This document shows, piece after piece, positions 1 to 64,000 of a stretch of DNA of 64,000 nt. The stretch lies in the NCBI RefSeq assembly GCF_009939295.1, contig NZ_WVIC01000022.1, positions 1 to 64,000 on the forward strand, given 5' to 3'. Made by a program: the position numbers and the translations under genes. Numbering within the stretch: the stretch's first letter is position 1; the number at the start of each line of letters is the position of its first letter. Below the pieces are notes generated by a model. That model searched no databases, was not told where the DNA came from, and saw only the letters and a list, made by a program, of their open reading frames with translations. This stretch comes from Petrachloros mirabilis ULC683. GTDB taxonomy: Bacteria > Cyanobacteriota > Cyanobacteriia > Thermosynechococcales > Thermosynechococcaceae.

Positions 1-162
1 CGAGCTGAGGCTAGAAGAAGAAGCCGAGAGACAGCACGAAGAGTGGCTCAAGAACGAGCTGAGGCTAGAAGAAGAAGCCGAGAGACAGCACGAAGAGTGG
101 CTCAAGAACGAGCTGAGGCTAGAAGAAGAAGCCGAGAGACAGCACGAAGAGTGGCTCAAGAA
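1..162 (+). repeat. 54-bp tandem repeat, three copies
   Basis: Units begin at 1, 55 and 109 with no visible mismatch; the sequence diverges at 163. The period of 54 is a multiple of three, so copy-number change keeps the coding frame. The array may extend beyond the left edge. Confidence 0.9.
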
Positions 163-336
163 CAATCAGAAGCAAATCGACGAGCTGAAGAGGCAGAACG
201 CACGGCTCGCCGAGCTAGAGTTGAAGCTCGATACCGTATTGCCCAGATCCGGTACCAGCTAGACCCCATCCCGGCTCATCGACAAGAATTAGAAGCGGTG
301 CTGGCCTTTTGGGAGGAATATGGGGAGACCCTTTAA
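1..336 (+). CDS. C-terminal part of a charged coiled-coil protein (5' end outside window)
   Basis: An open frame enters from the left edge and ends at a TAA at 334-336. The first ~54 residues consist of an 18-residue unit rich in Arg, Glu and Ala (RAEARRRSRETARRVAQE) repeated three times, followed by a helical tail that ends in FWEEYGETL. The tail gives 58 non-repeat residues, so this frame is the best guess for the real one. A second frame, offset by one base, is also open through the repeats and yields an acidic coiled coil (EERQHEEWLKNE type) but stops near 261. I do not recognise the family. Arg/Glu-rich helical tails of this sort occur at the ends of some cyanobacterial Uma2 and other small proteins, which is only a suggestion. 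Confidence 0.5.
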   Translation, partial: RAEARRRSRETARRVAQERAEARRRSRETARRVAQERAEARRRSRETARRVAQEQSEANRRAEEAERTARRARVEARYRIAQIRYQLDPIPAHRQELEAVLAFWEEYGETL

Positions 337-568
337 AAGCCAGCTTGAAAAGATTCAAACGCCTTGCACCCGCCCCGCAAATCCCGTCATGGGATTTTGT
401 CAAGTAGATGCCACACAACTCCAGAGAGGGACTTTGAATCCGGCCCCCCTTCTCCCATTTTGGGAGAAGGGGCTGGGGGATGAGGGACAACTTGCAAAAC
501 TGGGATACACCCAACCCCATTCTCCTGCTCTCGTTCAACCTACCCCTCAAATCAAAGCTGACAAACCA
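337..568. repeat. Intergenic space with hairpin repeat
   Basis: No gene is seen. At about 443-470 there is a C-run/G-run inverted repeat (CCCCTTCTCCCATTTTGGGA then GAAGGGG) followed by GGGGGATGAGGG, and at 348-380 a segment resembling the inverted form of the tail of the repeats at 13.2 and 53.4 kb (AACGCCTTGCACCCGCC). It belongs to the interspersed hairpin family described elsewhere in the window. The short open frames here are products of the repeat. Confidence 0.55.
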
Positions 569-1699
569 CTAGGCGTGCGGAACCCCCTGTAACCGCCAGC
601 GATGGGTACCTAGGCCGGCCAGCAGCCCCAGGACAAAACACAGGGTGAAGTAGCTGAGGGTAATCAGTCGGACTGAGAGGGGGGGCTCTAGACCAGTGAC
701 ATCAATGGCTTGAGCAATTTGAAAAGACTCAAAGTCGGCATTGCTCTGATCTGGGGGTAAGACTTCGACGACGACTTGGTGCGGGGCACCATCAAAAAAT
801 TGTTGTCGCCAGGTGAATTGCCCGTCGGCTGGGGCTATGCCGGTATAGGTAAAAACGGGCTCATGGCTTTCGAGGTCTAGGGTGCGAATGTTGAGCAATA
901 GCTCTGGGCGGGGATCTATATTTGGGTTGAGGGTGACGGTTTGGGTGGCTAGTTGCCCAACGGTGGCCTGGGTTTGCCCTGAAATCTGAGCTGTTACCTG
1001 CTGTCCCTGACGGCTGGTGGGAATGGCTAGGGGTGTATGGTGTCCCTCGCTATGGGCGGAGGCCGATCGAGCACTGAAGTTGACGATGAGTAAGGCTGCG
1101 ATCGCCACCACAATCGCGCCACTCAGCAGCATCCGCACCCGTTGGGGGGCAATTTCGCCAGCTTCCAGGGAGGTTCGCCCCCCGATCACCCAGCCGCCCG
1201 CAAACCCTAGCACCAACAAAACTGCCAGCAAAATGGCCACGTTGCGATATTTCACCGGATTTTCGGGAACTCGCACACTTAAAGATTGGCTAAACGGCGC
1301 AAAAGCATTGGTGATCAAAGGTTCAACCTGGACATTGAGCGTGTAGGTTCCCCGGATGGGCATGACCTGCTCTAGCTCGACCTGGCCTTGGGGTGCGATC
1401 GCACCCAACTCCAAAAGCGTGGTGCCCTCCACCCACGGAAAATCCGACGTTAACCAAGGCGTTTTAGGGGGCGTCAAAAGCTGGAGAGAGAGACGGGCAT
1501 CGGCCAAAGGCTGCCCACCCCCATTTATCGCCTGTAATATCAATCGCACCGGATCTTGGAAGGGAATAACCTCTGCCAAGGGTGGCTCAGTCGTCAGGGT
1601 AACCGTGGGTTGAGCAGCCTGGGTAAGACTCCCCAGACTCAGCAGCGTCGTTGTGGCCAAGGCAGCTACCACAACTCCAACCCAACGCATCAACTTCAT
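569..1699 (-). CDS. Membrane protein of unknown function in a cobalamin-riboswitch operon
   Basis: A 376-residue protein with a signal peptide (residues 1-29, ending near TQAAQ), an exported beta-rich domain (30-148), hydrophobic helices at about 153-172, 190-207 and 344-364, and a second beta-rich domain (225-340). A histidine cluster (HSEGHH, 216-221) follows the second helix and could bind metal. It lies 58 bp downstream of cbtB on the same strand and so probably shares its cobalamin riboswitch. I do not recognise a named family. The context suggests a part in cobalt uptake, possibly standing in for the absent CbtA, but this is inference. The start is the only Met before the signal peptide. 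Confidence 0.75.
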   Translation of the reverse strand: MKLMRWVGVVVAALATTTLLSLGSLTQAAQPTVTLTTEPPLAEVIPFQDPVRLILQAINGGGQPLADARLSLQLLTPPKTPWLTSDFPWVEGTTLLELGAIAPQGQVELEQVMPIRGTYTLNVQVEPLITNAFAPFSQSLSVRVPENPVKYRNVAILLAVLLVLGFAGGWVIGGRTSLEAGEIAPQRVRMLLSGAIVVAIAALLIVNFSARSASAHSEGHHTPLAIPTSRQGQQVTAQISGQTQATVGQLATQTVTLNPNIDPRPELLLNIRTLDLESHEPVFTYTGIAPADGQFTWRQQFFDGAPHQVVVEVLPPDQSNADFESFQIAQAIDVTGLEPPLSVRLITLSYFTLCFVLGLLAGLGTHRWRLQGVPHA

Positions 1700-1757
1700 G
1701 GGGTGGTACCTTCAAAAATGAATAATTGTTAGAGACAAAGACTCAAATGCGTGAATC

Positions 1758-1946
1758 TTAGTGGCAGGCAACCCCAAGGGTTTGATGCCGCGCTTGGTGC
1801 AGGGTGTTATGGGCCGGAGGATAAGTGCTAAAAAACAGCGTCCACAGGGTCAGCATACATAAACCTGTGAGCAAGCTCGCTTGAACTGGCACCGAAAGCG
1901 TCATTTGTTGCGTGCGCTTGAGGGTGTAGGCGAATGACGACATCAT
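1758..1946 (-). CDS. cbtB: CbtB, small cobalt transporter subunit
   Basis: A 62-residue protein with one transmembrane helix (about residues 16-40) and a histidine-rich C-terminus with the pattern HN-x2-H-x3-RH-x5-ACH, which matches the CbtB family of predicted cobalt transporters (usual size about 60 residues). The start at 1946 is preceded by GAGGT at good spacing. The frame stays open upstream to 2132, but that stretch is the cobalamin riboswitch, so the longer protein is an artefact. CbtB normally pairs with CbtA, a five-helix protein; none is seen here. Cobalamin is expected to switch the operon off. Confidence 0.85.
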   Translation of the reverse strand: MMSSFAYTLKRTQQMTLSVPVQASLLTGLCMLTLWTLFFSTYPPAHNTLHQARHQTLGVACH

Positions 1947-1964
1947 CTGTACCTCGCAGATATT

Positions 1965-2150
1965 AGGGCTATATGACAGCGGCGGGCATCCTGGCTTTAA
2001 GGTAGCCCAGGTGTTGCAGATGACCTTAAACGCAGCCAATGCAAGTTCCCTGAGCGTCTCTATCACAGTTGCGGGACAGCGTCGGATTTGCACCGACTTT
2101 CCCCCTTGCGTCTGGCGGCTGCTAATCGCCAAAACCGACTGGATCTTTGT
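1965..2150 (-). promoter_or_regulatory. Cobalamin riboswitch upstream of cbtB
   Basis: Read on the minus strand the segment contains the core elements of the B12 riboswitch in order: GGGGGAAAGTCGGTGCAAAT (about 2106-2087), CCGACGCTGTCCCGCAACTG (about 2086-2067), and the closing AGCCAGGATGCCCGCC (1996-1981). Established knowledge: this RNA binds adenosyl- or other cobalamins and represses B12 synthesis or cobalt/B12 uptake genes. Ends are approximate. It sits about 20-35 bases before the cbtB start, which suggests control of translation. Confidence 0.9.
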
Positions 2151-2219
2151 AGGCTACCACGTTTTATAGAAGAGAACGAGGGATTTTCTGCCCCAATGGT
2201 ACCGTGGTGAGTATTTTTA

Positions 2220-3296
2220 CTATCCTGTTGAGTCGTGGAGTAAGAGCAGACGTGATGGCTCTAAGTACGCAAACCAGGGTGTTGAACGATCTTTCAAACC
2301 TTCCCACTTTTCCTTAAACACCTCTGCTTGAAGGTGATAATCGTCGGCATCTAGGGGAGGGGCACCCAATTTCAGATACAGCGTCATGCGGTGCGGCGTT
2401 TCACTCGTCCAGGTTAACCAGGCAGGGACGGTATTGGGTTGGTCGGAGGTTGTGGGAAAAGCAATCTGATGGGCACGAATGCCGACATGGGTATGTCTGG
2501 ATAAAATTGGCTCTGCGGTTTGCAGAGTACAATTCCAATCAAGGGCATGGATTTCCTGGGCGGCAATGGGTTGGATGCGAGAGTAATTTTTACACCCAGT
2601 CAGTTGAGCGACAGTGAGCGTGCCAGGGTGATCAAAAATAGTTTGTTTTTGTCCTGCTGCGACCACCTTCCCAGCAGAGAGCACCAGGAGGTTTTGACAG
2701 ACGCGATAGGCTTCTTCTAGGTTATGGCTGACGAACAGGGTTAGCCCCTGGTAACTCGATAGGGTCTTAATCAGTTGCTTTTCGAGTTCGCTGCGTAAGT
2801 GGGTATCCAGCGCCGAAAAGGGTTCGTCTAGCAGCAACACATCTGGTTCTGGGGCTAAGGCTCTGGCTAGGGCGACTCGCTGTTGTTGACCCCCCGATAG
2901 CTGGTGGGGATAGCGATTGCCCAAATCCGATAATCTCATCTGTGCGAGTTGCCCAATGCCCCGTCGATTCACCGCATCTTTCGACATCCCCTTTAACCCA
3001 TAGGCAATGTTTTGAGCCACGGTCAGATGGGGAAAAAGGGCATAGTTTTGAAATAAAAAGCCGACCCTGCGATCGCGGCTGGGCAGATTAATCCCCTTGC
3101 CAGAATCATACAAAATTCGATTATTGAGAACGATCGTACCCCTGGTAGGGGTTTCAATGCCAGCAACACAGCGCAGCGTCATACTTTTGCCCGAACCCGA
3201 ACCCCCTAAAATTCCCAAGGCTTCTTCCTCAAGGTCAAAAGCAACTTCTAGACAATATTGGGGAAGTTGTTTTTGGATATCGACAATGAGTGACAT
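2220..3296 (-). CDS. modC: Molybdate-type ABC transporter ATP-binding protein
   Basis: A 358-residue ABC ATPase: Walker A GGSGSGKS (31-38), Q-loop FLFQNYALFPHLTV (80-93), signature LSGGQQQR (133-140), Walker B VLLLDEP (153-159), and the H-loop SHNLEE. Residues from about 225 form a C-terminal regulatory (TOBE-like) part. The motif text around the Q-loop and the short ILYDSG segment resemble ModC, which drives molybdate import. No modA or modB is adjacent: the upstream neighbour is a 108-bp repeat and ligA. Cyanobacteria often fuse ModB to ModC; here the ATPase is separate. A sulfate or other anion importer (CysA-like) is the alternative. Confidence 0.72.
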   Translation of the reverse strand: MSLIVDIQKQLPQYCLEVAFDLEEEALGILGGSGSGKSMTLRCVAGIETPTRGTIVLNNRILYDSGKGINLPSRDRRVGFLFQNYALFPHLTVAQNIAYGLKGMSKDAVNRRGIGQLAQMRLSDLGNRYPHQLSGGQQQRVALARALAPEPDVLLLDEPFSALDTHLRSELEKQLIKTLSSYQGLTLFVSHNLEEAYRVCQNLLVLSAGKVVAAGQKQTIFDHPGTLTVAQLTGCKNYSRIQPIAAQEIHALDWNCTLQTAEPILSRHTHVGIRAHQIAFPTTSDQPNTVPAWLTWTSETPHRMTLYLKLGAPPLDADDYHLQAEVFKEKWEGLKDRSTPWFAYLEPSRLLLLHDSTG

Positions 3297-3486
3297 AGGA
3301 AGAGGGGTAGTACAAAGTCTATGAGTTTAAAAATCATTTGGGATCGCGATACCTCTCTTTTGTCACTCTAGGCAGAGAGAATCTGAAGCCTCTATTCGCT
3401 CGTTCCCTATAGCCCATGCTATCGTCATGCCAGCAACGTAATTTGGGTATTCCAAATTTTCTCTCACGAAATTGACAAAAGAGGGA

Positions 3487-3594
3487 TATAGCGGTTTACA
3501 GATTAATGGAGTACATGGGGTGCAGGGGGCAGTGCCCCCTGCGTGGGGGTTCCACCCCCACACCCCGTACCTCACTCAGGTGAGAACCGCTATA
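3487..3594. repeat. 108-bp inverted-repeat element, copy A
   Basis: Begins TATAGCGGTTTACAG and ends GAACCGCTATA, giving ~11-bp terminal inverted repeats. Two internal perfect hairpins are visible: GGGGGCAGTGCCCCC and TGGGGGTTCCACCCCCA. The same element, also 108 bp, occurs at 13898, 44158 and 56249. This copy touches the ligA stop codon at 3595-3597. It encodes no protein of its own and looks like a non-autonomous (MITE-like) element. Confidence 0.9.
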
Positions 3595-5754
<2,160 letters not shown>

Positions 5755-5804
5755 TTATTTAACGAAGTGTTACATTATTGTTACAGAAGTTCACAGAGGC
5801 CATT

Positions 5805-6149
5805 ATGACTTACTCTCCTGCCATCTCTCCTGATTTTGTCTCTATTGCTCAAGACCTAGGTATTCATCGTAGTTCTAAAGCCAAGTCTGGCTTCAGCGAT
5901 GGGTCTGAGCTAGTTCCGGCTGAGGCTGGTTTGCGAATGCAACGTGAAGGAGCCAGTTTCCTGCGCCGTCCCGCACTGAATGGGGCAACCGTTGATCAAG
6001 AAGGCTTGACCAACAACTATGCGGTTGAGCCGAACATGTACTTTGCTTCTTTCCCAACACCAGACGAAGCTCGCCGCTACGTAATTCAAGGGGCGGCAGC
6101 AGCTCTGTTTATCGTGAGTTTGATTGTGACATCTGTGGCAGTCAGCTAA
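5805..6149 (+). CDS. Small single-helix protein resembling the Ssl1498/light-harvesting-like family
   Basis: A 114-residue protein from the Met at 5805 (preceded by AGAGG). The last ~45 residues, with NNYAVEP, a Pro-rich link and one C-terminal transmembrane helix ending SVAVS, resemble the cyanobacterial Ssl1498 type of small light-harvesting-like proteins, which usually have only ~60 residues. The N-terminal ~65 residues are extra and Ser/Ala-rich. Function is not established; a thylakoid location is likely. It is transcribed divergently from ligA. Confidence 0.6.
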   Translation: MTYSPAISPDFVSIAQDLGIHRSSKAKSGFSDGSELVPAEAGLRMQREGASFLRRPALNGATVDQEGLTNNYAVEPNMYFASFPTPDEARRYVIQGAAAALFIVSLIVTSVAVS

Positions 6150-6180
6150 AAGGCTGATCCTAGAACCAACGTGAATTTAT

Positions 6181-6390
6181 GGCGATGGCCATTGCGCTTA
6201 GGACATCAGCCCCTCCCAATGTCAACCCTAGGACGGCTCCATAGGGGTATAGCCATCGCCACCATGCTGCAAATTACGGCCTAATCGTTCTGGCGATGGC
6301 TATAACAACTTATCCACCCTCACCCCCTAATGTTCCGTCGGGAAAACTTTGAGAGGCATAGGCTCATCAAAATTTAACCCGCCTCAAATC
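6181..6390. repeat. Inverted repeats after the small membrane protein gene
   Basis: TATAGCCATCGCC (6248-6260) and GGCGATGGCTATA (6291-6303) are perfect 13-bp inverted partners; a third partial copy GGCGATGGC lies at 6181. A second block (6326-6380) is the inverted, diverged copy of the hairpin repeat at 12991-13046, sharing the strings TTCCGTCGGGAAAA-like and AAATTTAACCC. No gene is seen in 6150-6396. Confidence 0.6.
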
Positions 6391-6396
6391 GCTCAT

Positions 6397-8454
6397 CTAG
6401 CGGGACTGACTACCTTGCACTTGCTGCTGAAGTTGAGTTATATCCCCTGCGGGTTCTTGGCACGCGAGCCCCTGACAGACTAGGCCGATGGCATCTGTGG
6501 GCAAATCGTTACTCACCTGCATCACCACCGTAGGCCAATAAAACTCACGCCCCCAAGCCCGAATGTGGTCAACTGAGGTGCGAATTAAGGTGTGGTGTTG
6601 GAACCAATCGAGAGCAGCAAAAAGGCTGGGGCAGGCCGTAGGTGAAGACTGCATCGCCTGACCAAAGGTTTCAAGAGCCTGTTGCCCTCGCTCCAAATAG
6701 GTCAAGTCTTCGCAGAGCAACGCCAGACGCACCAAGTTGGTGATTGCCACCCCATTAGCGGATGGCGTGGCATTGTCGAGCCAACTGCGCTCTCGGATCA
6801 GCAACTCACCTTCGGGGGTGCTGGTGGCGTTGTAGTAGCCGCCGTCCGCAATCGCCCAGAGTTGGTGATCAAATTCAGCTTGCACTTGGCTGGCGGACTG
6901 TAGCCAGCGTTGGGCAGTTTCCGGGTCACCGTCGCTAAGGCTGGCTTGATGTAAATCTAAGAGTGCCTTAATGAAGAGGGCATAGTCCTCAGACTGAGCC
7001 AAAACTACAGCTTGACCGTCGTAGTTGAGGCGGTAGAACTGATCTTGGTGCCATTGATGGGACAAAATAAAGTCAGCGGCCTGGCGCGCCAAGGCAAGGT
7101 AGTGGGTGTTCTCCCAGACAGTGGCAGCCCGAGCCAGTCCCGAGATCATGAGGCTGTTCCAAGCGACAATCATTTTGGTGTCGGTGACCGGGGGAATTCG
7201 CCCTGGCCATGGGTGGGTTTTGGCAGCCTGGTTGTTCCGAGCAGGCGGAAAGGGGGTTTCTGGATCTAGGTCACCGTAACGTAGGGTAAAGAGCTTGGCG
7301 CAGGCTGTTTCGACGGGTTCGGGTAATGGGCCAGGTGTTCGTCGCTGCAAAACGGTCAAGCCAGCTTCAAAGTTGCCCTCGGGTTTGAGATAAAAGCACT
7401 CGGCCAAAGCCCTTTGCTGATCCGGTGTGAGATGTTGCTCAAGGTCATCCGCTGTCCAGCAATAGAAGCGTCCTTCTTCGGGCTCAGCATCGTCAGCAGA
7501 GATAAAGCTGTCGGCATCCTGGGCGGCGTAGAAATAGCCTTCAGGGGCGCTCATCTCTCGCTGCAACCAGGATACGGTACCGGAGACCGCACGTTCAAAG
7601 GCTGGCTCATGGATCCCTGCGCTCCAGAGGTTGGCCAGATATTCCATAATCTGGCCGTTGTCGTAGAGCATCTTTTCAAAGTGAGGCACCGTCCACTGCG
7701 GATCGACTGTGTAGCGATGAAACCCTCCGGCCACATGGTCATAGATGCCGCCCAAGGCCAAATCCAGCCCTCGTTGCTCACAGACCTCCGAGGGTGCATC
7801 GGACTGAAGGCGACTCCCCTGAAGTGCGATCGCAGCATAGGGAATCATGGGAAAACTGGGGCCATAGCTGCTGCGCCCCACCACAGCAGTATTTTGCTCA
7901 ATGCCCTGCCGGAGCAGCTCGGGGTCAATCTTGGACACAGGAGCCAACTCAGTGGTGCTGCGGAGATACCCAAACAACTTTTGCTTCTGGGTATCCAGCT
8001 TCTCCTTTTCCGTGTCATAGAAGCCGCGAATCGCCTGGAGAACTTGCAAAAAGCCAGGGCGTCCGTAGCGCGGCTCAATGGGGAAATAGGTGCCCCCATA
8101 AAACGGCACGCGATCGCCAGGGGTCAAAAATACATTCATGGGCCAGCCCCCCTGCCCCGTCATGGCCTGCACCGCCTGCATGTAAATGCTATCAATGTCG
8201 GGGCGCTCTTCACGATCCACTTTGATGGGTAAGAAGTTAGCATTCATATAGGCAGCAATCTCTAGATCAGAGAAAGCCTCCCCCTCCATGACCGTGCACC
8301 AGTGACAACTTGAATAGCCCACAGAGAGAAAAATTGGCTTATTTTCCTGGCAAGCTTGAGTCAACGCGTCTTCACACCAGGGCCACCAATCAATAGGGTT
8401 TTCAGCGTGTTTTCGCAAGTAGAGACTTTGGGCACTCGCCAATCGATTCGTCAT
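6397..8454 (-). CDS. Thioredoxin-domain protein of the DUF255 / YyaL / SPATA20 family
   Basis: About 685 residues from the Met at 8454 (MTNRLASAQSLYLRKHAENP), which is where this family normally starts; an upstream Met at 8481 is also possible and neither has a clear ribosome site. N-terminal thioredoxin-like domain with the CxxC-type motif SSCHWCTVM, followed by a long (alpha/alpha)6-barrel region related to N-acylglucosamine epimerase and cellulase folds. The family is widespread and highly conserved but its substrate is unknown. Divergent from the next gene by ~85 bp. Confidence 0.88.
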   Translation of the reverse strand: MTNRLASAQSLYLRKHAENPIDWWPWCEDALTQACQENKPIFLSVGYSSCHWCTVMEGEAFSDLEIAAYMNANFLPIKVDREERPDIDSIYMQAVQAMTGQGGWPMNVFLTPGDRVPFYGGTYFPIEPRYGRPGFLQVLQAIRGFYDTEKEKLDTQKQKLFGYLRSTTELAPVSKIDPELLRQGIEQNTAVVGRSSYGPSFPMIPYAAIALQGSRLQSDAPSEVCEQRGLDLALGGIYDHVAGGFHRYTVDPQWTVPHFEKMLYDNGQIMEYLANLWSAGIHEPAFERAVSGTVSWLQREMSAPEGYFYAAQDADSFISADDAEPEEGRFYCWTADDLEQHLTPDQQRALAECFYLKPEGNFEAGLTVLQRRTPGPLPEPVETACAKLFTLRYGDLDPETPFPPARNNQAAKTHPWPGRIPPVTDTKMIVAWNSLMISGLARAATVWENTHYLALARQAADFILSHQWHQDQFYRLNYDGQAVVLAQSEDYALFIKALLDLHQASLSDGDPETAQRWLQSASQVQAEFDHQLWAIADGGYYNATSTPEGELLIRERSWLDNATPSANGVAITNLVRLALLCEDLTYLERGQQALETFGQAMQSSPTACPSLFAALDWFQHHTLIRTSVDHIRAWGREFYWPTVVMQVSNDLPTDAIGLVCQGLACQEPAGDITQLQQQVQGSQSR

Positions 8455-8538
8455 TTTTGTATTCAGAAACCGGGCAATCATTGTGTATCCAGTGTATCGG
8501 TAAAGAGAAGCTCTTTTTTTGGTTGACTTGAGGTAATT

Positions 8539-9150
8539 ATGCTGACCCAACTTGTCCGACCTATGGTCAGAACCCAATTGCGCCTGCTGGCAAGCTGTCA
8601 GGCGACCCACCCCACCCTGGTTTCTACGATCTGCCAATGGCTGGGCTTTTTAGGCGTCCAAGCGCAAGTCAATCAGCTTCAGGCACAGTCTGAAAACATT
8701 CAGGTCTCGCTGACCGTAGCCAAGCCCGATGCCTGTGACCCCCAAGACTGGGAGAAAATCCTTAATAACTTGGGGCAAACCACCGCTGCCCAGCAAACCC
8801 AAACAGGTGTCACCCATCTCAACACAGCTCAGCAGCGCACCTTTGTGCGTTTGATGGCCTATTTATTACAAGTAGGCCATCCTCAGCAACATGTGGACTG
8901 GAGCCAAGTCGCCCCCAAATTACAGTCTATGGATCTTGCTCCCGCAACCCTGACGGCTCTCCAGTCGGCTCTGCGAATCCCCCAATCTTTGGAATTATTG
9001 GTGGAAGAATTGGATCCAGATTTGGCTGCGATCGCACTCCCTCAAGCTGTCAGCATTGCCCTGATGGATCGCCAGGTCAATCCCTGCGAAGCCCAAGTGC
9101 TCTCAGCCCTGTTTCAGCTCATCAAACCCGAGCCCTCCGTTCCGAGCTAA
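8539..9150 (+). CDS. Hypothetical cytosolic protein
   Basis: A 203-residue protein, mainly helical, without signal peptide, membrane helix or recognisable motif. It is Gln/Leu rich in the first half and ends with a helical segment (IALMDRQVNPCEAQVLSALF) that has the feel of a small helical-bundle domain. Codon use matches the neighbours, so it is very likely a real gene. The position between the DUF255 gene and fbaA gives no hint of function. Confidence 0.7.
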   Translation: MLTQLVRPMVRTQLRLLASCQATHPTLVSTICQWLGFLGVQAQVNQLQAQSENIQVSLTVAKPDACDPQDWEKILNNLGQTTAAQQTQTGVTHLNTAQQRTFVRLMAYLLQVGHPQQHVDWSQVAPKLQSMDLAPATLTALQSALRIPQSLELLVEELDPDLAAIALPQAVSIALMDRQVNPCEAQVLSALFQLIKPEPSVPS

Positions 9151-9283
9151 AAATCTGAGCTAAAAATCGGTTGAAATTTACGACGGAATTCACGGGAGGG
9201 GAGAATATATCTTAAGATTGACGTAACAATTCAGCGCGTTAATCACGACTCTGATTTAGAAGAACGACTTAGGAGGTCACTCT

Positions 9284-10363
9284 ATGGCGCTTGTACCGAT
9301 GAGACTGTTGCTGGATCACGCAGCTGAAAACGGTTACGGAATCCCCGCCTATAACGTCAATAACATGGAGCAAATCCAGGCGATCATGAAGGCTGCTGAA
9401 GAAACCGACAGCCCCGTGATCTTGCAAGCTTCTCGTGGTGCTCGTTCCTATGCCGGGGAAAACTTCCTGCGCCATTTGGTTCTCGCCGCAGTGGAAACCT
9501 ATCCTCACATTCCCATCGTGATGCACCAAGATCACGGCAATGAGCCTGCCACCTGCTATTCCGCCATCAAAAATGGCTTCACCAGCGTCATGATGGATGG
9601 TTCCCTAGAGGCTGACGCCAAGACTCCGGCCAGCTTTGAGTACAACGTTCAAGTCACCAGCGAAGTGGTCAAAGTCGCCCATGCCATTGGTGCCAGTGTT
9701 GAAGGTGAATTGGGTTGCCTCGGCTCTCTCGAAACCGGTCAAGGCGACAAAGAAGATGGTCATGGCTTTGAAGGCACTCTCTCCCATGACCAACTGCTGA
9801 CTGATCCCGATGAAGCCGTGCAGTTTGTAGAAGCCACCCAAGTCGATGCCCTGGCCGTCGCCATTGGCACCAGCCACGGAGCCTACAAATTTACCCGCAA
9901 GCCCACCGGTGAAATTCTGGCCATCAGCCGGATTGAAGAAATCCACCGCCGCCTGCCCAACACCCACTTGGTCATGCATGGGTCGTCTTCAGTGCCCGAA
10001 GATCTGATTGAAATTATCAACCAGTTTGGAGGCGAGATTCCCGAAACCTACGGCGTGCCTGTGGAAGAAATTCAAAAGGGGATTCAAAGCGGTGTGCGCA
10101 AGGTGAATATTGACACCGATAACCGATTGGCCATCACTGCCGCTGTGCGCGAAGCCCTAGCTCAAGCACCCAAGGAATTTGACCCCCGCCACTTTTTGAA
10201 GCCCTCGATCAAGTACATGCAAAAAGTGTGCTCAGATCGCTACCAATCCTTTGGCACCGCCGGTAACGCCAGCAAGATTACCCAAATCAGCCTGGAAGAA
10301 TACGCCCGCAAGTACGCTAAAGGTGAGCTGACTCAAGTGTCGAAGCAAGCGGCAGCCGTTTAG
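9284..10363 (+). CDS. fbaA: Class II fructose-1,6-bisphosphate aldolase
   Basis: Makes fructose-1,6-bisphosphate and sedoheptulose-1,7-bisphosphate in the Calvin cycle and acts in glycolysis. 359 residues, the usual length of the Calvin-cycle subtype (also called cbbA or fda). Zinc-binding and catalytic segments are visible: MHQDHG, the VEGELG stretch, and the phosphate-binding MHGSSS and NIDTDNR. A strong ribosome site AGGAGG precedes the ATG at 9284. A perfect hairpin follows the stop codon at once. Confidence 0.96.
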
Positions 10364-10367
10364 CAAT

Positions 10368-10409
10368 GAGGGCACTCCCACCTTGGCTATGCTCAGTGGG
10401 AGTGTCCTC
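10368..10409 (+). terminator. Hairpin immediately after fbaA
   Basis: GAGGGCACTCCCAC (10368-10381) pairs with GTGGGAGTGTCCTC (10396-10409), a 14-bp stem starting five bases after the stop codon. There is no clear T-run, so it may work as a processing or stability hairpin rather than a classical terminator. Confidence 0.7.
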
Positions 10410-10908
10410 ATACAACCCCCTTGCCGCCCAACGCTCGACGCTTCATTTCGGCCTGGTCACCTTCTGTCACTGCGTGAAGAGTGCGACCTCTATTTGATTG
10501 GGTAGTACTCGGAATGCCCTCACCCCAACCCCTCTACCAAGCTGGGCTACGGTGTACACACATCTCTGGATAAACCCATTCCATTCTGCATTAGCCCCCC
10601 CGACCCCCCAAGTTTGGGGGGAGATCAACAATAACTGGACTATTTCTCCCCAGAATTGGGGGGTTCTGAATATCTCACAGTCCCCCAGAATGGGGGATGT
10701 AGGGGGCGAATGCAGGGTGAAATCGTTTTTCTCAGACTTGTGTGTACACGGTAGCCCTTTTTGGGAAAATGGGCTAGGGGATGAGGGCAAGTCTTCTCAG
10801 GTAGATCAGGTTGAGGTCGTACCCTGCGTGAAGACAATATTCACCCAATAGCGGTAGATGCGGCGATAGATCAAAATGGACGAATACCTCCTGTGTGGAT
10901 TTGCTACC
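10410..10908. repeat. Gene-free space filled with hairpin repeats
   Basis: No credible gene. From about 10516 there is a mosaic of G-run/C-run inverted repeats (CCCCCCAAGTTTGGGGGG, TCCCCCAGAATGGGGGA) nested inside an outer pair: CTACGGTGTACACACA near 10548 is inverted as TGTGTGTACACGGTAG near 10738-10753. The right part (10779-10816, GATGAGGGCAAGTCTTC ... AGGTTGAGGTC) recurs at 41983-42022. Short open frames here translate only the repeats. Confidence 0.65.
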
Positions 10909-11523
10909 ATGACCTCTTCCTCTCTTTCTGCTGAGCAACATCGCCTGAAGATGCAACGCCGCAAAGAAGTTCAGGATCAGCGGATCGCCAATTGCATTGC
11001 AGAGAAGGGGTTAGTCATTGTTCACACGGGCAATGGCAAAGGCAAAACCACTGCCGCTCTAGGAATGGTCATGCGCTCCCTTGGACATGGGTATCGGGTG
11101 GCGATTGTGCAGTTCATCAAAGGTGCTTGGGAGCCTGCCGAGAAGGCAGTTCTTGGCCAGTGGTCGGATCAGCTAGTGTTTCACGCTATGGGAGATGGCT
11201 TTACCTGGGAAACCCAAGACCGCGATCGCGACATCCAAAGTGCTCAAACCGCCTGGGAAAAGGCTCTGAGCTATATTCTGAACCCTGAGTACAAGCTGGT
11301 TTTGCTCGATGAAGTGAACGTAGCTCTGAAGCTCGGTTATCTAGAGCCCAATGCGGTGGTGCAGGGATTGGCTCAGAAGCCAGAAAACACCCATGTGATC
11401 CTCACAGGACGGGGCGCTCCGTCGGACTTGATTGCGGCTGCCGATCTGGTCACTGAAATGACGTTGGTCAAGCATCCGCTACGGGAGCAAGGGGTTAAGG
11501 CTCAGCCAGGGATTGAATTTTAA
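10909..11523 (+). CDS. cobO: Cob(I)alamin adenosyltransferase CobO/BtuR
   Basis: Transfers the adenosyl group of ATP to cob(I)alamin or its corrinoid precursors. 204 residues from the Met at 10909 (MTSSSLSAEQ); an earlier in-frame Met at 10876 would add 11 residues untypical of the family. P-loop GNGKGKTT, Walker-B-like LVLLDEVN, and the conserved NTHVILTGRGAP segment identify it. It is not next to other cobalamin genes, though cbtB lies 9 kb away. Confidence 0.93.
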   Translation: MTSSSLSAEQHRLKMQRRKEVQDQRIANCIAEKGLVIVHTGNGKGKTTAALGMVMRSLGHGYRVAIVQFIKGAWEPAEKAVLGQWSDQLVFHAMGDGFTWETQDRDRDIQSAQTAWEKALSYILNPEYKLVLLDEVNVALKLGYLEPNAVVQGLAQKPENTHVILTGRGAPSDLIAAADLVTEMTLVKHPLREQGVKAQPGIEF

Positions 11524-11675
11524 TCTGATTTGAATCTGGATCTGATCGGTAGGTCGGGGGGTATGCCTTTGAGTCCCAGATGCGGTGGGGCTGACCATCT
11601 TTAGGGGCAAGACAGCTACCCTAGAAGAAGATGCCATGCTTTACCCAACCGGGCAAGCGCTTTCTCCTAGGAACC

Positions 11676-12893
11676 ATGGATATTCTTGAAAGCATCAAAA
11701 TGGCGGCAGCCACCTTGACGGCCAACCGCCTTCGCAGCAGCCTCACGATGTTGGGAATGGTGATTGGCAATGCATCGGTGATTGCCATGGTGGGGGTCGG
11801 TCAGGGTGCCCAGCGCTATGCAGCCAGCCAGTTTGAATCTTTGGGAACCGATGTGTTGTTCATTGTGCCGGGGTCTCCCCAGGCGCGGGGTCGCTCCTTT
11901 GATATTCCCCGCACGCTGGTGTGGGCCGATGCTGAAGCCATTGCAACTCAGGTGCCCACGGTGCGGGCGGTCGCTCCCCAGCGGCAAACCCAGACTTCTA
12001 TTATTTACCGTAACCGCAATACCTCTGGGTTGGTGGTAGGCACCACGGAAGACTTTGCGCCAGTTCGGAACTTTGAGGTTGAGCGGGGACGATTTTTAAC
12101 CCCCCTAGATGTGCAGCGCGCTAACCAAGTGGCAGTTCTAGGGGCGGAAATGGCGGAAAAACTCTTTGGCTCGGACAACCCTCTCGGTGAGTCGATTCGG
12201 ATTCGAGGCTTGAGTTTTCAGGTAATTGGGGTTCTGCAAGCTAAGGGGTCATTTTTGGGCGACAACCAAGATGATGTGGTAATTATTCCGCTCCCGACGA
12301 TGGCGAGTCGGATTACGGGGGAAACCTCACCCTATGGCACTGAACTCACGTTCATTACACTTTCGGCTGTGGATCAAGACAGTATGGGGGCGGCAACGTT
12401 CCAAATTACAAATTTGCTGCGCCTCCGCCACAAAATTGTGGATGAAGATGATTTTACAGTGCGATCGCAGAAGGAAGCCCTGGAAATCATCGGTAATGTG
12501 ACAGGGGCTTTGACTATCATGCTGGCTGCGATCGCAGGCATTTCCCTCTTAGTCGGTGGCATCGGCATTATGAACATCATGCTCGTGTCAGTCACCGAAC
12601 GCATCCAAGAAATTGGACTGCGTAAAGCGATTGGGGCAACCCAAGACGACATCTTGATGCAGTTCATGATTGAAGCAATTATTTTGTCGGCAGTTGGGGG
12701 GGCAATTGGCACAGTTGTCGGCGTGGGTGGTGTCCTCATGGTAGGGGTGCTAACCCCCTTAGAAGCAGGAGTTTCAATTCCCGCCGTGCTTTTGGCAGTT
12801 GGGGTTTCAGGTGCCATTGGCTTGTTTTTTGGGGTTGTGCCTGCCCGCCGTGCCGCTCAACTCGATCCCATTGTGGCGCTCCGAAGTGCCTAG
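11676..12893 (+). CDS. MacB/FtsX-type ABC transporter permease
   Basis: 405 residues from the Met at 11676 (preceded by TAGGAA); an upstream Met at 11631 is less likely. Layout typical of MacB-family permeases: one N-terminal helix (about 22-45), a large periplasmic domain (about 46-270), then three helices in the C-terminal 150 residues with the conserved GGIGIMNIMLVSVTERIQEI segment and REIGLRKA-like motif (QEIGLRKAIGA). Such proteins work with an ATPase (MacB/LolD type) and often a periplasmic adaptor in export; neither is adjacent here. Confidence 0.88.
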   Translation: MDILESIKMAAATLTANRLRSSLTMLGMVIGNASVIAMVGVGQGAQRYAASQFESLGTDVLFIVPGSPQARGRSFDIPRTLVWADAEAIATQVPTVRAVAPQRQTQTSIIYRNRNTSGLVVGTTEDFAPVRNFEVERGRFLTPLDVQRANQVAVLGAEMAEKLFGSDNPLGESIRIRGLSFQVIGVLQAKGSFLGDNQDDVVIIPLPTMASRITGETSPYGTELTFITLSAVDQDSMGAATFQITNLLRLRHKIVDEDDFTVRSQKEALEIIGNVTGALTIMLAAIAGISLLVGGIGIMNIMLVSVTERIQEIGLRKAIGATQDDILMQFMIEAIILSAVGGAIGTVVGVGGVLMVGVLTPLEAGVSIPAVLLAVGVSGAIGLFFGVVPARRAAQLDPIVALRSA

Positions 12894-12990
12894 GCAAGCA
12901 GCAATTCTCAATATTTTTGGGCTCGCCTTAGCAGACTAAATAATCTGTCAGCTTTGTTTTGAAGGATCGATGAGTGCCCAGAAGTTGATG

Positions 12991-13046
12991 GGGGTTAAAT
13001 TTTGAGGGTCTGCGACCCCTCAAAATTTTCCTGACGGAACACTAAG
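12991..13046. terminator. Hairpin repeat downstream of the permease gene
   Basis: AAATTTTGAGGGTC (12997-13010) pairs with GACCCCTCAAAATTTT (13014-13029), leaving a 3-nt loop. It could end the permease transcript, 100 bp after its stop. A diverged inverted copy of the same block including the flank CTGACGGAACACTAAGG lies at 6326-6380, so it is also a repeat. Confidence 0.55.
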
Positions 13047-13485
13047 GTCTGTAGAGTCCCAAAGTATGACGCACTTCCCAGCAGCTCCATCTTTATTGGT
13101 AAAAGCCTATGACCTTGAGATAGCGCAATCTCAGAGGCTGTCATCAAAGTATTGCCATGCTCTACATTTGCCCCCCAACCCCGATTCTAGGGGCTTTGAT
13201 CACTCTTAAGTCCCCCAGAATGGGGGATTTATAGGGTGGGTGCAAGGTGTTAGAAACTTTTCAAACCGCCTCTCAGGGACGGCTACCACGAAGGGTTTAG
13301 ATCACCCAGAATAAGTGCGTAGAAACACTTGATCTTACAGTTCTAGTCACTTTTGGTTATAGGACTTTTAGTTAGTCTAACAATTAGGGAAAAGCATCCC
13401 GTTTTCAAAAATCTTCAATAAAGATTTGAAAATCAAGATGCTCAAACCATCAATTTGTTTTCTATCACTTAAAGGAACAGCAAAA
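13047..13485. repeat. AT-rich gene-free space with a hairpin repeat (13165-13275)
   Basis: No gene seen before the RiPP precursor. The block at 13165-13275 holds paired C/G runs (CCCCGATTCTAGGGG, TCCCCCAGAATGGGGGA) and the tail GGTGCAAGGTGTTAGAAACT. It is a close relative of 53366-53474, over about 105 bp. From about 13320 the sequence becomes markedly AT-rich, and the precursor promoter should lie here. Confidence 0.6.
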
Positions 13486-13878
13486 ATGACAACCTTAAAC
13501 CCAAAAACTTCAGCTAAACTTTTGCTGATTTTAGCCAGCCTTATCCCAGCTATTTTAGTAGCAGGAGAGGGATTTGCCATGTCTTCTCCGACATTGCATT
13601 CAGATCAGGCTGTCAATTCGGAACCTACCTTGCAATTTTCAGAATATACAGCAACAAAATTGCAATATTTTGATATGGAGTCCCAGCCATCAGCAAAACC
13701 TTTTGTTCGAGAAAATGGTCCTAGTTTTGTACGTAGTATTAAACCTTTTGTTCGAGAGAATGGCCCCAGTTTTGTGCGTCGTGCTCAAGCAGATGGACCT
13801 AATGTTCCCTATGCTGCATCGCCACTCTCAGCTGTCGAGATCTTTGCTGCACTTCAAGAGCAGGTAGATTTTGGCTAA
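13486..13878 (+). CDS. Candidate RiPP precursor with two near-identical core repeats
   Basis: A 130-residue protein from the Met at 13486 (AAAGGA nine bases before; an in-frame Met at 13426 is possible but weaker). Residues 10-31 form a signal-peptide-like hydrophobic stretch, 32-70 a polar linker, then KPFVRENGPSFVR at 71-83 and again at 86-98 (15-residue period), and a 30-residue tail ending QEQVDFG. Each repeat contains two F-V-R tripeptides. A radical SAM enzyme gene follows on the same strand, separated by the 108-bp element. A signal-like leader, repeated aromatic-containing cores and an adjacent maturase fit a radical-SAM-modified peptide of the cyclophane type; this is inference. I do not recognise the exact family. 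Confidence 0.72.
   Translation: MTTLNPKTSAKLLLILASLIPAILVAGEGFAMSSPTLHSDQAVNSEPTLQFSEYTATKLQYFDMESQPSAKPFVRENGPSFVRSIKPFVRENGPSFVRRAQADGPNVPYAASPLSAVEIFAALQEQVDFG
13696..13785 (+). repeat. 45-bp tandem repeat coding for the RiPP cores
   Basis: Two 45-bp units (13696-13740, 13741-13785) encode KPFVRENGPSFVR plus two variable residues (SI, RA). Most differences within the 13-residue core are silent third-position changes, which suggests selection on the peptide. Confidence 0.9.
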
Positions 13879-13897
13879 TCGTTAACATCTCAGGAGA

Positions 13898-14005
13898 TAT
13901 AGCGGTTTACAGATCAATGGAGTACATGGGGTGCAGGGGGCGCTGCCCCCTGCGTGGGGGTTCCACCCCCACACCCCCTACCCCACTCAGGTGAGAGCCG
14001 CAATA
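13898..14005. repeat. 108-bp inverted-repeat element, copy B
   Basis: Same element as at 3487, with the left end TATAGCGGTTTACAG intact and the right end changed to GAGCCGCAATA. The central hairpin reads GGGGGCGCTGCCCCC. It lies between the RiPP precursor stop (13878) and the maturase start (14082), and transcripts reading through would fold into a strong stem. Confidence 0.9.
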
Positions 14006-14081
14006 AGGTGATTTTGAAATGAAAAAACAAGACAAAATTCATCTTATCTCCGGAAAAATATTTATTATAAGGAGAAATTTC

Positions 14082-15269
14082 ATGTCAACTGAACCAAAAG
14101 TTACGGAAAAGAAAGTTGTAGATTTTGTCATCAAGACATCAAAATTTTGTAACCTTCGCTGTCGTTATTGCTATGAGTTTAATGATTTAGGCAACCGTGA
14201 AATGATCTCATCCACGCAGCTTGATCAAATGTATCATCATATTGCTGATTATTACGGTGCATTAGATCATCCCACAGAAATTAATTTTGTCTGGCACGGT
14301 GGAGAACCGCTAATCCATTCACCCGAATTTTACTGGAAAACCTTTGAAAGTCAAAAAGAAATTTTTAGAGGCCGATCAGTTTCTATCATAAATTCTGTCC
14401 AAACAAACCTCACAGTTTTAGATGAAGCCCGTCTTCAGTTATTAAAGACTGGATTTGATAGTGTTGGAGTTTCGCTCGATCTCTTTGGAGGACTCAGGGT
14501 AAATCAATCGGGGCGAGATTCTGTCGCGCTTGTTCTTAAGAATTTAGATCGGCTTCAGGCCAAAAAGATTCCCTTTGGTTGCATTACGGTTTTAACCCAA
14601 CTCAATCGCCCTTATATAGAAGCAATTTTTCGCTTCTATGAACAGATGGAAGTTTCATTCCGAATTTTGCCGCTGTTTAAGGGAGCCTTTGATAGCCAGC
14701 ATATTGGATTTGAAATAACACCTTATGAGGTATTAGAAACCTATAAAACCCTAGTTGATTTGTGGTTTGAAAGTGATCGCTTTGTCATGGTTCATCCCAT
14801 TGTGGAGCATATTGAACAAGCTTTGCGTCACCGTTGCGATCGCAGCCGTGTGACCCTTTACGATAAGCGCCAATGGGAGTCCATTTTCTTGGTCAATACA
14901 GATGGGCAAATCTACAGCTATGCGGATGCTTATGCAGGGCCAAGCCAAGGCAATATTTTTACCACCCCAATGGAAACCTTGCTGAATGGAAAAGCCCATC
15001 AACTCGTAATTCAAGCAGCTGAAGATCGATTGCGCTCAACCTGTCATCACTGTCCCTACTTGGGAAGTTGTGATGGCTATCCCGTGGCAGAGGGAAGTGT
15101 TGAGTACAACGAGTATGACGAACAGGGGGCAATTCGTTGCATTGTGACCCATGGGATTCTCCGCCACATAGAAGAGCGATTAGATCAAGCAAGACAAGCC
15201 GGAATGGCAGAGCTCCCAACAGAGCACTTTACCCATTGGGAAAAATCTGCCCTTAGCTGTGCGGTGTAA
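14082..15269 (+). CDS. Radical SAM peptide maturase (candidate cyclophane-forming, SPASM-like)
   Basis: 395 residues from the Met at 14082, preceded by AAGGAG at good spacing. The radical SAM cluster motif is CNLRCRYC (Cys 23, 27, 30), followed by the SAM-binding WHGGEP (71-76) and VGVSLDLFGGLRV (128-140). The C-terminus has Cys 321, 324, 330 and 353 (CHHC-x5-C), a partial SPASM-type auxiliary cluster site; the usual next Cys after C330 is missing (CDGYPV). The VSLD-FG-RV / FG-ITVLT pattern resembles maturases that crosslink Phe/Tyr side chains in multi-core peptides, but this is from memory. It likely acts on the precursor at 13486. AT-rich codon use suggests acquisition by transfer. Confidence 0.85.
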   Translation: MSTEPKVTEKKVVDFVIKTSKFCNLRCRYCYEFNDLGNREMISSTQLDQMYHHIADYYGALDHPTEINFVWHGGEPLIHSPEFYWKTFESQKEIFRGRSVSIINSVQTNLTVLDEARLQLLKTGFDSVGVSLDLFGGLRVNQSGRDSVALVLKNLDRLQAKKIPFGCITVLTQLNRPYIEAIFRFYEQMEVSFRILPLFKGAFDSQHIGFEITPYEVLETYKTLVDLWFESDRFVMVHPIVEHIEQALRHRCDRSRVTLYDKRQWESIFLVNTDGQIYSYADAYAGPSQGNIFTTPMETLLNGKAHQLVIQAAEDRLRSTCHHCPYLGSCDGYPVAEGSVEYNEYDEQGAIRCIVTHGILRHIEERLDQARQAGMAELPTEHFTHWEKSALSCAV

Positions 15270-15729
15270 GAACACCCGTAAGTCGCAGTCTCTAATCATT
15301 ATGCCCGTCCTTACAGAAGTGAGACGATACCTTCAGGGAAAAATTAGCCTCTTCTCCGGTGTCGATTTCAACGTCGATCTTGAAAACGGCTTGAATGGAA
15401 CCTGTGACTTTATCCTTACCCGCTCATCAGAGCAGTTCTTTATTACTAAGCCCGTTGTCACCATCATCGAAGCCAAACGCGAAAATATTCCATCTGGTTT
15501 AGGACAATGTATTGCCACCATGATTGCCGCCCAACGCTTCAATGAACAAGAAGGCGAACCCATTGATACTCTCTATGGAGCGGTCACCACAGGCACGGAC
15601 TGGAAATTCTTGAAACTAATTCAGAAAATGGCCTACATCGATAGCAGCAACTACTTTATTAGCGAAGTAGACAAAATTTTGGGAATTCTAGTCTCAACCC
15701 TTCAGCCCGAACTCAGTCCTGTCAGATGA
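15259..15729 (+). pseudogene. N-terminally truncated conserved cyanobacterial protein (nuclease-like DUF)
   Basis: The frame overlaps the end of the maturase gene and gives up to 156 residues; 143 from the Met at 15301. The text (VRRYLQGKISLFSGVDFNVD, CDFILTRS, VTIIEAKRENIPSGLGQCIA, LYGAVTTG) recalls a cyanobacterial family of ~200-residue proteins with a PD-(D/E)XK-like D...EAK core. Members normally have ~60 more N-terminal residues, and the remaining residues before Met (KNTRKSQSLII) align with the family just where the maturase gene ends. So the gene appears to have lost its 5' part, probably when the upstream island arrived. A shortened but working gene cannot be excluded. Confidence 0.55.
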
Positions 15730-15850
15730 GGTATACCCCATATTTCGTGACCTACCCATTGTTGAGCTGATACCCAAACTCATACAGCTATCTCCCGCCC
15801 GGCCAATGCTTCATACCCTGAAAGCTCAACTTCAGTCCCGTCTGGGCTGA
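15722..15850 (+). pseudogene. Possible remnant of another gene's 3' end
   Basis: A frame different from the upstream gene reads as plausible protein for ~42 residues (EVYPIFRDLPIVELIPKL ... LKAQLQSRLG) up to a TGA at 15848. There is no start codon context. It looks like a leftover C-terminus, but the length is too short for certainty. Confidence 0.3.
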
Positions 15851-15997
15851 ACCCTGTGATTGATTGCAAAGGCCGAAGGCATAAGAAGCTTATATTCTCA
15901 ATCATCTAAATTGAGAATAATTATACTTTTCAAGAGCAATATGCACCGTGGCAACATTACAGTATTCTCGAAATGTTGTACATTAACCCAATCACCT

Positions 15998-16522
15998 ATG
16001 AAAGGACTTTTTGATCAGGTTGTGGGGGCTCTGAATAACCCCAACCAGCAGGCCAATCCAAATCAAATCGGCAGCATCGTGGGTGCCCTCCAACAGGTGA
16101 GCAATACCCCAGGTCTTGATGCTAATACTACACAAGCGCTGGTCAACGTTGTGGGCAACCATGTGCGCACTGCCCTAACCCAACAGCAACAGAGCAACAA
16201 TCCCACCCAGGCAGAGAATTTAGTCAGTCGTTTTAGTGGCACAGGTGCTAACCCAGAGGCGGTTCAATGTGTCTTAGGTGAGAAGGAGACTCAAGCCACT
16301 ATTGAAGATGGGGCTCGGGCGACAGGGCTGAACCCAGCTACGGTGCAGGCGCTTCTGCCAGTTTTAATACCGCTGGTACTCAACTTTTTGCAAACTGGCG
16401 CTAGCACCCAAAACCAAACGGGTTCTAACTCTGTTCTTCAAAGCTTTTTGCAGGGTAGCGGCAGTGGCTTTGATATGGGCTCGGCGCTGTCTATGGCCAG
16501 CCAGCTTCTCCAGTCTCGATAG
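15998..16522 (+). CDS. DUF937-like protein
   Basis: 174 residues from the Met at 15998 (MKGLFDQVVGALNNP). Low-complexity, rich in Gln, Asn, Gly and Ser, with a central stretch (GLNPATVQALLPVLIPLVLNFL) typical of the DUF937 family, whose function is unknown. An in-frame Met far upstream (15860) would add 46 residues from an AT-rich leader and is unlikely. No signal peptide is seen. Convergent with the epimerase gene, 10 bp apart. Confidence 0.7.
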   Translation: MKGLFDQVVGALNNPNQQANPNQIGSIVGALQQVSNTPGLDANTTQALVNVVGNHVRTALTQQQQSNNPTQAENLVSRFSGTGANPEAVQCVLGEKETQATIEDGARATGLNPATVQALLPVLIPLVLNFLQTGASTQNQTGSNSVLQSFLQGSGSGFDMGSALSMASQLLQSR

Positions 16523-16532
16523 ATTTCACCAG

Positions 16533-17732
16533 TCAGGGGGAAATGGCGCGTGTTACATCTGAGGTGCTGAGTGCCTCAAACTGCTGCCAGCATAGGTATA
16601 GGGCACGCGGTACATGGAAACATCCCTTCCACTTTCCCCCCTTAAGATTCAAGAAAGGCTGGCCGCATCGGTTCAGATAGCCATACCATTCGCCATAGTC
16701 TGGGTCAGGAAAATGAGACCAGGTGTAATCGTGGAGCTGCTGGTACCAAGTCCAGCAGGCGGGGCGACCCGTGAAGCGGTAGGCCATGGCTAGGGCGACC
16801 AAGGATTCCAGATGAACCCACCAGAGTTTTTGATCCCATTCCAACTGTTGGGGGGGGTGCCCCTCGGCATCCAGGAAGTAAAACAGCCCCCCATGCTCAG
16901 GATCCCAGGCGAAGTTTAGGGTGTTCAAAATTACATCCACGGCTCGATTTAGGGTCTCGGTGTCTTGGCGGCGATGGGCAATGTCGATCATGAACCACAT
17001 GGCTTCGATGCCATGGCCAGGGTTAATCAGACGCCCCTCAAAGCAGTTAACATGTTGGCCTGCGGGGGTGACGTTTTCGTAGAGGAGGCTGCGATCGCCA
17101 TCCAAAAAGTCTGTCATGACCTCAGCCACAGTCGCATCCAGAACTTCCGTCAGCTCTGCCTCAGAGAGTAACCAGCTCATTTCTAGTGACAAATTTGCCA
17201 GAATCATAGGCACAGCCAAGGATTTGAGCGGACGGGTGTCGGGATACACTTTGTTGTATTGCCCCTTGGGGTTATGCTGCCGACGCAAAACCGTTTGATA
17301 GGACTGACGAGCCACGTCCTTAGCCCAATCTTCACCAGAAGCCAGAGCATACTTGCTAAAAGCCATGGCTGCAAAGCAGTCTGAAAAAATGTTGTAAGGC
17401 TGGACAAGGGGTTGACCCGCCCGGTTGAGGGCAAAGTACCAATTGCCCTTTGCATCCCGACCTTGGCGAGCCAGAAACTTAGCACCATGGGCGGCTAGCT
17501 GCAACCATTCAGGTCGGGGGTCAACGTGGGTGTAGAGCATGGAAAACAACCACACCTGCCGATTTTGCAACCAGATAAACTTATCGGTGTCGTAGACTTG
17601 GCCTTGACGATTCAAACAGGTAAAGTAGCCACCCTGCTCCCAATCAGGGGAATGCTGCATCCAAAAGGGGACAACGTTGTTCAAGAGTGTGTCTTGATAC
17701 TGTTGCGCAAGCGTAGAAAATGAGACATTCAT
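16533..17732 (-). CDS. N-acylglucosamine 2-epimerase family protein
   Basis: 399 residues from the Met at 17732 ([13 protein letters not shown]). (alpha/alpha)6-barrel family that epimerises N-acetylglucosamine or isomerises cellobiose/mannose. Typical segments: [28 protein letters not shown] with the catalytic His, and [13 protein letters not shown] near the end. Length fits the AGE family. The substrate cannot be read from sequence. A strong hairpin separates it from the S1 gene upstream. Confidence 0.85.
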
Positions 17733-17830
17733 TGGGAATTCAGGATTTGAGAGGTGCTTAGCCTGACGAAGCAAAGGGAGGCTTAAGGGAAACTCCTTTT
17801 TACCTCAAGTAAAATTATCACTTCAGAGCC

Positions 17831-17862
17831 AAAAGGGGGGTAGACCCCTCTACCCCCCTTTT
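17831..17862 (-). terminator. Rho-independent terminator after the S1 gene
   Basis: A perfect 14-bp stem, AAAAGGGGGGTAGA / TCTACCCCCCTTTT, with a CCCC loop. It lies 28 bp after the S1 stop codon on the minus strand and ends in T residues in either direction. Confidence 0.88.
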
Positions 17863-17889
17863 AGTCAATGTAAAAGAATGACGGTGAGG

Positions 17890-18861
17890 CTAGACCGTCA
17901 CTTCCGTCACTTCTGTCACTTCCGTATCTACGTCAGAGACCGTCATGACGACTTCTTCTTGCTGGGGCTGTAGCACCTTCTGGCGATACTTCTCAGCCAT
18001 CTCCTCAGCCATTTCGTAAACCACCTGTGGATTCTTGACCATATCTCCAGGCTCGGGTTCCAATTGCTTGGTTGAGAGTGAAATTCGACCCCGTTCTGCA
18101 TCCAGGTCAATAATCATCACCTTGAGCTGATCATTGACATTGAAGACACTGTGAGGGGTGTCGATGTGGTCGTGGGAAATTTCGGAAATGTGCAGCAGTC
18201 CGCTGACACCACCAATGTCGATGAAGGCTCCGTAAGGCTTGATGCCGCGCACGGTACCGATGACCACTTCGCCCACTTCTAGCCGATTCATCTTGCGCTC
18301 CACAAGGGCGCGACGATGGCTGAGCACCAGACGATTGCGCTCTTCGTCCACTTCCAGGAACTTTAGGGGCAATTCTTCCCCAATTAGATCTTCTTTGGCG
18401 GCACGGGTACTGATGTGAGAGCCTGGAATAAAGCCGCGCAATCCTTCGATGCGAACTAGGGCACCGCCACGATTGGTGGCAAACACGGCTGAGCGGACGG
18501 TGGCATCTTCGGTTTGGAGTTGGCGGACTCGCTCCCAGGCTCGCATGTACTCAATGCGACGAATGGACAGGGTAAGCTGTCCATCTTCATTCTCGTCAGC
18601 CAGAATGAAGAACTCACGGGTCTCGTTAGACTGCAACACCTCTTCAGGGCTGTCGATGCGGTTGATCGACATTTCTTGAATGGGGATGTAGGCAGCAGTT
18701 TTGGCACCAATGTCAATCAGGGCACCCCGGGGTTCCAGGCTGAATACCGTCCCAGCTACCACGTCGCCGGGATTAAAGTGGTAGTCATACTGATCCAGTA
18801 GGGCGGCAAAATCTTCGTGGGTGAAGCCAACATCTGGCACTTTTATTTCCTGATTGAGCAT
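17890..18861 (-). CDS. rpsA: 30S ribosomal protein S1 (three-domain cyanobacterial type)
   Basis: 323 residues with three S1 RNA-binding domains: about 31-100 (GDVVAGTVFSLEPRGALIDIGAK), 120-185, and 200-270 (GEVVIGTVRGIKPYGAFIDIGG). This three-domain length is usual for cyanobacterial and chloroplast S1 (E. coli has six). The C-terminus ends in a triple EVT repeat encoded by 9-bp DNA repeats near 17895-17925. Acts in mRNA binding at the ribosome. An extended AT-rich leader lies upstream of 18861. Confidence 0.93.
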   Translation of the reverse strand: MLNQEIKVPDVGFTHEDFAALLDQYDYHFNPGDVVAGTVFSLEPRGALIDIGAKTAAYIPIQEMSINRIDSPEEVLQSNETREFFILADENEDGQLTLSIRRIEYMRAWERVRQLQTEDATVRSAVFATNRGGALVRIEGLRGFIPGSHISTRAAKEDLIGEELPLKFLEVDEERNRLVLSHRRALVERKMNRLEVGEVVIGTVRGIKPYGAFIDIGGVSGLLHISEISHDHIDTPHSVFNVNDQLKVMIIDLDAERGRISLSTKQLEPEPGDMVKNPQVVYEMAEEMAEKYRQKVLQPQQEEVVMTVSDVDTEVTEVTEVTV

Positions 18862-19053
18862 GCTAAAGGTTTCCTAGTTAATCTCTCCGTAATACTGATG
18901 CCTCCTTTCTCTGTCGGTTGTGACCTGCAGTAGGAGCGCACAAATGACATCTAGACGGTTCCAGATGTCATTCTAGCTAATTTGCACACTAGATCTATTT
19001 ATCTTAGCTCAAGTCAGAAGCCCTTACATGCCATTTCAGGGGATTTGGAGGGA

Positions 19054-20421
19054 TTAATGGGGACGGCCAGCAGCCATGGGACTTTGGGGCACAAGGTGAG
19101 ATGCGCGGGCTTGAAATCCCTGCTGACTCAGAGCGGCAACGGCAGCTTGGGCATCTTGGACGCGAAATTGTACCCCCAGACGCACCAATTGGCGGCGCGA
19201 TTGACCGGTGATATTGGCGATCACTGAGACTTTGCCTTCAGCGCGTTCCCCAGCTTGCGATCGCAGCACATCTCTGAGTTGCTGCTGCTTTTGAATATTG
19301 GCAGCATCTTGAGCCGGAATATCTACCAGTACCAGGCGCACCGCTTCAATTGGCTCGGCATCTTCAACAATCAACTGCACCCGTTCGTCCCGACGGTCAA
19401 CCTTACACCAAATCATCAACCGCTGATCTGCTGCAATATAGGAGCCAATCCGCTCAAAGCTGCGGGGGAAGACCACGCCCTCAGCCTTACCGGTGAGGTC
19501 TTCGAGTTGCACAATAGCCATGCGATCGCCCTTTTTGGTGACAATCGGCTTCACCTCAGTAATCAGGACAATGGCACTCAAGGTGACGTTATCCCGCTGC
19601 TCTTCTAAATCTGCCAAGCTGAAGGGTGCCATCAGGCGACCGGCTTTTTCTACTGCCTTCAGGGGATGGTTGGAGATGTAAAAGCCTAGCAATTCTTTTT
19701 CCAGGCGGAGCTTTTCAGCTTCAGGCAAATCTTCAACAGGGGGCGCTTTCGGAGCCGCATCAAAGGCAGCCGGAGCCTCAGCCACCGTAGCAGTTCCTCC
19801 CAGATCAAATAAATTACCTTGACCAATGGCTCGATCCTTAGCGCGAGACTGTGCCCACTCCAGCACCAGTTCTAAATCGTGAACGAGCTGATTGCGGTTC
19901 GGCTCTAAAGAGTCAAAAGCACCACAATGAATCAGCGCTTCTAGGGCGCGACGATTGACTACGCGGGGATCGATGCGATCACACAGATCCGCCAGGGATT
20001 GAAACGGCTCCGATGCTTCTCGGGCTTTGAGAATATCTTCGATGGCACCTTGGCCGACATTCCGCACCGCTGAGAGGCCAAACAAAATATGTTGATCCAG
20101 GGGCGTAAAATCCACCCCCGAGCGATTAATATCGGGAGGATCAACCTCAATTCCCATGGCCATGCAAGTGGCAATGTACTTTTGCACCTTGTCCTGGTCA
20201 CCACTGTTGGCCGTGAGCAAAGCCGCCATATACTCCACCGGAAAATTGGCTTTCAGGTAAGCAGTCTGGTAAGTAACGTAGCCGTAGGCCGTGGAGTGAG
20301 ACTTATTAAAGCAGTTGGATGCAATCACCCCACCCCGGATCAAAAAATTGTGGTGTTGGGGTAGCCCAATGTCATAGACAGGCTGCACTCCCAAAGAACG
20401 TCGGCGCACAATTTTGACCAT
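19054..20421 (-). CDS. dnaE: DNA polymerase III alpha subunit, C-terminal half with split-intein C-part
   Basis: 455 residues. Residues 1-36 are the C-terminal intein fragment ([19 protein letters not shown] ... [13 protein letters not shown]) ending with the essential His-free penultimate Ser and Asn36; Cys37 starts the extein as CFN, the standard +1 residues. The rest is the C-terminal part of DnaE with the helix-hairpin-helix and OB domains. Established knowledge: in many cyanobacteria dnaE is split into two distant genes, and the intein halves splice the two proteins together in trans. The N-terminal half must lie outside this window. Replicative polymerase, essential. Confidence 0.95.
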
Positions 20422-20644
20422 AGTGGACTCAATCTCTGCTTGATCAAATACCCAGTGCCATCCTAGCTTGTCTACCGCATTGGTGAGACCTCCCTCGGCC
20501 TGATGAGTAGGTCAGCAGCCTTAGCTTTTGACAGCAGATAATTTTATGCCTAAATTCCTATAAAATAGATCATCTATACTGTAACTAGTGATCCGTCAAA
20601 CTAAATTTAATAGATACCTGAGTGTCAGAAAGTTGAGGCCACCC

Positions 20645-21436
20645 ATGACGCCACCCCTGATCAAGACGGAAACCCCGGAAGCGGACGCCATAGTTACGGA
20701 GCTTGACATCAGCCATCTGGTCATCGAGGACGACTCTCCTGTGGACAATTTCCAATCTGAGAAGCAGCAGCGCTTACTCGTGGAACCCTTGTACAGCTCC
20801 CAATGCTTGCCCACACCCTTTCTAGCGGCTGCCAATGTGGGATTGTTTTATAAACTTCATGGCGAACCCATTGTCCCAGATGTCTTTCTCAGCCTGGGCG
20901 TCGAGTGTGCAAGTGACTTTTCTCAACGCCGTAATCGCACCTATTTTGTCTGGGAGTTTGGCAAGGCTCCCGATGTCTGCATAGAGATTGTGTCTAATCC
21001 AGACGGCGATGAGGTGGCCTTAAGTCAAAGGTCTAAGCGGAAAGGAAAAAATGCTTGCAAAAAGGACATTTACGCCCAGGTTGGTGTGCCGTACTATGTC
21101 GTATTTGACCCACTCCAGCAGATTCAGGGTGAGACCGAGATGCAAGGCGCACTGCTGCGGGTGTGGACATTGACCGGAGGACAATATCGAGAGCTAACCC
21201 CCGCAGACGGAATTGTCAATGTGAGTCAGTCGGTTTGGCTAGGAACCATCGGACTGGGGTTAACCCTGTGGGACGGATCCTTTGAAGAAACAGCAATAAG
21301 AACATGGCTGCGGTGGTGTAATGCCCAAGGACAAGTGATCTTGACAGGTGCTGAAGGGCAAGAAGCAGAACGCCAACGAGCCGATCTCCTAGCTCAGAAG
21401 CTCAGGGAGCTGGGAATAAATCCAGATGAGGTTTGA
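20645..21436 (+). CDS. Uma2 family putative endonuclease
   Basis: 263 residues from the Met at 20645; an upstream Met at 20588 is also in frame. Uma2/DUF820 proteins have a PD-(D/E)XK nuclease fold: visible are PDVFLSLG, PDVCIEIVS and the Lys-rich loop KRKGKNACKKDIYAQ before GVPYYVVFDP. The end (RADLLAQKLRELGINPDE) is the typical Uma2 coiled tail. Many copies exist per cyanobacterial genome and their role is not known. Confidence 0.88.
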   Translation: MTPPLIKTETPEADAIVTELDISHLVIEDDSPVDNFQSEKQQRLLVEPLYSSQCLPTPFLAAANVGLFYKLHGEPIVPDVFLSLGVECASDFSQRRNRTYFVWEFGKAPDVCIEIVSNPDGDEVALSQRSKRKGKNACKKDIYAQVGVPYYVVFDPLQQIQGETEMQGALLRVWTLTGGQYRELTPADGIVNVSQSVWLGTIGLGLTLWDGSFEETAIRTWLRWCNAQGQVILTGAEGQEAERQRADLLAQKLRELGINPDEV

Positions 21437-21474
21437 GCCAGCCTAAGCAACTAAAGTCTCGCTAATCGGGGCGT

Positions 21475-22056
21475 TTAGGTGGGGTGACTGAGGATTTGCC
21501 CAATAAAGTCGGTGGCACAGCAGCGCTGCTGTTGCCCAGCATGAACCCGCCAACCCCACACCCGCTGAGGGGCACGCCATAGATCTAGGTGTGTCACGGC
21601 TGGATCGGCATAAAAGTCAGCCGTAGAAGACTGACCGCCCCCTGTCGTCCAGTGAGTCCAGGAATCATGGCTGAGACGGTGAATGGGGAAGTCTCCCCAT
21701 AGGGGCACTCCCCAACCATCTAAGGCCATTAAGCACTGGACTTGCCCACCTTGATGCTGCCAAAGATGTGCCGCTCCTAGAGCGCCTACAACTCCGGCAC
21801 TGAAGCCGAGAAATGCAATGGCCACAGATGAGCTGCCCTCTCCCGTCTGGCTTGACTGAGGCTGGGGCAGCGATTGCCGCAAAAACTGCACAATTTGCCA
21901 AGATAAAACTGGCGACCTGTCAGGGGCGGGATAAACCAAGATCTGAAATTTAGAAAGCTGTGAATCCGGGTTCTTTTGCTGAGACCCCTCCAGTGCCTTT
22001 ACAAAAGCTACCGTGTCTTTTGCGAGATGAAACCCAGGACAAATCAAACAAATCAT
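21475..22056 (-). CDS. Alpha/beta-hydrolase-like hypothetical protein
   Basis: 193 residues from the Met at 22056 (MICLICPGFHLAKDTVAF). GFSAG in the middle fits a nucleophile elbow (GxSxG), and CPGFH could form the oxyanion region. It is otherwise typical of conserved cyanobacterial hypotheticals. Substrate unknown. Divergent from the carbonic anhydrase gene with ~100 bp between. Confidence 0.6.
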   Translation of the reverse strand: MICLICPGFHLAKDTVAFVKALEGSQQKNPDSQLSKFQILVYPAPDRSPVLSWQIVQFLRQSLPQPQSSQTGEGSSSVAIAFLGFSAGVVGALGAAHLWQHQGGQVQCLMALDGWGVPLWGDFPIHRLSHDSWTHWTTGGGQSSTADFYADPAVTHLDLWRAPQRVWGWRVHAGQQQRCCATDFIGQILSHPT

Positions 22057-22154
22057 GGGCAAATGCCGCCACCAAGCCAACAGGGGTGGCCATAAGGGGC
22101 ACTGGCAAAACCTCTTGAAGCTAAAGTTTTACCTGTCAATATTGTATCCTGGCA

Positions 22155-22754
22155 ATGATTTCACCCGCAGTCACCCAAGATTTCGCTCCAGAAAACTGGA
22201 GGCTGCCACCCACGAGGACGCTTTGTGTGATCTTTCCCCACTACTGGCCTCAACCAGATTTAACTCCAGCCGCTTTTGTCGCTGCCAATGCCACCGTGGT
22301 GGGCAACGTCAAACTGGGAGCGGGCACTAGTCTTTGGTACGGTGCGGTGCTACGGGGGGATGTTTCCCCGATCCTCGTTGGTGCCCATACCAATATTCAA
22401 GATGGGGCCATTCTCCATGGCGACCCAGGGCTGCCCACCGTTCTCGAAGATTATGTCACCGTGGGTCACCGGGCAGTCATCCACGCAGCCCACATTGAGC
22501 GGGGTAGTTTAATTGGGATTGGTGCCATCATCCTCAGTGGGGTTCGAGTGGGCGCTGGCAGCATCATTGGGGCGGGAGCCGTAGTTTCCAAATCTGTCCC
22601 ACCTCAGTCTTTGTGGGTGGGGATACCCGCTAAGCCCCAGCGCCAGGTCAGCGACGAGGAGTCTGCGGAACTGATCGTTCATGCCCAGCACTATGAAAAA
22701 CTAGCTCTCGTTCACGCCAATGGTGGCACTGACTTAGGATTTGATTTGGATTGA
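22155..22754 (+). CDS. Gamma-class carbonic anhydrase family protein
   Basis: 199 residues with the left-handed beta-helix hexapeptide repeats (VVGNVKLGAGTSLWYGAVLRGD) and the zinc-ligand histidines of the gamma class: ILHGD, TVGHRAVIHAAH. It matches the YrdA/PaaY type rather than CcmM, as it lacks RuBisCO-small-subunit-like repeats. Trimeric enzyme or scaffold. The glycosyltransferase gene starts three bases after its stop, so the two are likely cotranscribed. Confidence 0.85.
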   Translation: MISPAVTQDFAPENWRLPPTRTLCVIFPHYWPQPDLTPAAFVAANATVVGNVKLGAGTSLWYGAVLRGDVSPILVGAHTNIQDGAILHGDPGLPTVLEDYVTVGHRAVIHAAHIERGSLIGIGAIILSGVRVGAGSIIGAGAVVSKSVPPQSLWVGIPAKPQRQVSDEESAELIVHAQHYEKLALVHANGGTDLGFDLD

Positions 22755-22757
22755 AGG

Positions 22758-23756
22758 ATGCGTAAGCTGTACTTTTTATTGCCCGGCACCACCCGCCCCT
22801 TTCACTGCGGCGGTCTGTGGGCCGAGTTAAAAACGCTCAGGCTCGCTCAGCAGGTGTGTGCAGCTCAAATTGTTACTTACCGACAGCGGGAACCCGACAC
22901 GTTGTTTTTGGCAGATCTGTTACGACAGCCTCCTGAAGATGTTATTTTTGTGGCCAGTTGGGGCTTTGATGTGGCCAAGTTAGCCCGGAAACTGCGCGAT
23001 CGCAACCTCCTTTACCATGCCCACAGTGCTGGCTATGGCTTCCGGCTACCTGCCGCCGTTCCCATCATGACCGTGAGTCGCAATACCCTGGGGTACTGGG
23101 GGCAACAGGCTCCCCACTCTTTGCTCTATTACCTACCCAACCAAATCTCAGAAGAGTTTCGAGATCAGGGGCTAAAGCGAGACATTGATGTGCTGGTGCA
23201 TCCCCGCAAATCTTCACAGTACCTCATGGAGCAGTTGGTGCCTGCCTTGAAGTCACGCTGTCGGGTACAGGTTATTGATGGCTTTGTCGAAGATCTAGCC
23301 GCCTTGTTTAGCCGCTCCCATATCTATCTTTACGACTCTGCTGAATACTGGGCTATGCAAGGGGTCACCGAAGGGTTTGGCCTGCAACCCCTAGAGGCTA
23401 TGGCCTGTGGCTGCCAGGTATTTTCCAGCATCAACCATGGCCTCTCCGATTATTTAGATCCGGGGTTTAACTGCCACAAAATTGCTGGATACTCTACTCC
23501 CTTTGATGTGCAACGCATTTTACAGGTGCTAAAGACAGCCTCCCCACCCCCAGTCTCTGAGGCGTTGTTTCAGGAGTATCGCCTTGAAAATATCCTGGCC
23601 AAACTTGAGGTCATCTTAGCCGAACTTAATCTCTTTTTTGACTATAAACAACAGCACCCTGGTGATATTGATGCCTTGACGAGATCGCGGCTTTGGCGGC
23701 TCCGGGGACAGCGCCTCTGGCAAAAACTGAAGCAAAAGATCGCCAACAGTCCCTAG
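22758..23756 (+). CDS. Glycosyltransferase (GT4-like)
   Basis: 332 residues. The C-terminal Rossmann half has the donor-binding motif [20 protein letters not shown], typical of GT-B family 4 enzymes with the E-x7-E pattern. The N-terminal half is less standard ([20 protein letters not shown]), with a conserved GG near the acceptor site. Acceptor and sugar unknown. It overlaps the end of pcyA by four bases on the opposite strand. Confidence 0.8.
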
Positions 23757-24505
23757 TGCTCTGGCAAGTCAAATAAGACCGTCGTCAGGTATCGGTAGGC
23801 CCATTCTTTACCAAAGGCTTTCTCTAGAATGCGACGGGTTTTGTCGTTTTGCTGCTGCTGAGTGCAGTAGCGATGTTGTCCGGCTAGCACCTGAGTTCGA
23901 TCTGCCCCAGAAACAGGCTCAGCCGCTAGAGCTTGCTGGCAGTGAATCCGTAGGAAATCGACTGCCCGCTCTACAAACTGATTTTCTTCGTCAGGGTTAA
24001 CTGGACGCACAAATAAGCAAAATTCTGAAAAGATATCTCCCCAAGCAGGTAAGTCCCGAGGGTGGGAGAACTGACGCTGAGGTAACTGGCTCAGCGGTTG
24101 ACGATAGGAGTTGGGAAGCTGATCCATCGGTACAACTGGCGAAAGATCTGCGATCGCAGCAGTAATCTGACCCCGCGCCCCCACAATATCTGTACCAAAC
24201 ATGGGCAGCGCATACTCCGGGCGCGGAAACATCACACAGTGGAGAATATCCAGCCCTGCCCCCACTTGTGCTAGCTCTAGGTGCATCTTACGAAATTGCC
24301 GACACTGATAACAGCGGTTTTCAATCACCAACCGCTCTCCCTCTAGTCGCCCCTCGATGTAGCCCAAATCATGGGGCAACTCATAGGGAGTCAACTCAAA
24401 AAACTGATGCCAGAGAACTTCAATTCCGTCGGCCCACACTTGAATCATGGGGTGCTGTTGACCCCGGATTGAAGTCGGCGTATCTACAGACATAAGTTTA
24501 GACAT
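23753..24505 (-). CDS. pcyA: Phycocyanobilin:ferredoxin oxidoreductase PcyA
   Basis: Reduces biliverdin IXalpha to phycocyanobilin in two steps with ferredoxin. 250 residues from the Met at 24505, or 246 from 24493; the frame is open further upstream to 24631 but that part overlaps the cpcL end. Active-site residues are visible: Glu77 in HLELA, His89 in [10 protein letters not shown], Asp106 in FGTDIVG. Lies just downstream of cpcL on the same strand, so bilin synthesis and the linker of a phycocyanin rod are side by side. Confidence 0.93.
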
Positions 24506-24596
24506 GAAAAACGAGCACAAAAGGGAGCTGGCCTTGCAGCTAGCCCCCCAATTGTAGAATGCTGTCAACCTTCTCCAGCCAACAGGTACAAAACGT

Positions 24597-25334
24597 TTAG
24601 ATTTTGACCCATCCAAACCAAGACAAAACAACCCACAGAATGCCTAAACTCAGCAGCGCTGAACCCATATAGGCAAAAGCCCCGCCCAGTTGTTGCACCT
24701 TGAGCGAGGGCATCCCAGAACCGGGAACATAGCGATTAGCAGAGAAATTGTAGCCCAGGGCATTAAGCTTTTCTAGGTGGCTCTGATCGTAGCGAGGAAG
24801 TCGGGCAAAGGGCAGATCTCCCTGTGGGTGCTGGGGCAAGATGCGGCGGCGCTGGTAGGGAACCGTATTTTCGCCAAAGGCATTAAGGAACTCTTTACTG
24901 CTCAGAAGCGCTTCCACCAAGCCATTCAGCCCTTGGGTGGCCAGCACAATCGACCAGGCCATTTTTTCGCGATCACTGTAGATATCTCGTCCAAGGAGAC
25001 GCTGAACGCACATCTGCGCCACGCGATAGTTATTGTTGGGGTCATAGTTGCGAGAGCGAAAGACTTCAGAGGTCGCCAATCCCTGGATAAATCCTCGTAC
25101 TGTCAGCTTCCCAGCTCGTAACTGCGACTCTAAGACCGGTTGGCGGGAACTCGCAGTCATTTGTTGCTCATTGAAGACCTGGCGATAGGCCGCCTGAATC
25201 AGATCATCCATATCAGAATTTGTGAGATGATCCGCAGTGGTATAAATATGCGGGCTTTCATCACCGGGAATTTCAAAGCCCGAAACGCGTTGATTTTGTG
25301 AAGTGGGCGCATATTCAAGTAAGGCAATAGACAT
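24597..25334 (-). CDS. cpcL: CpcL, membrane-anchored phycobilisome rod linker (CpcG2 type)
   Basis: 245 residues from the Met at 25334 ([17 protein letters not shown]). The N-terminal ~180 residues are the Pfam phycobilisome linker domain ([34 protein letters not shown]). The C-terminus carries a clear transmembrane helix ([20 protein letters not shown]) instead of the core-binding tail of CpcG1. Established knowledge: CpcL forms rod-only phycobilisomes that pass energy mainly to photosystem I. Next to pcyA. The core-type cpcG is not in this window. Confidence 0.9.
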
Positions 25335-25686
25335 ATCGCACTCCCAATCATTAAAAAAAGTCAATTCGAGGATTAGACAGCCCCAAAGACTGATATGTGA
25401 AGCAAAAAAAAGCCAATAGAGCTTATGTTTTAGCCTACGCGAAGCGACTCCCCCTAAGGATATTCGTCAAAATCTGTAATAACAAAAATAAACGCAGGTG
25501 CATCAGTCCCTTCGCGGCAAGTATCTCAATGAACCAACCCTAAATCAAAGCTTTTGACTGGCGTACCCGTCCCCAAAAACGTAAAGGAAAATTACAGACT
25601 CGCGCCCAAAATTAAGATTCATGAGCGACACTCCGATTGCCTAACCCAATTCTGCTACCTTCGTGAAGAGTTCATGCTTCAAGATT
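25335..25686. other. Promoter-bearing gap between divergent genes
   Basis: About 350 bp, AT-rich, holding the cpcL promoter and the promoter of the next gene. A short string CTACGCGAAGCGACTCCCC (25434-25452) is of a kind often seen in cyanobacterial intergenic repeats. No gene is seen. Confidence 0.5.
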
Positions 25687-25998
25687 ATGCCCAAAGCGCT
25701 AACTGATTTTGTGTCCCGCTGGTGTCAAGAAAACGGCTGGACAGATTTGTTTGTCGATCACTGTGAATTTTGGGCGTTTCCTCCGGGTGCAGTCATGCCC
25801 TTGCCGATTCCTGCGGATGTGATGGCAGGCTATATCAGCACTCGACAGTTGCCCCGACAAGAGAAGCTCCTCTACGGAGTGGCGATTGGAGTGGCTGCGA
25901 TCGCAGCCACCTTGAGCTTTAGCATCAAGTCTCCCATGCCCCTTGTCCTTGCCTTTGGGCTGTGTGCCCTATTAATCGCCCGACTAGACGACGACTAG
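25687..25998 (+). CDS. Small membrane protein of unknown function
   Basis: 103 residues from the Met at 25687 (MPKALTDFVSRWCQENGW). N-terminal soluble half with several aromatics, then two hydrophobic helices (about 62-78 and 83-99) and an acidic end RLDDD. No family is recognised, but codon use is normal. Convergent with ndhJ, 17 bp apart. Confidence 0.6.
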   Translation: MPKALTDFVSRWCQENGWTDLFVDHCEFWAFPPGAVMPLPIPADVMAGYISTRQLPRQEKLLYGVAIGVAAIAATLSFSIKSPMPLVLAFGLCALLIARLDDD

Positions 25999-26015
25999 AC
26001 GCCGAAATTCAGCCC

Positions 26016-26579
26016 TTAGTAGGCATCCTGGAGTTCATAAAAGTCAGGACTGATGTAATCTTTGCGCATCGGCCAACCCACCCAATCTTCTGGCATTAGC
26101 AATCGCTTCAGGTTCGGGTGTCCTTCGTAGACAATGCCGTACATGTCGTAGCTTTCGCGCTCTTGCCAGTCAGCCGTTTTCCAAATCCAGTACAGAGAAG
26201 CAACGCGGGGGTCTTCTCGGGGCAAAAATACCTTGACTCGGATCTCCTGGGCACCCTCAGCATCCTGGGTGAGCTTGACAAGATGATACATGCTCACAAG
26301 GGGTTTGCCGGGGCCATCATCATATCCAGCTTGGCATTGCATATAGTTGAATCCGTAGGCATAGAGCGCCGTTGCCACTGGAATCAACACCTCGCGGTCA
26401 ACTTTCAGGATTTCCACCCCCAAGCGGTCAACCCCCAGAAAGTCATGGTCAAGCCCATCATCACTGAGTTGGCGCGAAATCGGGCCAGCTTCAACGATGG
26501 CAGTCTCTTCAGCTAGTTCTGAAGCAGCCTCTTCAGCCGAATTAGGGGTTTTCTTGTCATCTTGAGAGGCATCAGACAC
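26016..26579 (-). CDS. ndhJ: NAD(P)H-quinone oxidoreductase subunit J (NdhJ)
   Basis: Peripheral-arm subunit of the cyanobacterial NDH-1 complex (homologue of the 30-kDa/NuoC subunit) in cyclic electron flow and respiration. 187 residues; the start is GTG at 26579 with AAGGAG ten bases upstream. The conserved family segment is [30 protein letters not shown]. It normally follows ndhK in an ndhC-ndhK-ndhJ operon; here a tnpB gene ends 36 bp upstream. Confidence 0.95.
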
Positions 26580-26599
26580 AGCAATACAGCTCCTTGAAC

Positions 26600-27910
26600 A
26601 ACGGCATTGACATACTCATCCAACCAACCTGACGGTATGGTTGGAGATTCTTTGAGTCACCCCAAAGATTTCCTGCTTCAACACCAGTTGACTAGACACC
26701 ATTACTGATGCCCCCGTCACCTCGACTCGACAGGCATTTTCGATTCCCCGTTGCCCACGGGTACAAATCACTTGTGCCGCTGCAATATCCCTCGGCTTGA
26801 TTGAACCGCAATCAGGACATTGATGCACTCTTACGCTCAGATCTTTTTTGACCTCAGCCCCACAGTCTGGGCACTCCTGAGACGTGCCCCGTGCATCAAC
26901 TTTGGCGTAAAACACATCGCGCTTAAAGCACACCCAAGGCAGGATTTGATTGGCAAATTGCCCCAGCCCAGCGTCTAAAGTGTGTTTGCCCAGCATTCCT
27001 TTCGCCATGATGCGGAAGTCTAAGTCTTCCACAAACACCATCCCAGACTGATTGCACAGATGATGGGCTAACTTAAAATGCCAGTCTTTACGAGTGTCAG
27101 CAATGCGTTGATGCACTCTTCCAATTTTCTTCTGAAGTTTCAGCCAGTTTGCTGAACCCTTTTGCTTGGTCTTCAATCTGCGTTGCAGCAATGTCAGCTT
27201 GCGGTGCAGTTTGTTGAAAAAGCGAGGACGCTTGACCTGTTCTCCATCGGAAGTTGAGAGAAAATACTCCAAGCCCACATCAATCCCGAGCGGATGACCA
27301 TGAGCCATTGTGCTCGGAATGTTCACCTCAGCTTCAAGGCTAAGCATGACAAAGTATCCTGACGCCTTGCGAACAATCCGAGCTTGCTTAACTTGCAACA
27401 GTGCCGGAATCTCCCGTGACCATCGAACCTTAACAAGTCCCAGTTGCGGCAATTTGATTCCCTCTGTGCTGATGCAGTTTTTAAGCATCTGAGGGAAGAC
27501 AAAACTTCGCATCCGATTCGGTTTCTTGAACCGTGGCAATCCTGAACGTTTTAAGCGCCAAGACTCCCAACTATTTTCCAGTTTCCTAAGAACCTGTTGA
27601 AGGACCTGAGCGTTAACGGTCTTGAGCCTGGGGAAATCAGCCTTCGCCGATGTCAGTGCTTTGCATTGACGCGCATAAACAGGAAACGGGGCATCGGCAC
27701 TCAGAATAAATTCCTGCCGAATCGAACAGGTATTTACGGGGCACTTGCGAGAATCGAGCCAGTCTTTGCGCTCCCGCAGGGTAAAATTCCAGACATTGCG
27801 GCACACATCAAGAATGTCCTCAATCTCTGCAACCTGCTCTGAGGTTGGCTCTAGCTTAAATTCCCACGTCATGTTTAGCATGTAACCATTATAACCTACA
27901 AAGCAAATTT
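26600..27910 (-). mobile_element. IS200/IS605-group (IS1341-like) element carrying only tnpB
   Basis: Holds a single tnpB and no tnpA. A small hairpin near the gene's 3' end (CCAACCA at 26620-26626 with TGGTTGG at 26638-26644) may be the right-end palindrome and part of the guide RNA. A weaker palindrome GCAAATTTGC lies at 27903-27912. Exact ends are not fixed. It occupies the place where ndhK is expected. Confidence 0.6.
26616..27881 (-). CDS. tnpB: RNA-guided endonuclease TnpB
   Basis: 421 residues. RuvC-like active-site residues are in place: Asp201 (LGIDVGLEY), Glu285 (VFVEDLDF), Asp365 (KPRDIAAAQ); the four-Cys zinc finger is complete (Cys 337, 340, 355, 358). So the nuclease seems intact. 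Established knowledge: TnpB proteins cut DNA guided by an RNA from the element's right end and help keep the element. The frame has normal length. It lies on the same strand as ndhC and ndhJ, between them. Confidence 0.92.
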   Translation of the reverse strand: MLNMTWEFKLEPTSEQVAEIEDILDVCRNVWNFTLRERKDWLDSRKCPVNTCSIRQEFILSADAPFPVYARQCKALTSAKADFPRLKTVNAQVLQQVLRKLENSWESWRLKRSGLPRFKKPNRMRSFVFPQMLKNCISTEGIKLPQLGLVKVRWSREIPALLQVKQARIVRKASGYFVMLSLEAEVNIPSTMAHGHPLGIDVGLEYFLSTSDGEQVKRPRFFNKLHRKLTLLQRRLKTKQKGSANWLKLQKKIGRVHQRIADTRKDWHFKLAHHLCNQSGMVFVEDLDFRIMAKGMLGKHTLDAGLGQFANQILPWVCFKRDVFYAKVDARGTSQECPDCGAEVKKDLSVRVHQCPDCGSIKPRDIAAAQVICTRGQRGIENACRVEVTGASVMVSSQLVLKQEIFGVTQRISNHTVRLVG

Positions 27911-28058
27911 GCGTTTTGTAAGCATGGCTGATAGCTCCCTCTGGTCGCCCGCCGCTGCTTCGCGCGTCCTTCGGCCTACACCACCCCCCAAGCCTTTGGC
28001 TATGGGCGGAGCACTGCGACGGATCTTGGTAGGGGGAAGCCTCCCGAGTGGGGAAACC
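27882..28058. other. Gap between tnpB and ndhC, without ndhK remnant
   Basis: Both strands were read for the conserved start of NdhK; none was found. The region has a GC-rich repeat-like stretch (CCGCTGCTTCGCGCGTCCTT) and the possible left end of the tnpB element. Confidence 0.55.
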
Positions 28059-28421
28059 TTAAGACCATTCGAGGGCACCTTTGCGCCAGGCATAGACCAA
28101 GCCCACAATGAGAATGGCAATAAAAATCAGGGCTTCAATAAACGCTAAAACGCCTAAACGATGGAATGCCACCGCCCAAGGGTATAGAAAGACCGTTTCT
28201 ACGTCAAAAATGACGAACACCAGGGCAAACATGTAGTAGCGGATATTGAACTGAATCCAAGCCCCACCAAAGGGCTCCATCCCAGATTCATAGGTCGTGC
28301 GCCGTTCAGGGCCGCGATTGCTGGGACGTAGCAGCTTGGATGCACTCAGGGCGAGTACAGGAACCAGACTGCATAGCAGCAGAAAACCTAAAAAATATTC
28401 GTAGCCGATTAAAGTAAACAC
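28059..28421 (-). CDS. ndhC: NAD(P)H-quinone oxidoreductase subunit 3 (NdhC)
   Basis: Membrane subunit of NDH-1. 120 residues with three helices; the conserved loop [20 protein letters not shown] (about 40-60) lies between helices 1 and 2 and contains the family motif (with YESG in place of the Cys-bearing loop of other NuoA homologues). Full length. The gene after it should be ndhK, but a tnpB element is found instead. Confidence 0.95.
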
Positions 28422-28494
28422 CAGGAACTTGTGATCCGACTAAAGGTGCAATCGCGTTCGTCACATATTATAAGTGGAGTCTGGAGATTTGCGG

Positions 28495-29016
28495 ATGCCA
28501 TCCCCCGAAAAACAGCCCCCCACGGGTCATCAACAACAGCACCAGGCCAATGAGCGCACTTATCTGGCCTGGCTGCGTACTTCTTTAGCACTGATTGGGT
28601 TTGGATTTGCGATCGCCCGGTTTGGCCTATTGATTCGTCAACTCGAAACCGCTGTCACGCCCTCAGACCCCACGGGCTCCAACTGGGTCAATTCCGAAGT
28701 CTTGGGGATTGGCATGGTGGTGGTCGGCATTGTGATTTTGCTGACCTCTGCTTGGGACTACAACCGGGTGTACTGGCAAATTGAACAGGGCGGCTATCGC
28801 CCCAATCGCTGGCTGGTGTTTTTGATGACCGGAATTGTGGCAATTTTAGGCATACTTAGCATTCCTCTGATTCTCTGGCGGGAAACAGGCTCCTCCAGAA
28901 GCAATTTAAGCTCTCGCTTGCAGCCGCCCGTGCCCCTAGTTCACGCCAAACTCTATGGTCAAATTGTCAAGTTAGGGGCAGTGCCTTTACGAAGCCGCAG
29001 AGATTCTAGATCTTAG
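28495..29016 (+). CDS. DUF202 (YidH-type) membrane protein
   Basis: 173 residues from the Met at 28495 (MPSPEKQPPTGHQQQH). The motif ANERTYLAWLRTSLALIGFGFAIARFG opens the DUF202 domain; three helices follow at about 30-50, 75-95 and 112-132. The last ~40 residues (from SSRSNL) are polar and unlike the family, so the end may have been replaced or extended up to the VapC gene's stop. Function unknown. Confidence 0.75.
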   Translation: MPSPEKQPPTGHQQQHQANERTYLAWLRTSLALIGFGFAIARFGLLIRQLETAVTPSDPTGSNWVNSEVLGIGMVVVGIVILLTSAWDYNRVYWQIEQGGYRPNRWLVFLMTGIVAILGILSIPLILWRETGSSRSNLSSRLQPPVPLVHAKLYGQIVKLGAVPLRSRRDSRS

Positions 29017-29403
29017 TTACCAAATAACTTGACAGTCGTAGCTCTCAAAGATGGCATCACGGGTAACAATAGCAGCCAACTCAACTCGACTTTGGGCAAT
29101 CAACAAGCGATCAAATGGGTCTCGGTGGTGCTGGGGAATTTGTTCGAGTTCCAGGATATGGGAAAACTCAATGGGCAAAAGAATAAAGTTATTCTCTGCT
29201 TGCTGCTCTTGCACGATATCCGCCAGGTTACCTCTGAGAGTGAGTTTGCCGAGTTGCAATTTGATTTGAATTTCCCACAGGCTGGTGAGGCTTAGCAATA
29301 CTTGATTTTCGGGCGTTTGGATACAGTCAAAAGTAACTGTTGGCAGTTTTTGGGGAGCACTGTCCCACCAGATGAAGGCATGGGTATCGAGTAGAAGTCT
29401 CAT
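29017..29403 (-). CDS. vapC: PIN-domain toxin of a type II toxin-antitoxin pair (VapC-like)
   Basis: 128 residues with the PIN acidic residues in LLDTHAFIWW, SLWEIQIK, HHRDPFDRLLIAQ and TRDAIFE. Such toxins are ribonucleases. The gene overlaps the upstream antitoxin by four bases (ATGA-type), so the two are translationally coupled. Confidence 0.9.
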   Translation of the reverse strand: MRLLLDTHAFIWWDSAPQKLPTVTFDCIQTPENQVLLSLTSLWEIQIKLQLGKLTLRGNLADIVQEQQAENNFILLPIEFSHILELEQIPQHHRDPFDRLLIAQSRVELAAIVTRDAIFESYDCQVIW

Positions 29404-29621
29404 GCATCTTCACCAAGCCAAAAACTATCGGGCAATGGTTCGTCAAAGTCATCGTTCATGACAAACGCGTCAGGGTGAAGCCCAGGGGTGCGGACTTTGG
29501 GAGTGGGTTGGGGCAGTTTTTGGCGCAGAAAGGCAGCGAAGTCAAGGACTTCTTGCTGTTGGGAGGGGGTGAGGGCGCGAACTTGCTCTAGGAGAGCTTG
29601 CTCTATCGTGGGCTGTTCCAT
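29400..29621 (-). CDS. DUF2281-type antitoxin
   Basis: 73 residues. It has the family pattern of a helical N-terminus (LLEQVRALTPSQQQEVLDFAAFLRQKL) and an acidic tail. Members of DUF2281 commonly sit before PIN toxins and bind them. Its 5' end lies at the edge of the decayed Uma2-like fragment. Confidence 0.85.
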   Translation of the reverse strand: MEQPTIEQALLEQVRALTPSQQQEVLDFAAFLRQKLPQPTPKVRTPGLHPDAFVMNDDFDEPLPDSFWLGEDA

Positions 29622-29645
29622 ACTCGTGAAATCCTCATCGAGCAG

Positions 29646-29866
29646 TTAGTTGAGTTCCTCCTGCAGATAGCGCAACAGTGATCTAGAGACGGTAACCCGA
29701 TGATAGCCACTGCGTTGAGCCAGTTCATTCTTGAGTTGCTTGACCGGTTTTGAGTCACCACAGCACCTGAACTTTGCTGCGCTTTGTGGCATCTCGCTGT
29801 TGCAGGCTTAGTCTCAGGAATATCGAGGAACTCATCTAAGGTTAGCGGCAGAGTCGTAGCAATCAT
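29646..29866 (-). pseudogene. Decayed Uma2-like gene start fused to an unknown 3' remnant
   Basis: The first 23 residues (MIATTLPLTLDEFLDIPETK) match the usual N-terminus of Uma2 proteins, after which sense is lost. A second frame then reads KPVKQLKNELAQRSGYHRVT followed by LLRYLQEELN and a stop at 29646, as if the end of another small gene were joined to it. No full-length protein is possible. Confidence 0.5.
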
Positions 29867-29907
29867 ATGCAGAATTGCCCCCTGTAGAGACAGGAGAATT
29901 CAAGGGC

Positions 29908-31065
29908 TTACCACTGCATTATGACCTTGGCTGCGGCGGTGACACCAGCACCAACCGGAAGGTTGGGATACTCAAGGTCTTGGAGGACGGATTCTAGGGC
30001 TGCGATCGCACTCAAAATATCGCGATCGCTGACAAACCCAAGATGGCCAATGCGAAAGATCTTGCCCTTAAAGTGATCTTGGCCACCCGCCATAGCAATG
30101 TCATATTTTTGCCGCAAGACTGAGCGCACCTTTTCAGAGTCCACATGGCCAGGCTCCACCGCCGTAATAGCCGGACTCGCGGCAGCAGCATCCCTGACCA
30201 GTAAAGGCACGCCTAGAGCTTCAATCGCAGCCCGAGCCGCATTTCTGAGACGTAGATGTCGGCCAAAAATCTGATCCAGCCCTTCAGCCTTCATCATCTC
30301 AAGGGCTGCCTGTAGCGCAAAGATTAGATTCACAGGTGGCGTAAACGGGGTAGTGTTCTTCGCAGCATCCTTGCGATACTTGCCCAAGTCCAGATAAAAG
30401 CGCGGCAGTTTTGCCGTTTCATAGGCTTTCCAGGCTTTGGCACTCACACAGACAAAGCCCAGCCCAGGCGGAATCATAAAGCCCTTTTGTGAACCAGAGC
30501 CAACCACATCCAGCCCCCACTCATCGACCGGAACATTGGTTGCCCCCAAGCTGGTCACCGCATCCACAATGATCAACGCCTCACCGTGATCTTTAACGTA
30601 GCGGTTGATAGTTTCGAGATCATTTAAGACCCCAGTTGAAGTCTCACTATGGGTAATCACCACCGCCTTAATTTGCTTTTGGGTATCCGCCTCAAGAGCC
30701 CTGCGAAACGCATCTGGATCTAGCGGTTGTCCCCAAGACGCCGTAATTCGTTCAGTCCGAAGACCAAACGTATCACATAGATCAGCCCAGCGCTCCCCAA
30801 ACTTGCCATTGCAACCCACCAAAACCCGATCGCCCGAACTCAGAAAATTAATGATGCCAGCTTCCATAGCTCCCGTACCGCTAGCCGTCAAGATCAGCAC
30901 ATCATTTTGAGTTTGGTGGAGCCATTTCAAATCAGCTATGACCTGCGCCATAATCTTGCTGAAGTCACCGCTCCGGTGACCAATGGGGTGCTTAGCCAGC
31001 GCTGAAAGCACCCGCTCCGGAACCGGTGTTGGCCCCGGAATCATCAGCATCAATTTGTCATCCAT
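29908..31065 (-). CDS. Class V PLP aminotransferase (alanine/serine-glyoxylate type)
   Basis: 385 residues. The PLP-binding Lys is in GSGSQKGFMIPPGLGF (about residue 190), the phosphate-binding region near LTASGTGAMEAG, and the conserved N-terminus is MIPGPTPVPERVLSAL. The family includes serine-glyoxylate aminotransferase of photorespiration and a protein once described as a hydrogenase small subunit in cyanobacteria. A photorespiratory role is likely but substrate choice cannot be read. Confidence 0.9.
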   Translation of the reverse strand: MDDKLMLMIPGPTPVPERVLSALAKHPIGHRSGDFSKIMAQVIADLKWLHQTQNDVLILTASGTGAMEAGIINFLSSGDRVLVGCNGKFGERWADLCDTFGLRTERITASWGQPLDPDAFRRALEADTQKQIKAVVITHSETSTGVLNDLETINRYVKDHGEALIIVDAVTSLGATNVPVDEWGLDVVGSGSQKGFMIPPGLGFVCVSAKAWKAYETAKLPRFYLDLGKYRKDAAKNTTPFTPPVNLIFALQAALEMMKAEGLDQIFGRHLRLRNAARAAIEALGVPLLVRDAAAASPAITAVEPGHVDSEKVRSVLRQKYDIAMAGGQDHFKGKIFRIGHLGFVSDRDILSAIAALESVLQDLEYPNLPVGAGVTAAAKVIMQW

Positions 31066-31238
31066 GACTGTTACCTATCCCTGTCTTTGCAATCAAAAAA
31101 ATTTACTGGATATGCCCCGCCCAAAGTCAATCTCAGAAAGTGGGGCACTGAGCGAGAGCATCCCCAACTGAGCGCGAATCTCCCCTTCAGCGACAAGTCA
31201 TCAACTTATCTGTTGAATTTCTATCAAACCATAGAAAC

Positions 31239-31267
31239 AGAGTGAAGACTGTACCAGTCTTCACTCT
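31239..31267 (-). terminator. Perfect hairpin downstream of gap2
   Basis: AGAGTGAAGACTG (31239-31251) pairs with CAGTCTTCACTCT (31255-31267) across a 3-nt loop. It lies ~170 bp after the gap2 stop and ~170 bp before the aminotransferase start, both on the minus strand, so it probably isolates the two. Confidence 0.65.
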
Positions 31268-31299
31268 AAGAGCTTGTTTAGGAAGTTGCTTAGACCTTG

Positions 31300-31376
31300 C
31301 ACTTGCCCCCTCAATCCCCCATTCTGGGGGATTTAAGAGCGATTAAAGCCCCCCAAATGGGGGGTTGGGGGGCAAA
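31300..31376. repeat. G-run/C-run hairpin repeat
   Basis: Two nested palindromes, AATCCCCCATTCTGGGGGATT and CCCCCCAAATGGGGGG, joined by AAGAGCGATTAAAG. It belongs to the same family as the blocks near 13.2, 10.6 and 53.4 kb. The rest of 31066-31435 shows no gene. Confidence 0.75.
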
Positions 31377-31435
31377 TGTAGCGCATGGGAAGACTTTTAA
31401 AACAGTCTCTAAGGTTGACAAATTCTTTCGCTGAA

Positions 31436-32446
31436 TTAATGCGTCCACTTCTGAGCTACATATTCAGCCAGATCTAGCACCCGCTGGCTATAACCCCACT
31501 CATTATCATACCAGGCCACCACTTTCACCATGTTGCCACCCATGACCATAGTCAGAGCCGCATCCACAATGGACGAAGCATCATGGCCGCGATAGTCGCT
31601 CGATACCAGTTCAATTTCACTGACATGAATAATACCTTTCATGGAGCCAGCTTCCGCCGCTTTAAGCGCTTCATTGACTTGCTCAGCAATAGTAGACTTC
31701 TCAACCTGAGCCACAAAGTCTACAACCGAGACGTTGGGGGTCGGCACCCGCAGGGCAATACCATTGAGCTTGCCTTGCAGCTCTGGGATTACCAAACCCA
31801 CGGCCTTAGCTGCGCCCGTGGAGGTGGGAACAATATTGACGGCTGCGGCTCGTGCCCGACGTAAGTCTCGATGGCTGGCATCCAGGATACGCTGATCACC
31901 CGTATAACTATGGGTGGTAGTCATCATCCCCTGCACAATCCCGAACTGCTCATGGAGCACCTTGGCAACCGGAGCCAAGCAGTTGGTGGTGCAACTGGCA
32001 TTACTGAGGATCATTTCACTGGGATCATAGGTTTCGTGGTTAACCCCTACCACGTAAGTCCCTACACCCCCCTTACCGGGTGCCGTGATCAACACTTTCT
32101 TGGCACCCGCGTTCACATGCTTCGAGGCACCTTCCTTGGACACAAAAACCCCAGTAGATTCAATCACGAGGTCAATATCCCAAGCAGACCAGGGAAGATT
32201 TTCAGGGTTGCGATCCGAGACACATTTGACCACGTTGCCATTGGCTGTGATGCTGCTCTCATCAGCACTAATGTCCGCTTGCATTTGTCCCAACATGGAG
32301 TCGTATTTGAGCAAGTGGGCATTGGTCTTAGGGTCGGAGGTATCGTTAATGGCGACAATCTCTAAGTTGCTGCTTTCTCGCAAAAGCCAGCAACGCATAA
32401 AATTGCGACCGATGCGTCCAAACCCGTTGATCGCGACTCTAATCAC
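31436..32446 (-). CDS. gap2: Glyceraldehyde-3-phosphate dehydrogenase, photosynthetic type (Gap2)
   Basis: 336 residues. NAD(P)-binding GFGRIGRNF at the N-terminus, the catalytic Cys in [12 protein letters not shown], the active-site His in [11 protein letters not shown]. The segment after the first strand lacks the Asp that restricts GapA/Gap1 to NAD, in line with the NADP-using Gap2 of the Calvin cycle. The flanks show no operon partner. Confidence 0.95.
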
Positions 32447-32975
32447 TGCGTCTTATCCTCTATGTACTAAATTCAACATGCTCGCCAATATAACCCCATC
32501 ATCATATCGTAGAAGGTTGCTCAATTCGTAGCCCTCAGCAGGGAGAGGTGTAGGAAAAAAGCGCGAGAATCCAGACCATCGACAGGCTTCGTAAGCATCT
32601 CAACCGTCGCCGTGGGCAAAGGGTGCAACAAGCACCTCCATCTGATTGTGTTTCTTGGGGATGGAGCAGTCTGGATCTGGGCTTGGCATGATTTTTAGGC
32701 CAAGCAGGAATGGCAAGCCGAAGCCATTCCAGACTTGATTATGCGTAACTGTCCCCTGAGCGGAGTCGAAGGGGACATCTTCGGTAGGTTTTGGCTTCGG
32801 CTTCGCTCAGCCAGCATAGTCGTAGGGACGCTTACGATTATGCCATCTCACAGCGGGTCAACCCTGATTTGAGGTTGATGAAGATGGCAAACCCTAGGGA
32901 ACAGGGTTCGATAGACTTATAATACTGGCATAGCTTCTATGTCATGGGAGAGGGCTATTCTCCCACACCTTCTCA
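32447..32975. other. Gene-free space before the tRNA
   Basis: About 530 bp holding the gap2 promoter and a hairpin TGTCCCCTGAGCGG...AAGGGGACA at 32750-32778. Short direct repeats TCGGCTTCGCTCAG-type strings occur near 32798-32812. No convincing gene on either strand. Confidence 0.5.
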
Positions 32976-33048
32976 CCAGGGTTGGCCGAGCGGTTTAGGC
33001 AGCGAACTCATAATTCGCCCCAGGCAGGTTCAACTCCTGCACCCTGGA
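32976..33048 (+). tRNA. trnM: tRNA with CAT anticodon (tRNA-Met, elongator type)
   Basis: Folds as a full 73-nt cloverleaf: acceptor CCAGGGT/ACCCTGG, D stem GCC/GGC, anticodon stem GCGAA/TTCGC with loop CTCATAA, variable CCCAG, T arm GCAGG-TTCAACT-CCTGC, discriminator A; no encoded CCA. CAT could also belong to tRNA-Ile2, whose C is modified; the CTCATAA loop favours elongator Met. The D arm text GGCCGAGCGG recalls Leu/Ser tRNAs, but the variable arm is short. Confidence 0.88.
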
Positions 33049-33129
33049 TCCTTAGAATTAGGTGACTTGCTCCCAACCGCTTCGGGTAGAGTGGGGGCTT
33101 CTCCAGCCTTTCGGCCTTCGGGTTTTATA

Positions 33130-33519
33130 CTAAAATCCACTTCCAAGGGCAGAGTCTTCCAGCTCATAAACCGAGGTCGAAAAGGGAGACACAAGATCTC
33201 GGGTGCGGATGATCGGTTGATCTTCACCTTGCTGTCTCAACACATCCCGAGAGAAGACACTCAGACGCTTGGTAGCATTACGAATTTTAATATCGTCATA
33301 TTGAATGCCAAACATAAAGGAGGCATCGCCTGTAAAAGAGCTTTCAGGCCAAAATTTATCTAGCTCAGCTTTTTGATCGACAACTTGGGGCAGGGTGGGT
33401 GCATTCAAGGGCGCTCCTGAATCCACTGATTGAGCTAGGCTGGCTGGAGCGATTGCCAGTCCTAGGGCTATCATCAATCCGAAGCTGCTTGTTGCACTCA
33501 TGCGCATCATCACACCCAT
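33130..33519 (-). CDS. Secreted hypothetical protein
   Basis: 129 residues with a signal peptide (about 1-29, cleavage near SLAQS), then a polar domain of ~100 residues without cysteines or known motif. Starts at 33507 or 33501 (MRMSA, MSATS) are possible. Location periplasm or thylakoid lumen. Its 3' end is ~80 bp from the tRNA on the other strand. Confidence 0.65.
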   Translation of the reverse strand: MGVMMRMSATSSFGLMIALGLAIAPASLAQSVDSGAPLNAPTLPQVVDQKAELDKFWPESSFTGDASFMFGIQYDDIKIRNATKRLSVFSRDVLRQQGEDQPIIRTRDLVSPFSTSVYELEDSALGSGF

Positions 33520-33816
33520 GATTGTTTGTCCTTAAAGGTCAGTCTGTCAATTCTAGCTTACCCACTTCCATGAGAAAATAAGCTATCGTCTGCACTTTGA
33601 TCAGGTGAGTCATCTACGTTTGATCTGGATTTTATTAATATAGAAATCCTAAATCAGTGCTGACTAAAAACACCCCATATACTCCCTGGCTGTTGCTGTC
33701 CCCTCTCACGAAGCAGAGCAGGGGTGGAGTATAAGGTCTGTAGGTGCCCAATCATCTGCCCAATCATCTGGGCTCTTTGTAGCTGTCTTGCTTGAGTTCC
33801 CTAAGTTGCGATACCC

Positions 33817-34431
33817 ATGACCTCTGCTTTTAAGCCTGTTCCGGATGAGCAAGGAAAGCTCTCAATTGAAGCCCTTCGCGCTGAGTTGTTGGATTTATTT
33901 TGCCAGTTGGCCTACAAGACAGGTGACTTTCTCCTGTCTTCAGGGCTGCGGAGCTCCTATTACATCAATGGCAAACTGGTCACTTTGGATTCACAAGGTG
34001 CTTTAGCCATTGGTCGTCTTTTACTGCACCAATTGCCTGCTTCGGCCAAGGCGGTGGCTGGGTTGACGCTCGGGGCTGATCCCATTGTGACTGCCATCAG
34101 TGTGGTGTCGGCCTATGAGAATCGTCCCATTCCAGGCTTGATTGTGCGTAAGGAACCGAAAGGCCATGGCACCCGAGCCTATATTGAGGGGCCAGTGCTT
34201 CCGGAGGACAGCGAGGTGGTGGTGGTCGAAGATGTCGTCACAACTGGGCAATCTGCTCTGAAGGCAGTAGAGCGACTCCGCCAGGCTGGGTATCAGGTGA
34301 ATCGCGTCATTGCGTTGGTCGATCGCCAGCAAGGGGGGACGGAGGCTTATGCGGAACTGGGACTTGCCTTTGAGTCAGTCTTTAAAATTGACGAAATTCA
34401 GACCCGTTGGCAAGAGCTTCATGCAGGCTAG
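33817..34431 (+). CDS. pyrE: Orotate phosphoribosyltransferase PyrE
   Basis: Makes orotidine-5'-phosphate in pyrimidine synthesis. 204 residues with the PRPP-binding motif VVVVEDVVTTGQSALKAVE, the DFLLSSGLRSSYYINGK segment and the flexible-loop KEPKGHGT. Standard length. Monocistronic. Confidence 0.94.
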   Translation: MTSAFKPVPDEQGKLSIEALRAELLDLFCQLAYKTGDFLLSSGLRSSYYINGKLVTLDSQGALAIGRLLLHQLPASAKAVAGLTLGADPIVTAISVVSAYENRPIPGLIVRKEPKGHGTRAYIEGPVLPEDSEVVVVEDVVTTGQSALKAVERLRQAGYQVNRVIALVDRQQGGTEAYAELGLAFESVFKIDEIQTRWQELHAG

Positions 34432-34464
34432 TTCTGAGCCGTATGCTCTAAAGAAAAGCTCTCC

Positions 34465-35610
34465 TCAGACGATGGATTGGGGTTCAGTGTCAGCGGTCAT
34501 TTTTTGAATGAGCGTGAGCAGTTCTTGGGGGTTAAAGGGTTTTGTTAGGTAGGCACTACAGCCAGACATGCGGGCTCGAACTCGATCGATAATCCCCTCG
34601 CGGCCTGTCAACATCACAATGGGAATGTCTTTGAAGGCTTCTATTTGCCGCACCCGGCGACAGAGTTCATAGCCATCCATGTGGGGCATTTCAATATCCA
34701 TCAAAATCAGTTGGGGTGGAGATTGGGCTAGGGTAGAGATGGCCTGGGTGGGGTCAAGAATGGACAAAACTTGGTAGCAAGAAGACTCTAAGGTCAGTTT
34801 GACGAACTGTTGAATGGTTTTGCTGTCGTCAACACAGGCAATGCGCGCAACCTGGGGTTGAGAAATTTGATGATGGGGTTTCGAGGCAATAATTCCGTGG
34901 GCAATTAAGGGATGAAGTGCGATCGCAAGAGACTGCACCTCTTGATTTAGCTGGTTAGCCAAGTTATACAGAGATAGATTCTGCCCTAGCAAACTGATTG
35001 CATTTTGCAAAAACTGTAGCTCCTTATTGTCAGTCCAAATAAAGTTCAAGAGTGCATTTCGATCGACCAAATGAAGTCGCTGCAAAGGAGAACTCACCTG
35101 AGGGCGAAGTTGTACCCAGCGATTCAGCGTATCGCGCACCGGCAGCACAAGCTGCCGAAAAGGAGCCGATAGCAGCAGCGGATCCAGACCAATTTTAGTT
35201 TCATACTTCAGAGCCGCCTGGGGAATGGCCAACATTTGTACCAAAGCCTCCTGAGTCAAAAACCCCAGCATTTGGCGAAAATGATGGATCGGCCAGCCCT
35301 GAGACTGCCACAGTTTACAAAGCAAGGGATAATCTGATTCGCCTTGCTCACTCCATTGAGTCCGCGCCAAGTCAGGAAAATGTTGTTTTAAGACATAGGG
35401 CAAACGATCTTGACGACCCACCGTACTCTCTGCAAAGTGAATCTGGCCATCACCAAAATAAACACGCCAGCCAATCGAAGGGTCAAGGGGATCAGTAATG
35501 GTCATTCGCCCCGGACGTTGCTCGGAAATAACCTTATGCAATGCCCTAGTCGGCGAAACCATAGGCGCATCCTGCTGTAGAGCTGGATGAGTGGCGGAGG
35601 CATAAGTCAT
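34465..35610 (-). CDS. PatA-like response regulator (PATAN + receiver)
   Basis: 381 residues. Residues ~20-230 form the cyanobacterial PATAN/DUF4388 region; ~257-378 a CheY-like receiver with acid pocket CVDDSK, phospho-acceptor Asp in LILMDIEMPHMDG, and the conserved Thr and Lys (MLTGRE, LTKPF). Relatives control heterocyst pattern (PatA) or type IV pilus phototaxis (PilG/TaxP1). No histidine kinase is near. Confidence 0.85.
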   Translation of the reverse strand: MTYASATHPALQQDAPMVSPTRALHKVISEQRPGRMTITDPLDPSIGWRVYFGDGQIHFAESTVGRQDRLPYVLKQHFPDLARTQWSEQGESDYPLLCKLWQSQGWPIHHFRQMLGFLTQEALVQMLAIPQAALKYETKIGLDPLLLSAPFRQLVLPVRDTLNRWVQLRPQVSSPLQRLHLVDRNALLNFIWTDNKELQFLQNAISLLGQNLSLYNLANQLNQEVQSLAIALHPLIAHGIIASKPHHQISQPQVARIACVDDSKTIQQFVKLTLESSCYQVLSILDPTQAISTLAQSPPQLILMDIEMPHMDGYELCRRVRQIEAFKDIPIVMLTGREGIIDRVRARMSGCSAYLTKPFNPQELLTLIQKMTADTEPQSIV

Positions 35611-35852
35611 AGGTCTTTAACCCACTGAGTCAACAGGTCTATCAAAGCTGGCCCTTGAACTGGGTGCCATCAGATCCAAAAGATCTGTCCCTCAAAGAGG
35701 ATGCTCTACTTACAGGGTTGACCGATTTCCAGAAAATTATTCCCGTAGAATCACGGAATTTTCTAGCTCAAAGGAATTTTAAGTGCCCGATCGCCCCCCA
35801 CAGATCCCAAGTGCTGTCCAGGAGATAGGTTGGAAGCTGGGCAGCATCCAGT

Positions 35853-36401
35853 CTACGAAGATGAATCGGCACAATTTAGCGTATCGCGGGTTTGGCGACC
35901 CGTAGTTGAGTTAGTGCCCTGAGCAACCGCACAAAGGGCATCCAGCATCTTACCGCTGAGATCCACATCCGTAAAATCAGCGCCATCAATCACGACGTTA
36001 TCCAGAAGGGTGTTATACGCAAATGCCCCTTCTAAAATCGCATCACTCAGGTTCGCACCGCTAAGACGGGCAGAATCAAGGGTTGCAAAACTGAGATTAG
36101 CTCCTGTCAAGTCTGCGTCTACCAAGAAAGCACCAAATAGCCGCACCCCGCTCAGATCGGCATGGCTAAGGTTACTTTTACGAAGATTTGTTTGAGTAAA
36201 ACTCGCCTGTGTCAAGTCTTGTCCTGAGAGATCGGCTCCCATCAAATTTTCTTTATCAAAATTGGCAGCCCAGACTGAGGTGGGCACCCAGGACTCCCAA
36301 CTCAGCATGATCAGCCCCACCAACACCACCATGCTCAACCAGCGTCGAATCCCAGAAAAACCAGGAATAACCCCTCTAATTGTTTGATAGATCTGAGTCA
36401 T
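35853..36401 (-). CDS. Pentapeptide-repeat protein, exported
   Basis: 182 residues from the Met at 36401. Hydrophobic N-terminus (about 18-45) that acts as signal or anchor with a site near VWAANFDKEN, then about 20 A(D/N)LxX pentapeptides (NLMGADLSGQDLTQASF) forming a right-handed beta helix, and a C-terminal part with two Cys. Such proteins are common in cyanobacterial thylakoid lumen; role unknown. Confidence 0.85.
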   Translation of the reverse strand: MTQIYQTIRGVIPGFSGIRRWLSMVVLVGLIMLSWESWVPTSVWAANFDKENLMGADLSGQDLTQASFTQTNLRKSNLSHADLSGVRLFGAFLVDADLTGANLSFATLDSARLSGANLSDAILEGAFAYNTLLDNVVIDGADFTDVDLSGKMLDALCAVAQGTNSTTGRQTRDTLNCADSSS

Positions 36402-36547
36402 GAATCCCCCTAAAGTCCTACAACAACGCAGATACAGACAGAAAAGCATTACCCCTGCTTGTTATCCTATCGAAAACCTGGATCGGTTCCATCCCAACCC
36501 TGCATGGCATCTCTGGCTAACATCCTCAACGACAAGGAGCAATTGCC

Positions 36548-37084
36548 TTGAGTGACACCTCTCCATCCCCCGCCCCTTCCAACTCAACACCCACCTCACG
36601 ACATCTAGGGCAATGGGGTGAAGCCATCGTGGGGCACTGGCTCACCCAACAAGGTTGCCACCTCCTTGCTCAAGGCTGGCGCTGCCGATGGGGAGAACTA
36701 GACTGGATTGCCCAGTACCCCCTCGATCAAACTCACACCCCTCCACTAGCGCCAGAGCCCACCCTGATTTTTGTCGAAGTCAAAACCCGTAGCCGTTACA
36801 ACTGGGACGCCAATGGCTTGCTCGCCATCAGCCCCCAAAAGCAAGCAAAGCTCTGGCGCACTGCTCAATACTATTTGGCCCAGCACCCTCAGAAGGCCGA
36901 ACTGCCCTGCCGATTTGATGTGGCACTGGTCACCTACCAAGCCCCAGCACGGTCAACTTCTCCCTATTTGCCAACTGCAATAACACTCCCTACTTCCGTG
37001 CAGATCGCCTTGAATCAGCCCCTTACCCTCGGCAACTTCTGTTTTACCCTGGATACCTATTTGCCGAATGTCTTGGCAGCATGA
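36548..37084 (+). CDS. YraN family (UPF0102) endonuclease-like protein
   Basis: 178 residues starting at a TTG (36548) with AAGGAG upstream. Restriction-endonuclease-like fold: GQWGEAIVGHWL, the WRCRWGELDWIA motif, and LIFVEVKTRS with the catalytic E-x-K. Residues 120-178 include a Pro/Thr-rich insert. The family may act in DNA uptake or repair; the function is not settled. Confidence 0.88.
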   Translation: MSDTSPSPAPSNSTPTSRHLGQWGEAIVGHWLTQQGCHLLAQGWRCRWGELDWIAQYPLDQTHTPPLAPEPTLIFVEVKTRSRYNWDANGLLAISPQKQAKLWRTAQYYLAQHPQKAELPCRFDVALVTYQAPARSTSPYLPTAITLPTSVQIALNQPLTLGNFCFTLDTYLPNVLAA

Positions 37085-37366
37085 CTCGCAACGCCACTTC
37101 GCTGCATCCCTGAACTCCCTATCCGACGCTGGACCTTACGGACAGCGACCAGGCAGAATTTCGATCCTAAATGTCAGCAATCTTTGACAAAGCGATCCCC
37201 AACAAGCACTAAAAATCGTTAAATCACCCTAAATAGAGCTGTTGGGACACTTGACATTTCGGGATGAATTGTTACATTGTCTTAAAGAAAGCGATCCCCA
37301 ATTCGTTGGGGGCACTGTCCCAGGCAACAGCCTTGCCGATACTCCGATGGAGGAGGAACATCTAAC

Positions 37367-38596
37367 ATGGCTCCAGAGCAACCCCCATTAGAAGATATGA
37401 CCCTGCGGCAATTACGGCGAGTAGCCAGTTACTATGGCATTTCTCGCTATAGTCGTATGCGCAAAGATCAGCTTCTTGCTGCAATTCAAGCAGCCCAACA
37501 GTCCTCCACTCAAATATCGTCTATGCCAGCACGTCATTTAGAAGCCCAAGAACAGTTAACCGCTCAAGAGCGGGTAGAAGCGGCCAAGTTTGAAGTTGGT
37601 CAAGAGGATCTCACCGACCTATCTCTAGCAGTCGTCGATGAAGGTCTAGGAGATCTGCCCGCAGGCTATGGCGAGAGCCAGATTGTCCTGATGCCCCGCG
37701 ATCCTCAGTGGGCCTACACGTACTGGGATATTTCCAACGAGCATAAAGCTGAACTCCGAAGTCAAGGGGGACAGCAGTTGGTGTTACGGTTGGTCGATTC
37801 TACAGACATTGATCTGGCTTATCAAAGACCTCATAGCGTTCAAGAATACCCCTGTGATGAGCTGGCGCGAGAGTGGTACTTGCCGATACCGGTGAGCGAT
37901 CGCGACTATGTCGTTGAAATTGGTTATCGCTGTGTTGACGGGCGCTGGTTAGTGCTGAGCCGTTCGGCTCCAGCACACATTCCGCCAGTGTATCCCTCCG
38001 ATTGGGTTGAAGATAAATTCATCACGGTTGATTGGGAAGAAGATCTGCGCGGCAAGACCTTGGTGACCCTTGTTCCTCCGGCTCAAAAAATTGCCGTGTC
38101 TGGTACCAGTCCCATTTACGAAGAGATCTTCGGCATGGCGCAAGGGGTTGAAGCCCTCCGGGTCGCTGGTTCGTTGTATGGCTCTATGCAGCAAGTTCCT
38201 GAACAGGCGCTTAGTTCCTATGTCTTCCCGTCAGGGGTAGGCATGTGGGCAGTACCCAATGTTTCTGGCCTCACCATGTCCGGCGTTGGGTTCTCGGCCT
38301 CTGCCGCTCCGATCCGACCCCGACAATTCTGGTTGGTAGCGGATGCAGAATTGATTGTCTATGGTGCTACCGAACCCGATGCCACCGTCACCATTGGTGG
38401 TCGTCCCATTCAACTCAGCCCAGATGGAACATTTCGCTTCCAGATGTCATTTCAAGATGGCTTAATTGACTATCCGATCATGGCGGTGGCAGCGGATGGT
38501 GAGCAAAATCGAGCCATTCACATGAAGTTTACCCGTGAAACACCGGAACGACGCACCAATACCAAGGAAGAAGCCATTGAAGAATGGCTGGTCTAG
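37367..38596 (+). CDS. DUF4912 protein with N-terminal Rho/SAP-like domain
   Basis: 409 residues; ribosome site GGAGGAGGAAC before the ATG. Residues 9-42 (MTLRQLRRVASYYGISRYSR) form a Rho-N/SAP-like helical domain that could bind nucleic acid. Then a DUF4912 domain (about 105-230; LMPRDPQWAYTYWDISNEHK) and a C-terminal repeat of a similar fold (325-390). DUF4912 function is unknown. Two copies of AAAGCGATCCCCAA lie upstream, and a strong terminator follows. Confidence 0.85.
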   Translation: MAPEQPPLEDMTLRQLRRVASYYGISRYSRMRKDQLLAAIQAAQQSSTQISSMPARHLEAQEQLTAQERVEAAKFEVGQEDLTDLSLAVVDEGLGDLPAGYGESQIVLMPRDPQWAYTYWDISNEHKAELRSQGGQQLVLRLVDSTDIDLAYQRPHSVQEYPCDELAREWYLPIPVSDRDYVVEIGYRCVDGRWLVLSRSAPAHIPPVYPSDWVEDKFITVDWEEDLRGKTLVTLVPPAQKIAVSGTSPIYEEIFGMAQGVEALRVAGSLYGSMQQVPEQALSSYVFPSGVGMWAVPNVSGLTMSGVGFSASAAPIRPRQFWLVADAELIVYGATEPDATVTIGGRPIQLSPDGTFRFQMSFQDGLIDYPIMAVAADGEQNRAIHMKFTRETPERRTNTKEEAIEEWLV

Positions 38597-38667
38597 GTTT
38601 TTACCGTTGAACCCTAATTTGAGTTGGGCGTCTCAGTCGATTTGGGCTTACTAGATTGAGTCCTACC

Positions 38668-38707
38668 AAAAAGAGCTTGAAGATATTCGCTTCAAGCTCT
38701 TTTTTTT
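38668..38707 (+). terminator. Rho-independent terminator after the DUF4912 gene
   Basis: AAGAGCTTGAAG (38671-38682) pairs with CTTCAAGCTCTT (38690-38701), followed by a run of seven or more T. It is 75 bp after the stop codon. Confidence 0.93.
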
Positions 38708-38870
38708 GTGCCTGAACATAAAGACAATCTTAAAATTTTCAACTATTGGTCTTTTCAAGTGATAGCGTCATGTTACAAAGCGTTCCCAAGAGAAAATTTT
38801 AGTAATTTTCTTAAATTTAATATTCACAAAACTTTTGATTAATTATAAACTTTAAACATTAGCTTGAATT

Positions 38871-39182
38871 ATGGCACAAAGAAAAGGATTTTTTGAGGCT
38901 CTCCTTGATCCTTCATTTTCTGATTTTATTGCCCCCAAAATCATTGGGATACTTTATCTCGTTAGTGTGATTATCGTTGTTCTTATTGCAGTTGCTAGTA
39001 TTCTACGCGCACTGGCGGAAGGAATTGTAGCGGGATTTATCGTACTCATCATTGCTCCTCTGTTGGCATTTCTTTACATTATTTTCTTTCGCATTGGCAT
39101 GGAAGCTTTTTTGGCAACCATTCGCACAGCAGAAAACACAGGGATTATTGCAGATCACTTGCGCCGCAACAGTGGGTTTTAA
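38871..39182 (+). CDS. DUF4282 membrane protein
   Basis: 103 residues. Two transmembrane helices (about 22-46 and 50-73) after a short basic N-terminus with FFEALLDPSFSDFIAPK, as in the DUF4282 family. Function unknown. The region upstream (38708-38870) is AT-rich, without other features. Confidence 0.8.
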   Translation: MAQRKGFFEALLDPSFSDFIAPKIIGILYLVSVIIVVLIAVASILRALAEGIVAGFIVLIIAPLLAFLYIIFFRIGMEAFLATIRTAENTGIIADHLRRNSGF

Positions 39183-39237
39183 GAAAAATCATCAACTGAA
39201 TGCTAAATCGTTGATTGGGGTTGAATTTTTTCAGCTG

Positions 39238-40521
39238 CTAGCGATTGGGATGGCAGAGGTGTGTGGCAAATTCTAGTGCTTCTTGGAGCGTGGTGATTTT
39301 GCCTTCGGCTTGGGCTGCTTCGAGTTGAGTTAGCAGTTGACCGATATGGGGGCCAGGACGTAGTGCTAGGACTTTCATCAATTGCTCTCCACTAACTAAG
39401 GGCTGGGGATGGGCGATCGCACTGTCTGGTTGCAGGTATTCCTCAATCAACGGCGCTAGCTCAACCATGGGTTGCCCCAATGCCATAGCCAGCACCACCA
39501 AGCCAGGGAAGTTTGTGCCCACGTTCTGAAATAAATAGTATTGACTACGCCGAAGTGGCGGCCAGCCCTCGGCAGTGGGAGGAATTAGGGGCAAACACTG
39601 GAGCAAATTCACCACCACATTGACTTCAGCCCGACTGAACTTCAGATGTTGTAGGGTCTGTTTGGCCACCGTCACGTCCCAAGGTAGCAGTCCCAACAAC
39701 TTTGTTGTTGCTAATAACGTTCGCCGCACGGCCTCTGGGCCTTGGGCTTGGGCATTGAGGCTGCGCTTGAGGGCAACATATAACTCGGGCCAGGCTCGCT
39801 TTAAGTCAAGGGTTGCTTGATCTACAGCAGCAATCAAGCGCAGACCTTTGATTGTGGCCTGGGAAAACCAATTTTTAAGCAGCCCCTGTTGCCACACCAC
39901 CTGTAGCCAAGGGGTGCCCTGGGGGTGGCTGAGTAAATAGCTCAACTCTGCGCGCACCCGCTCAGCCGCCACGCCTTGCAGATGAGGGGCAAGCTGATGA
40001 ATGATGGCTTCTGTTTGGGGTTCAATTGTAAATGTAAGCTGGGCAGCTTGCCGATAGGCTCGTAATAGCCGCAGTGGATCTTCCAGTAGATTGTGGGGAT
40101 GCACCATGCGAATCAGATTTTGCTGTAAATCTTGCTGTCCTTGAAGTGGATCAATGATTTTTTGGGTGTGGGGATTGTAGGCAATGGCATTGATGGTGAA
40201 ATCACGACGATTTAGATCTTCGCTTAACGAGCAACCGACCTGAAGCGCAAAATCAGCCGTAGCGTTAGCAAACACAATCCGAGCAATTTGCCGCTCTGCA
40301 TCCAGGAGCACAAAGCCAGCCTGACATTGCTTGGCAATTGCGGCGGCGGTGGCTACCGACTGCTCAGGCAGCACAAAGTCTAGGTCGAGGTACGGAGAAT
40401 CCCGACCCAGCAGGGCATCTCGAACACAGCCGCCCACCAAGTAGGTGGACTGGGGCAAGCACTCTAAGTCAAAAGGCCAGCTTTGAGGGGTAAGCGGAGA
40501 TTGCGGAACCGTTTGACTCAA
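39238..40521 (-). CDS. cca: CCA tRNA nucleotidyltransferase / poly(A) polymerase family
   Basis: 427 residues. Class II nucleotidyltransferase head: YLVGGCVRDALLG, DLDFVLP metal-binding Asp pair, DFTINAIAY, DPLRLLRAYRQAAQ. It adds or repairs the 3' CCA of tRNAs, which agrees with the tRNA genes here lacking an encoded CCA. In some cyanobacteria A-adding and CC-adding activities are split between two proteins; which one this is cannot be told. tRNA-Leu lies 26 bp upstream on the same strand. Confidence 0.92.
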   Translation of the reverse strand: MSQTVPQSPLTPQSWPFDLECLPQSTYLVGGCVRDALLGRDSPYLDLDFVLPEQSVATAAAIAKQCQAGFVLLDAERQIARIVFANATADFALQVGCSLSEDLNRRDFTINAIAYNPHTQKIIDPLQGQQDLQQNLIRMVHPHNLLEDPLRLLRAYRQAAQLTFTIEPQTEAIIHQLAPHLQGVAAERVRAELSYLLSHPQGTPWLQVVWQQGLLKNWFSQATIKGLRLIAAVDQATLDLKRAWPELYVALKRSLNAQAQGPEAVRRTLLATTKLLGLLPWDVTVAKQTLQHLKFSRAEVNVVVNLLQCLPLIPPTAEGWPPLRRSQYYLFQNVGTNFPGLVVLAMALGQPMVELAPLIEEYLQPDSAIAHPQPLVSGEQLMKVLALRPGPHIGQLLTQLEAAQAEGKITTLQEALEFATHLCHPNR

Positions 40522-40546
40522 TTGATACAGAGGAATTTAAACACAA

Positions 40547-40627
40547 TGGGCAGGGAGAGACTCGAACTCTCATGACCGAAGTCGCCACATTTTGAGTGTG
40601 GTGCGTCTACCATTTCGCCACCCGCCC
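40547..40627 (-). tRNA. trnL: tRNA-Leu (CAA anticodon)
   Basis: 81-nt class II tRNA: acceptor GGGCGGG with CCTGCCC (one G-U pair), D arm TGGCGAAATGGTAGACGCA, anticodon stem CCACA/TGTGG around loop CTCAAAA (anticodon CAA, reads UUG), long variable arm CGACTTCGGTCATG, T arm with GTTCGAGTC, discriminator A. No CCA is encoded. Confidence 0.95.
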
Positions 40628-40696
40628 TAGCGGTTAAGCCTACCTATTATACAAAAAATGTGTGAATCCACATCAGGTTTTTGAGCCTACCCGCGA

Positions 40697-41587
40697 TTAG
40701 CGCCATTGCTCACGGCGCAGTAGGGGATTCACCAGATCGTTAAGCCCTTCTCCCACCAGAGACAGCCCCACGACCATCAGGGTCATGGCTAAGCCCGGGA
40801 AAAGGGTTGTCCACCAAATTCCAATGGAGAGGCCGTCGAGGGCCTGCCGCAGATCATGCCCCCACTCGGCAGTTTCCGGGGGAAGCCCCAACCCCAGAAA
40901 GCCCAAACCCGCCAGAGTTAAGATGGCATCGGCGGAGTTTAGAGTAAATAAAACTGGTACACTCTGAATCACATTCAGGAATAAATAACGCGTTAATACC
41001 CGCCAAGAAGAAGCCCCCAAGGCCTGGGCCGCTTCTACAAACAGCTCCGTTTTGACGCTGACGGTGTGGTTGCGTACCACTCGATAGTATTGAGGGATAT
41101 AGGCCACACTGAGTGCGATCGCAGCATTTAACACGCCGCGCCCCACCACAAAAGCCACAGTCACCGACAGCAACAGACCCGGCAGCGTATAAACCGTATC
41201 CATCAAAAACAACAGCACCCGATCGAGTCGGCCTCCTAAGTAGCCGCTGAGCAACCCCAGGGGCACCCCAATCACCAAGCTAAACAGCGTCGCCACCACC
41301 ACCACTTGCAGTGCCGCTTGGGTGCCAAACAACGTCCGCGTCAGCACATCATAGCCTTGGCGATTGGTGCCAAACCAGTGAGCCGCCGAAGGCGGGTCAT
41401 GAATCGGGTTACTCAAAAACTCCGTGGGACTTTGTAGCCATCCCCAAGACTGTAGCGTCGGGGCAGTGAGCGCCACCAAAATATAGATGGCGGTAATCAC
41501 CAGTCCCAGAAGCATCAGCCGTACTGACAGGTTAGATTGACGCAAGACACCGGAAAGCGTAGGCCAGCGCAATTTTGCTAAGGTCAT
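40697..41587 (-). CDS. DppC-type ABC transporter permease
   Basis: 296 residues, six predicted helices. An N-terminal segment followed by a periplasmic loop with HWFGTNRQGYDVLTRTLFG, then the permease signature (EAAQALGASSWRVLTRYLFLN). Typical of the oligopeptide/dipeptide/nickel importer class. No partner permease, ATPase or binding protein is adjacent, as is frequent in cyanobacteria. Confidence 0.9.
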   Translation of the reverse strand: MTLAKLRWPTLSGVLRQSNLSVRLMLLGLVITAIYILVALTAPTLQSWGWLQSPTEFLSNPIHDPPSAAHWFGTNRQGYDVLTRTLFGTQAALQVVVVATLFSLVIGVPLGLLSGYLGGRLDRVLLFLMDTVYTLPGLLLSVTVAFVVGRGVLNAAIALSVAYIPQYYRVVRNHTVSVKTELFVEAAQALGASSWRVLTRYLFLNVIQSVPVLFTLNSADAILTLAGLGFLGLGLPPETAEWGHDLRQALDGLSIGIWWTTLFPGLAMTLMVVGLSLVGEGLNDLVNPLLRREQWR

Positions 41588-42068
41588 GGGCTGTTTTTAT
41601 GACAATGAGAAAATCCGCACACTTATCACCCTGTCGCCTGTGGCGCGACCCATCGATCAATTTGGCAGGTGTAGTTCATTGTCAACCTGACTATCGCTTA
41701 TGGCAAGCCATGCTCTCGGGTCAGGGTTGGCCTTATTTCCATTAGAGTCTTGCCCTTTCTGCAGGAGCGGCACCAACCAATACGGAGAGTTAATAGAGCC
41801 CGACGCTCACCTCTCAGGTAAAACGTGGGGCTCATTGCTCTCCGTTGCCAATCTGTTTAGCAGTGCTCGTGAACAGCTAAGCCATAGTTAATGCCCTCAC
41901 CCCAACCCCTCTCCCAGCTTGGGAGAGGGGCTAAGATAAAACACTGGCTTAGTTCCCCTTCTTCTCCCTTTTTGGGAAAAGGGGATGAGGGCAAGTCTTC
42001 GCAGAAAAAGCAGGTTGAGGTCACCCCCTAGCTAAGGAAATATCTGGGCTTTCAACCCCAAGATCTTT
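41588..42068. repeat. Gene-free space with hairpin repeat (41889-42025)
   Basis: The block GCCCTCACCCCAACCCCTCT, then CCCAGCTTGGG and a palindromic CTTTTTGGGAAAAGGGGATG, ends with GATGAGGGCAAGTCTTC ... AGGTTGAGGTC, which matches 10779-10816. An open frame of 63 codons at 41700 has no ribosome site and no family features; it is not called. Confidence 0.6.
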
Positions 42069-42365
42069 TCAAGCCTTGGCTGTGCCTCCACTGTTTGCCG
42101 CCGCCGGTGCTGCTGCCGATATCGCCGCCTTAGATTGAGCCAAAGATCGAATGCCGACAATTTTGCCACCCATACGGGTAATGCGGCGCATCTGTTCATT
42201 CATGCGACTATAGGGCACTTGCATCTCAATGTTGCTGCTGTTGCGCACAGGATAGGCATTCTGTGATGTGACATCATTTTGCCGTAGCCCTTGGACTTCG
42301 TAGACAAAGACGCGATCGCTAGCCACTGAGTTGGGTCCCAGGGAAAAAGCAGACTGACTGAGCAT
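42069..42365 (-). CDS. cpcD: Phycocyanin rod-capping linker CpcD
   Basis: 98 residues. The CpcD domain is complete (RVFVYEVQGLRQND, PYSRMNEQMRRITRMGGKIV). The last ~18 residues are an Ala-rich tail beyond the usual ~80-residue length. It ends rods at the distal side. Last gene of the cpcB-A-C1-C2-D order. Confidence 0.93.
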   Translation of the reverse strand: MLSQSAFSLGPNSVASDRVFVYEVQGLRQNDVTSQNAYPVRNSSNIEMQVPYSRMNEQMRRITRMGGKIVGIRSLAQSKAAISAAAPAAANSGGTAKA

Positions 42366-42397
42366 AATTTCAACCTCTCTATCGTGATTCGGTCGGC

Positions 42398-43264
42398 CTA
42401 TGCCAGAGAAACACTGGCCACTTTACCCCCCAGCTTATTAATCCGTTGTAGGGTAAAGGAAAGCTGATCGTAAGGAACGATAAATGCCGTGCTACTACGG
42501 CGCACCTGAGGGTAACGGGGCAAAGAAATACCCGAGACTTCGATCCGGTAGAGCCGGCCTTCGATGCCATAGCTAGAGCGAGCAAAAGCACGATTGGGGG
42601 TGGAACCCTGCTTCGAGGGACGATAGGCCCAGCCATCATTACTCCCCGAAGGCCCCACAACTGCCGAGGTATTATTTTGAGCCAGTTCACCGGCCAAGCG
42701 AGACTCCGCTCCAGCAATTTGAGCGCGATCGCTGTTGGCATAGCCGCGATAAAGCCGGAACATGCGGGGGAAACCGGTCATTTTTTGACCCACCTGAGTT
42801 GAAAACCCACGATAGTAGGGAACAGTGGAGTCCCCAAAGTTGGCTTCATACTCTTCGGAATCGATGTAAGAATCAATATCCGCTTCATAGCCTTGGGTTT
42901 GATAGCGATCGAGGTGCTCAATCACTTCAGACTCGTCGTAGGGGGCACGACCTAGCAGGTGCTTGATGTTGAGTTCAATCACCCGCGTGTGAAAGTGGGG
43001 ATACAAAAACTTGGTCTTGTACAAATCAGATTTGGCAACTGACCGGACAAACTCCCGCACCGTGAGCTGACCATTGCGAAGCAATGACTCTAGTCCGGTG
43101 AGGCGTTCTGACGCCATCAGATAATCGTTACCCAAGACCTGACGATACACTGTATTAATGACAGCAGCGGCATCCGCTTGAGTCCAGTTTGGCCGAAGCT
43201 CAACCGGGCTGGCGTCACTGTAGGGGGCAGTTCCCAAACGGGATGCTGCGGTTGTAATGGCCAC
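42398..43264 (-). CDS. cpcC: Phycocyanin rod linker CpcC, second copy
   Basis: 288 residues: phycobilisome linker domain (about 20-180; [40 protein letters not shown]) and a C-terminal CpcD-like domain (about 235-286). A GTG two codons upstream has better spacing to the AAGGAG site than the ATG at 43264. It joins phycocyanin hexamers within the rod. About half of its residues match the other CpcC next to it, so they arose by duplication. Confidence 0.93.
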
Positions 43265-43313
43265 CGTATAAATTCTCCTTATATGCTGTGAGGTTCAAAA
43301 AACAGGAATTTAA

Positions 43314-44132
43314 CTATGCCGCAGAGACGCCTACAATTTGGCAGCCTCGTTGATTAAGCCGCTGTAGGGTTGGGGTGAGCTGTTCGTAAGCCACCACAAA
43401 TTCCCGCAGACTCCGGCGAATTTGGGGAGTACGATTTTGATTCCCTTGAATAACCCGAATCCGGTAAAGCTGGCCGCGCTCTGTACTAGAGTTGCCGTTT
43501 AAAGCTCGTCCAAAACTTGGTGTACGAACGGTATTAGCCATGTTGCGAGCCAAATCCAAGGTTAACGCACCCCGTTTATCATTCCCTTGGGCGCGATCGC
43601 TGTTGGCATAACCCCGGTAGAGTTGAAACATGCGGTTAAAACCAACCGTCTTTTGACCCCGCTGCGTAGAAAATCCACGATAGTAGGGAACAATAGATTC
43701 CCCAAAGTTTTGGTTATATTCTTCGGAGTCAATATAGGAATTTATTTCTGCTTCGTATCCTTTCTGAACATAGAGATTCACATGCTCAGTGATTTCAGAC
43801 TCATCGTAGGGCGCCCGTCCTAAAAGGTGCTTGAAATTCAGCTCGATAAATCGAACTTGTGGGCTTGAGTGAAAAAATTTATGCCGATATAGCTCAGATT
43901 GCGCTATGGCGCGCACAAAGTCACGTACCGAAATGTCACCCTGCCGGAGCAGCGATTCGGCACTGATCAACCGCTCTGATTCCATGAGGTGATCGTGGCC
44001 TAACACCTGACGATAGGACGCCCAAATTGCCGCCTGTACTTCATCTTCGGTACTGTAAGCTCGCAACTCAACTTTCGGCATGGTTGCCGATGGCTCAAAC
44101 CCCAACTGCTTTGCTGCCAATAGACTGGTCAT
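43314..44132 (-). CDS. cpcC: Phycocyanin rod linker CpcC, first copy
   Basis: 272 residues from the Met at 44132, which has GGAGG five bases upstream; the frame runs further to 44246 only through the repeat element. Linker domain (about 15-175; [20 protein letters not shown]) plus C-terminal CpcD-like domain (about 220-270). Lies downstream of cpcA with the 108-bp element and a hairpin in between. Confidence 0.94.
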
Positions 44133-44157
44133 CCTAGCCTCCAAATAAGTATGGGTA

Positions 44158-44265
44158 TACAGCGGTTTACAGATCAATGGAGTACATGGGGTGCAGGGGG
44201 CAGTGCCCCCTGCGTGGGGGTGGAACCTCCACACCCCGTACCTCACTCAGGTGAGAACCGCTATA
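44158..44265. repeat. 108-bp inverted-repeat element, copy C, inside the cpc operon
   Basis: Same element as at 3487; left end TACAGCGGTTTACAG, right end GAACCGCTATA. It sits 25 bp before the cpcC start, between cpcA and cpcC. One change within the hairpin is GTGGAACCTCCAC in place of TTCCACCCCC. Confidence 0.9.
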
Positions 44266-44273
44266 GATAAGAC

Positions 44274-44342
44274 TGCCCGGATAAATAGGCAGGATGCTGA
44301 ATTCAAATCAATTGAATCAACAGTTGTCTATCTATCCGGGCA
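44274..44342 (-). terminator. Stem-loop after cpcA (transcript-end or processing hairpin)
   Basis: TGCCCGGATA (44274-44283) and TATCCGGGCA (44333-44342) pair perfectly over 10 bp, with a second inner pairing AATTCAA/TTGAATC. It starts 11 bp after the cpcA stop. Established knowledge: hairpins here keep cpcBA mRNA abundant relative to the linker genes. Confidence 0.75.
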
Positions 44343-44353
44343 ATAGACTCAGC

Positions 44354-44842
44354 CTAGCTTAGAGCGTTGATGGCGTAGTCAATGTAGGAGTTGGCTTCGA
44401 CGGCGGCGTCTCCGCTGAGGCCATGGTTGGCTTTGATGTGCTTCAGCGCTTCCACATACCAGCTAGGAGACAGGTCGAAGGTGCGGTTGATTTCAGCCAC
44501 ACCGGCGATCAGGTAGTCATCCATGGGGCCGGTTCCACCTGCAACCAAGCAGTAGGTGACCATGCGCAGGTAGTAGCCGACGTCACGGGCACACTTGTCT
44601 TTACCCCGTTGGTCGTAGGCAAAGTTATTCCCTTGCATTTGGGTGGTGTAGGGGAACTTGTTGTATACGGCTTGAGCCGCACCACTTACCAAGCTGTCGG
44701 CCTTGGCAGTCAGAGCCTTGGCAGCTTCTAAACCAGCAGCAGCTTGACGGAAGCGACCGAATGCCACTTGCAGCTCAGAGCTGCTCAGAAAACGACCTTG
44801 GGAATCAGCGGCAGCAACTGCTTCTGTCAGGGGGGTCTTCAT
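44354..44842 (-). CDS. cpcA: C-phycocyanin alpha subunit
   Basis: 162 residues from the Met at 44842 ([18 protein letters not shown]), the exact family length; a Met two codons earlier is not used in homologues. The bilin-binding Cys84 is in [13 protein letters not shown]. It binds one phycocyanobilin. Ribosome site AAGAGG upstream. Confidence 0.97.
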
Positions 44843-44924
44843 ATTCAATATACCTCTTGAAAGTTCTTCGTTTTGTAAGGGTCAAAGTTCGTGTGTTAAC
44901 ACCGCAGAGGCGGGCTGTTTAGGC

Positions 44925-45443
44925 TTAGCCGACAGCAGCAGCGGCGCGGTCAAAGTAGCCGCCTAATTCAGACATCAAAGAGCTGCAGTCACCTTGGGTG
45001 ACGCCATTGCGGTCGTTGGCAATTGCGATCGCAGCTTCTTTCATTTTGTTAACACCAGCGGCCACAGAACCACCGGGAACACCCAGAGCCACATAGGTTT
45101 CACGCAGACCATTCAAGCAGCGATCATCCAGAACACTACCGTCGCCAGCGAACGCAGCGTAGGTCACATAGCGCAGGATGATTTCCATATCGCGCAGGCA
45201 AGCAGCCATGCGGCGGCTGGTGTAGGCATTTCCACCAGGAGCAATCAACTGAGGTTGCTCAGCAAACAAGGCGCGGGCAGCGTCGGCCACGATTGAAGAC
45301 GCATTACCTGTAATGCGGTTGACCGTATCCAAACGCTTGTTGCCATCAGCAACCATTTGAGAAAGAGCGTCGATTTGAGAAGCGCTGACATAGTCGCCGC
45401 GGGCGTCGGCTTGGGAAACGACTTTCGTGAAAGCGTCAAACAT
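44925..45443 (-). CDS. cpcB: C-phycocyanin beta subunit
   Basis: 172 residues, the standard length. Bilin Cys82 ([13 protein letters not shown]) and Cys153 (GDCSSLM) and the methylatable Asn72 are present. First gene of the operon, with AGGAG seven bases before the ATG. Confidence 0.97.
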
Positions 45444-45983
45444 TCAAGAATCTCCTACTACATTGAAAGTGAGTTAGGCTGCATGAAAGCCAGAGCGCAA
45501 CCAGATCTTTCCGTTTTCTTGTCGCCTCAGCCAGAGAAATTAACAACTCCTAAAACACAGTCTCACCCTGGTCTTGGGAGTAAAGCCTATCTCTCAAGCT
45601 GTAGTAATCGTGACTTTGTATCAAAATGAACAAACTGTCAAAATCACTTGTGGCTAAGATATCTCGGAAAGGTTTGTCAACCAATTGCTAAAGTTCTGGG
45701 AAATTGGCATTGCCTCAATCACTAGACAGAACCCTAATCTCAGATCCCTTCACCACTTCAGCTTGGGGATCGTGGCTTTCAAACCAGTAACTATGATTTA
45801 AGCAGTCAGCTCGTGCAGTTTTTGTGCAAGTTCTCAGAATCTAGCCGCCTCTTGTGTGAATAAATAATAAGAGATGGCTTAATCCCTGTGCCTGTGAGAC
45901 TTTGAGCTTGCGAAAGTCACTTTTACATTACTTTACGCTTAGTTACATATAAGGCTCCAAGGGGTGGGGGATTGACTGGGAAA
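45444..45983 (-). promoter_or_regulatory. cpcB: Long upstream region of the cpc operon
   Basis: 540 bp without genes between the pseudo-receiver regulator and cpcB, on the same strand. The last ~25 bases before cpcB hold the ribosome site. Long cpc leaders are usual in cyanobacteria. I could not fix a promoter with confidence. Confidence 0.55.
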
Positions 45984-47879
45984 TTAACTGACCCAGGCGC
46001 GCAGCCGTTCGAGACGATTGAGAATTCGGGTTGCCAGCTCGACTTCGGTGACAGGTTTCCACTGAAAATCATCAGCCCCGACTTGGTAAGCCTGAATTTG
46101 CAGTTCGGGTTGGACAATATCGCTCAACAGCAGGATGGGGATGCGATGCCATTGGGGATGGCTTCTTAGGGCTTGGCAGAGGTCAAGGCCGTCGGCCTCA
46201 GACAAAATAATATTCAAGACCAAAAAGTCTGGAACCACGCTCTGTAAAACAATCCAGAACTGTTGAGGGTCATCCAAGGTGGTAATTTGCAGTCCCCAAG
46301 GTTGGAGCTGGGTAGGCAGCGATCGCAGCCACCCTGAATCGCTGTCCACCACCATGACCTTGGCACCCTGGCGCTCCCCAGCCAGCAAGTGCGTGACCGT
46401 TGCCATGATTTGATCAGGTGGAATCGAGGCTTCTAAAAAGATGCCGCCCGCTGCCTGGGAAAGAGCATCGTCAGTGAGGGAGTCTCCCCCACTCTTTAAG
46501 ACCACGAGGGGAATATCGGGATCAATCTGGTCTAGCTCTTGCAAGCATTGACAATGGGAGAGGAGCGGGTAAGGCTGCTTTGACCCAGTGGCATCGGGTG
46601 CCTGAATCGGGAGTCGCAGCAGAACCACATCGGGGCGAGTATAGGTGGCATTCAAGTTGGGGGTGAGCCAGCGTTTGGCTGTTTCCAGGGTGGTGGCCAC
46701 AGCAGTCCGAAATTGGTGACGTTTGGCAGCCTGCGATAGCACCTGGGTAAAGTCTGGGTCTTCATCCACAATCAGCAGCAGTGGCAGCCAAGCGGACTCA
46801 GCGACCGCCGAGATCGAGAAATCGGGGAGAATGGGCAAGGAAAAGTCCAACCACTGCCGCAACCGCTCAATGAGCGTCTCAAAGAGAATCACATGCTCTG
46901 GGATAAACGGCCCCCCATGCTGGAGGCGTTCATCTAAATCTCGGGCCAGTCTGACCTCGGTGGCGAGGCCAAACAGCTCCATGGTGGTGGTCAGGGCGTG
47001 GGTCGCCTGTCGGGCTCGGGCTAAGGTGGGGGGCTTCAGGTAGCCCGATTGCAGTTCTTGAGAAGCTTGGGTGAGGCTATGCAGATAATCACGGCACTTG
47101 CTCTGGTAGGTTTTCCAGGCATCTGCTAACAGATTGGCATAGTGAGGGGGGGGCATCTCAAACCGCAGCTCGGGGGGCGATGCGTCCGGCACGGCTAGAT
47201 TGTCTGCTTGGATTTTCAGGTAGTACCCTCGGCCATGAACCGTGGCAATCAGATCGGATGGGGCTCCTACCTCGCAGAGCTTGCTGCGCAATCGGCGCAG
47301 GTGCGATCGCACCGTCGCTTCGGCTGGAAACTCCTCAGAAGACCAGAGACTATCTAAAATTTCTGAGATGCTGTAGACATGCTGAGCATCCTGCAAAAAC
47401 AACTCCAGCAGTCCATATTCCTTAGAGGTTAAGCAAAGCGGCTGGCCATTGTATGTAACCGTACAGGTACTCGGGTCAAGCCGAAGGGCTCCGCGGGCTA
47501 ACATCGGAGAGGCATGGGCACGACTGCGCCGCAACAGTGCCCGCACTCGGGCAATTAGCTCTGTAAAATCAAAGGGCTTGGCAATGCAGTCATCTGCTCC
47601 AGCATCCAGCCCTGCCACTTTGGCAACACTGGTATCATTGGCCGTCAGGAGCAAGATTGGGGTTTTGTCGCCTTCTGCCCGCAGGTGACGACAGAGACTA
47701 ATGCCATCTAGCTTTGGTAAGCTGGCCGCGATCATCATCAGGTCATATTCAAAGGCCGAACCATAGGTTAATGCCGCTTCACCATCTGTGACCGCATCCA
47801 CGACATAGCAATGTTGGGTCAGTTGCTTTGAGACAACACCGATTAAGGCTTCGTCAGCTTCAACGAGCAAAAGTCTCAT
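45984..47879 (-). CDS. Multi-domain regulator with three pseudo-receiver domains, OmpR-type DNA-binding and HPt-like domain
   Basis: 631 residues. Order: receiver 1 (1-118), winged-helix OmpR/PhoB DNA-binding domain (128-224), HPt-like helical domain (about 250-345, with His294 in ATHALTTTM), receiver 2 (366-500), receiver 3 (506-628). The phospho-acceptor Asp is replaced in all three: Ala51 (DLMMIAASLP), Arg422 (DVVLLRLP), Asn556 (DFLVLNIIL). The switch Thr and Lys remain in receiver 1 (LLTAND, AKPFD). It therefore probably does not rely on normal Asp phosphorylation. It lies directly upstream of the cpc operon on the same strand. Role unknown; control of light-harvesting genes is a guess from position. 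Confidence 0.88.
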   Translation of the reverse strand: MRLLLVEADEALIGVVSKQLTQHCYVVDAVTDGEAALTYGSAFEYDLMMIAASLPKLDGISLCRHLRAEGDKTPILLLTANDTSVAKVAGLDAGADDCIAKPFDFTELIARVRALLRRSRAHASPMLARGALRLDPSTCTVTYNGQPLCLTSKEYGLLELFLQDAQHVYSISEILDSLWSSEEFPAEATVRSHLRRLRSKLCEVGAPSDLIATVHGRGYYLKIQADNLAVPDASPPELRFEMPPPHYANLLADAWKTYQSKCRDYLHSLTQASQELQSGYLKPPTLARARQATHALTTTMELFGLATEVRLARDLDERLQHGGPFIPEHVILFETLIERLRQWLDFSLPILPDFSISAVAESAWLPLLLIVDEDPDFTQVLSQAAKRHQFRTAVATTLETAKRWLTPNLNATYTRPDVVLLRLPIQAPDATGSKQPYPLLSHCQCLQELDQIDPDIPLVVLKSGGDSLTDDALSQAAGGIFLEASIPPDQIMATVTHLLAGERQGAKVMVVDSDSGWLRSLPTQLQPWGLQITTLDDPQQFWIVLQSVVPDFLVLNIILSEADGLDLCQALRSHPQWHRIPILLLSDIVQPELQIQAYQVGADDFQWKPVTEVELATRILNRLERLRAWVS

Positions 47880-48022
47880 GGGTAAAGGGAGAAGAACCTA
47901 GAGGTCAGACCACAGGTGGGCACTCTGGCAGGTCACCCAGATGCAACGGTTGAGTGACTACCCTGTCCAAATTTTAGCGCCCAGAGGGGGCGCTCTCGGT
48001 GAAAATTCCCTGAAAATCGGGC

Positions 48023-49396
48023 TTAGGGACTGGGTTTATGCTCTGAGGCTAGAAGTCGTTGTAGGGTAGGGGCAAATTCCGGGTAGGAAATGGCGGCAGC
48101 CTGGGCACCATGAATAGTCGTTGTCCCTTTAGCCCCAAGGGCGGCAATTGCCAGACTCATGGCCACCCGATGATCGTCAAAACTCTCGACTTCAGACCCC
48201 AATAGAGAAGCCCCTCCCACAATTTCCAGTCCATCCGGTAGCTCGGTGACCCGTGCACCCAATTTTTGCAGTTGGGTGGCCATGGCTCGGAGTCGATCGC
48301 TTTCTTTGACCCGCAGTTCTGCCGCATCCCGAATCACCGTTGTGCCGCGAGCAAAAGCTGCCGCCACTGCCAAAATCGGCACTTCATCCACCAGGCGAGG
48401 AATCAGATCTCCGCAGAGGGTACAGCCCTGCAAGGAACTGGTGCGAATGCGTAGATCTGCCACCGGTTCTCCGGCCACCCATCGTTCATTTTCCAGCACC
48501 AGATCGGCGTTCATTTGCTGTAGCGCATCTAGAATGCCGGTGCGGGTAGGGTTAATGCCCACATTTTCTAGCCGTAAATCAGAGTCGGGCACAATTGCCC
48601 CAGCAACCAGCCAAAACGCTGCTGAGCTGATGTCACCAGGCACTACCACGGGCTGTCCTTGCAATTGAGCTGGGCCTGTAATCGTAACTCGACGGGTTTG
48701 AGCATCGACTTGAATGTCGGCACCAAAGGCAGCTAACATCCGCTCCGAGTGATCTCGAGAAAGTGCGGGTTCAGTGACGGTGGTGGCTCCTTCGACCCTC
48801 AGGCCAGCCAGTAAGATGCAGGACTTGACCTGGGCTGACGCCATGGGGGAGTGATAGTGACTAGGACGCAAATTTTGTCCCTTCACCGCCAGGGGAGCCA
48901 GGGTGTCGCCCTGCCGACCCCAAATGTGGGCACCCATGTCTTGGAGGGGATGTACAACACGTCCCATGGGGCGCGATCGCAGCGAACGATCCCCCGTAAC
49001 CGTAAAAAAGCGGCCCGCATGGGAGGCCAAAACCCCTAGCATCAGCCGTAAAGTCGTGCCCGAATTGCCAGCATTGAGAACCTCTGCTGGCTCTTGCAGA
49101 TTGCCTAACCCAATGCCTTGAACCGTCACCAACTCCCTATTGAGAGGTGAAATCTCAGCCCCCAAAGCCCGAAAGCAGTCCGCCGTACTCCGAGGATCCT
49201 CGCCCAACAGTAAACCCTGAATTTGGGTTTCCCCCTGAGCCAGGGCACCCAACATTAAAGCCCGGTGGGAAATAGATTTGTCCCCTGGCACCTGTACTGT
49301 TCCTCGCAGGCTTGTGAACGGATCGTGTTGGGGATGTAAGGTCCAAGTGGGCGAGGAATCCACAGATTCAGGAGCAGTAAAAACAGCAGGTGACAT
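48023..49396 (-). CDS. aroA: 3-phosphoshikimate 1-carboxyvinyltransferase (EPSP synthase)
   Basis: 457 residues. Substrate-binding [26 protein letters not shown], and the late [12 protein letters not shown]. Makes EPSP in aromatic amino acid synthesis. The first ~30 residues before [13 protein letters not shown] are slightly longer than in most homologues. The NSGT segment with LGNLQEPAE suggests neither class I nor II decisively. Confidence 0.95.
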
Positions 49397-49620
49397 GGCT
49401 TAATTTCGTTCAAAGCGCACCCGTCATCCTACCGCTTTTTTTGGATCCATCCATTGAGACCACCCACCCCAGCTCAAATCAGAGTCTAGGCTGTCACGAA
49501 ATCATTAATTTCAGGCATTTTTCCGGATAATTTTAGATGATTCGGCCAGAGGGCTGGTCTGATGCGGAAAACTGGATGCTATTATTGCAGCAAAACAAAG
49601 TTTGAGGAAAAGCGACCGAT

Positions 49621-51219
49621 ATGACGTTGACACCCGTTTCTCCGGTGGTTCTGGTCATATTAGACGGTTGGGGTTATCGAGAAGAATCCTACGGTAATGC
49701 CATTGCCGTCGCCAACACGCCGAATTTTGATAGTTTGTGGGCAGCCTATCCCAGCACCCTCATTCAAACCTCTGGTAAAGCGGTGGGATTACCCAAGGGG
49801 CAAATGGGCAACTCAGAAGTGGGACACCTCAATATTGGTGCGGGTCGCACTGTTCCCCAAGAGCTGGTTCGCATCTCAGATGCCATTGAAGACGGCAGTA
49901 TCTTCAGCAATGAAGTTTTGGTGCAAATCTGTGAAACTGTTGCCCAGCGCCAAAGTAAGCTGCACCTGGTTGGGCTCTGTTCAGGAGGAGGCGTTCATGC
50001 TCACCTCGATCACTTGATTGCTTTGCTGCATTTGGGAAAACAACACGGCATTGCTGACGTCTGCGTTCATGCCATTCTGGATGGTCGAGACACCCCCCCC
50101 ACCAGCAGCAAAAGTGAAATTGAAACCTTATTGACTGCCATGGATGAGGTGGGCGTCGGGCGCATTGTGACCCTAAGCGGTCGCTACTTTGCCATGGATC
50201 GAGATCGGCGCTGGGATCGCGTTGAAGCGGCCTATGCCGTGATGACTCAAGATGCAGTAGCTCCCTGCCGCGATCCCTTGGCGGTGATTGGCGAAGCCTA
50301 TGCCCAAGGCATGACCGATGAATTTTTGCAGCCCACTCGGGTGGCACCCGATGCAATTGCGCCCCAGGATGGCGTGATTTTCTTTAACTTTCGCCCCGAT
50401 CGTGCCCGGCAGCTCACCTATGCCTTTATTGATCCAGACTTTAAAGATTTTGAGCGCACCCTGATCGCGCCCCTCGAATTTGCCACCTTTACCCAATACG
50501 ATGCCAGCCTGCCCGCCAAGGTGGCATTTGAGCCCCAAAATCTCAGCCATATCCTTGGAGAAGTAGTGTCTGAACATGGCTTGAAGCAATTACGTCTAGC
50601 GGAAACGGAGAAATATGCCCACGTCACCTATTTTTTCAATGGCGGCATGGAAGATCCACTTCCCGGTGAAGACCGGGTCTTGATCCCCAGTCCCATGGTG
50701 CCCACCTATGACCGGGCTCCAGCCATGTCAGCTCAGGAGGTCACAGATAAGGCGGTTGCTGCCCTGAGTAAGCAGGTATACTCCCTGGTCGTGATTAACT
50801 ATGCCAACACCGATATGGTCGGACATACGGGACAGATGGCCGCCACCATTGAAGCCGTCGAGGCTGTGGATCGCTGTCTGGGGCAACTCATGCAGCAAGT
50901 CACGAGGGTTGGGGGCACCTGTCTAATTACGGCTGATCATGGTAATGCCGAACTGATGTGCGATGAACAAGGCAATCCCTGGACTGCCCATACCACCAAC
51001 CCCGTGCCGTTTATTTTAGTAGAAGGCGAAAGGCGTCAGATTCCAGGGCATGGTGCAGATGTGAAGCTGCGGGAAAATGGCTGTCTGGCCGATATTGCCC
51101 CCACCATCTTAGAAATTTTGCAGTTGCCTCAGCCCCCAGAGATGACGGGCAAGTCCCTCATTGCCCCAGTTGAAGTGGAAGTGCGAGCCAATCGCAGCCC
51201 GGTGCGTCTGCGGATTTAA
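49621..51219 (+). CDS. gpmI: 2,3-bisphosphoglycerate-independent phosphoglycerate mutase
   Basis: 532 residues, standard length. Manganese and phosphoserine site: ILDGWGYRE at the start, the catalytic Ser in KGQMGNSEVGHLNIGAGR (about 58-75), DGRDTPP, and the C-terminal ADHGNAE, AHTTNPVP. Interconverts 3- and 2-phosphoglycerate. Followed 80 bp later by secG, perhaps cotranscribed. Confidence 0.97.
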   Translation: MTLTPVSPVVLVILDGWGYREESYGNAIAVANTPNFDSLWAAYPSTLIQTSGKAVGLPKGQMGNSEVGHLNIGAGRTVPQELVRISDAIEDGSIFSNEVLVQICETVAQRQSKLHLVGLCSGGGVHAHLDHLIALLHLGKQHGIADVCVHAILDGRDTPPTSSKSEIETLLTAMDEVGVGRIVTLSGRYFAMDRDRRWDRVEAAYAVMTQDAVAPCRDPLAVIGEAYAQGMTDEFLQPTRVAPDAIAPQDGVIFFNFRPDRARQLTYAFIDPDFKDFERTLIAPLEFATFTQYDASLPAKVAFEPQNLSHILGEVVSEHGLKQLRLAETEKYAHVTYFFNGGMEDPLPGEDRVLIPSPMVPTYDRAPAMSAQEVTDKAVAALSKQVYSLVVINYANTDMVGHTGQMAATIEAVEAVDRCLGQLMQQVTRVGGTCLITADHGNAELMCDEQGNPWTAHTTNPVPFILVEGERRQIPGHGADVKLRENGCLADIAPTILEILQLPQPPEMTGKSLIAPVEVEVRANRSPVRLRI

Positions 51220-51298
51220 GCTCTGGGTTGGGACGCTATAATGAGGGTCGGCGATTTGCCGCTGTCACCGTTATCACATATCACATGAGAGCCTGGCT

Positions 51299-51526
51299 AT
51301 GCTGATTCCAATTCTCCAAGGTGTTTGGGTTTTTTCTTGCCTGGGACTGATTGTTCTTGTGCTGCTGCACAGTCCTAAGGGGGATGGCTTGGGGGGAATT
51401 GGCGGACAAGCGCAATTGTTCACCAGCAATAAGAGCGCCGAAACGACGCTAAATCGTGTGACCTGGACGCTCACGGTGCTATTTATGGGGCTGACCGTGG
51501 TCTTAAGTGCAGGCTGGTTAGATTAA
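51299..51526 (+). CDS. secG: Preprotein translocase subunit SecG
   Basis: 75 residues with two helices (6-24 and 51-71) and the conserved loop LLHSPKGDGLGGIGGQAQLF. Small accessory subunit of the SecYEG channel. Normal length for cyanobacteria. Confidence 0.93.
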   Translation: MLIPILQGVWVFSCLGLIVLVLLHSPKGDGLGGIGGQAQLFTSNKSAETTLNRVTWTLTVLFMGLTVVLSAGWLD

Positions 51527-51529
51527 AGA

Positions 51530-52300
51530 TTGGTGTTGCGGCGATGGGCTCGGCAAGGCTGGCAATGGGTGGTACTGGGGTTGGTGGCTCTGGTGTCGGC
51601 TCTGGCATTGTCGGCATTGGGAGAGTTGCCAGCCCATCCTCGGAGCGCTACGCCCGATCTGCGGTTGCCTGCTGCTCAAGTGCATCCGCTCCCCCCGACC
51701 TTAAAGGAATGGGGCAGCCCTGACCCATCCGATGATTATTTTGATCAGGTGCAACCCACCCGAGTGGGATACCTCGTCTGGAGTCAGTTTCCGGTGCGCG
51801 TGGCCGTGGCTGCCGCAACCTTGGAGCGCGAGACGGAGCTGTGGCAAAGTGCTGTTGCAGGTGCGATCGCAGACTGGCAGCCTTACTTACCCATAACGGC
51901 TGTACCACTGAATGAGCCTGACGAGTCTGGCGAGTCAGACACAGAGATTGACGCAGACATTATCATTGAGCAAATTCGCCCCCGACTTGGAACCGGTCGA
52001 GCGCGCTCAGCCGAAACCCGCTTTTCACTCTATATCAACCCCCAAGGGCACCTAGCCCATCGCTGCACCATTTATATACGCCCCAGCCAAACCGAAGCCT
52101 ATACCCTCGCTTCAGTCCGCCATGAACTGGGTCACGCCTTAGGCATTTGGGGGCATAGTCCCTTGCAAACCGACGCCCTCTACTTTGCGCAAGTGCGCGA
52201 TCCGGCCCCCATCTCAGTCCGAGACATCAACACACTCAAGCGCATTTATGAACAGCCCACACACTTAGGCTGGTCGGTGACAGTTGCCGACGAGTCATGA
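51530..52300 (+). CDS. Matrixin-type zinc peptidase, exported or membrane-anchored
   Basis: 256 residues. N-terminal hydrophobic helix (about 12-31), then a domain ending in the metzincin zinc motif HELGHALGIWGH with the downstream ALYF. The start is TTG at 51530 (or GTG at 51533), three bases after the secG stop, so the genes are probably coupled. Substrates unknown. Typical of cyanobacterial peptidases annotated as M10-like. Confidence 0.82.
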   Translation: MVLRRWARQGWQWVVLGLVALVSALALSALGELPAHPRSATPDLRLPAAQVHPLPPTLKEWGSPDPSDDYFDQVQPTRVGYLVWSQFPVRVAVAAATLERETELWQSAVAGAIADWQPYLPITAVPLNEPDESGESDTEIDADIIIEQIRPRLGTGRARSAETRFSLYINPQGHLAHRCTIYIRPSQTEAYTLASVRHELGHALGIWGHSPLQTDALYFAQVRDPAPISVRDINTLKRIYEQPTHLGWSVTVADES

Positions 52301-52392
52301 GGCAGCTCTGATCCTGGCTTAACGGCATAGCCTAACGGGATATAAAGCTTGCTCAGGTGACAGAGGCACAAAAATCCTCAAACGTGAGTTCG

Positions 52393-52541
52393 AGGATTTA
52401 TCCGCCCTCACCCCCTAGCCCCCTCTCCCAACATTGGGAGAGGGGGAACAGAGCACAAATTCAAGGTTTTAGCCCCTCTCCCAACATTACGCCTTGCAGG
52501 CACGCTACGCGAGGGGAGAGGGGTTGGGGTGAGGGCAGACG
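52393..52541. repeat. Hairpin repeat array
   Basis: GCCCTCACCCCCTAGCCCCC, CTCTCCCAACATTGGGAGAG, and after an interruption with CCTTGCAGGCACGCTACGCG an inverted GAGGGGTTGGGGTGAGGGC. The outer arms are inverted copies, so the whole can fold. No gene in 52301-52589. Confidence 0.65.
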
Positions 52542-52589
52542 AGAGCTGTCGAACTCACGTTCCTCAAAGAAAATCACAGATACAAAAAA

Positions 52590-52847
52590 TCATTCGTAGT
52601 GATAGCGAGCTTGCAGGAAAAAAATGCGATTGTGCTCTACCCGATAAACAAGCCGATGCTCAAGGTTAATGCGTCGCGACCAGAGATTCGAGTCTAGATA
52701 TTTCAACGGCTCTGGCCTCCCAATCCCTTCAAAGGGGCGCTCAACGATCGCCTCAATCAAGTCCCAGATTCGCTGCCATAGGCGAGGATCTGTTTTTGCC
52801 CACCACCGCAAGTCTTCTCGAAACTGAGGGCTGAACTCAGGCACCAC
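52590..52847 (-). CDS. Txe/YoeB-family toxin
   Basis: About 85 residues from a GTG at 52847; the frame can start at an ATG at 52913, but that would overlap the antitoxin by 50 bp. Typical YoeB pattern: FREDLRWWAKTDPRLWQRIWDLIEAI, PEPLKYLDSNLWSRRINLEHRLVYRVE, ending YHYE. It is a ribosome-dependent mRNA interferase. Start position is uncertain. Confidence 0.85.
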   Translation of the reverse strand: MVPEFSPQFREDLRWWAKTDPRLWQRIWDLIEAIVERPFEGIGRPEPLKYLDSNLWSRRINLEHRLVYRVEHNRIFFLQARYHYE

Positions 52848-52863
52848 CCGCAGAACTTCGACT

Positions 52864-53190
52864 TCACTCTTGGGGGGCTTCTTCTTGGCCAAGCTCAGCC
52901 TCCAGTTGGGCACGCAGCTCTGGAATAGATAAGGATTCGGGGGTAGTTTGAAGCTGCTGCTCAGACCATTCTAAAGCACCCAGCAATCGCTGGGCATTCG
53001 CAGGTGACCTCATGAGGTAAACCTGCTCAAGCAGGCTCGATAGTTCTTCAGCAGCGATCATGGCCACATCCCCATGCCCTCGACGCTGCACCACCACAAT
53101 TGCATCTCCTTGTTCAACTTGTTCCAAAACCTTGACAAAATTGTCCCGAGCCTGGGTATAGCTTGCATAAGAGGTCGCCACAGGAATCAT
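52864..53190 (-). CDS. YefM/Phd-type antitoxin
   Basis: 108 residues. The N-terminal Phd/YefM DNA-binding part is ATSYASYTQARDNFVKVLEQ with VVVQRRGHGDVAMIAAEEL; the rest is the toxin-binding arm. Longer at the C-terminus than E. coli YefM (~90). Represses its own operon in relatives. Immediately precedes the toxin. Confidence 0.88.
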   Translation of the reverse strand: MIPVATSYASYTQARDNFVKVLEQVEQGDAIVVVQRRGHGDVAMIAAEELSSLLEQVYLMRSPANAQRLLGALEWSEQQLQTTPESLSIPELRAQLEAELGQEEAPQE

Positions 53191-53365
53191 AGAGATAGAA
53201 TTCTACAGATTACCTGTACAGGTTAGCATAAGCAATTACAAAAAGTACAATGCGTAAGCCCCCATGAATTTACCAACTCGGCAAACCCATAAGGGCTTAA
53301 TCAATACAATATTCTGGCTGAAACTTAAAGGGGTGTCCTTAAAATCTTCCCATTCGCTATATTCG

Positions 53366-53474
53366 CCCTCCAACCCCCCATTCTGGAGGGCTTTGATCAC
53401 GCTTAAGTCCCCCAGAATGGGGGATTTAGGGGGCGGGTGCAAGGCGCTAGAAACTTTGCAAGCCGCCTCTTAGC
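53366..53474. repeat. Hairpin repeat abutting petD
   Basis: CCCCCCATTCTGGAGGG, then TCCCCCAGAATGGGGGA and the tail GGTGCAAGGCGCTAGAAACT. Near-copy of 13165-13275. Its end is at the petD stop codon (53475). Confidence 0.8.
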
Positions 53475-53960
53475 CTAGAACAGTCCCAGCGTTAGAGACG
53501 TATCAATGGGAAGGGTCGCTCCAATTCCTAGCCAAAGCGTCACCACCGTACCAAACAAGAAGACGGCTGTAGCCACAGGGCGACGGAAGGGATTTTGGAA
53601 CTTATTCACATTTTCAATAAACGGAATTAGCATGAGTCCCAGCGGAATCAAAGTTTGCAGCGTAATTCCTAACAGTTTGTTCGGAACGACCCGCAAAATT
53701 TGAAAGGCTGGATACAAATACCACTCCGGCAAGATTTCTAGTGGTGTGGCAAAGGGGTTGGCCGGTTCTCCTACCATCGCTGGATCTAGCACCGCCAAGC
53801 CAATGCACAAGGCAATGGTGCCCATAATCACAACCGGAAAAATATAGAGCAAGTCATTGGGCCAGGCCGGTTCACCATAGTAGTTGTGCCCCATGCCCCG
53901 CTTCAGCTTTGCTTTTAATTGGGGATCACTTAAATCCGGTTTTTTCAGTACTTTTGCCAT
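53475..53960 (-). CDS. petD: Cytochrome b6-f complex subunit IV
   Basis: 161 residues from the Met at 53960 ([13 protein letters not shown]), the normal length; an earlier Met at 54020 is not expected. Three helices and the Qo-site motif [13 protein letters not shown] are present. Follows petB by ~100 bp on the same strand. Confidence 0.97.
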
Positions 53961-54057
53961 CGTTTGTGTGTGCTCTCTTTTGGTTATCGGCAGGGGCAGA
54001 TCGATGAGGACTTGACGCAAGGCGCTACCCCGTCAACCCGAAACCCCCAGTCAGAAT

Positions 54058-54705
54058 TTACAACGGCCCCGAGATCCCTTGTTTTCGGATCATCAAGAAG
54101 TGCAGCAACATGAACACTGCAATCAGCCAAGGCAAAACAAAGGTATGCAAGCTGTAGAAGCGAGTCAGAGTCGCTTGGCTCACGCTTTGCCCCCCCCGCA
54201 TCAGCTCTACAATTGAGGATCCCACAACGGGGATGGCCTCTGGCACACCGGACACAATCTTGACCGCCCAGTATCCCACCTGATCCCAGGGCAGAGAGTA
54301 GCCGGTTACACCAAAGGAGACAGTGATGACTGCCAGAACCACGCCGGTGACCCAGGTTAGCTCACGGGGCTTTTTGAAGCCTCCGGTCAAGTACACGCGG
54401 AAGACGTGCAAAATCATCATCAGCACCATCATGCTGGCAGACCAGCGGTGTACAGAGCGAATCAGCCAACCAAAGTTGACTTCGTTCATCAAATATTGAA
54501 TTGAGGTAAAGGCTTCTGTAACGGTGGGCTTGTAATAAAAGGTCATCGCAAATCCAGTGGCAAACTGGATGATGAAACAGGTCAGGGTAATTCCACCGAG
54601 ACAGTAAAAGATGTTGACGTGAGGAGGCACGTACTTACTGGTGACATCGTCCGCGAGTGCCTGAATTTCTAGGCGCTCCTCGAACCAGTCATACACTTTG
54701 CTCAT
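54058..54705 (-). CDS. petB: Cytochrome b6
   Basis: 215 residues, full length. Four helices with the heme-ligand His pairs (RSVHRWSA / LHVFRVY and HTFVLPW / LLHFLMIRK) and Cys35 (IFYCLGG) for covalent heme c. The gene starts the petBD unit and is divergent from trpC, with 236 bp in between. Confidence 0.97.
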
Positions 54706-54941
54706 ACTGCGAATAAGTCCTGAGGGTACAGCATACTTCCTACAAACTGTAACACAGTCTCTAAGGTGGTTTCAGCCCCAGGACAGAAGTTTCCCTGAGG
54801 AGAGAGCGGAGTCTGCTGCTATCTGCAACGCTTTTGACCCGAGTCAGAGTCAGGCTTGTTCTCTTGCTCGCTCGAATTCAGCCCAAATTCAGCCCAAATT
54901 CAGTAGGATGAAGCTGAGTCTGTCATTCTAAATGCCTGTCC

Positions 54942-55859
54942 ATGCAAATTCGACGCCGTCCCCCGAGTTCTGTGGTGAAAGTGCAGGAGTTGCAATACCA
55001 AACTGCTGTTGCCAACGCTGAACCCCAGAACATCCTTGAAAAAATTGTCTGGCATAAAGAATCTGAGGTGACTCAGATGCGGGAGCAGGTGCCCCTACTA
55101 GAACTACAAAAACGGGTGAAGGAAATGCCTGCGCCTCTAGACTTTGTGGGAGCGCTGCGCCAGGGGTTGACACATCCAGCTTTGATTGCAGAGGTGAAGA
55201 AGGCATCCCCAAGCAAAGGGGTTTTGCGGCCAGACTTTCGGCCTGTGGACATTGCCCTGGCCTATGAAGCCGCAAAGGCAACCTGCTTGTCAGTTCTGAG
55301 TGATCAACACTTTTTTCAAGGCAGTTTTGACTATTTAGCCCAAATTCGAGAGGTGGTTAAAATTCCTTTGCTATGCAAGGAGTTTATTTTATACCCCTAC
55401 CAAATCTATAAGGCTCGAACCTGCGGTGCAGATGCGGTGTTGTTGATTGCTGCCATCTTGTCAGATCAAGATTTGATCTATTTTCTGAAAATTTTGCAAG
55501 GGCTAGGCATGGCGGCTTTGATTGAGGTACATACCCTGGCTGAGCTTGATCGGGTGATAGCGTTACCAGGGGTGCAGTTAGTTGGAATTAACAACCGCAA
55601 CTTAGAAACCTTTGATGTGGATTTGCGGGTGACTTGTGAATTGATGGCTCAGCGGGCTGAGGTGCTGAAATCTAGGCACATTGTGACGGTGAGCGAGTCA
55701 GGTCTCCATACGGCTTCTGACCTGCGGCGGGTTGCAGATGCTGGGGCTGAGGCGGTGCTGGTTGGCGAATCCCTGATTAAGACAATGACGTCCCCGGTTT
55801 CCCTAGAGGCTGAGATGACCCATATGCGGTCTAAAGTTGCTAAGCTGTTTGCATCCTGA
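54942..55859 (+). CDS. trpC: Indole-3-glycerol-phosphate synthase
   Basis: 305 residues. Catalytic Lys and Glu in [19 protein letters not shown], then [25 protein letters not shown], the GINNRNL turn and [10 protein letters not shown] near the end. About 35 residues precede the usual start and are typical for cyanobacteria. Tryptophan synthesis. Single gene, no other trp genes nearby. Confidence 0.95.
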
Positions 55860-55914
55860 GGCGGATGGCCTGAAATTACGGGATTTTGCTGCACTACGAT
55901 GCTGTTGAGATGAT

Positions 55915-56148
55915 ATGGGTCTGTTGCCCCTTCCTTCTCATATTCACTACGAGTTGCTACTGCAATTGCTAGAGCGGCAGACACTTCCTGCCCTGGAACC
56001 AGGGTCACCAGAATATTTGCAGGCGCAACAGGTGGTCATTTCTTTGCGCAAGGCTTGGATGCATCAAAAGGTTCTCGAAGAATCTTGCCAGCGGACAGAT
56101 CGTGAAGTAGATCATCGTTGGTCTTTGAACCGCCCTCATTCACCATAA
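55915..56148 (+). CDS. DUF5340-type small protein
   Basis: 77 residues. HIHYELLLQLLERQTLPAL and the following helical part match a small cyanobacterial family of unknown function. It is 55 bp after trpC. No membrane helix. Confidence 0.7.
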   Translation: MGLLPLPSHIHYELLLQLLERQTLPALEPGSPEYLQAQQVVISLRKAWMHQKVLEESCQRTDREVDHRWSLNRPHSP

Positions 56149-56248
56149 AGAAGGCATTTCAGGGGTGTGAAGCTTGTAAATTTCAAGATCCCTTGCAATT
56201 TACAGGATGGGTGATTATTCTGCATAGGAAATAGACCTACAAGGGGAA

Positions 56249-56356
56249 TATAGCGGTTTACAGATCAATGGAGTACATGGGGTGCAGGGGGCAGTGCCCC
56301 CTGCGTGGGGGTTCGACCCCCACACCCCGTACCTCACTCAGGTGAGAACCGCTATA
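56249..56356. repeat. 108-bp inverted-repeat element, copy D
   Basis: Left TATAGCGGTTTACAG, right GAACCGCTATA, identical in layout to copies A-C; the inner hairpin reads GGGGGTTCGACCCCC. Intergenic between the DUF5340 gene and the coiled-coil gene. Confidence 0.92.
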
Positions 56357-56450
56357 GGCAAGATTCAATGCAATCTGAGCTTGATGTTTCACCTGGGGTC
56401 TAGAGGTAGGGTGGGCTTGTCTCCGCTAGCCATGAGTAAGGAGGCTCTAT

Positions 56451-57674
56451 TTGACACAACAACTGGAATTTGTTTGGGATCTCAAGATTTCAACAGAGGC
56501 GTCACCAGAACTTAGCCAAATTTCAAGGTCTGCTGATTCTGAGCGATCAGAGGCCGGGGTAGAGGGTGTGGCAAAAATCCCTGATGCCCGCTCTGTTGAG
56601 TCTCAAGGTTTGAAGCTTGGACAACCGCAGCGGGTGCAGCAGTTGGAGTTGGCGCTGCAACAGTGTCAGATATACATTGATGAACTGAAGGCGCAATTGA
56701 TCCATCAGTCTTTTCTGGAGGCTCAACTGGCGGCTACAGAAGAGTTTTCCCATATTCAAAAACAGGCTATTGAAACGCTCAAGCAGCAGCTTGTGGTGCA
56801 ATCGTCTCAGCAGACAGAGTATGAGCAGCTACAACTAGAAAAGGTGGCGCTCGAAGATCATCTGGCGCAACTACAGGGGCTACAGCTTCAGCAAGTGGCT
56901 GAGATAAAGTCGCTTCAGCAGATCTCTCAGGAGCAGCAACAGGGTCTACAGGAGCGTCAATCAGACCTTGAGCGGCTGGTGTCTCAGGTGGAAATCTCCC
57001 AGCAGTCGGCGGTTCAAGAAACGCAGCAGCGCATTCTGGCTCAAAAGACTGTGGAGCGACTGCGATCGCAGCTCCGCGACTGCGAAGTCACCATTCAGAA
57101 ACTAGAAACCCAACTCAAACACACCCAACAAATTGTGACCTCTCAAGAGGAAATTCTAGTTTCCCTGAACCAAAGCCAATCAGACTCCCAGAAAAATAAA
57201 GTAATTCAGGGGTTGAGTGCAAGCTTGTTAAAAGCCCAGTCTAAGGTGGCGGCTCTGGAAGCCGAGCTGTCAAATCACTCGCTCTTGCAGGTGCAGTTTC
57301 ACCACTCCACTCAGGAGCTAGAAGCCCAAGCCAAACTCAACCAAGCGCGTGTGGGAGAGCTAGAGCAGCAGGTGGCAGATATGCAGGAGCAAATTTTACA
57401 TCAGGCTCAAGCGGCCAGTGAATATGAGACCGCGATTCAACACTGGAAAGATCGGTGTCTGCAAACTGAAACCGCTATGGGTGAAATGCGAGAGCTGCTG
57501 GAGCAGGTACTCGTGGAGCAACAAGACGGAAGTTCACCAGTGACATCTCAATGGATGGGTGCGATCGCAGATCTCCTCCAGGCGACAGCCCCCCCTGACC
57601 TCAACTTTCCGCCCCAAAACCTCAAACTCGACCTGCCCAGTATTATGCACAGATGGCGCAATGCTAAAATTTAG
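56451..57674 (+). CDS. Long coiled-coil protein
   Basis: 407 residues starting at TTG with AAGGAGG seven bases upstream. Residues ~60-350 are almost entirely heptad-type coiled coil rich in Gln, Glu and Leu (LQQCQIYIDELKAQL); the last ~45 residues are a compact tail ending in IMHRWRNAKI. No signal or membrane segment. Possibly a structural or cell-division-type protein; the family is not named. Confidence 0.8.
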   Translation: MTQQLEFVWDLKISTEASPELSQISRSADSERSEAGVEGVAKIPDARSVESQGLKLGQPQRVQQLELALQQCQIYIDELKAQLIHQSFLEAQLAATEEFSHIQKQAIETLKQQLVVQSSQQTEYEQLQLEKVALEDHLAQLQGLQLQQVAEIKSLQQISQEQQQGLQERQSDLERLVSQVEISQQSAVQETQQRILAQKTVERLRSQLRDCEVTIQKLETQLKHTQQIVTSQEEILVSLNQSQSDSQKNKVIQGLSASLLKAQSKVAALEAELSNHSLLQVQFHHSTQELEAQAKLNQARVGELEQQVADMQEQILHQAQAASEYETAIQHWKDRCLQTETAMGEMRELLEQVLVEQQDGSSPVTSQWMGAIADLLQATAPPDLNFPPQNLKLDLPSIMHRWRNAKI

Positions 57675-58543
57675 GGCTCTTCTTGCCAAACCTGAAGCTG
57701 CACCGCAATCAAAAACAACGTTCCCAATAGCAGTAAGGTCGCTGCAGCCGCTGCATAACCAAAATCAAACTGACTAAAAGCCTGCTCATAGATGTAATAC
57801 ACCAGCACATTAGTGGAATTGAGCGGCCCCCCACCAGTGACCACATAGACCTGCTCAAACCCCCGCAGGGTAAAAATCATGGTAGTGACCGCCGCAAAAA
57901 TTAAGGTAGGGCGGAGTCCCGGCAACGTAATGTGCCAAAAGAGTTGCCAGCCCTGAGCCCCATCCAGCGCCGCCGCCTCATAGCGACTGCGGGGAATGCT
58001 TTGCAGCCCCGCCAAAAAAACCACCATGTTGAAACCTAGCTGCTTCCAAATACTCAGCACAATCAACACCGGCATCGCCCAGAAGGTACTGCCTAGCCAG
58101 GCAATGGGCTCTAACCCCAGCACACTAAGGCCATTGTTCACAGGGCCATCAGTTTGAAACAGCCACCGAAAGCCCAAGCCCGCAGCCACAATCGAGGTAA
58201 AAGAGGGCAGAAAGTAGGCCGTGCGCAAAACTTCCCGTAAGGGCAAACGCTGATTGAGCAAAACTGCTAGAGCCAAGGGTAGCCCCAGGCTGGGAATCAC
58301 CGTCGCCACCGTGAAATAGAGAGTATTCCCAAGCACCTGCCAAAAATCAGGCGTGATCGCTAAACGCCAGTAATTTTGCAGCCCTACCCAGTGGGTACCC
58401 GCCAGGGTAAAATTTCCTGCCGTGAAGCTGAGGTACACCAGATACACCATCGGCCAAAATACAAAAACCCCCAGCAACATTAACGCTGGAGCCAAAAAGA
58501 GCCAGGCTGTAACCTGGGAGGCATTGGGCATACGGGTAGACAT
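57671..58543 (-). CDS. Sugar ABC transporter permease (MalF/UgpA type)
   Basis: 290 residues, six helices, with the EAA loop YEAAALDGAQGWQLFWHITLP. It belongs to carbohydrate importers such as glucosylglycerol or trehalose/maltose systems. No partner genes are adjacent. Overlaps the coiled-coil gene end by four bases on the opposite strand. Confidence 0.9.
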   Translation of the reverse strand: MSTRMPNASQVTAWLFLAPALMLLGVFVFWPMVYLVYLSFTAGNFTLAGTHWVGLQNYWRLAITPDFWQVLGNTLYFTVATVIPSLGLPLALAVLLNQRLPLREVLRTAYFLPSFTSIVAAGLGFRWLFQTDGPVNNGLSVLGLEPIAWLGSTFWAMPVLIVLSIWKQLGFNMVVFLAGLQSIPRSRYEAAALDGAQGWQLFWHITLPGLRPTLIFAAVTTMIFTLRGFEQVYVVTGGGPLNSTNVLVYYIYEQAFSQFDFGYAAAAATLLLLGTLFLIAVQLQVWQEEP

Positions 58544-58756
58544 AGAGCCATCTTACGCTGGGTGTCGAAGGTGGGGGTAAAAATTGTGCAGCCCCACCCT
58601 TTTTCTCGCACCCCCCCAGGTATGATCAGAGGGCTAAATTCCCGTCTGAACCACCGGGAACCTAACCAGGGAAGTGACCCAAATAGGAAGAGCTAGCAAG
58701 ACACTAAGATAGTTTGGTCAGAAGACAAACCGAATTTGATTCAGGATGATGAGGAC

Positions 58757-59437
58757 ATGAGCAGCAAAGAGAGTGTGGCTGAACCTGCCCAGGCAAGTCT
58801 GATTTCTCCCCTGAACCTAGAGCCACCTGCCCCGATGGATAGGGCATTACCCCTCAAGTTAGGGGTGTTGGCCTCAGGCAGTGGCACAAACTTTGAGGCC
58901 ATCGCTCGGGCCATTGCCCAACACCGCTTACATGCCCAGATTCAAGGGTTAATTTACAATAACCCTGGAGCCAAAGCAGCCCAACGCGCCCAAGACTGGA
59001 ATATCCCCACTCGGCTTATTAACCATCGACACTATGCCAACCGGGAAACCTTTGATCAAGTGGTGGTGGAGACCCTTCGAGATCTTGAAGTGGAATGGGT
59101 GGTGATGGCAGGTTGGATGCGCCGTGCCACCCCAGTCTTAGTCGATGCCTTTGCAGGGCGGATGCTGAATATTCATCCCAGCCTACTGCCCAGCTTTCCT
59201 GGCATCCGGGCGGTCGAGCAAGCCCTGGCCTATGGGGTTAAAATTACGGGCTGCACGGTTCACTGGGTGAGTCTGGATGTGGACAGTGGCCCTATTTTGA
59301 TTCAGGCGGCTGTGCCCATTTATCCGGATGACACGGCTGATAGTCTGCACCAACGGATCCAGGTGCAGGAACATCGAATTATTGTTAAGGCGCTTACTCT
59401 TGTGGCTCAGCACCATAACGCGGTACCCTGCCGCTAG
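58757..59437 (+). CDS. purN: Phosphoribosylglycinamide formyltransferase
   Basis: 226 residues from the Met at 58757; the frame also opens at a TTG (58736). N-terminal ~30 residues are a non-conserved extension. GAR-binding ASGSGTNFEAI, formyl-folate site NIHPSLLPSFPG with catalytic His, and TVHWVSLDVDSGP with the catalytic Asp. Third step of purine synthesis. Its leader may be structured (see findings). Confidence 0.95.
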   Translation: MSSKESVAEPAQASLISPLNLEPPAPMDRALPLKLGVLASGSGTNFEAIARAIAQHRLHAQIQGLIYNNPGAKAAQRAQDWNIPTRLINHRHYANRETFDQVVVETLRDLEVEWVVMAGWMRRATPVLVDAFAGRMLNIHPSLLPSFPGIRAVEQALAYGVKITGCTVHWVSLDVDSGPILIQAAVPIYPDDTADSLHQRIQVQEHRIIVKALTLVAQHHNAVPCR

Positions 59438-59535
59438 ATGAGCCGATTCAAACTGTAATGCTCACCCGTAGCCATGCCAAGCTCACAGAGCACAAGCTTG
59501 AGCGGTGCAGGGCTGGCTAAAACCCTGCGATCGCT

Positions 59536-59655
59536 TTACTTGTTGACAAAAGCCTGAAGTTGCTGCAAAGCGGAGGGCAAAATATTCTTCGCCGCCCATC
59601 CCGCTGCAAGCAACACTGGCAACAGGACGATTAGGAGCCGAAAATCAAAGTCCAT
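59536..59655 (-). CDS. psbY: Photosystem II protein Y (PsbY)
   Basis: A 39-residue protein (start 59655, stop 59536; GAGGT nine bases upstream). Single membrane helix RLLIVLLPVLLAAGWAAKNI matches PsbY, a peripheral PSII subunit near cytochrome b559. Convergent with purN and divergent from the next gene. Too short for usual ORF cutoffs. Confidence 0.85.
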   Translation of the reverse strand: MDFDFRLLIVLLPVLLAAGWAAKNILPSALQQLQAFVNK

Positions 59656-59735
59656 CGCGTTTAGACCTCAGTTAAACCTTCTTCAAAGTCTTCTCATAAT
59701 ATTTTCCTACAAACTGGGGCGTTTGGGGAAGCGTC

Positions 59736-60662
59736 ATGATTTGTAACACTATTTACGGGCATGGAGTCCCAGTCAGTATGGAATTTGCGGCAAGGCTTAT
59801 GGCTCAAAATCGGTTGATTGCTCGGGCTCGGTTAGGAGAAGGCCCGCTGTGGGATGGGGTTCAACAGGTGCTCTACTGGGTTGACATCTACAACCATCGA
59901 GTTCACATCTTTGATCCCGACACTGGGCAGGATTGCCACTGGGATGTGGGGGATGTGGTGAGTGCGCTGGCGCTCATGGCAGATGACCGGCTCTTGATGG
60001 CCATGGGCAACCGTTTGGCCACCCTGAATCTGACCAGTGGAGTAGTTGAAACCCTAAGAGGAGTTGATTTTCCCCAGGCCAGTACCCGCTTTAATGATGG
60101 CAAATGCGATCCCCAGGGGCGGTTCTGGATTGGCTCCCTGGCAGAGGAACCTGGACAGGCTGCCCTTTATCGCTACGATCCAGATGGAGCCTTGCAGGTG
60201 ATGGAAACGGGTCTGACGATCTCGAACGGTCTGGGTTGGAGTCCAGATGGTGACATCTTTTATCTGACGGATTCCTCGGCTCGTACTATCTATGCCTACC
60301 GGTTTGAGGGCGAAACGGGGCAGATTAGCGATCGCACCCCCCTGATTCAGTTCACTGATGAGCAAATCGAGCCAGATGGACTCACCATTGACCAGGACGG
60401 CAACCTCTGGGTAGCGCTCTGGGACGGCTGGTGTCTCGCCTGTATCAGCCCCAGGGGTGAAGAGCTGGGGCGAGTGCAGGTGCCGGTACCGCGTCCGACC
60501 TGTCCAACCTTTGGAGGCCCTAACCTCCGAGATCTCTATGTCACATCTGCCTCTGTGGGCCTGAGCCAGAAAGCCATTCAGCAGGCGTTTGAGGCTGGCG
60601 ATCTGTTTGGGATTACCCTACCTGTTAGGGGGATACCGACGACTCCCTTTGGGTCTCCTTAG
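59736..60662 (+). CDS. SMP-30/gluconolactonase family protein
   Basis: 308 residues; an inner Met at 59778 is an alternative start. Six-bladed beta propeller with LGEGPLWDGVQQVLYWVDI, FNDGKCDPQGRFWIG and the metal residues in SNGLGWSPDG and EPDGLTID. Such enzymes hydrolyse sugar lactones. Overlaps the photolyase end by four bases. Confidence 0.87.
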   Translation: MICNTIYGHGVPVSMEFAARLMAQNRLIARARLGEGPLWDGVQQVLYWVDIYNHRVHIFDPDTGQDCHWDVGDVVSALALMADDRLLMAMGNRLATLNLTSGVVETLRGVDFPQASTRFNDGKCDPQGRFWIGSLAEEPGQAALYRYDPDGALQVMETGLTISNGLGWSPDGDIFYLTDSSARTIYAYRFEGETGQISDRTPLIQFTDEQIEPDGLTIDQDGNLWVALWDGWCLACISPRGEELGRVQVPVPRPTCPTFGGPNLRDLYVTSASVGLSQKAIQQAFEAGDLFGITLPVRGIPTTPFGSP

Positions 60663-62098
60663 GAGGCAGTCTTTGCTTTTTGCTGCTGATAAAGCTGCTT
60701 AAACCGCTGCTGCTGCTGCTTGTGATCCACGATGGGGTCTGGGTAGCCGCAGTGCTCTCGATCTCCAGGGGAAATATTGCCCGTCACCAGAGCCTCTGTC
60801 TCCACCCCCCTCAGCTCAGGTAGCCATTGGCGAATGTAGTCGGCTTCAGGATCGTACTTTTGGGCTTGACTGGCGGGGTTGAAAATCCGCAGGGGTTTAG
60901 GATCCATGCCGCTAGAAGCACTCCATTGCCAGCCCCCATTGTTGGCTGCTAGATCTCCATCAATCAGGGTTTGCATAAAATAGCGTTCGCCTCGCTGCCA
61001 GTCAATGATTAAATCCTTGGTTAAAAAACTGGCCACAATCATGCGAGCGCGGTTGTGCATCCAGCCTGTTTGATTCATCTGGCGCATGGCGGCGTCTACA
61101 ATTGGGTAGCCTGTTTGCCCTGCACACCAAGCCTGAAACTGCTGATCTGTGCCTTCCCAGGGGAAGTCTTGCCACAGCTTGCGGTAGGGACCGGTGGCCA
61201 GTTCTGGAAAGGCAAAGAGGGCATGTTGGTAAAATTCTCGCCAGGCTAGTTCCTTTTGCCAGGTTTCGACGCTGGCACGGGCTTCGTCACTACGGCAAGC
61301 TGCGAGGGCGCTCAGAGTGGCCTGCCAGAGGGTGCGAATCCCAATCACCCCAAATTTCAGGGCAGCACTGAGGCCAGAGGTACCCGGTTTACCTAGGAAA
61401 TTACGCTGGTCTTGATAGGTAAAGATGGGGCCAGCCACAAATTCCTCTAAGCACTCCTGGGCGGCGGTTGTTCCCGGAGGTATCGCCAGGGGGTTTTGCC
61501 AATCAAACCCCAGGTCTTGAGGGCTGGGGAGTGAAATCACGCCCGCTTTCAGGGCTGCTTGTTGTTCATTATCCGTAAGCCCAATTGCATCCATGAGCCC
61601 AGGAAGTGGGGCGGGCTTGGCTTTTTGGCTCCAGTTGCGCCAGAAGGGAGTATAGACACTGTAGGGGTCACCCTTACCCGTGTGGATCTCGGCTGGGGCG
61701 TGGAGGAGTTGATCCCAGGTGGCACAAACTTCGATGTTTTGACTGCGGAGGGTGGCGGCCACGTCACGATCTCGGGTGCGGCTGTAAGGCTCTACATCTT
61801 TGTGCCAATAAACGGCCTGGGCGTTGAGCGCCATTACCAGTCTCGGTAGCCCTTGGCGCGGATTGTCTTTGAGGATTAGCAGTTGGCTGCCTGCTTGAGC
61901 ATAGGCGTCTTGGAGTTTCTGCAAGCACCCGATCAGATAGGTAACCCGGGCAGGGGCAACCTCGGCAGGCTGAAGCAGTTGGGGATCAAGACAAAATATG
62001 CCAATCACTTTGGGGCTGCGATCGCGGGCAGCCCTGATCCCCACACTATCGCTCAGGCGCAAATCCCGCCGATGCCAAAACAGCACTAAATCGCTCAT
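60659..62098 (-). CDS. phrA: Deoxyribodipyrimidine photolyase (CPD class I)
   Basis: 479 residues from the Met at 62098 (MSDLVLFWHRRDLRLSD). FAD-binding domain with the WREFYQH segment, GYPIVDAAMRQMNQTGWMHNR, and the Trp-rich stretch WQWSASSGMDPKPLRIFNP. Repairs UV pyrimidine dimers using light; cyanobacterial members use 8-HDF as antenna. Divergent from yqeK by 66 bp. Confidence 0.92.
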   Translation of the reverse strand: MSDLVLFWHRRDLRLSDSVGIRAARDRSPKVIGIFCLDPQLLQPAEVAPARVTYLIGCLQKLQDAYAQAGSQLLILKDNPRQGLPRLVMALNAQAVYWHKDVEPYSRTRDRDVAATLRSQNIEVCATWDQLLHAPAEIHTGKGDPYSVYTPFWRNWSQKAKPAPLPGLMDAIGLTDNEQQAALKAGVISLPSPQDLGFDWQNPLAIPPGTTAAQECLEEFVAGPIFTYQDQRNFLGKPGTSGLSAALKFGVIGIRTLWQATLSALAACRSDEARASVETWQKELAWREFYQHALFAFPELATGPYRKLWQDFPWEGTDQQFQAWCAGQTGYPIVDAAMRQMNQTGWMHNRARMIVASFLTKDLIIDWQRGERYFMQTLIDGDLAANNGGWQWSASSGMDPKPLRIFNPASQAQKYDPEADYIRQWLPELRGVETEALVTGNISPGDREHCGYPDPIVDHKQQQQRFKQLYQQQKAKTAS

Positions 62099-62164
62099 GC
62101 CAAGTTTGCTAAGTTTGAGTAAATGATGAACGACCCACCCCCATTGCACTTTCTATCCTAAGGT

Positions 62165-62782
62165 ATGTCTTCTTCTTCCCCTGTGGTGCCAACCACGTCT
62201 CTTGTTGATCGAGAGGCTGTGCTGAGGTGGCTTGAGGCCGAGGTGCCCGGCCATCGCCTCAAGCATATTCTCCGCGTTGAGCAGATGTCGATGGCGTTAG
62301 CCCAAGCTTATGATCTGGATGTTGCCAAAGCGGCTCAAGCTGGACTGATGCACGATCTGGCCAAGTACTATCGACCCCAGCGGTTGTTGGCCTTGGCACG
62401 GGAGGCTGGCCTAGCCATCGACCCCGTGGATGAGGCCGATCCTCGCCTGCTCCATGCCGCCGTGAGTGCAGTGGTGGCGCAGCAAGAATTTGGCGTGCAA
62501 GATGCTGAAATTTTAGCGGCCATCGCCCACCACACCCTGGGGGAGCCGGGGATGAGCCCCCTCAGTTGCGTGGTATTTCTAGCCGATAGCCTGGAGCCGG
62601 GTCGGGGAGATACCCCTGAGCTCAAAGAACTGCGTAAGGTGGCGCACCACAATCTCCAACGGGCTGTGTGGATGACCTGCGATCGCACCCTTGCCCACCT
62701 GATTGCCCAAAAACTTCTGATCCACCCCCGGATGATCTTGACTCGAAACTGGGCTATGCAACAGGCTCAAACAAAAGCCTAG
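62165..62782 (+). CDS. yqeK: YqeK-type HD-domain Ap4A hydrolase
   Basis: 205 residues. HD motif set: HRLKHILRVEQM, LMHDLAKYY, LHAAVSAVV, AIAHHTLGEPGMSP, VVFLADSLEPGR. Hydrolyses diadenosine tetraphosphate in relatives. Paired with rsfS downstream, a common bacterial arrangement. Confidence 0.9.
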   Translation: MSSSSPVVPTTSLVDREAVLRWLEAEVPGHRLKHILRVEQMSMALAQAYDLDVAKAAQAGLMHDLAKYYRPQRLLALAREAGLAIDPVDEADPRLLHAAVSAVVAQQEFGVQDAEILAAIAHHTLGEPGMSPLSCVVFLADSLEPGRGDTPELKELRKVAHHNLQRAVWMTCDRTLAHLIAQKLLIHPRMILTRNWAMQQAQTKA

Positions 62783-62901
62783 GGAGGTCTGAGCTGCTGC
62801 CACGGTTCCTGCGGTTGCAACAGTTCGTAATGATTGGATTCAATCTGGGAATGCCTTGAACTATCCTGGAAGAATACCTATTTTTGTTTTTGTGATTCAT
62901 C

Positions 62902-63315
62902 TTGCCTTTGAAGACCCAAGCAGACCCAAAGCCTTTGTCAGAACTGTTGAGCCACACCCTCGCCCTTACTCTTGCCCAGGCTGCCGATGACCGTAAAGGA
63001 AAAGACATTCTGCTGCTCAAAGTGACAGAAGTCTCCTACCTGGCAGATTATTTTGTGATTGTGACTGGTCTTTCGCGCACTCAGGTGCGAGCCATTGCCA
63101 CAGCCATGACGGCCTCCGCTGCCGACCAGTGTGAGCGTCATCCCCTCCGTAAAGATGGGGTGTCGGAGTCGAGCTGGATTGTGTTGGACTATGGGGATGT
63201 GATTGCCCACATTCTGATGCCAGAGCAGCGGGAATATTATGACTTGGAATCCTTTTGGGGACATGCCGAGCGGCTCAATCTGCCCTCTTCTTCGGCTCAA
63301 CATCCAGCAACCTGA
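62902..63315 (+). CDS. rsfS: Ribosome silencing factor RsfS (Iojap)
   Basis: 137 residues starting at TTG (62902). Core: VTEVSYLADYFVIVTGLSRTQVRAIA, WIVLDYGDVIAHIL, YYDLESFWG. It binds L14 and blocks subunit joining in slow growth. 119 bp after yqeK. The start is chosen by family length. Confidence 0.9.
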   Translation: MPLKTQADPKPLSELLSHTLALTLAQAADDRKGKDILLLKVTEVSYLADYFVIVTGLSRTQVRAIATAMTASAADQCERHPLRKDGVSESSWIVLDYGDVIAHILMPEQREYYDLESFWGHAERLNLPSSSAQHPAT

Positions 63316-63484
63316 GTGCGTCAGCTTTGGCACCTCAGCCAAAATTGGATCGGGTCAGATCAGGCAGCCCTTTTTCTGGCCAAACTGTGTTCTGACCAAA
63401 TCGTGTCTCTAGAGCAAGACTTGCGCCAGTGGTCATGGTATAGAGGTAAAGAGATGTGGTGCTAACGCTTAAAGGCAACGGGCA

Positions 63485-63874
63485 ATGAGCTTTGAATACC
63501 CAGAAGATTTAAGATACCTGGACTCCCACGAGTATGTGCGCTTAGAAGGTGAAATTGCCACCCTTGGCATTAGTGCCTTTGCCCTCGATCAATTGGGAGA
63601 TATTGTGTTTGTAGATCTGCCCAGTGAAGGCGATGTGGTGACCCAAGGAGAAGTATTTGGCAATATTGAGTCCGTGAAAGCTGTAGAAGATCTCTATTCA
63701 CCGGTTACGGGAACAGTCGTGGAAGTGAACACTCCGCTAGCCGACAACCCAGAACAATTGGTGGAAGACCCCTACGGCGAAGGCTGGCTGCTCAAAGTCC
63801 GAGTGGCTGAGTCCCTGAGTCTCGATGATACGCTGTCGGCCACAGAGTACCAACTGCAAGTCGATGGCGAATAA
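63485..63874 (+). CDS. gcvH: Glycine cleavage system H protein
   Basis: 129 residues. The lipoylated Lys65 is in [16 protein letters not shown]. Carries the aminomethyl group between P, T and L proteins in photorespiratory glycine breakdown. The next gene is often gcvP, which would lie beyond the edge. Confidence 0.95.
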
Positions 63875-64000
63875 CGTCTGCCCATGTTGACCCTACGGAG
63901 ATAAGCTAAGGCTTCCTGCCAGAGCTTCATGACTAAATTAAGCGTGTCTGCTGTCACTGTCACCCAGCGGGTGTCTACCGGATCTTCTAGATCTGGCCGA
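63875..64000. other. Right edge, reading not settled
   Basis: A plus-strand frame starting at ATG 63930 (MTKLSVSAVTVTQR) and a minus-strand frame entering from the edge (DLEDPVDTRWVTVTADTLNL) are both open. The first would be the start of a gene such as gcvP; the second would overlap gcvH. Too short to decide. Confidence 0.3.

Follow-up and report, generated by a model that had tools for sequence, protein, structure and literature searches.

A precursor peptide with a doubled core and its putative radical SAM maturase in Petrachloros mirabilis: a candidate triceptide-like operon

Two adjoining genes in the window

The stretch of Petrachloros mirabilis DNA analysed here (64,000 nt; hereafter, the window) holds a gene for a short, secreted-looking peptide followed on the same strand by one for a radical SAM protein. 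This arrangement raises the question of whether the two genes form a RiPP system and, if so, which bond the enzyme makes. A preliminary description had reported a 130-residue peptide carrying two copies of KPFVRENGPSFVR 15 residues apart and a 395-residue protein with a CNLRCRYC motif, and had read them as precursor and maturase. Both open reading frames were confirmed, as was the spacing of the two core copies (Table 1). The RiPP interpretation is well supported: an encoded precursor and a dedicated modifying enzyme, which are what a RiPP system generally consists of, were found to be conserved together, and the reading withstood the sequence-based refutation tests that were run. We further consider it probable that the pair is a two-gene operon making up to four Phe-Cβ(Arg) three-residue cyclophanes.

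Table 1. Features of the candidate system and of the intergenic region (positions in the window)
Feature	Position	Strand	Basis or remark
Precursor peptide gene, 130 aa	13486..13878	+	ORF, ATG start, AAGGAA-like ribosome site upstream
Signal-peptide-like leader, residues 1-31, end GEGFA	13486..13578	+	K residues, hydrophobic stretch, small terminal residue
Core copy 1, KPFVRENGPSFVR, residues 71-83	13696..13734	+	Candidate Phe73-Arg75 and Phe81-Arg83 crosslinks; F/W-X-polar pattern across cores
Core copy 2, KPFVRENGPSFVR, residues 86-98	13741..13779	+	Candidate Phe88-Arg90 and Phe96-Arg98 crosslinks; F/W-X-polar pattern across cores
C-terminal tag SAVEIFAAL, residues 115-123; candidate follower/recognition element	13828..13854	+	Shared by 18 of the 21 loci, under both types of leader
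72-bp G+C-rich palindromic interspersed repeat, outside the RiPP system proper	13919..13990	+	At least 41 genome copies, 89-100% identical
Radical SAM/SPASM-type maturase, 395 aa	14082..15269	+	Pfam Radical_SAM 51 bits; cyclophane/anSME models all below cut-off
CxxxCxxC radical SAM [4Fe-4S] motif CNLRCRYC (C23, C27, C30)	14148..14171	+	Invariant in family alignments
CX2CX5C...C (C321, C324, C330, C353), single auxiliary cluster AuxII	15042..15140	+	Invariant in close clade

The window precursor belonged to no NCBIfam family and gave only a weak, sub-threshold match in Pfam, and the maturase exceeded no curated NCBIfam cut-off, in line with the earlier remark that the core was not that of a recognised family. 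The precursor is homologous to the peptides encoded upstream of related maturases (36% identity to that of Hassallia). Its leader is signal-like, with no match to the Nif11-like model TIGR03798 or to any other in NCBIfam. The same leader architecture was seen in the other signal-type relatives, with AxA ends in many, and the sequence suggests that cleavage may follow the leader of the window precursor. The core (FVRENGPSFVR) contains no Gly runs, and so is not Gly-rich as in GrrA. The two core copies differ by four nucleotides in 13 codons, and all four changes are silent (nearly all had been described as such). Random single changes in these codons are silent in 24% of cases; four out of four would be expected by chance with a probability of ∼0.003, or ∼0.012 if only transitions are considered, indicating that the cores are under purifying selection.

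The precursor and maturase genes are separated by ∼200 nt that include a palindromic repeat, further copies of which lie at 3508-3579 and 56270-56341 of the window. Given the position of this repeat, co-transcription of the two genes, which it might affect, is not assured. Next to the pair, neither a transporter nor a peptidase gene was identified.

The ATG of the maturase gene is preceded by AAGGAG; a start at another ATG in the same frame, at 14019, would make the protein 21 aa longer. The C-terminus had been described as partly of SPASM type, which proved right and can now be made more precise: alignment to anSME showed AuxII to be kept and all four AuxI ligands to be missing. The cysteines are named here after what we take to be the AuxI and AuxII ligands of anSME. 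The same loss of AuxI, with AuxII kept, was found in nine genuine cyanobacterial GrrM enzymes. The best curated maturase model in NCBIfam was that of DynA (NF041298), with 154.7 bits against a cut-off of 450; the scores for anSME (TIGR03942), GrrM/OscB (TIGR04261) and YhhB were 133, 98 and 82 bits, against cut-offs of 349, 310 and 445, respectively. Since it falls far below every curated cut-off, the maturase is filed as a new triceptide-like subfamily and not as GrrM, that is, as a new subfamily within a known kind of RiPP and not as a new kind. The nearest solved sequences were those of anSME and then ChlB, and a fold comparison with the predicted structure, of mean pLDDT 73, gave the same result. 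An identity as a sulfatase maturase was dropped on account of the anSME score and the absence of the AuxI ligands, the anSME assignment requiring both AuxI and AuxII. No copy of the maturase was found on plasmid records.

Related loci, their leaders and their oxygenase partners

A single-sequence scan of cyanobacterial genomes returned no relatives of the maturase; these were found by an alignment scan. The close clade comprises 21 loci including the window, the other 20 encoding maturases 48-64% identical to that of the window and belonging to several cyanobacterial orders. Thirteen rows of the clade were aligned; in a tree, 22 maturase sequences from the 21 loci formed a fully supported clade (100/100), in which the window maturase grouped with those of G589 and G603 (94/86) inside a signal-leader clade (99/98). 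The preliminary description had proposed a search for conserved co-occurrence, and this was borne out: a short peptide is encoded on the same strand upstream of the maturase at all 21 loci, at a distance of 59-791 nt.

The pairing was also seen from the side of the precursor. A precursor profile run against 218 Nostocaceae-like genomes gave 12 strong full-length matches (E < 1e-11) in 11 genomes, and every one of the 12 adjoins a close-clade maturase. The probability of this pairing by chance is ∼1e-16, a value that is partly circular in that several profile seeds had been picked for their adjacency to a maturase; the matches in G433, G456 and G500, and one of the copies in G412, were not seeds. 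Had the precursors been ordinary secreted proteins, homologues without a maturase would have been anticipated, as noted earlier; no full-length homologue of this kind was found in the 218 genomes. The weaker matches align mainly over the signal-like leader and form part of other gene sets, and a search of 386 cyanobacterial genomes with the single precursor sequence gave two chance matches only (L002 and L003).

Another cyanobacterial peptide family, in L180-L187, L189 and L190, differs little in its signal-like leader. Where it was read, its core resembles KGKDASDKGKDxC. A 262-aa gene and then one more gene come after the peptide gene, and in L183 this pair had no match in Pfam or NCBIfam. 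This type of leader may serve several RiPP machineries. In L191 (1495-3075), a peptide with a similar leader precedes a Nitroreductase-family protein (Pfam, 54 bits).

Within the close clade, the leaders are of two unrelated types, a point that the preliminary description had missed along with the C-terminal SAV(D/E)xF tag and the oxygenase partner present in relatives. The precursor leader is signal-peptide-like at 16 loci and of Nif11 type at five (L020, L029, L031, L032 and L134); the latter were assigned with Pfam or NCBIfam for L020 (Pfam Nif11, 45 bits) and L032 (TIGR03798, 48.6 bits against a cut-off of 32.3), and by sequence similarity for the other three. The tag, with the consensus SA(V/L/A)(D/E/N/G)x(F/L), ends the precursor in 18 of the 21 loci, under both types of leader, the exceptions being L028, L029 and L031. 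The segment FVRE(N/G)GP is common to the signal-led window precursor and to the Nif11-led ones of L032 and L134. Among recurring cores, those under Nif11 leaders include FVREGGPPWVQNQPY in Nostoc paludosum and FVREGGPIFAQ in G545, and those under signal-like leaders include FVRENGPSFV in the window, FDNGPSFVQNQPY in Nostoc foliaceum and VDPGPSWVQNQPY in Hassallia. The variation in the core that was to be looked for is thus present: repeat number and sequence change, and the aromatic-X-polar (i,i+2) spacing is kept.

Several relatives have arrangements of their own. The precursor of L028 (3834-4304), which lacks the SAV tag, contains three YPWGR/YPWDR units and a tail of GSPIPN repeats. L020, the sole other clade member found in the order to which the window belongs, has two tandem maturase-oxygenase fusions with one common Nif11-led precursor (4172-8544). 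L144 (3491-4195) has a shortened close-clade maturase, a decayed copy with no recognisable precursor. A sister clade of maturases, with ∼30% identity and long signal-like precursors of its own, was found in L021 (3031-8951), L022-L026 and L145-L147; one of its members, G054, combines two near-identical maturases with five precursor genes placed around them.

At 11 of the 21 loci, the window not being one of them, the maturase gene is followed by, or fused with, one for a 290-320 aa MicC-like 2-oxoglutarate oxygenase (fused in both copies of G296). It is homologous to MicC, an alpha-ketoglutarate-dependent non-heme iron oxygenase (PDB 9vkm; E = 2.8e-37), and the HxD...H motif is invariant; the assignment is by sequence similarity to 9vkm, the AlphaFold model having a mean pLDDT of 35. 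The same oxygenase family follows genuine GrrM/OscB enzymes in L201 (on a Nostoc plasmid; GrrM 437 bits), G111 (539.5 bits) and G284 (453 bits), which ties the window clade to cyclophane chemistry by association. The oxygenase is absent from the loci of the two nearest relatives of the window, and none was detected in the genome of the window at the threshold used, with a query whose positive control came from relatives, where it does find the gene. In G039, G129 and G354 the oxygenase has no radical SAM neighbour in the stretch read. In three genomes (L213, L214 and L215) a MicC-like oxygenase, likewise with no radical SAM gene, lies between a 220-aa protein ending in CTHCTHCTH, possibly another peptide substrate, and a TPR-like protein. 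JmjC_2-domain genes lie downstream of the oxygenase in the Nif11-led L032 (7212-9333, two similar genes in tandem) and L134 (5576-6781).

The i,i+2 pattern and the bond it suggests

In 14 cores, taken after the removal of near-duplicates and with boundaries set by eye, the position two residues after a Phe or Trp is occupied by R, K, Q, N, D or E in 47 of 54 cases (87%), against 30-44% at any other offset between -4 and +5. In 5000 within-core shuffles this count was never reached; the p-value is optimistic given that the core sequences are related, but composition does not account for the difference from the other offsets. When the core boundaries were set automatically by rule, the count was 54 of 72; other offsets then gave 31-40%, while leaders remained at background (29%). 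The middle position is not fixed (V, R, K, I, T, S, G, D or A), Val being the commonest residue. Some aromatic sites in L019, L020, L027 and L034 read Phe-x-Leu, so not every such site need be used.

Published 3-CyFEs link an aromatic ring to the Cβ of the residue at i,i+2 (PMC11002830). Arg is known as the third residue, in the Trp-Arg linkage of XncB and the Tyr-Arg and His-Arg linkages of YhhB; Phe-Arg is absent from the linkages listed in that review (PMC11002830). Two elements of a triceptide system are present in the window, namely a radical SAM/SPASM-type enzyme encoded with its precursor and a core that keeps aromatic-X-X with a bondable Cβ at i+2. An aromatic ring at i with such a Cβ at i+2 is what enzymes of the XncB/OscB kind work on, and the aromatic-X-polar pattern is accordingly the one expected of substrates for i,i+2 cyclophanes; the pattern characterises the substrates and is not a proof of the bond.

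According to the mechanism proposed, the maturase, with its one auxiliary cluster, would bind the precursor, probably via the leader and/or the tag, generate a 5′-deoxyadenosyl radical and abstract a hydrogen from the Cβ of each core Arg. The Arg Cβ would be coupled with the aromatic ring of the Phe that precedes it by two residues, forming up to four cyclophanes (the residue pairs in Table 1), each with a loss of 2 Da. The leader, and perhaps the tag, would then be removed and the product exported, possibly as a growth-inhibiting or signalling peptide. A more specific version of this reading, possible but rather doubtful, is that the clade forms a triceptide subfamily of its own: its enzyme would recognise the SAV(D/E)xF follower instead of the leader, so that signal-like and Nif11 leaders could replace each other on a single type of core, and the doubled core would receive four Phe-Cβ(Arg) cyclophanes.

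The maturase shares only ∼22% identity with a GrrM, and radical SAM/SPASM relatives as distant as this also make ethers (DarE), thioethers or epimers, which counts against the cyclophane reading. So does TvgB, a radical SAM enzyme at a comparable distance that makes cyclopropanes (PMC9062424). The pair might thus be a genuine RiPP system with another chemistry on the same motifs: a Phe-Arg link via N or O, epimerisation, or cyclopropanation of Val as by TvgB. The maturase is about equally distant from several radical SAM families of differing chemistry; the chemistry of the dynobactin and darobactin maturases, whose models gave some of the better scores, extends to C-N and C-O bonds (PMC11002830), and TvgB, which modifies Val, the commonest middle residue here, pairs with a 2-oxoglutarate oxygenase (PMC9062424). 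It is the middle residue, however, that varies in the cores, which retain the Phe or Trp and, at +2, the polar residue; the oxygenase partner, moreover, is common to GrrM-type cyclophane loci. We therefore regard another chemistry as unlikely, albeit the most serious competitor of the cyclophane reading.

It is very improbable that the pair simply belongs to the GrrM/OscB (GrrA) system as a divergent representative. In favour of this are a leader of signal-like type and an Aro-X-polar core, both seen in the GrrA of L193, together with the AuxII-only cysteines and the shared oxygenase partner, but real cyanobacterial GrrMs score 437-633 bits with TIGR04261, far above the window maturase, which is only ∼22% identical to a GrrM; further, the invariant C167 and the SAV(D/E)xF tag are clade-specific in the comparison made, and the core is not Gly-rich. 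Membership was dropped. Finally, an ordinary secreted repeat protein lying by accident beside an unrelated radical SAM enzyme, such as a sulfatase maturase, is hardly credible: the signal-peptide-like N-terminus and anSME as the closest solved structure would fit, but the family-wide pairing, the common tag, the purifying selection on the cores, the low anSME score and the loss of the AuxI ligands all go against it.

Relation to known systems

The window pair and its relatives add an uncurated, genome-supported family to the radical SAM crosslinked peptides. The cyclophane reading makes a sharp prediction, namely that each F-V-R, at no more than four sites, loses 2 Da. The system would also offer a Phe-Arg substrate. 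The same core type and tag on two unrelated leaders provide a natural system in which leader and follower recognition can be separated, and the loci with and without the 2-oxoglutarate oxygenase form a natural set from which the oxygenase step can be read by comparison. Literature searches on MicC/9vkm, Nif11-radical SAM systems and cyanobacterial cyclophanes returned no account of the family; the main surveys cited in PMC11002830 lay outside this scope, and an earlier unnamed mention is possible.

Among known systems, MicC (PDB 9vkm) is a homologue of the third gene of 11 relatives, a gene absent from the genome of the window at the threshold used. GrrM/OscB-GrrA (TIGR04261) shares with the window an AuxII-only radical SAM enzyme, a signal-like leader, an Aro-X-polar core, a cyanobacterial host and, at some loci, a MicC-like oxygenase; it differs in the Gly-rich FxN/WxN repeats of GrrA, which has no SAV(D/E)xF tag, and no Nif11 leaders were seen in the GrrM loci looked at. 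DynA (NF041298), the best-scoring curated model, and DarE also crosslink aromatic residues of a peptide, but the DynA cut-off is not reached and the cores and precursors are unrelated to those of the window. XncB and YhhB, both 3-CyFEs, have published partners that include Arg as the third residue (PMC11002830), although the YhhB model scores the window maturase far below its cut-off. TvgABC, which makes poly-cyclopropylglycine, resembles the system in its repeat core, its radical SAM enzyme of an anSME-like subfamily and, as in the relatives, a clustered 2-oxoglutarate oxygenase; it comes from Halomonas, and its TVGG core is altered at Val (PMC9062424).
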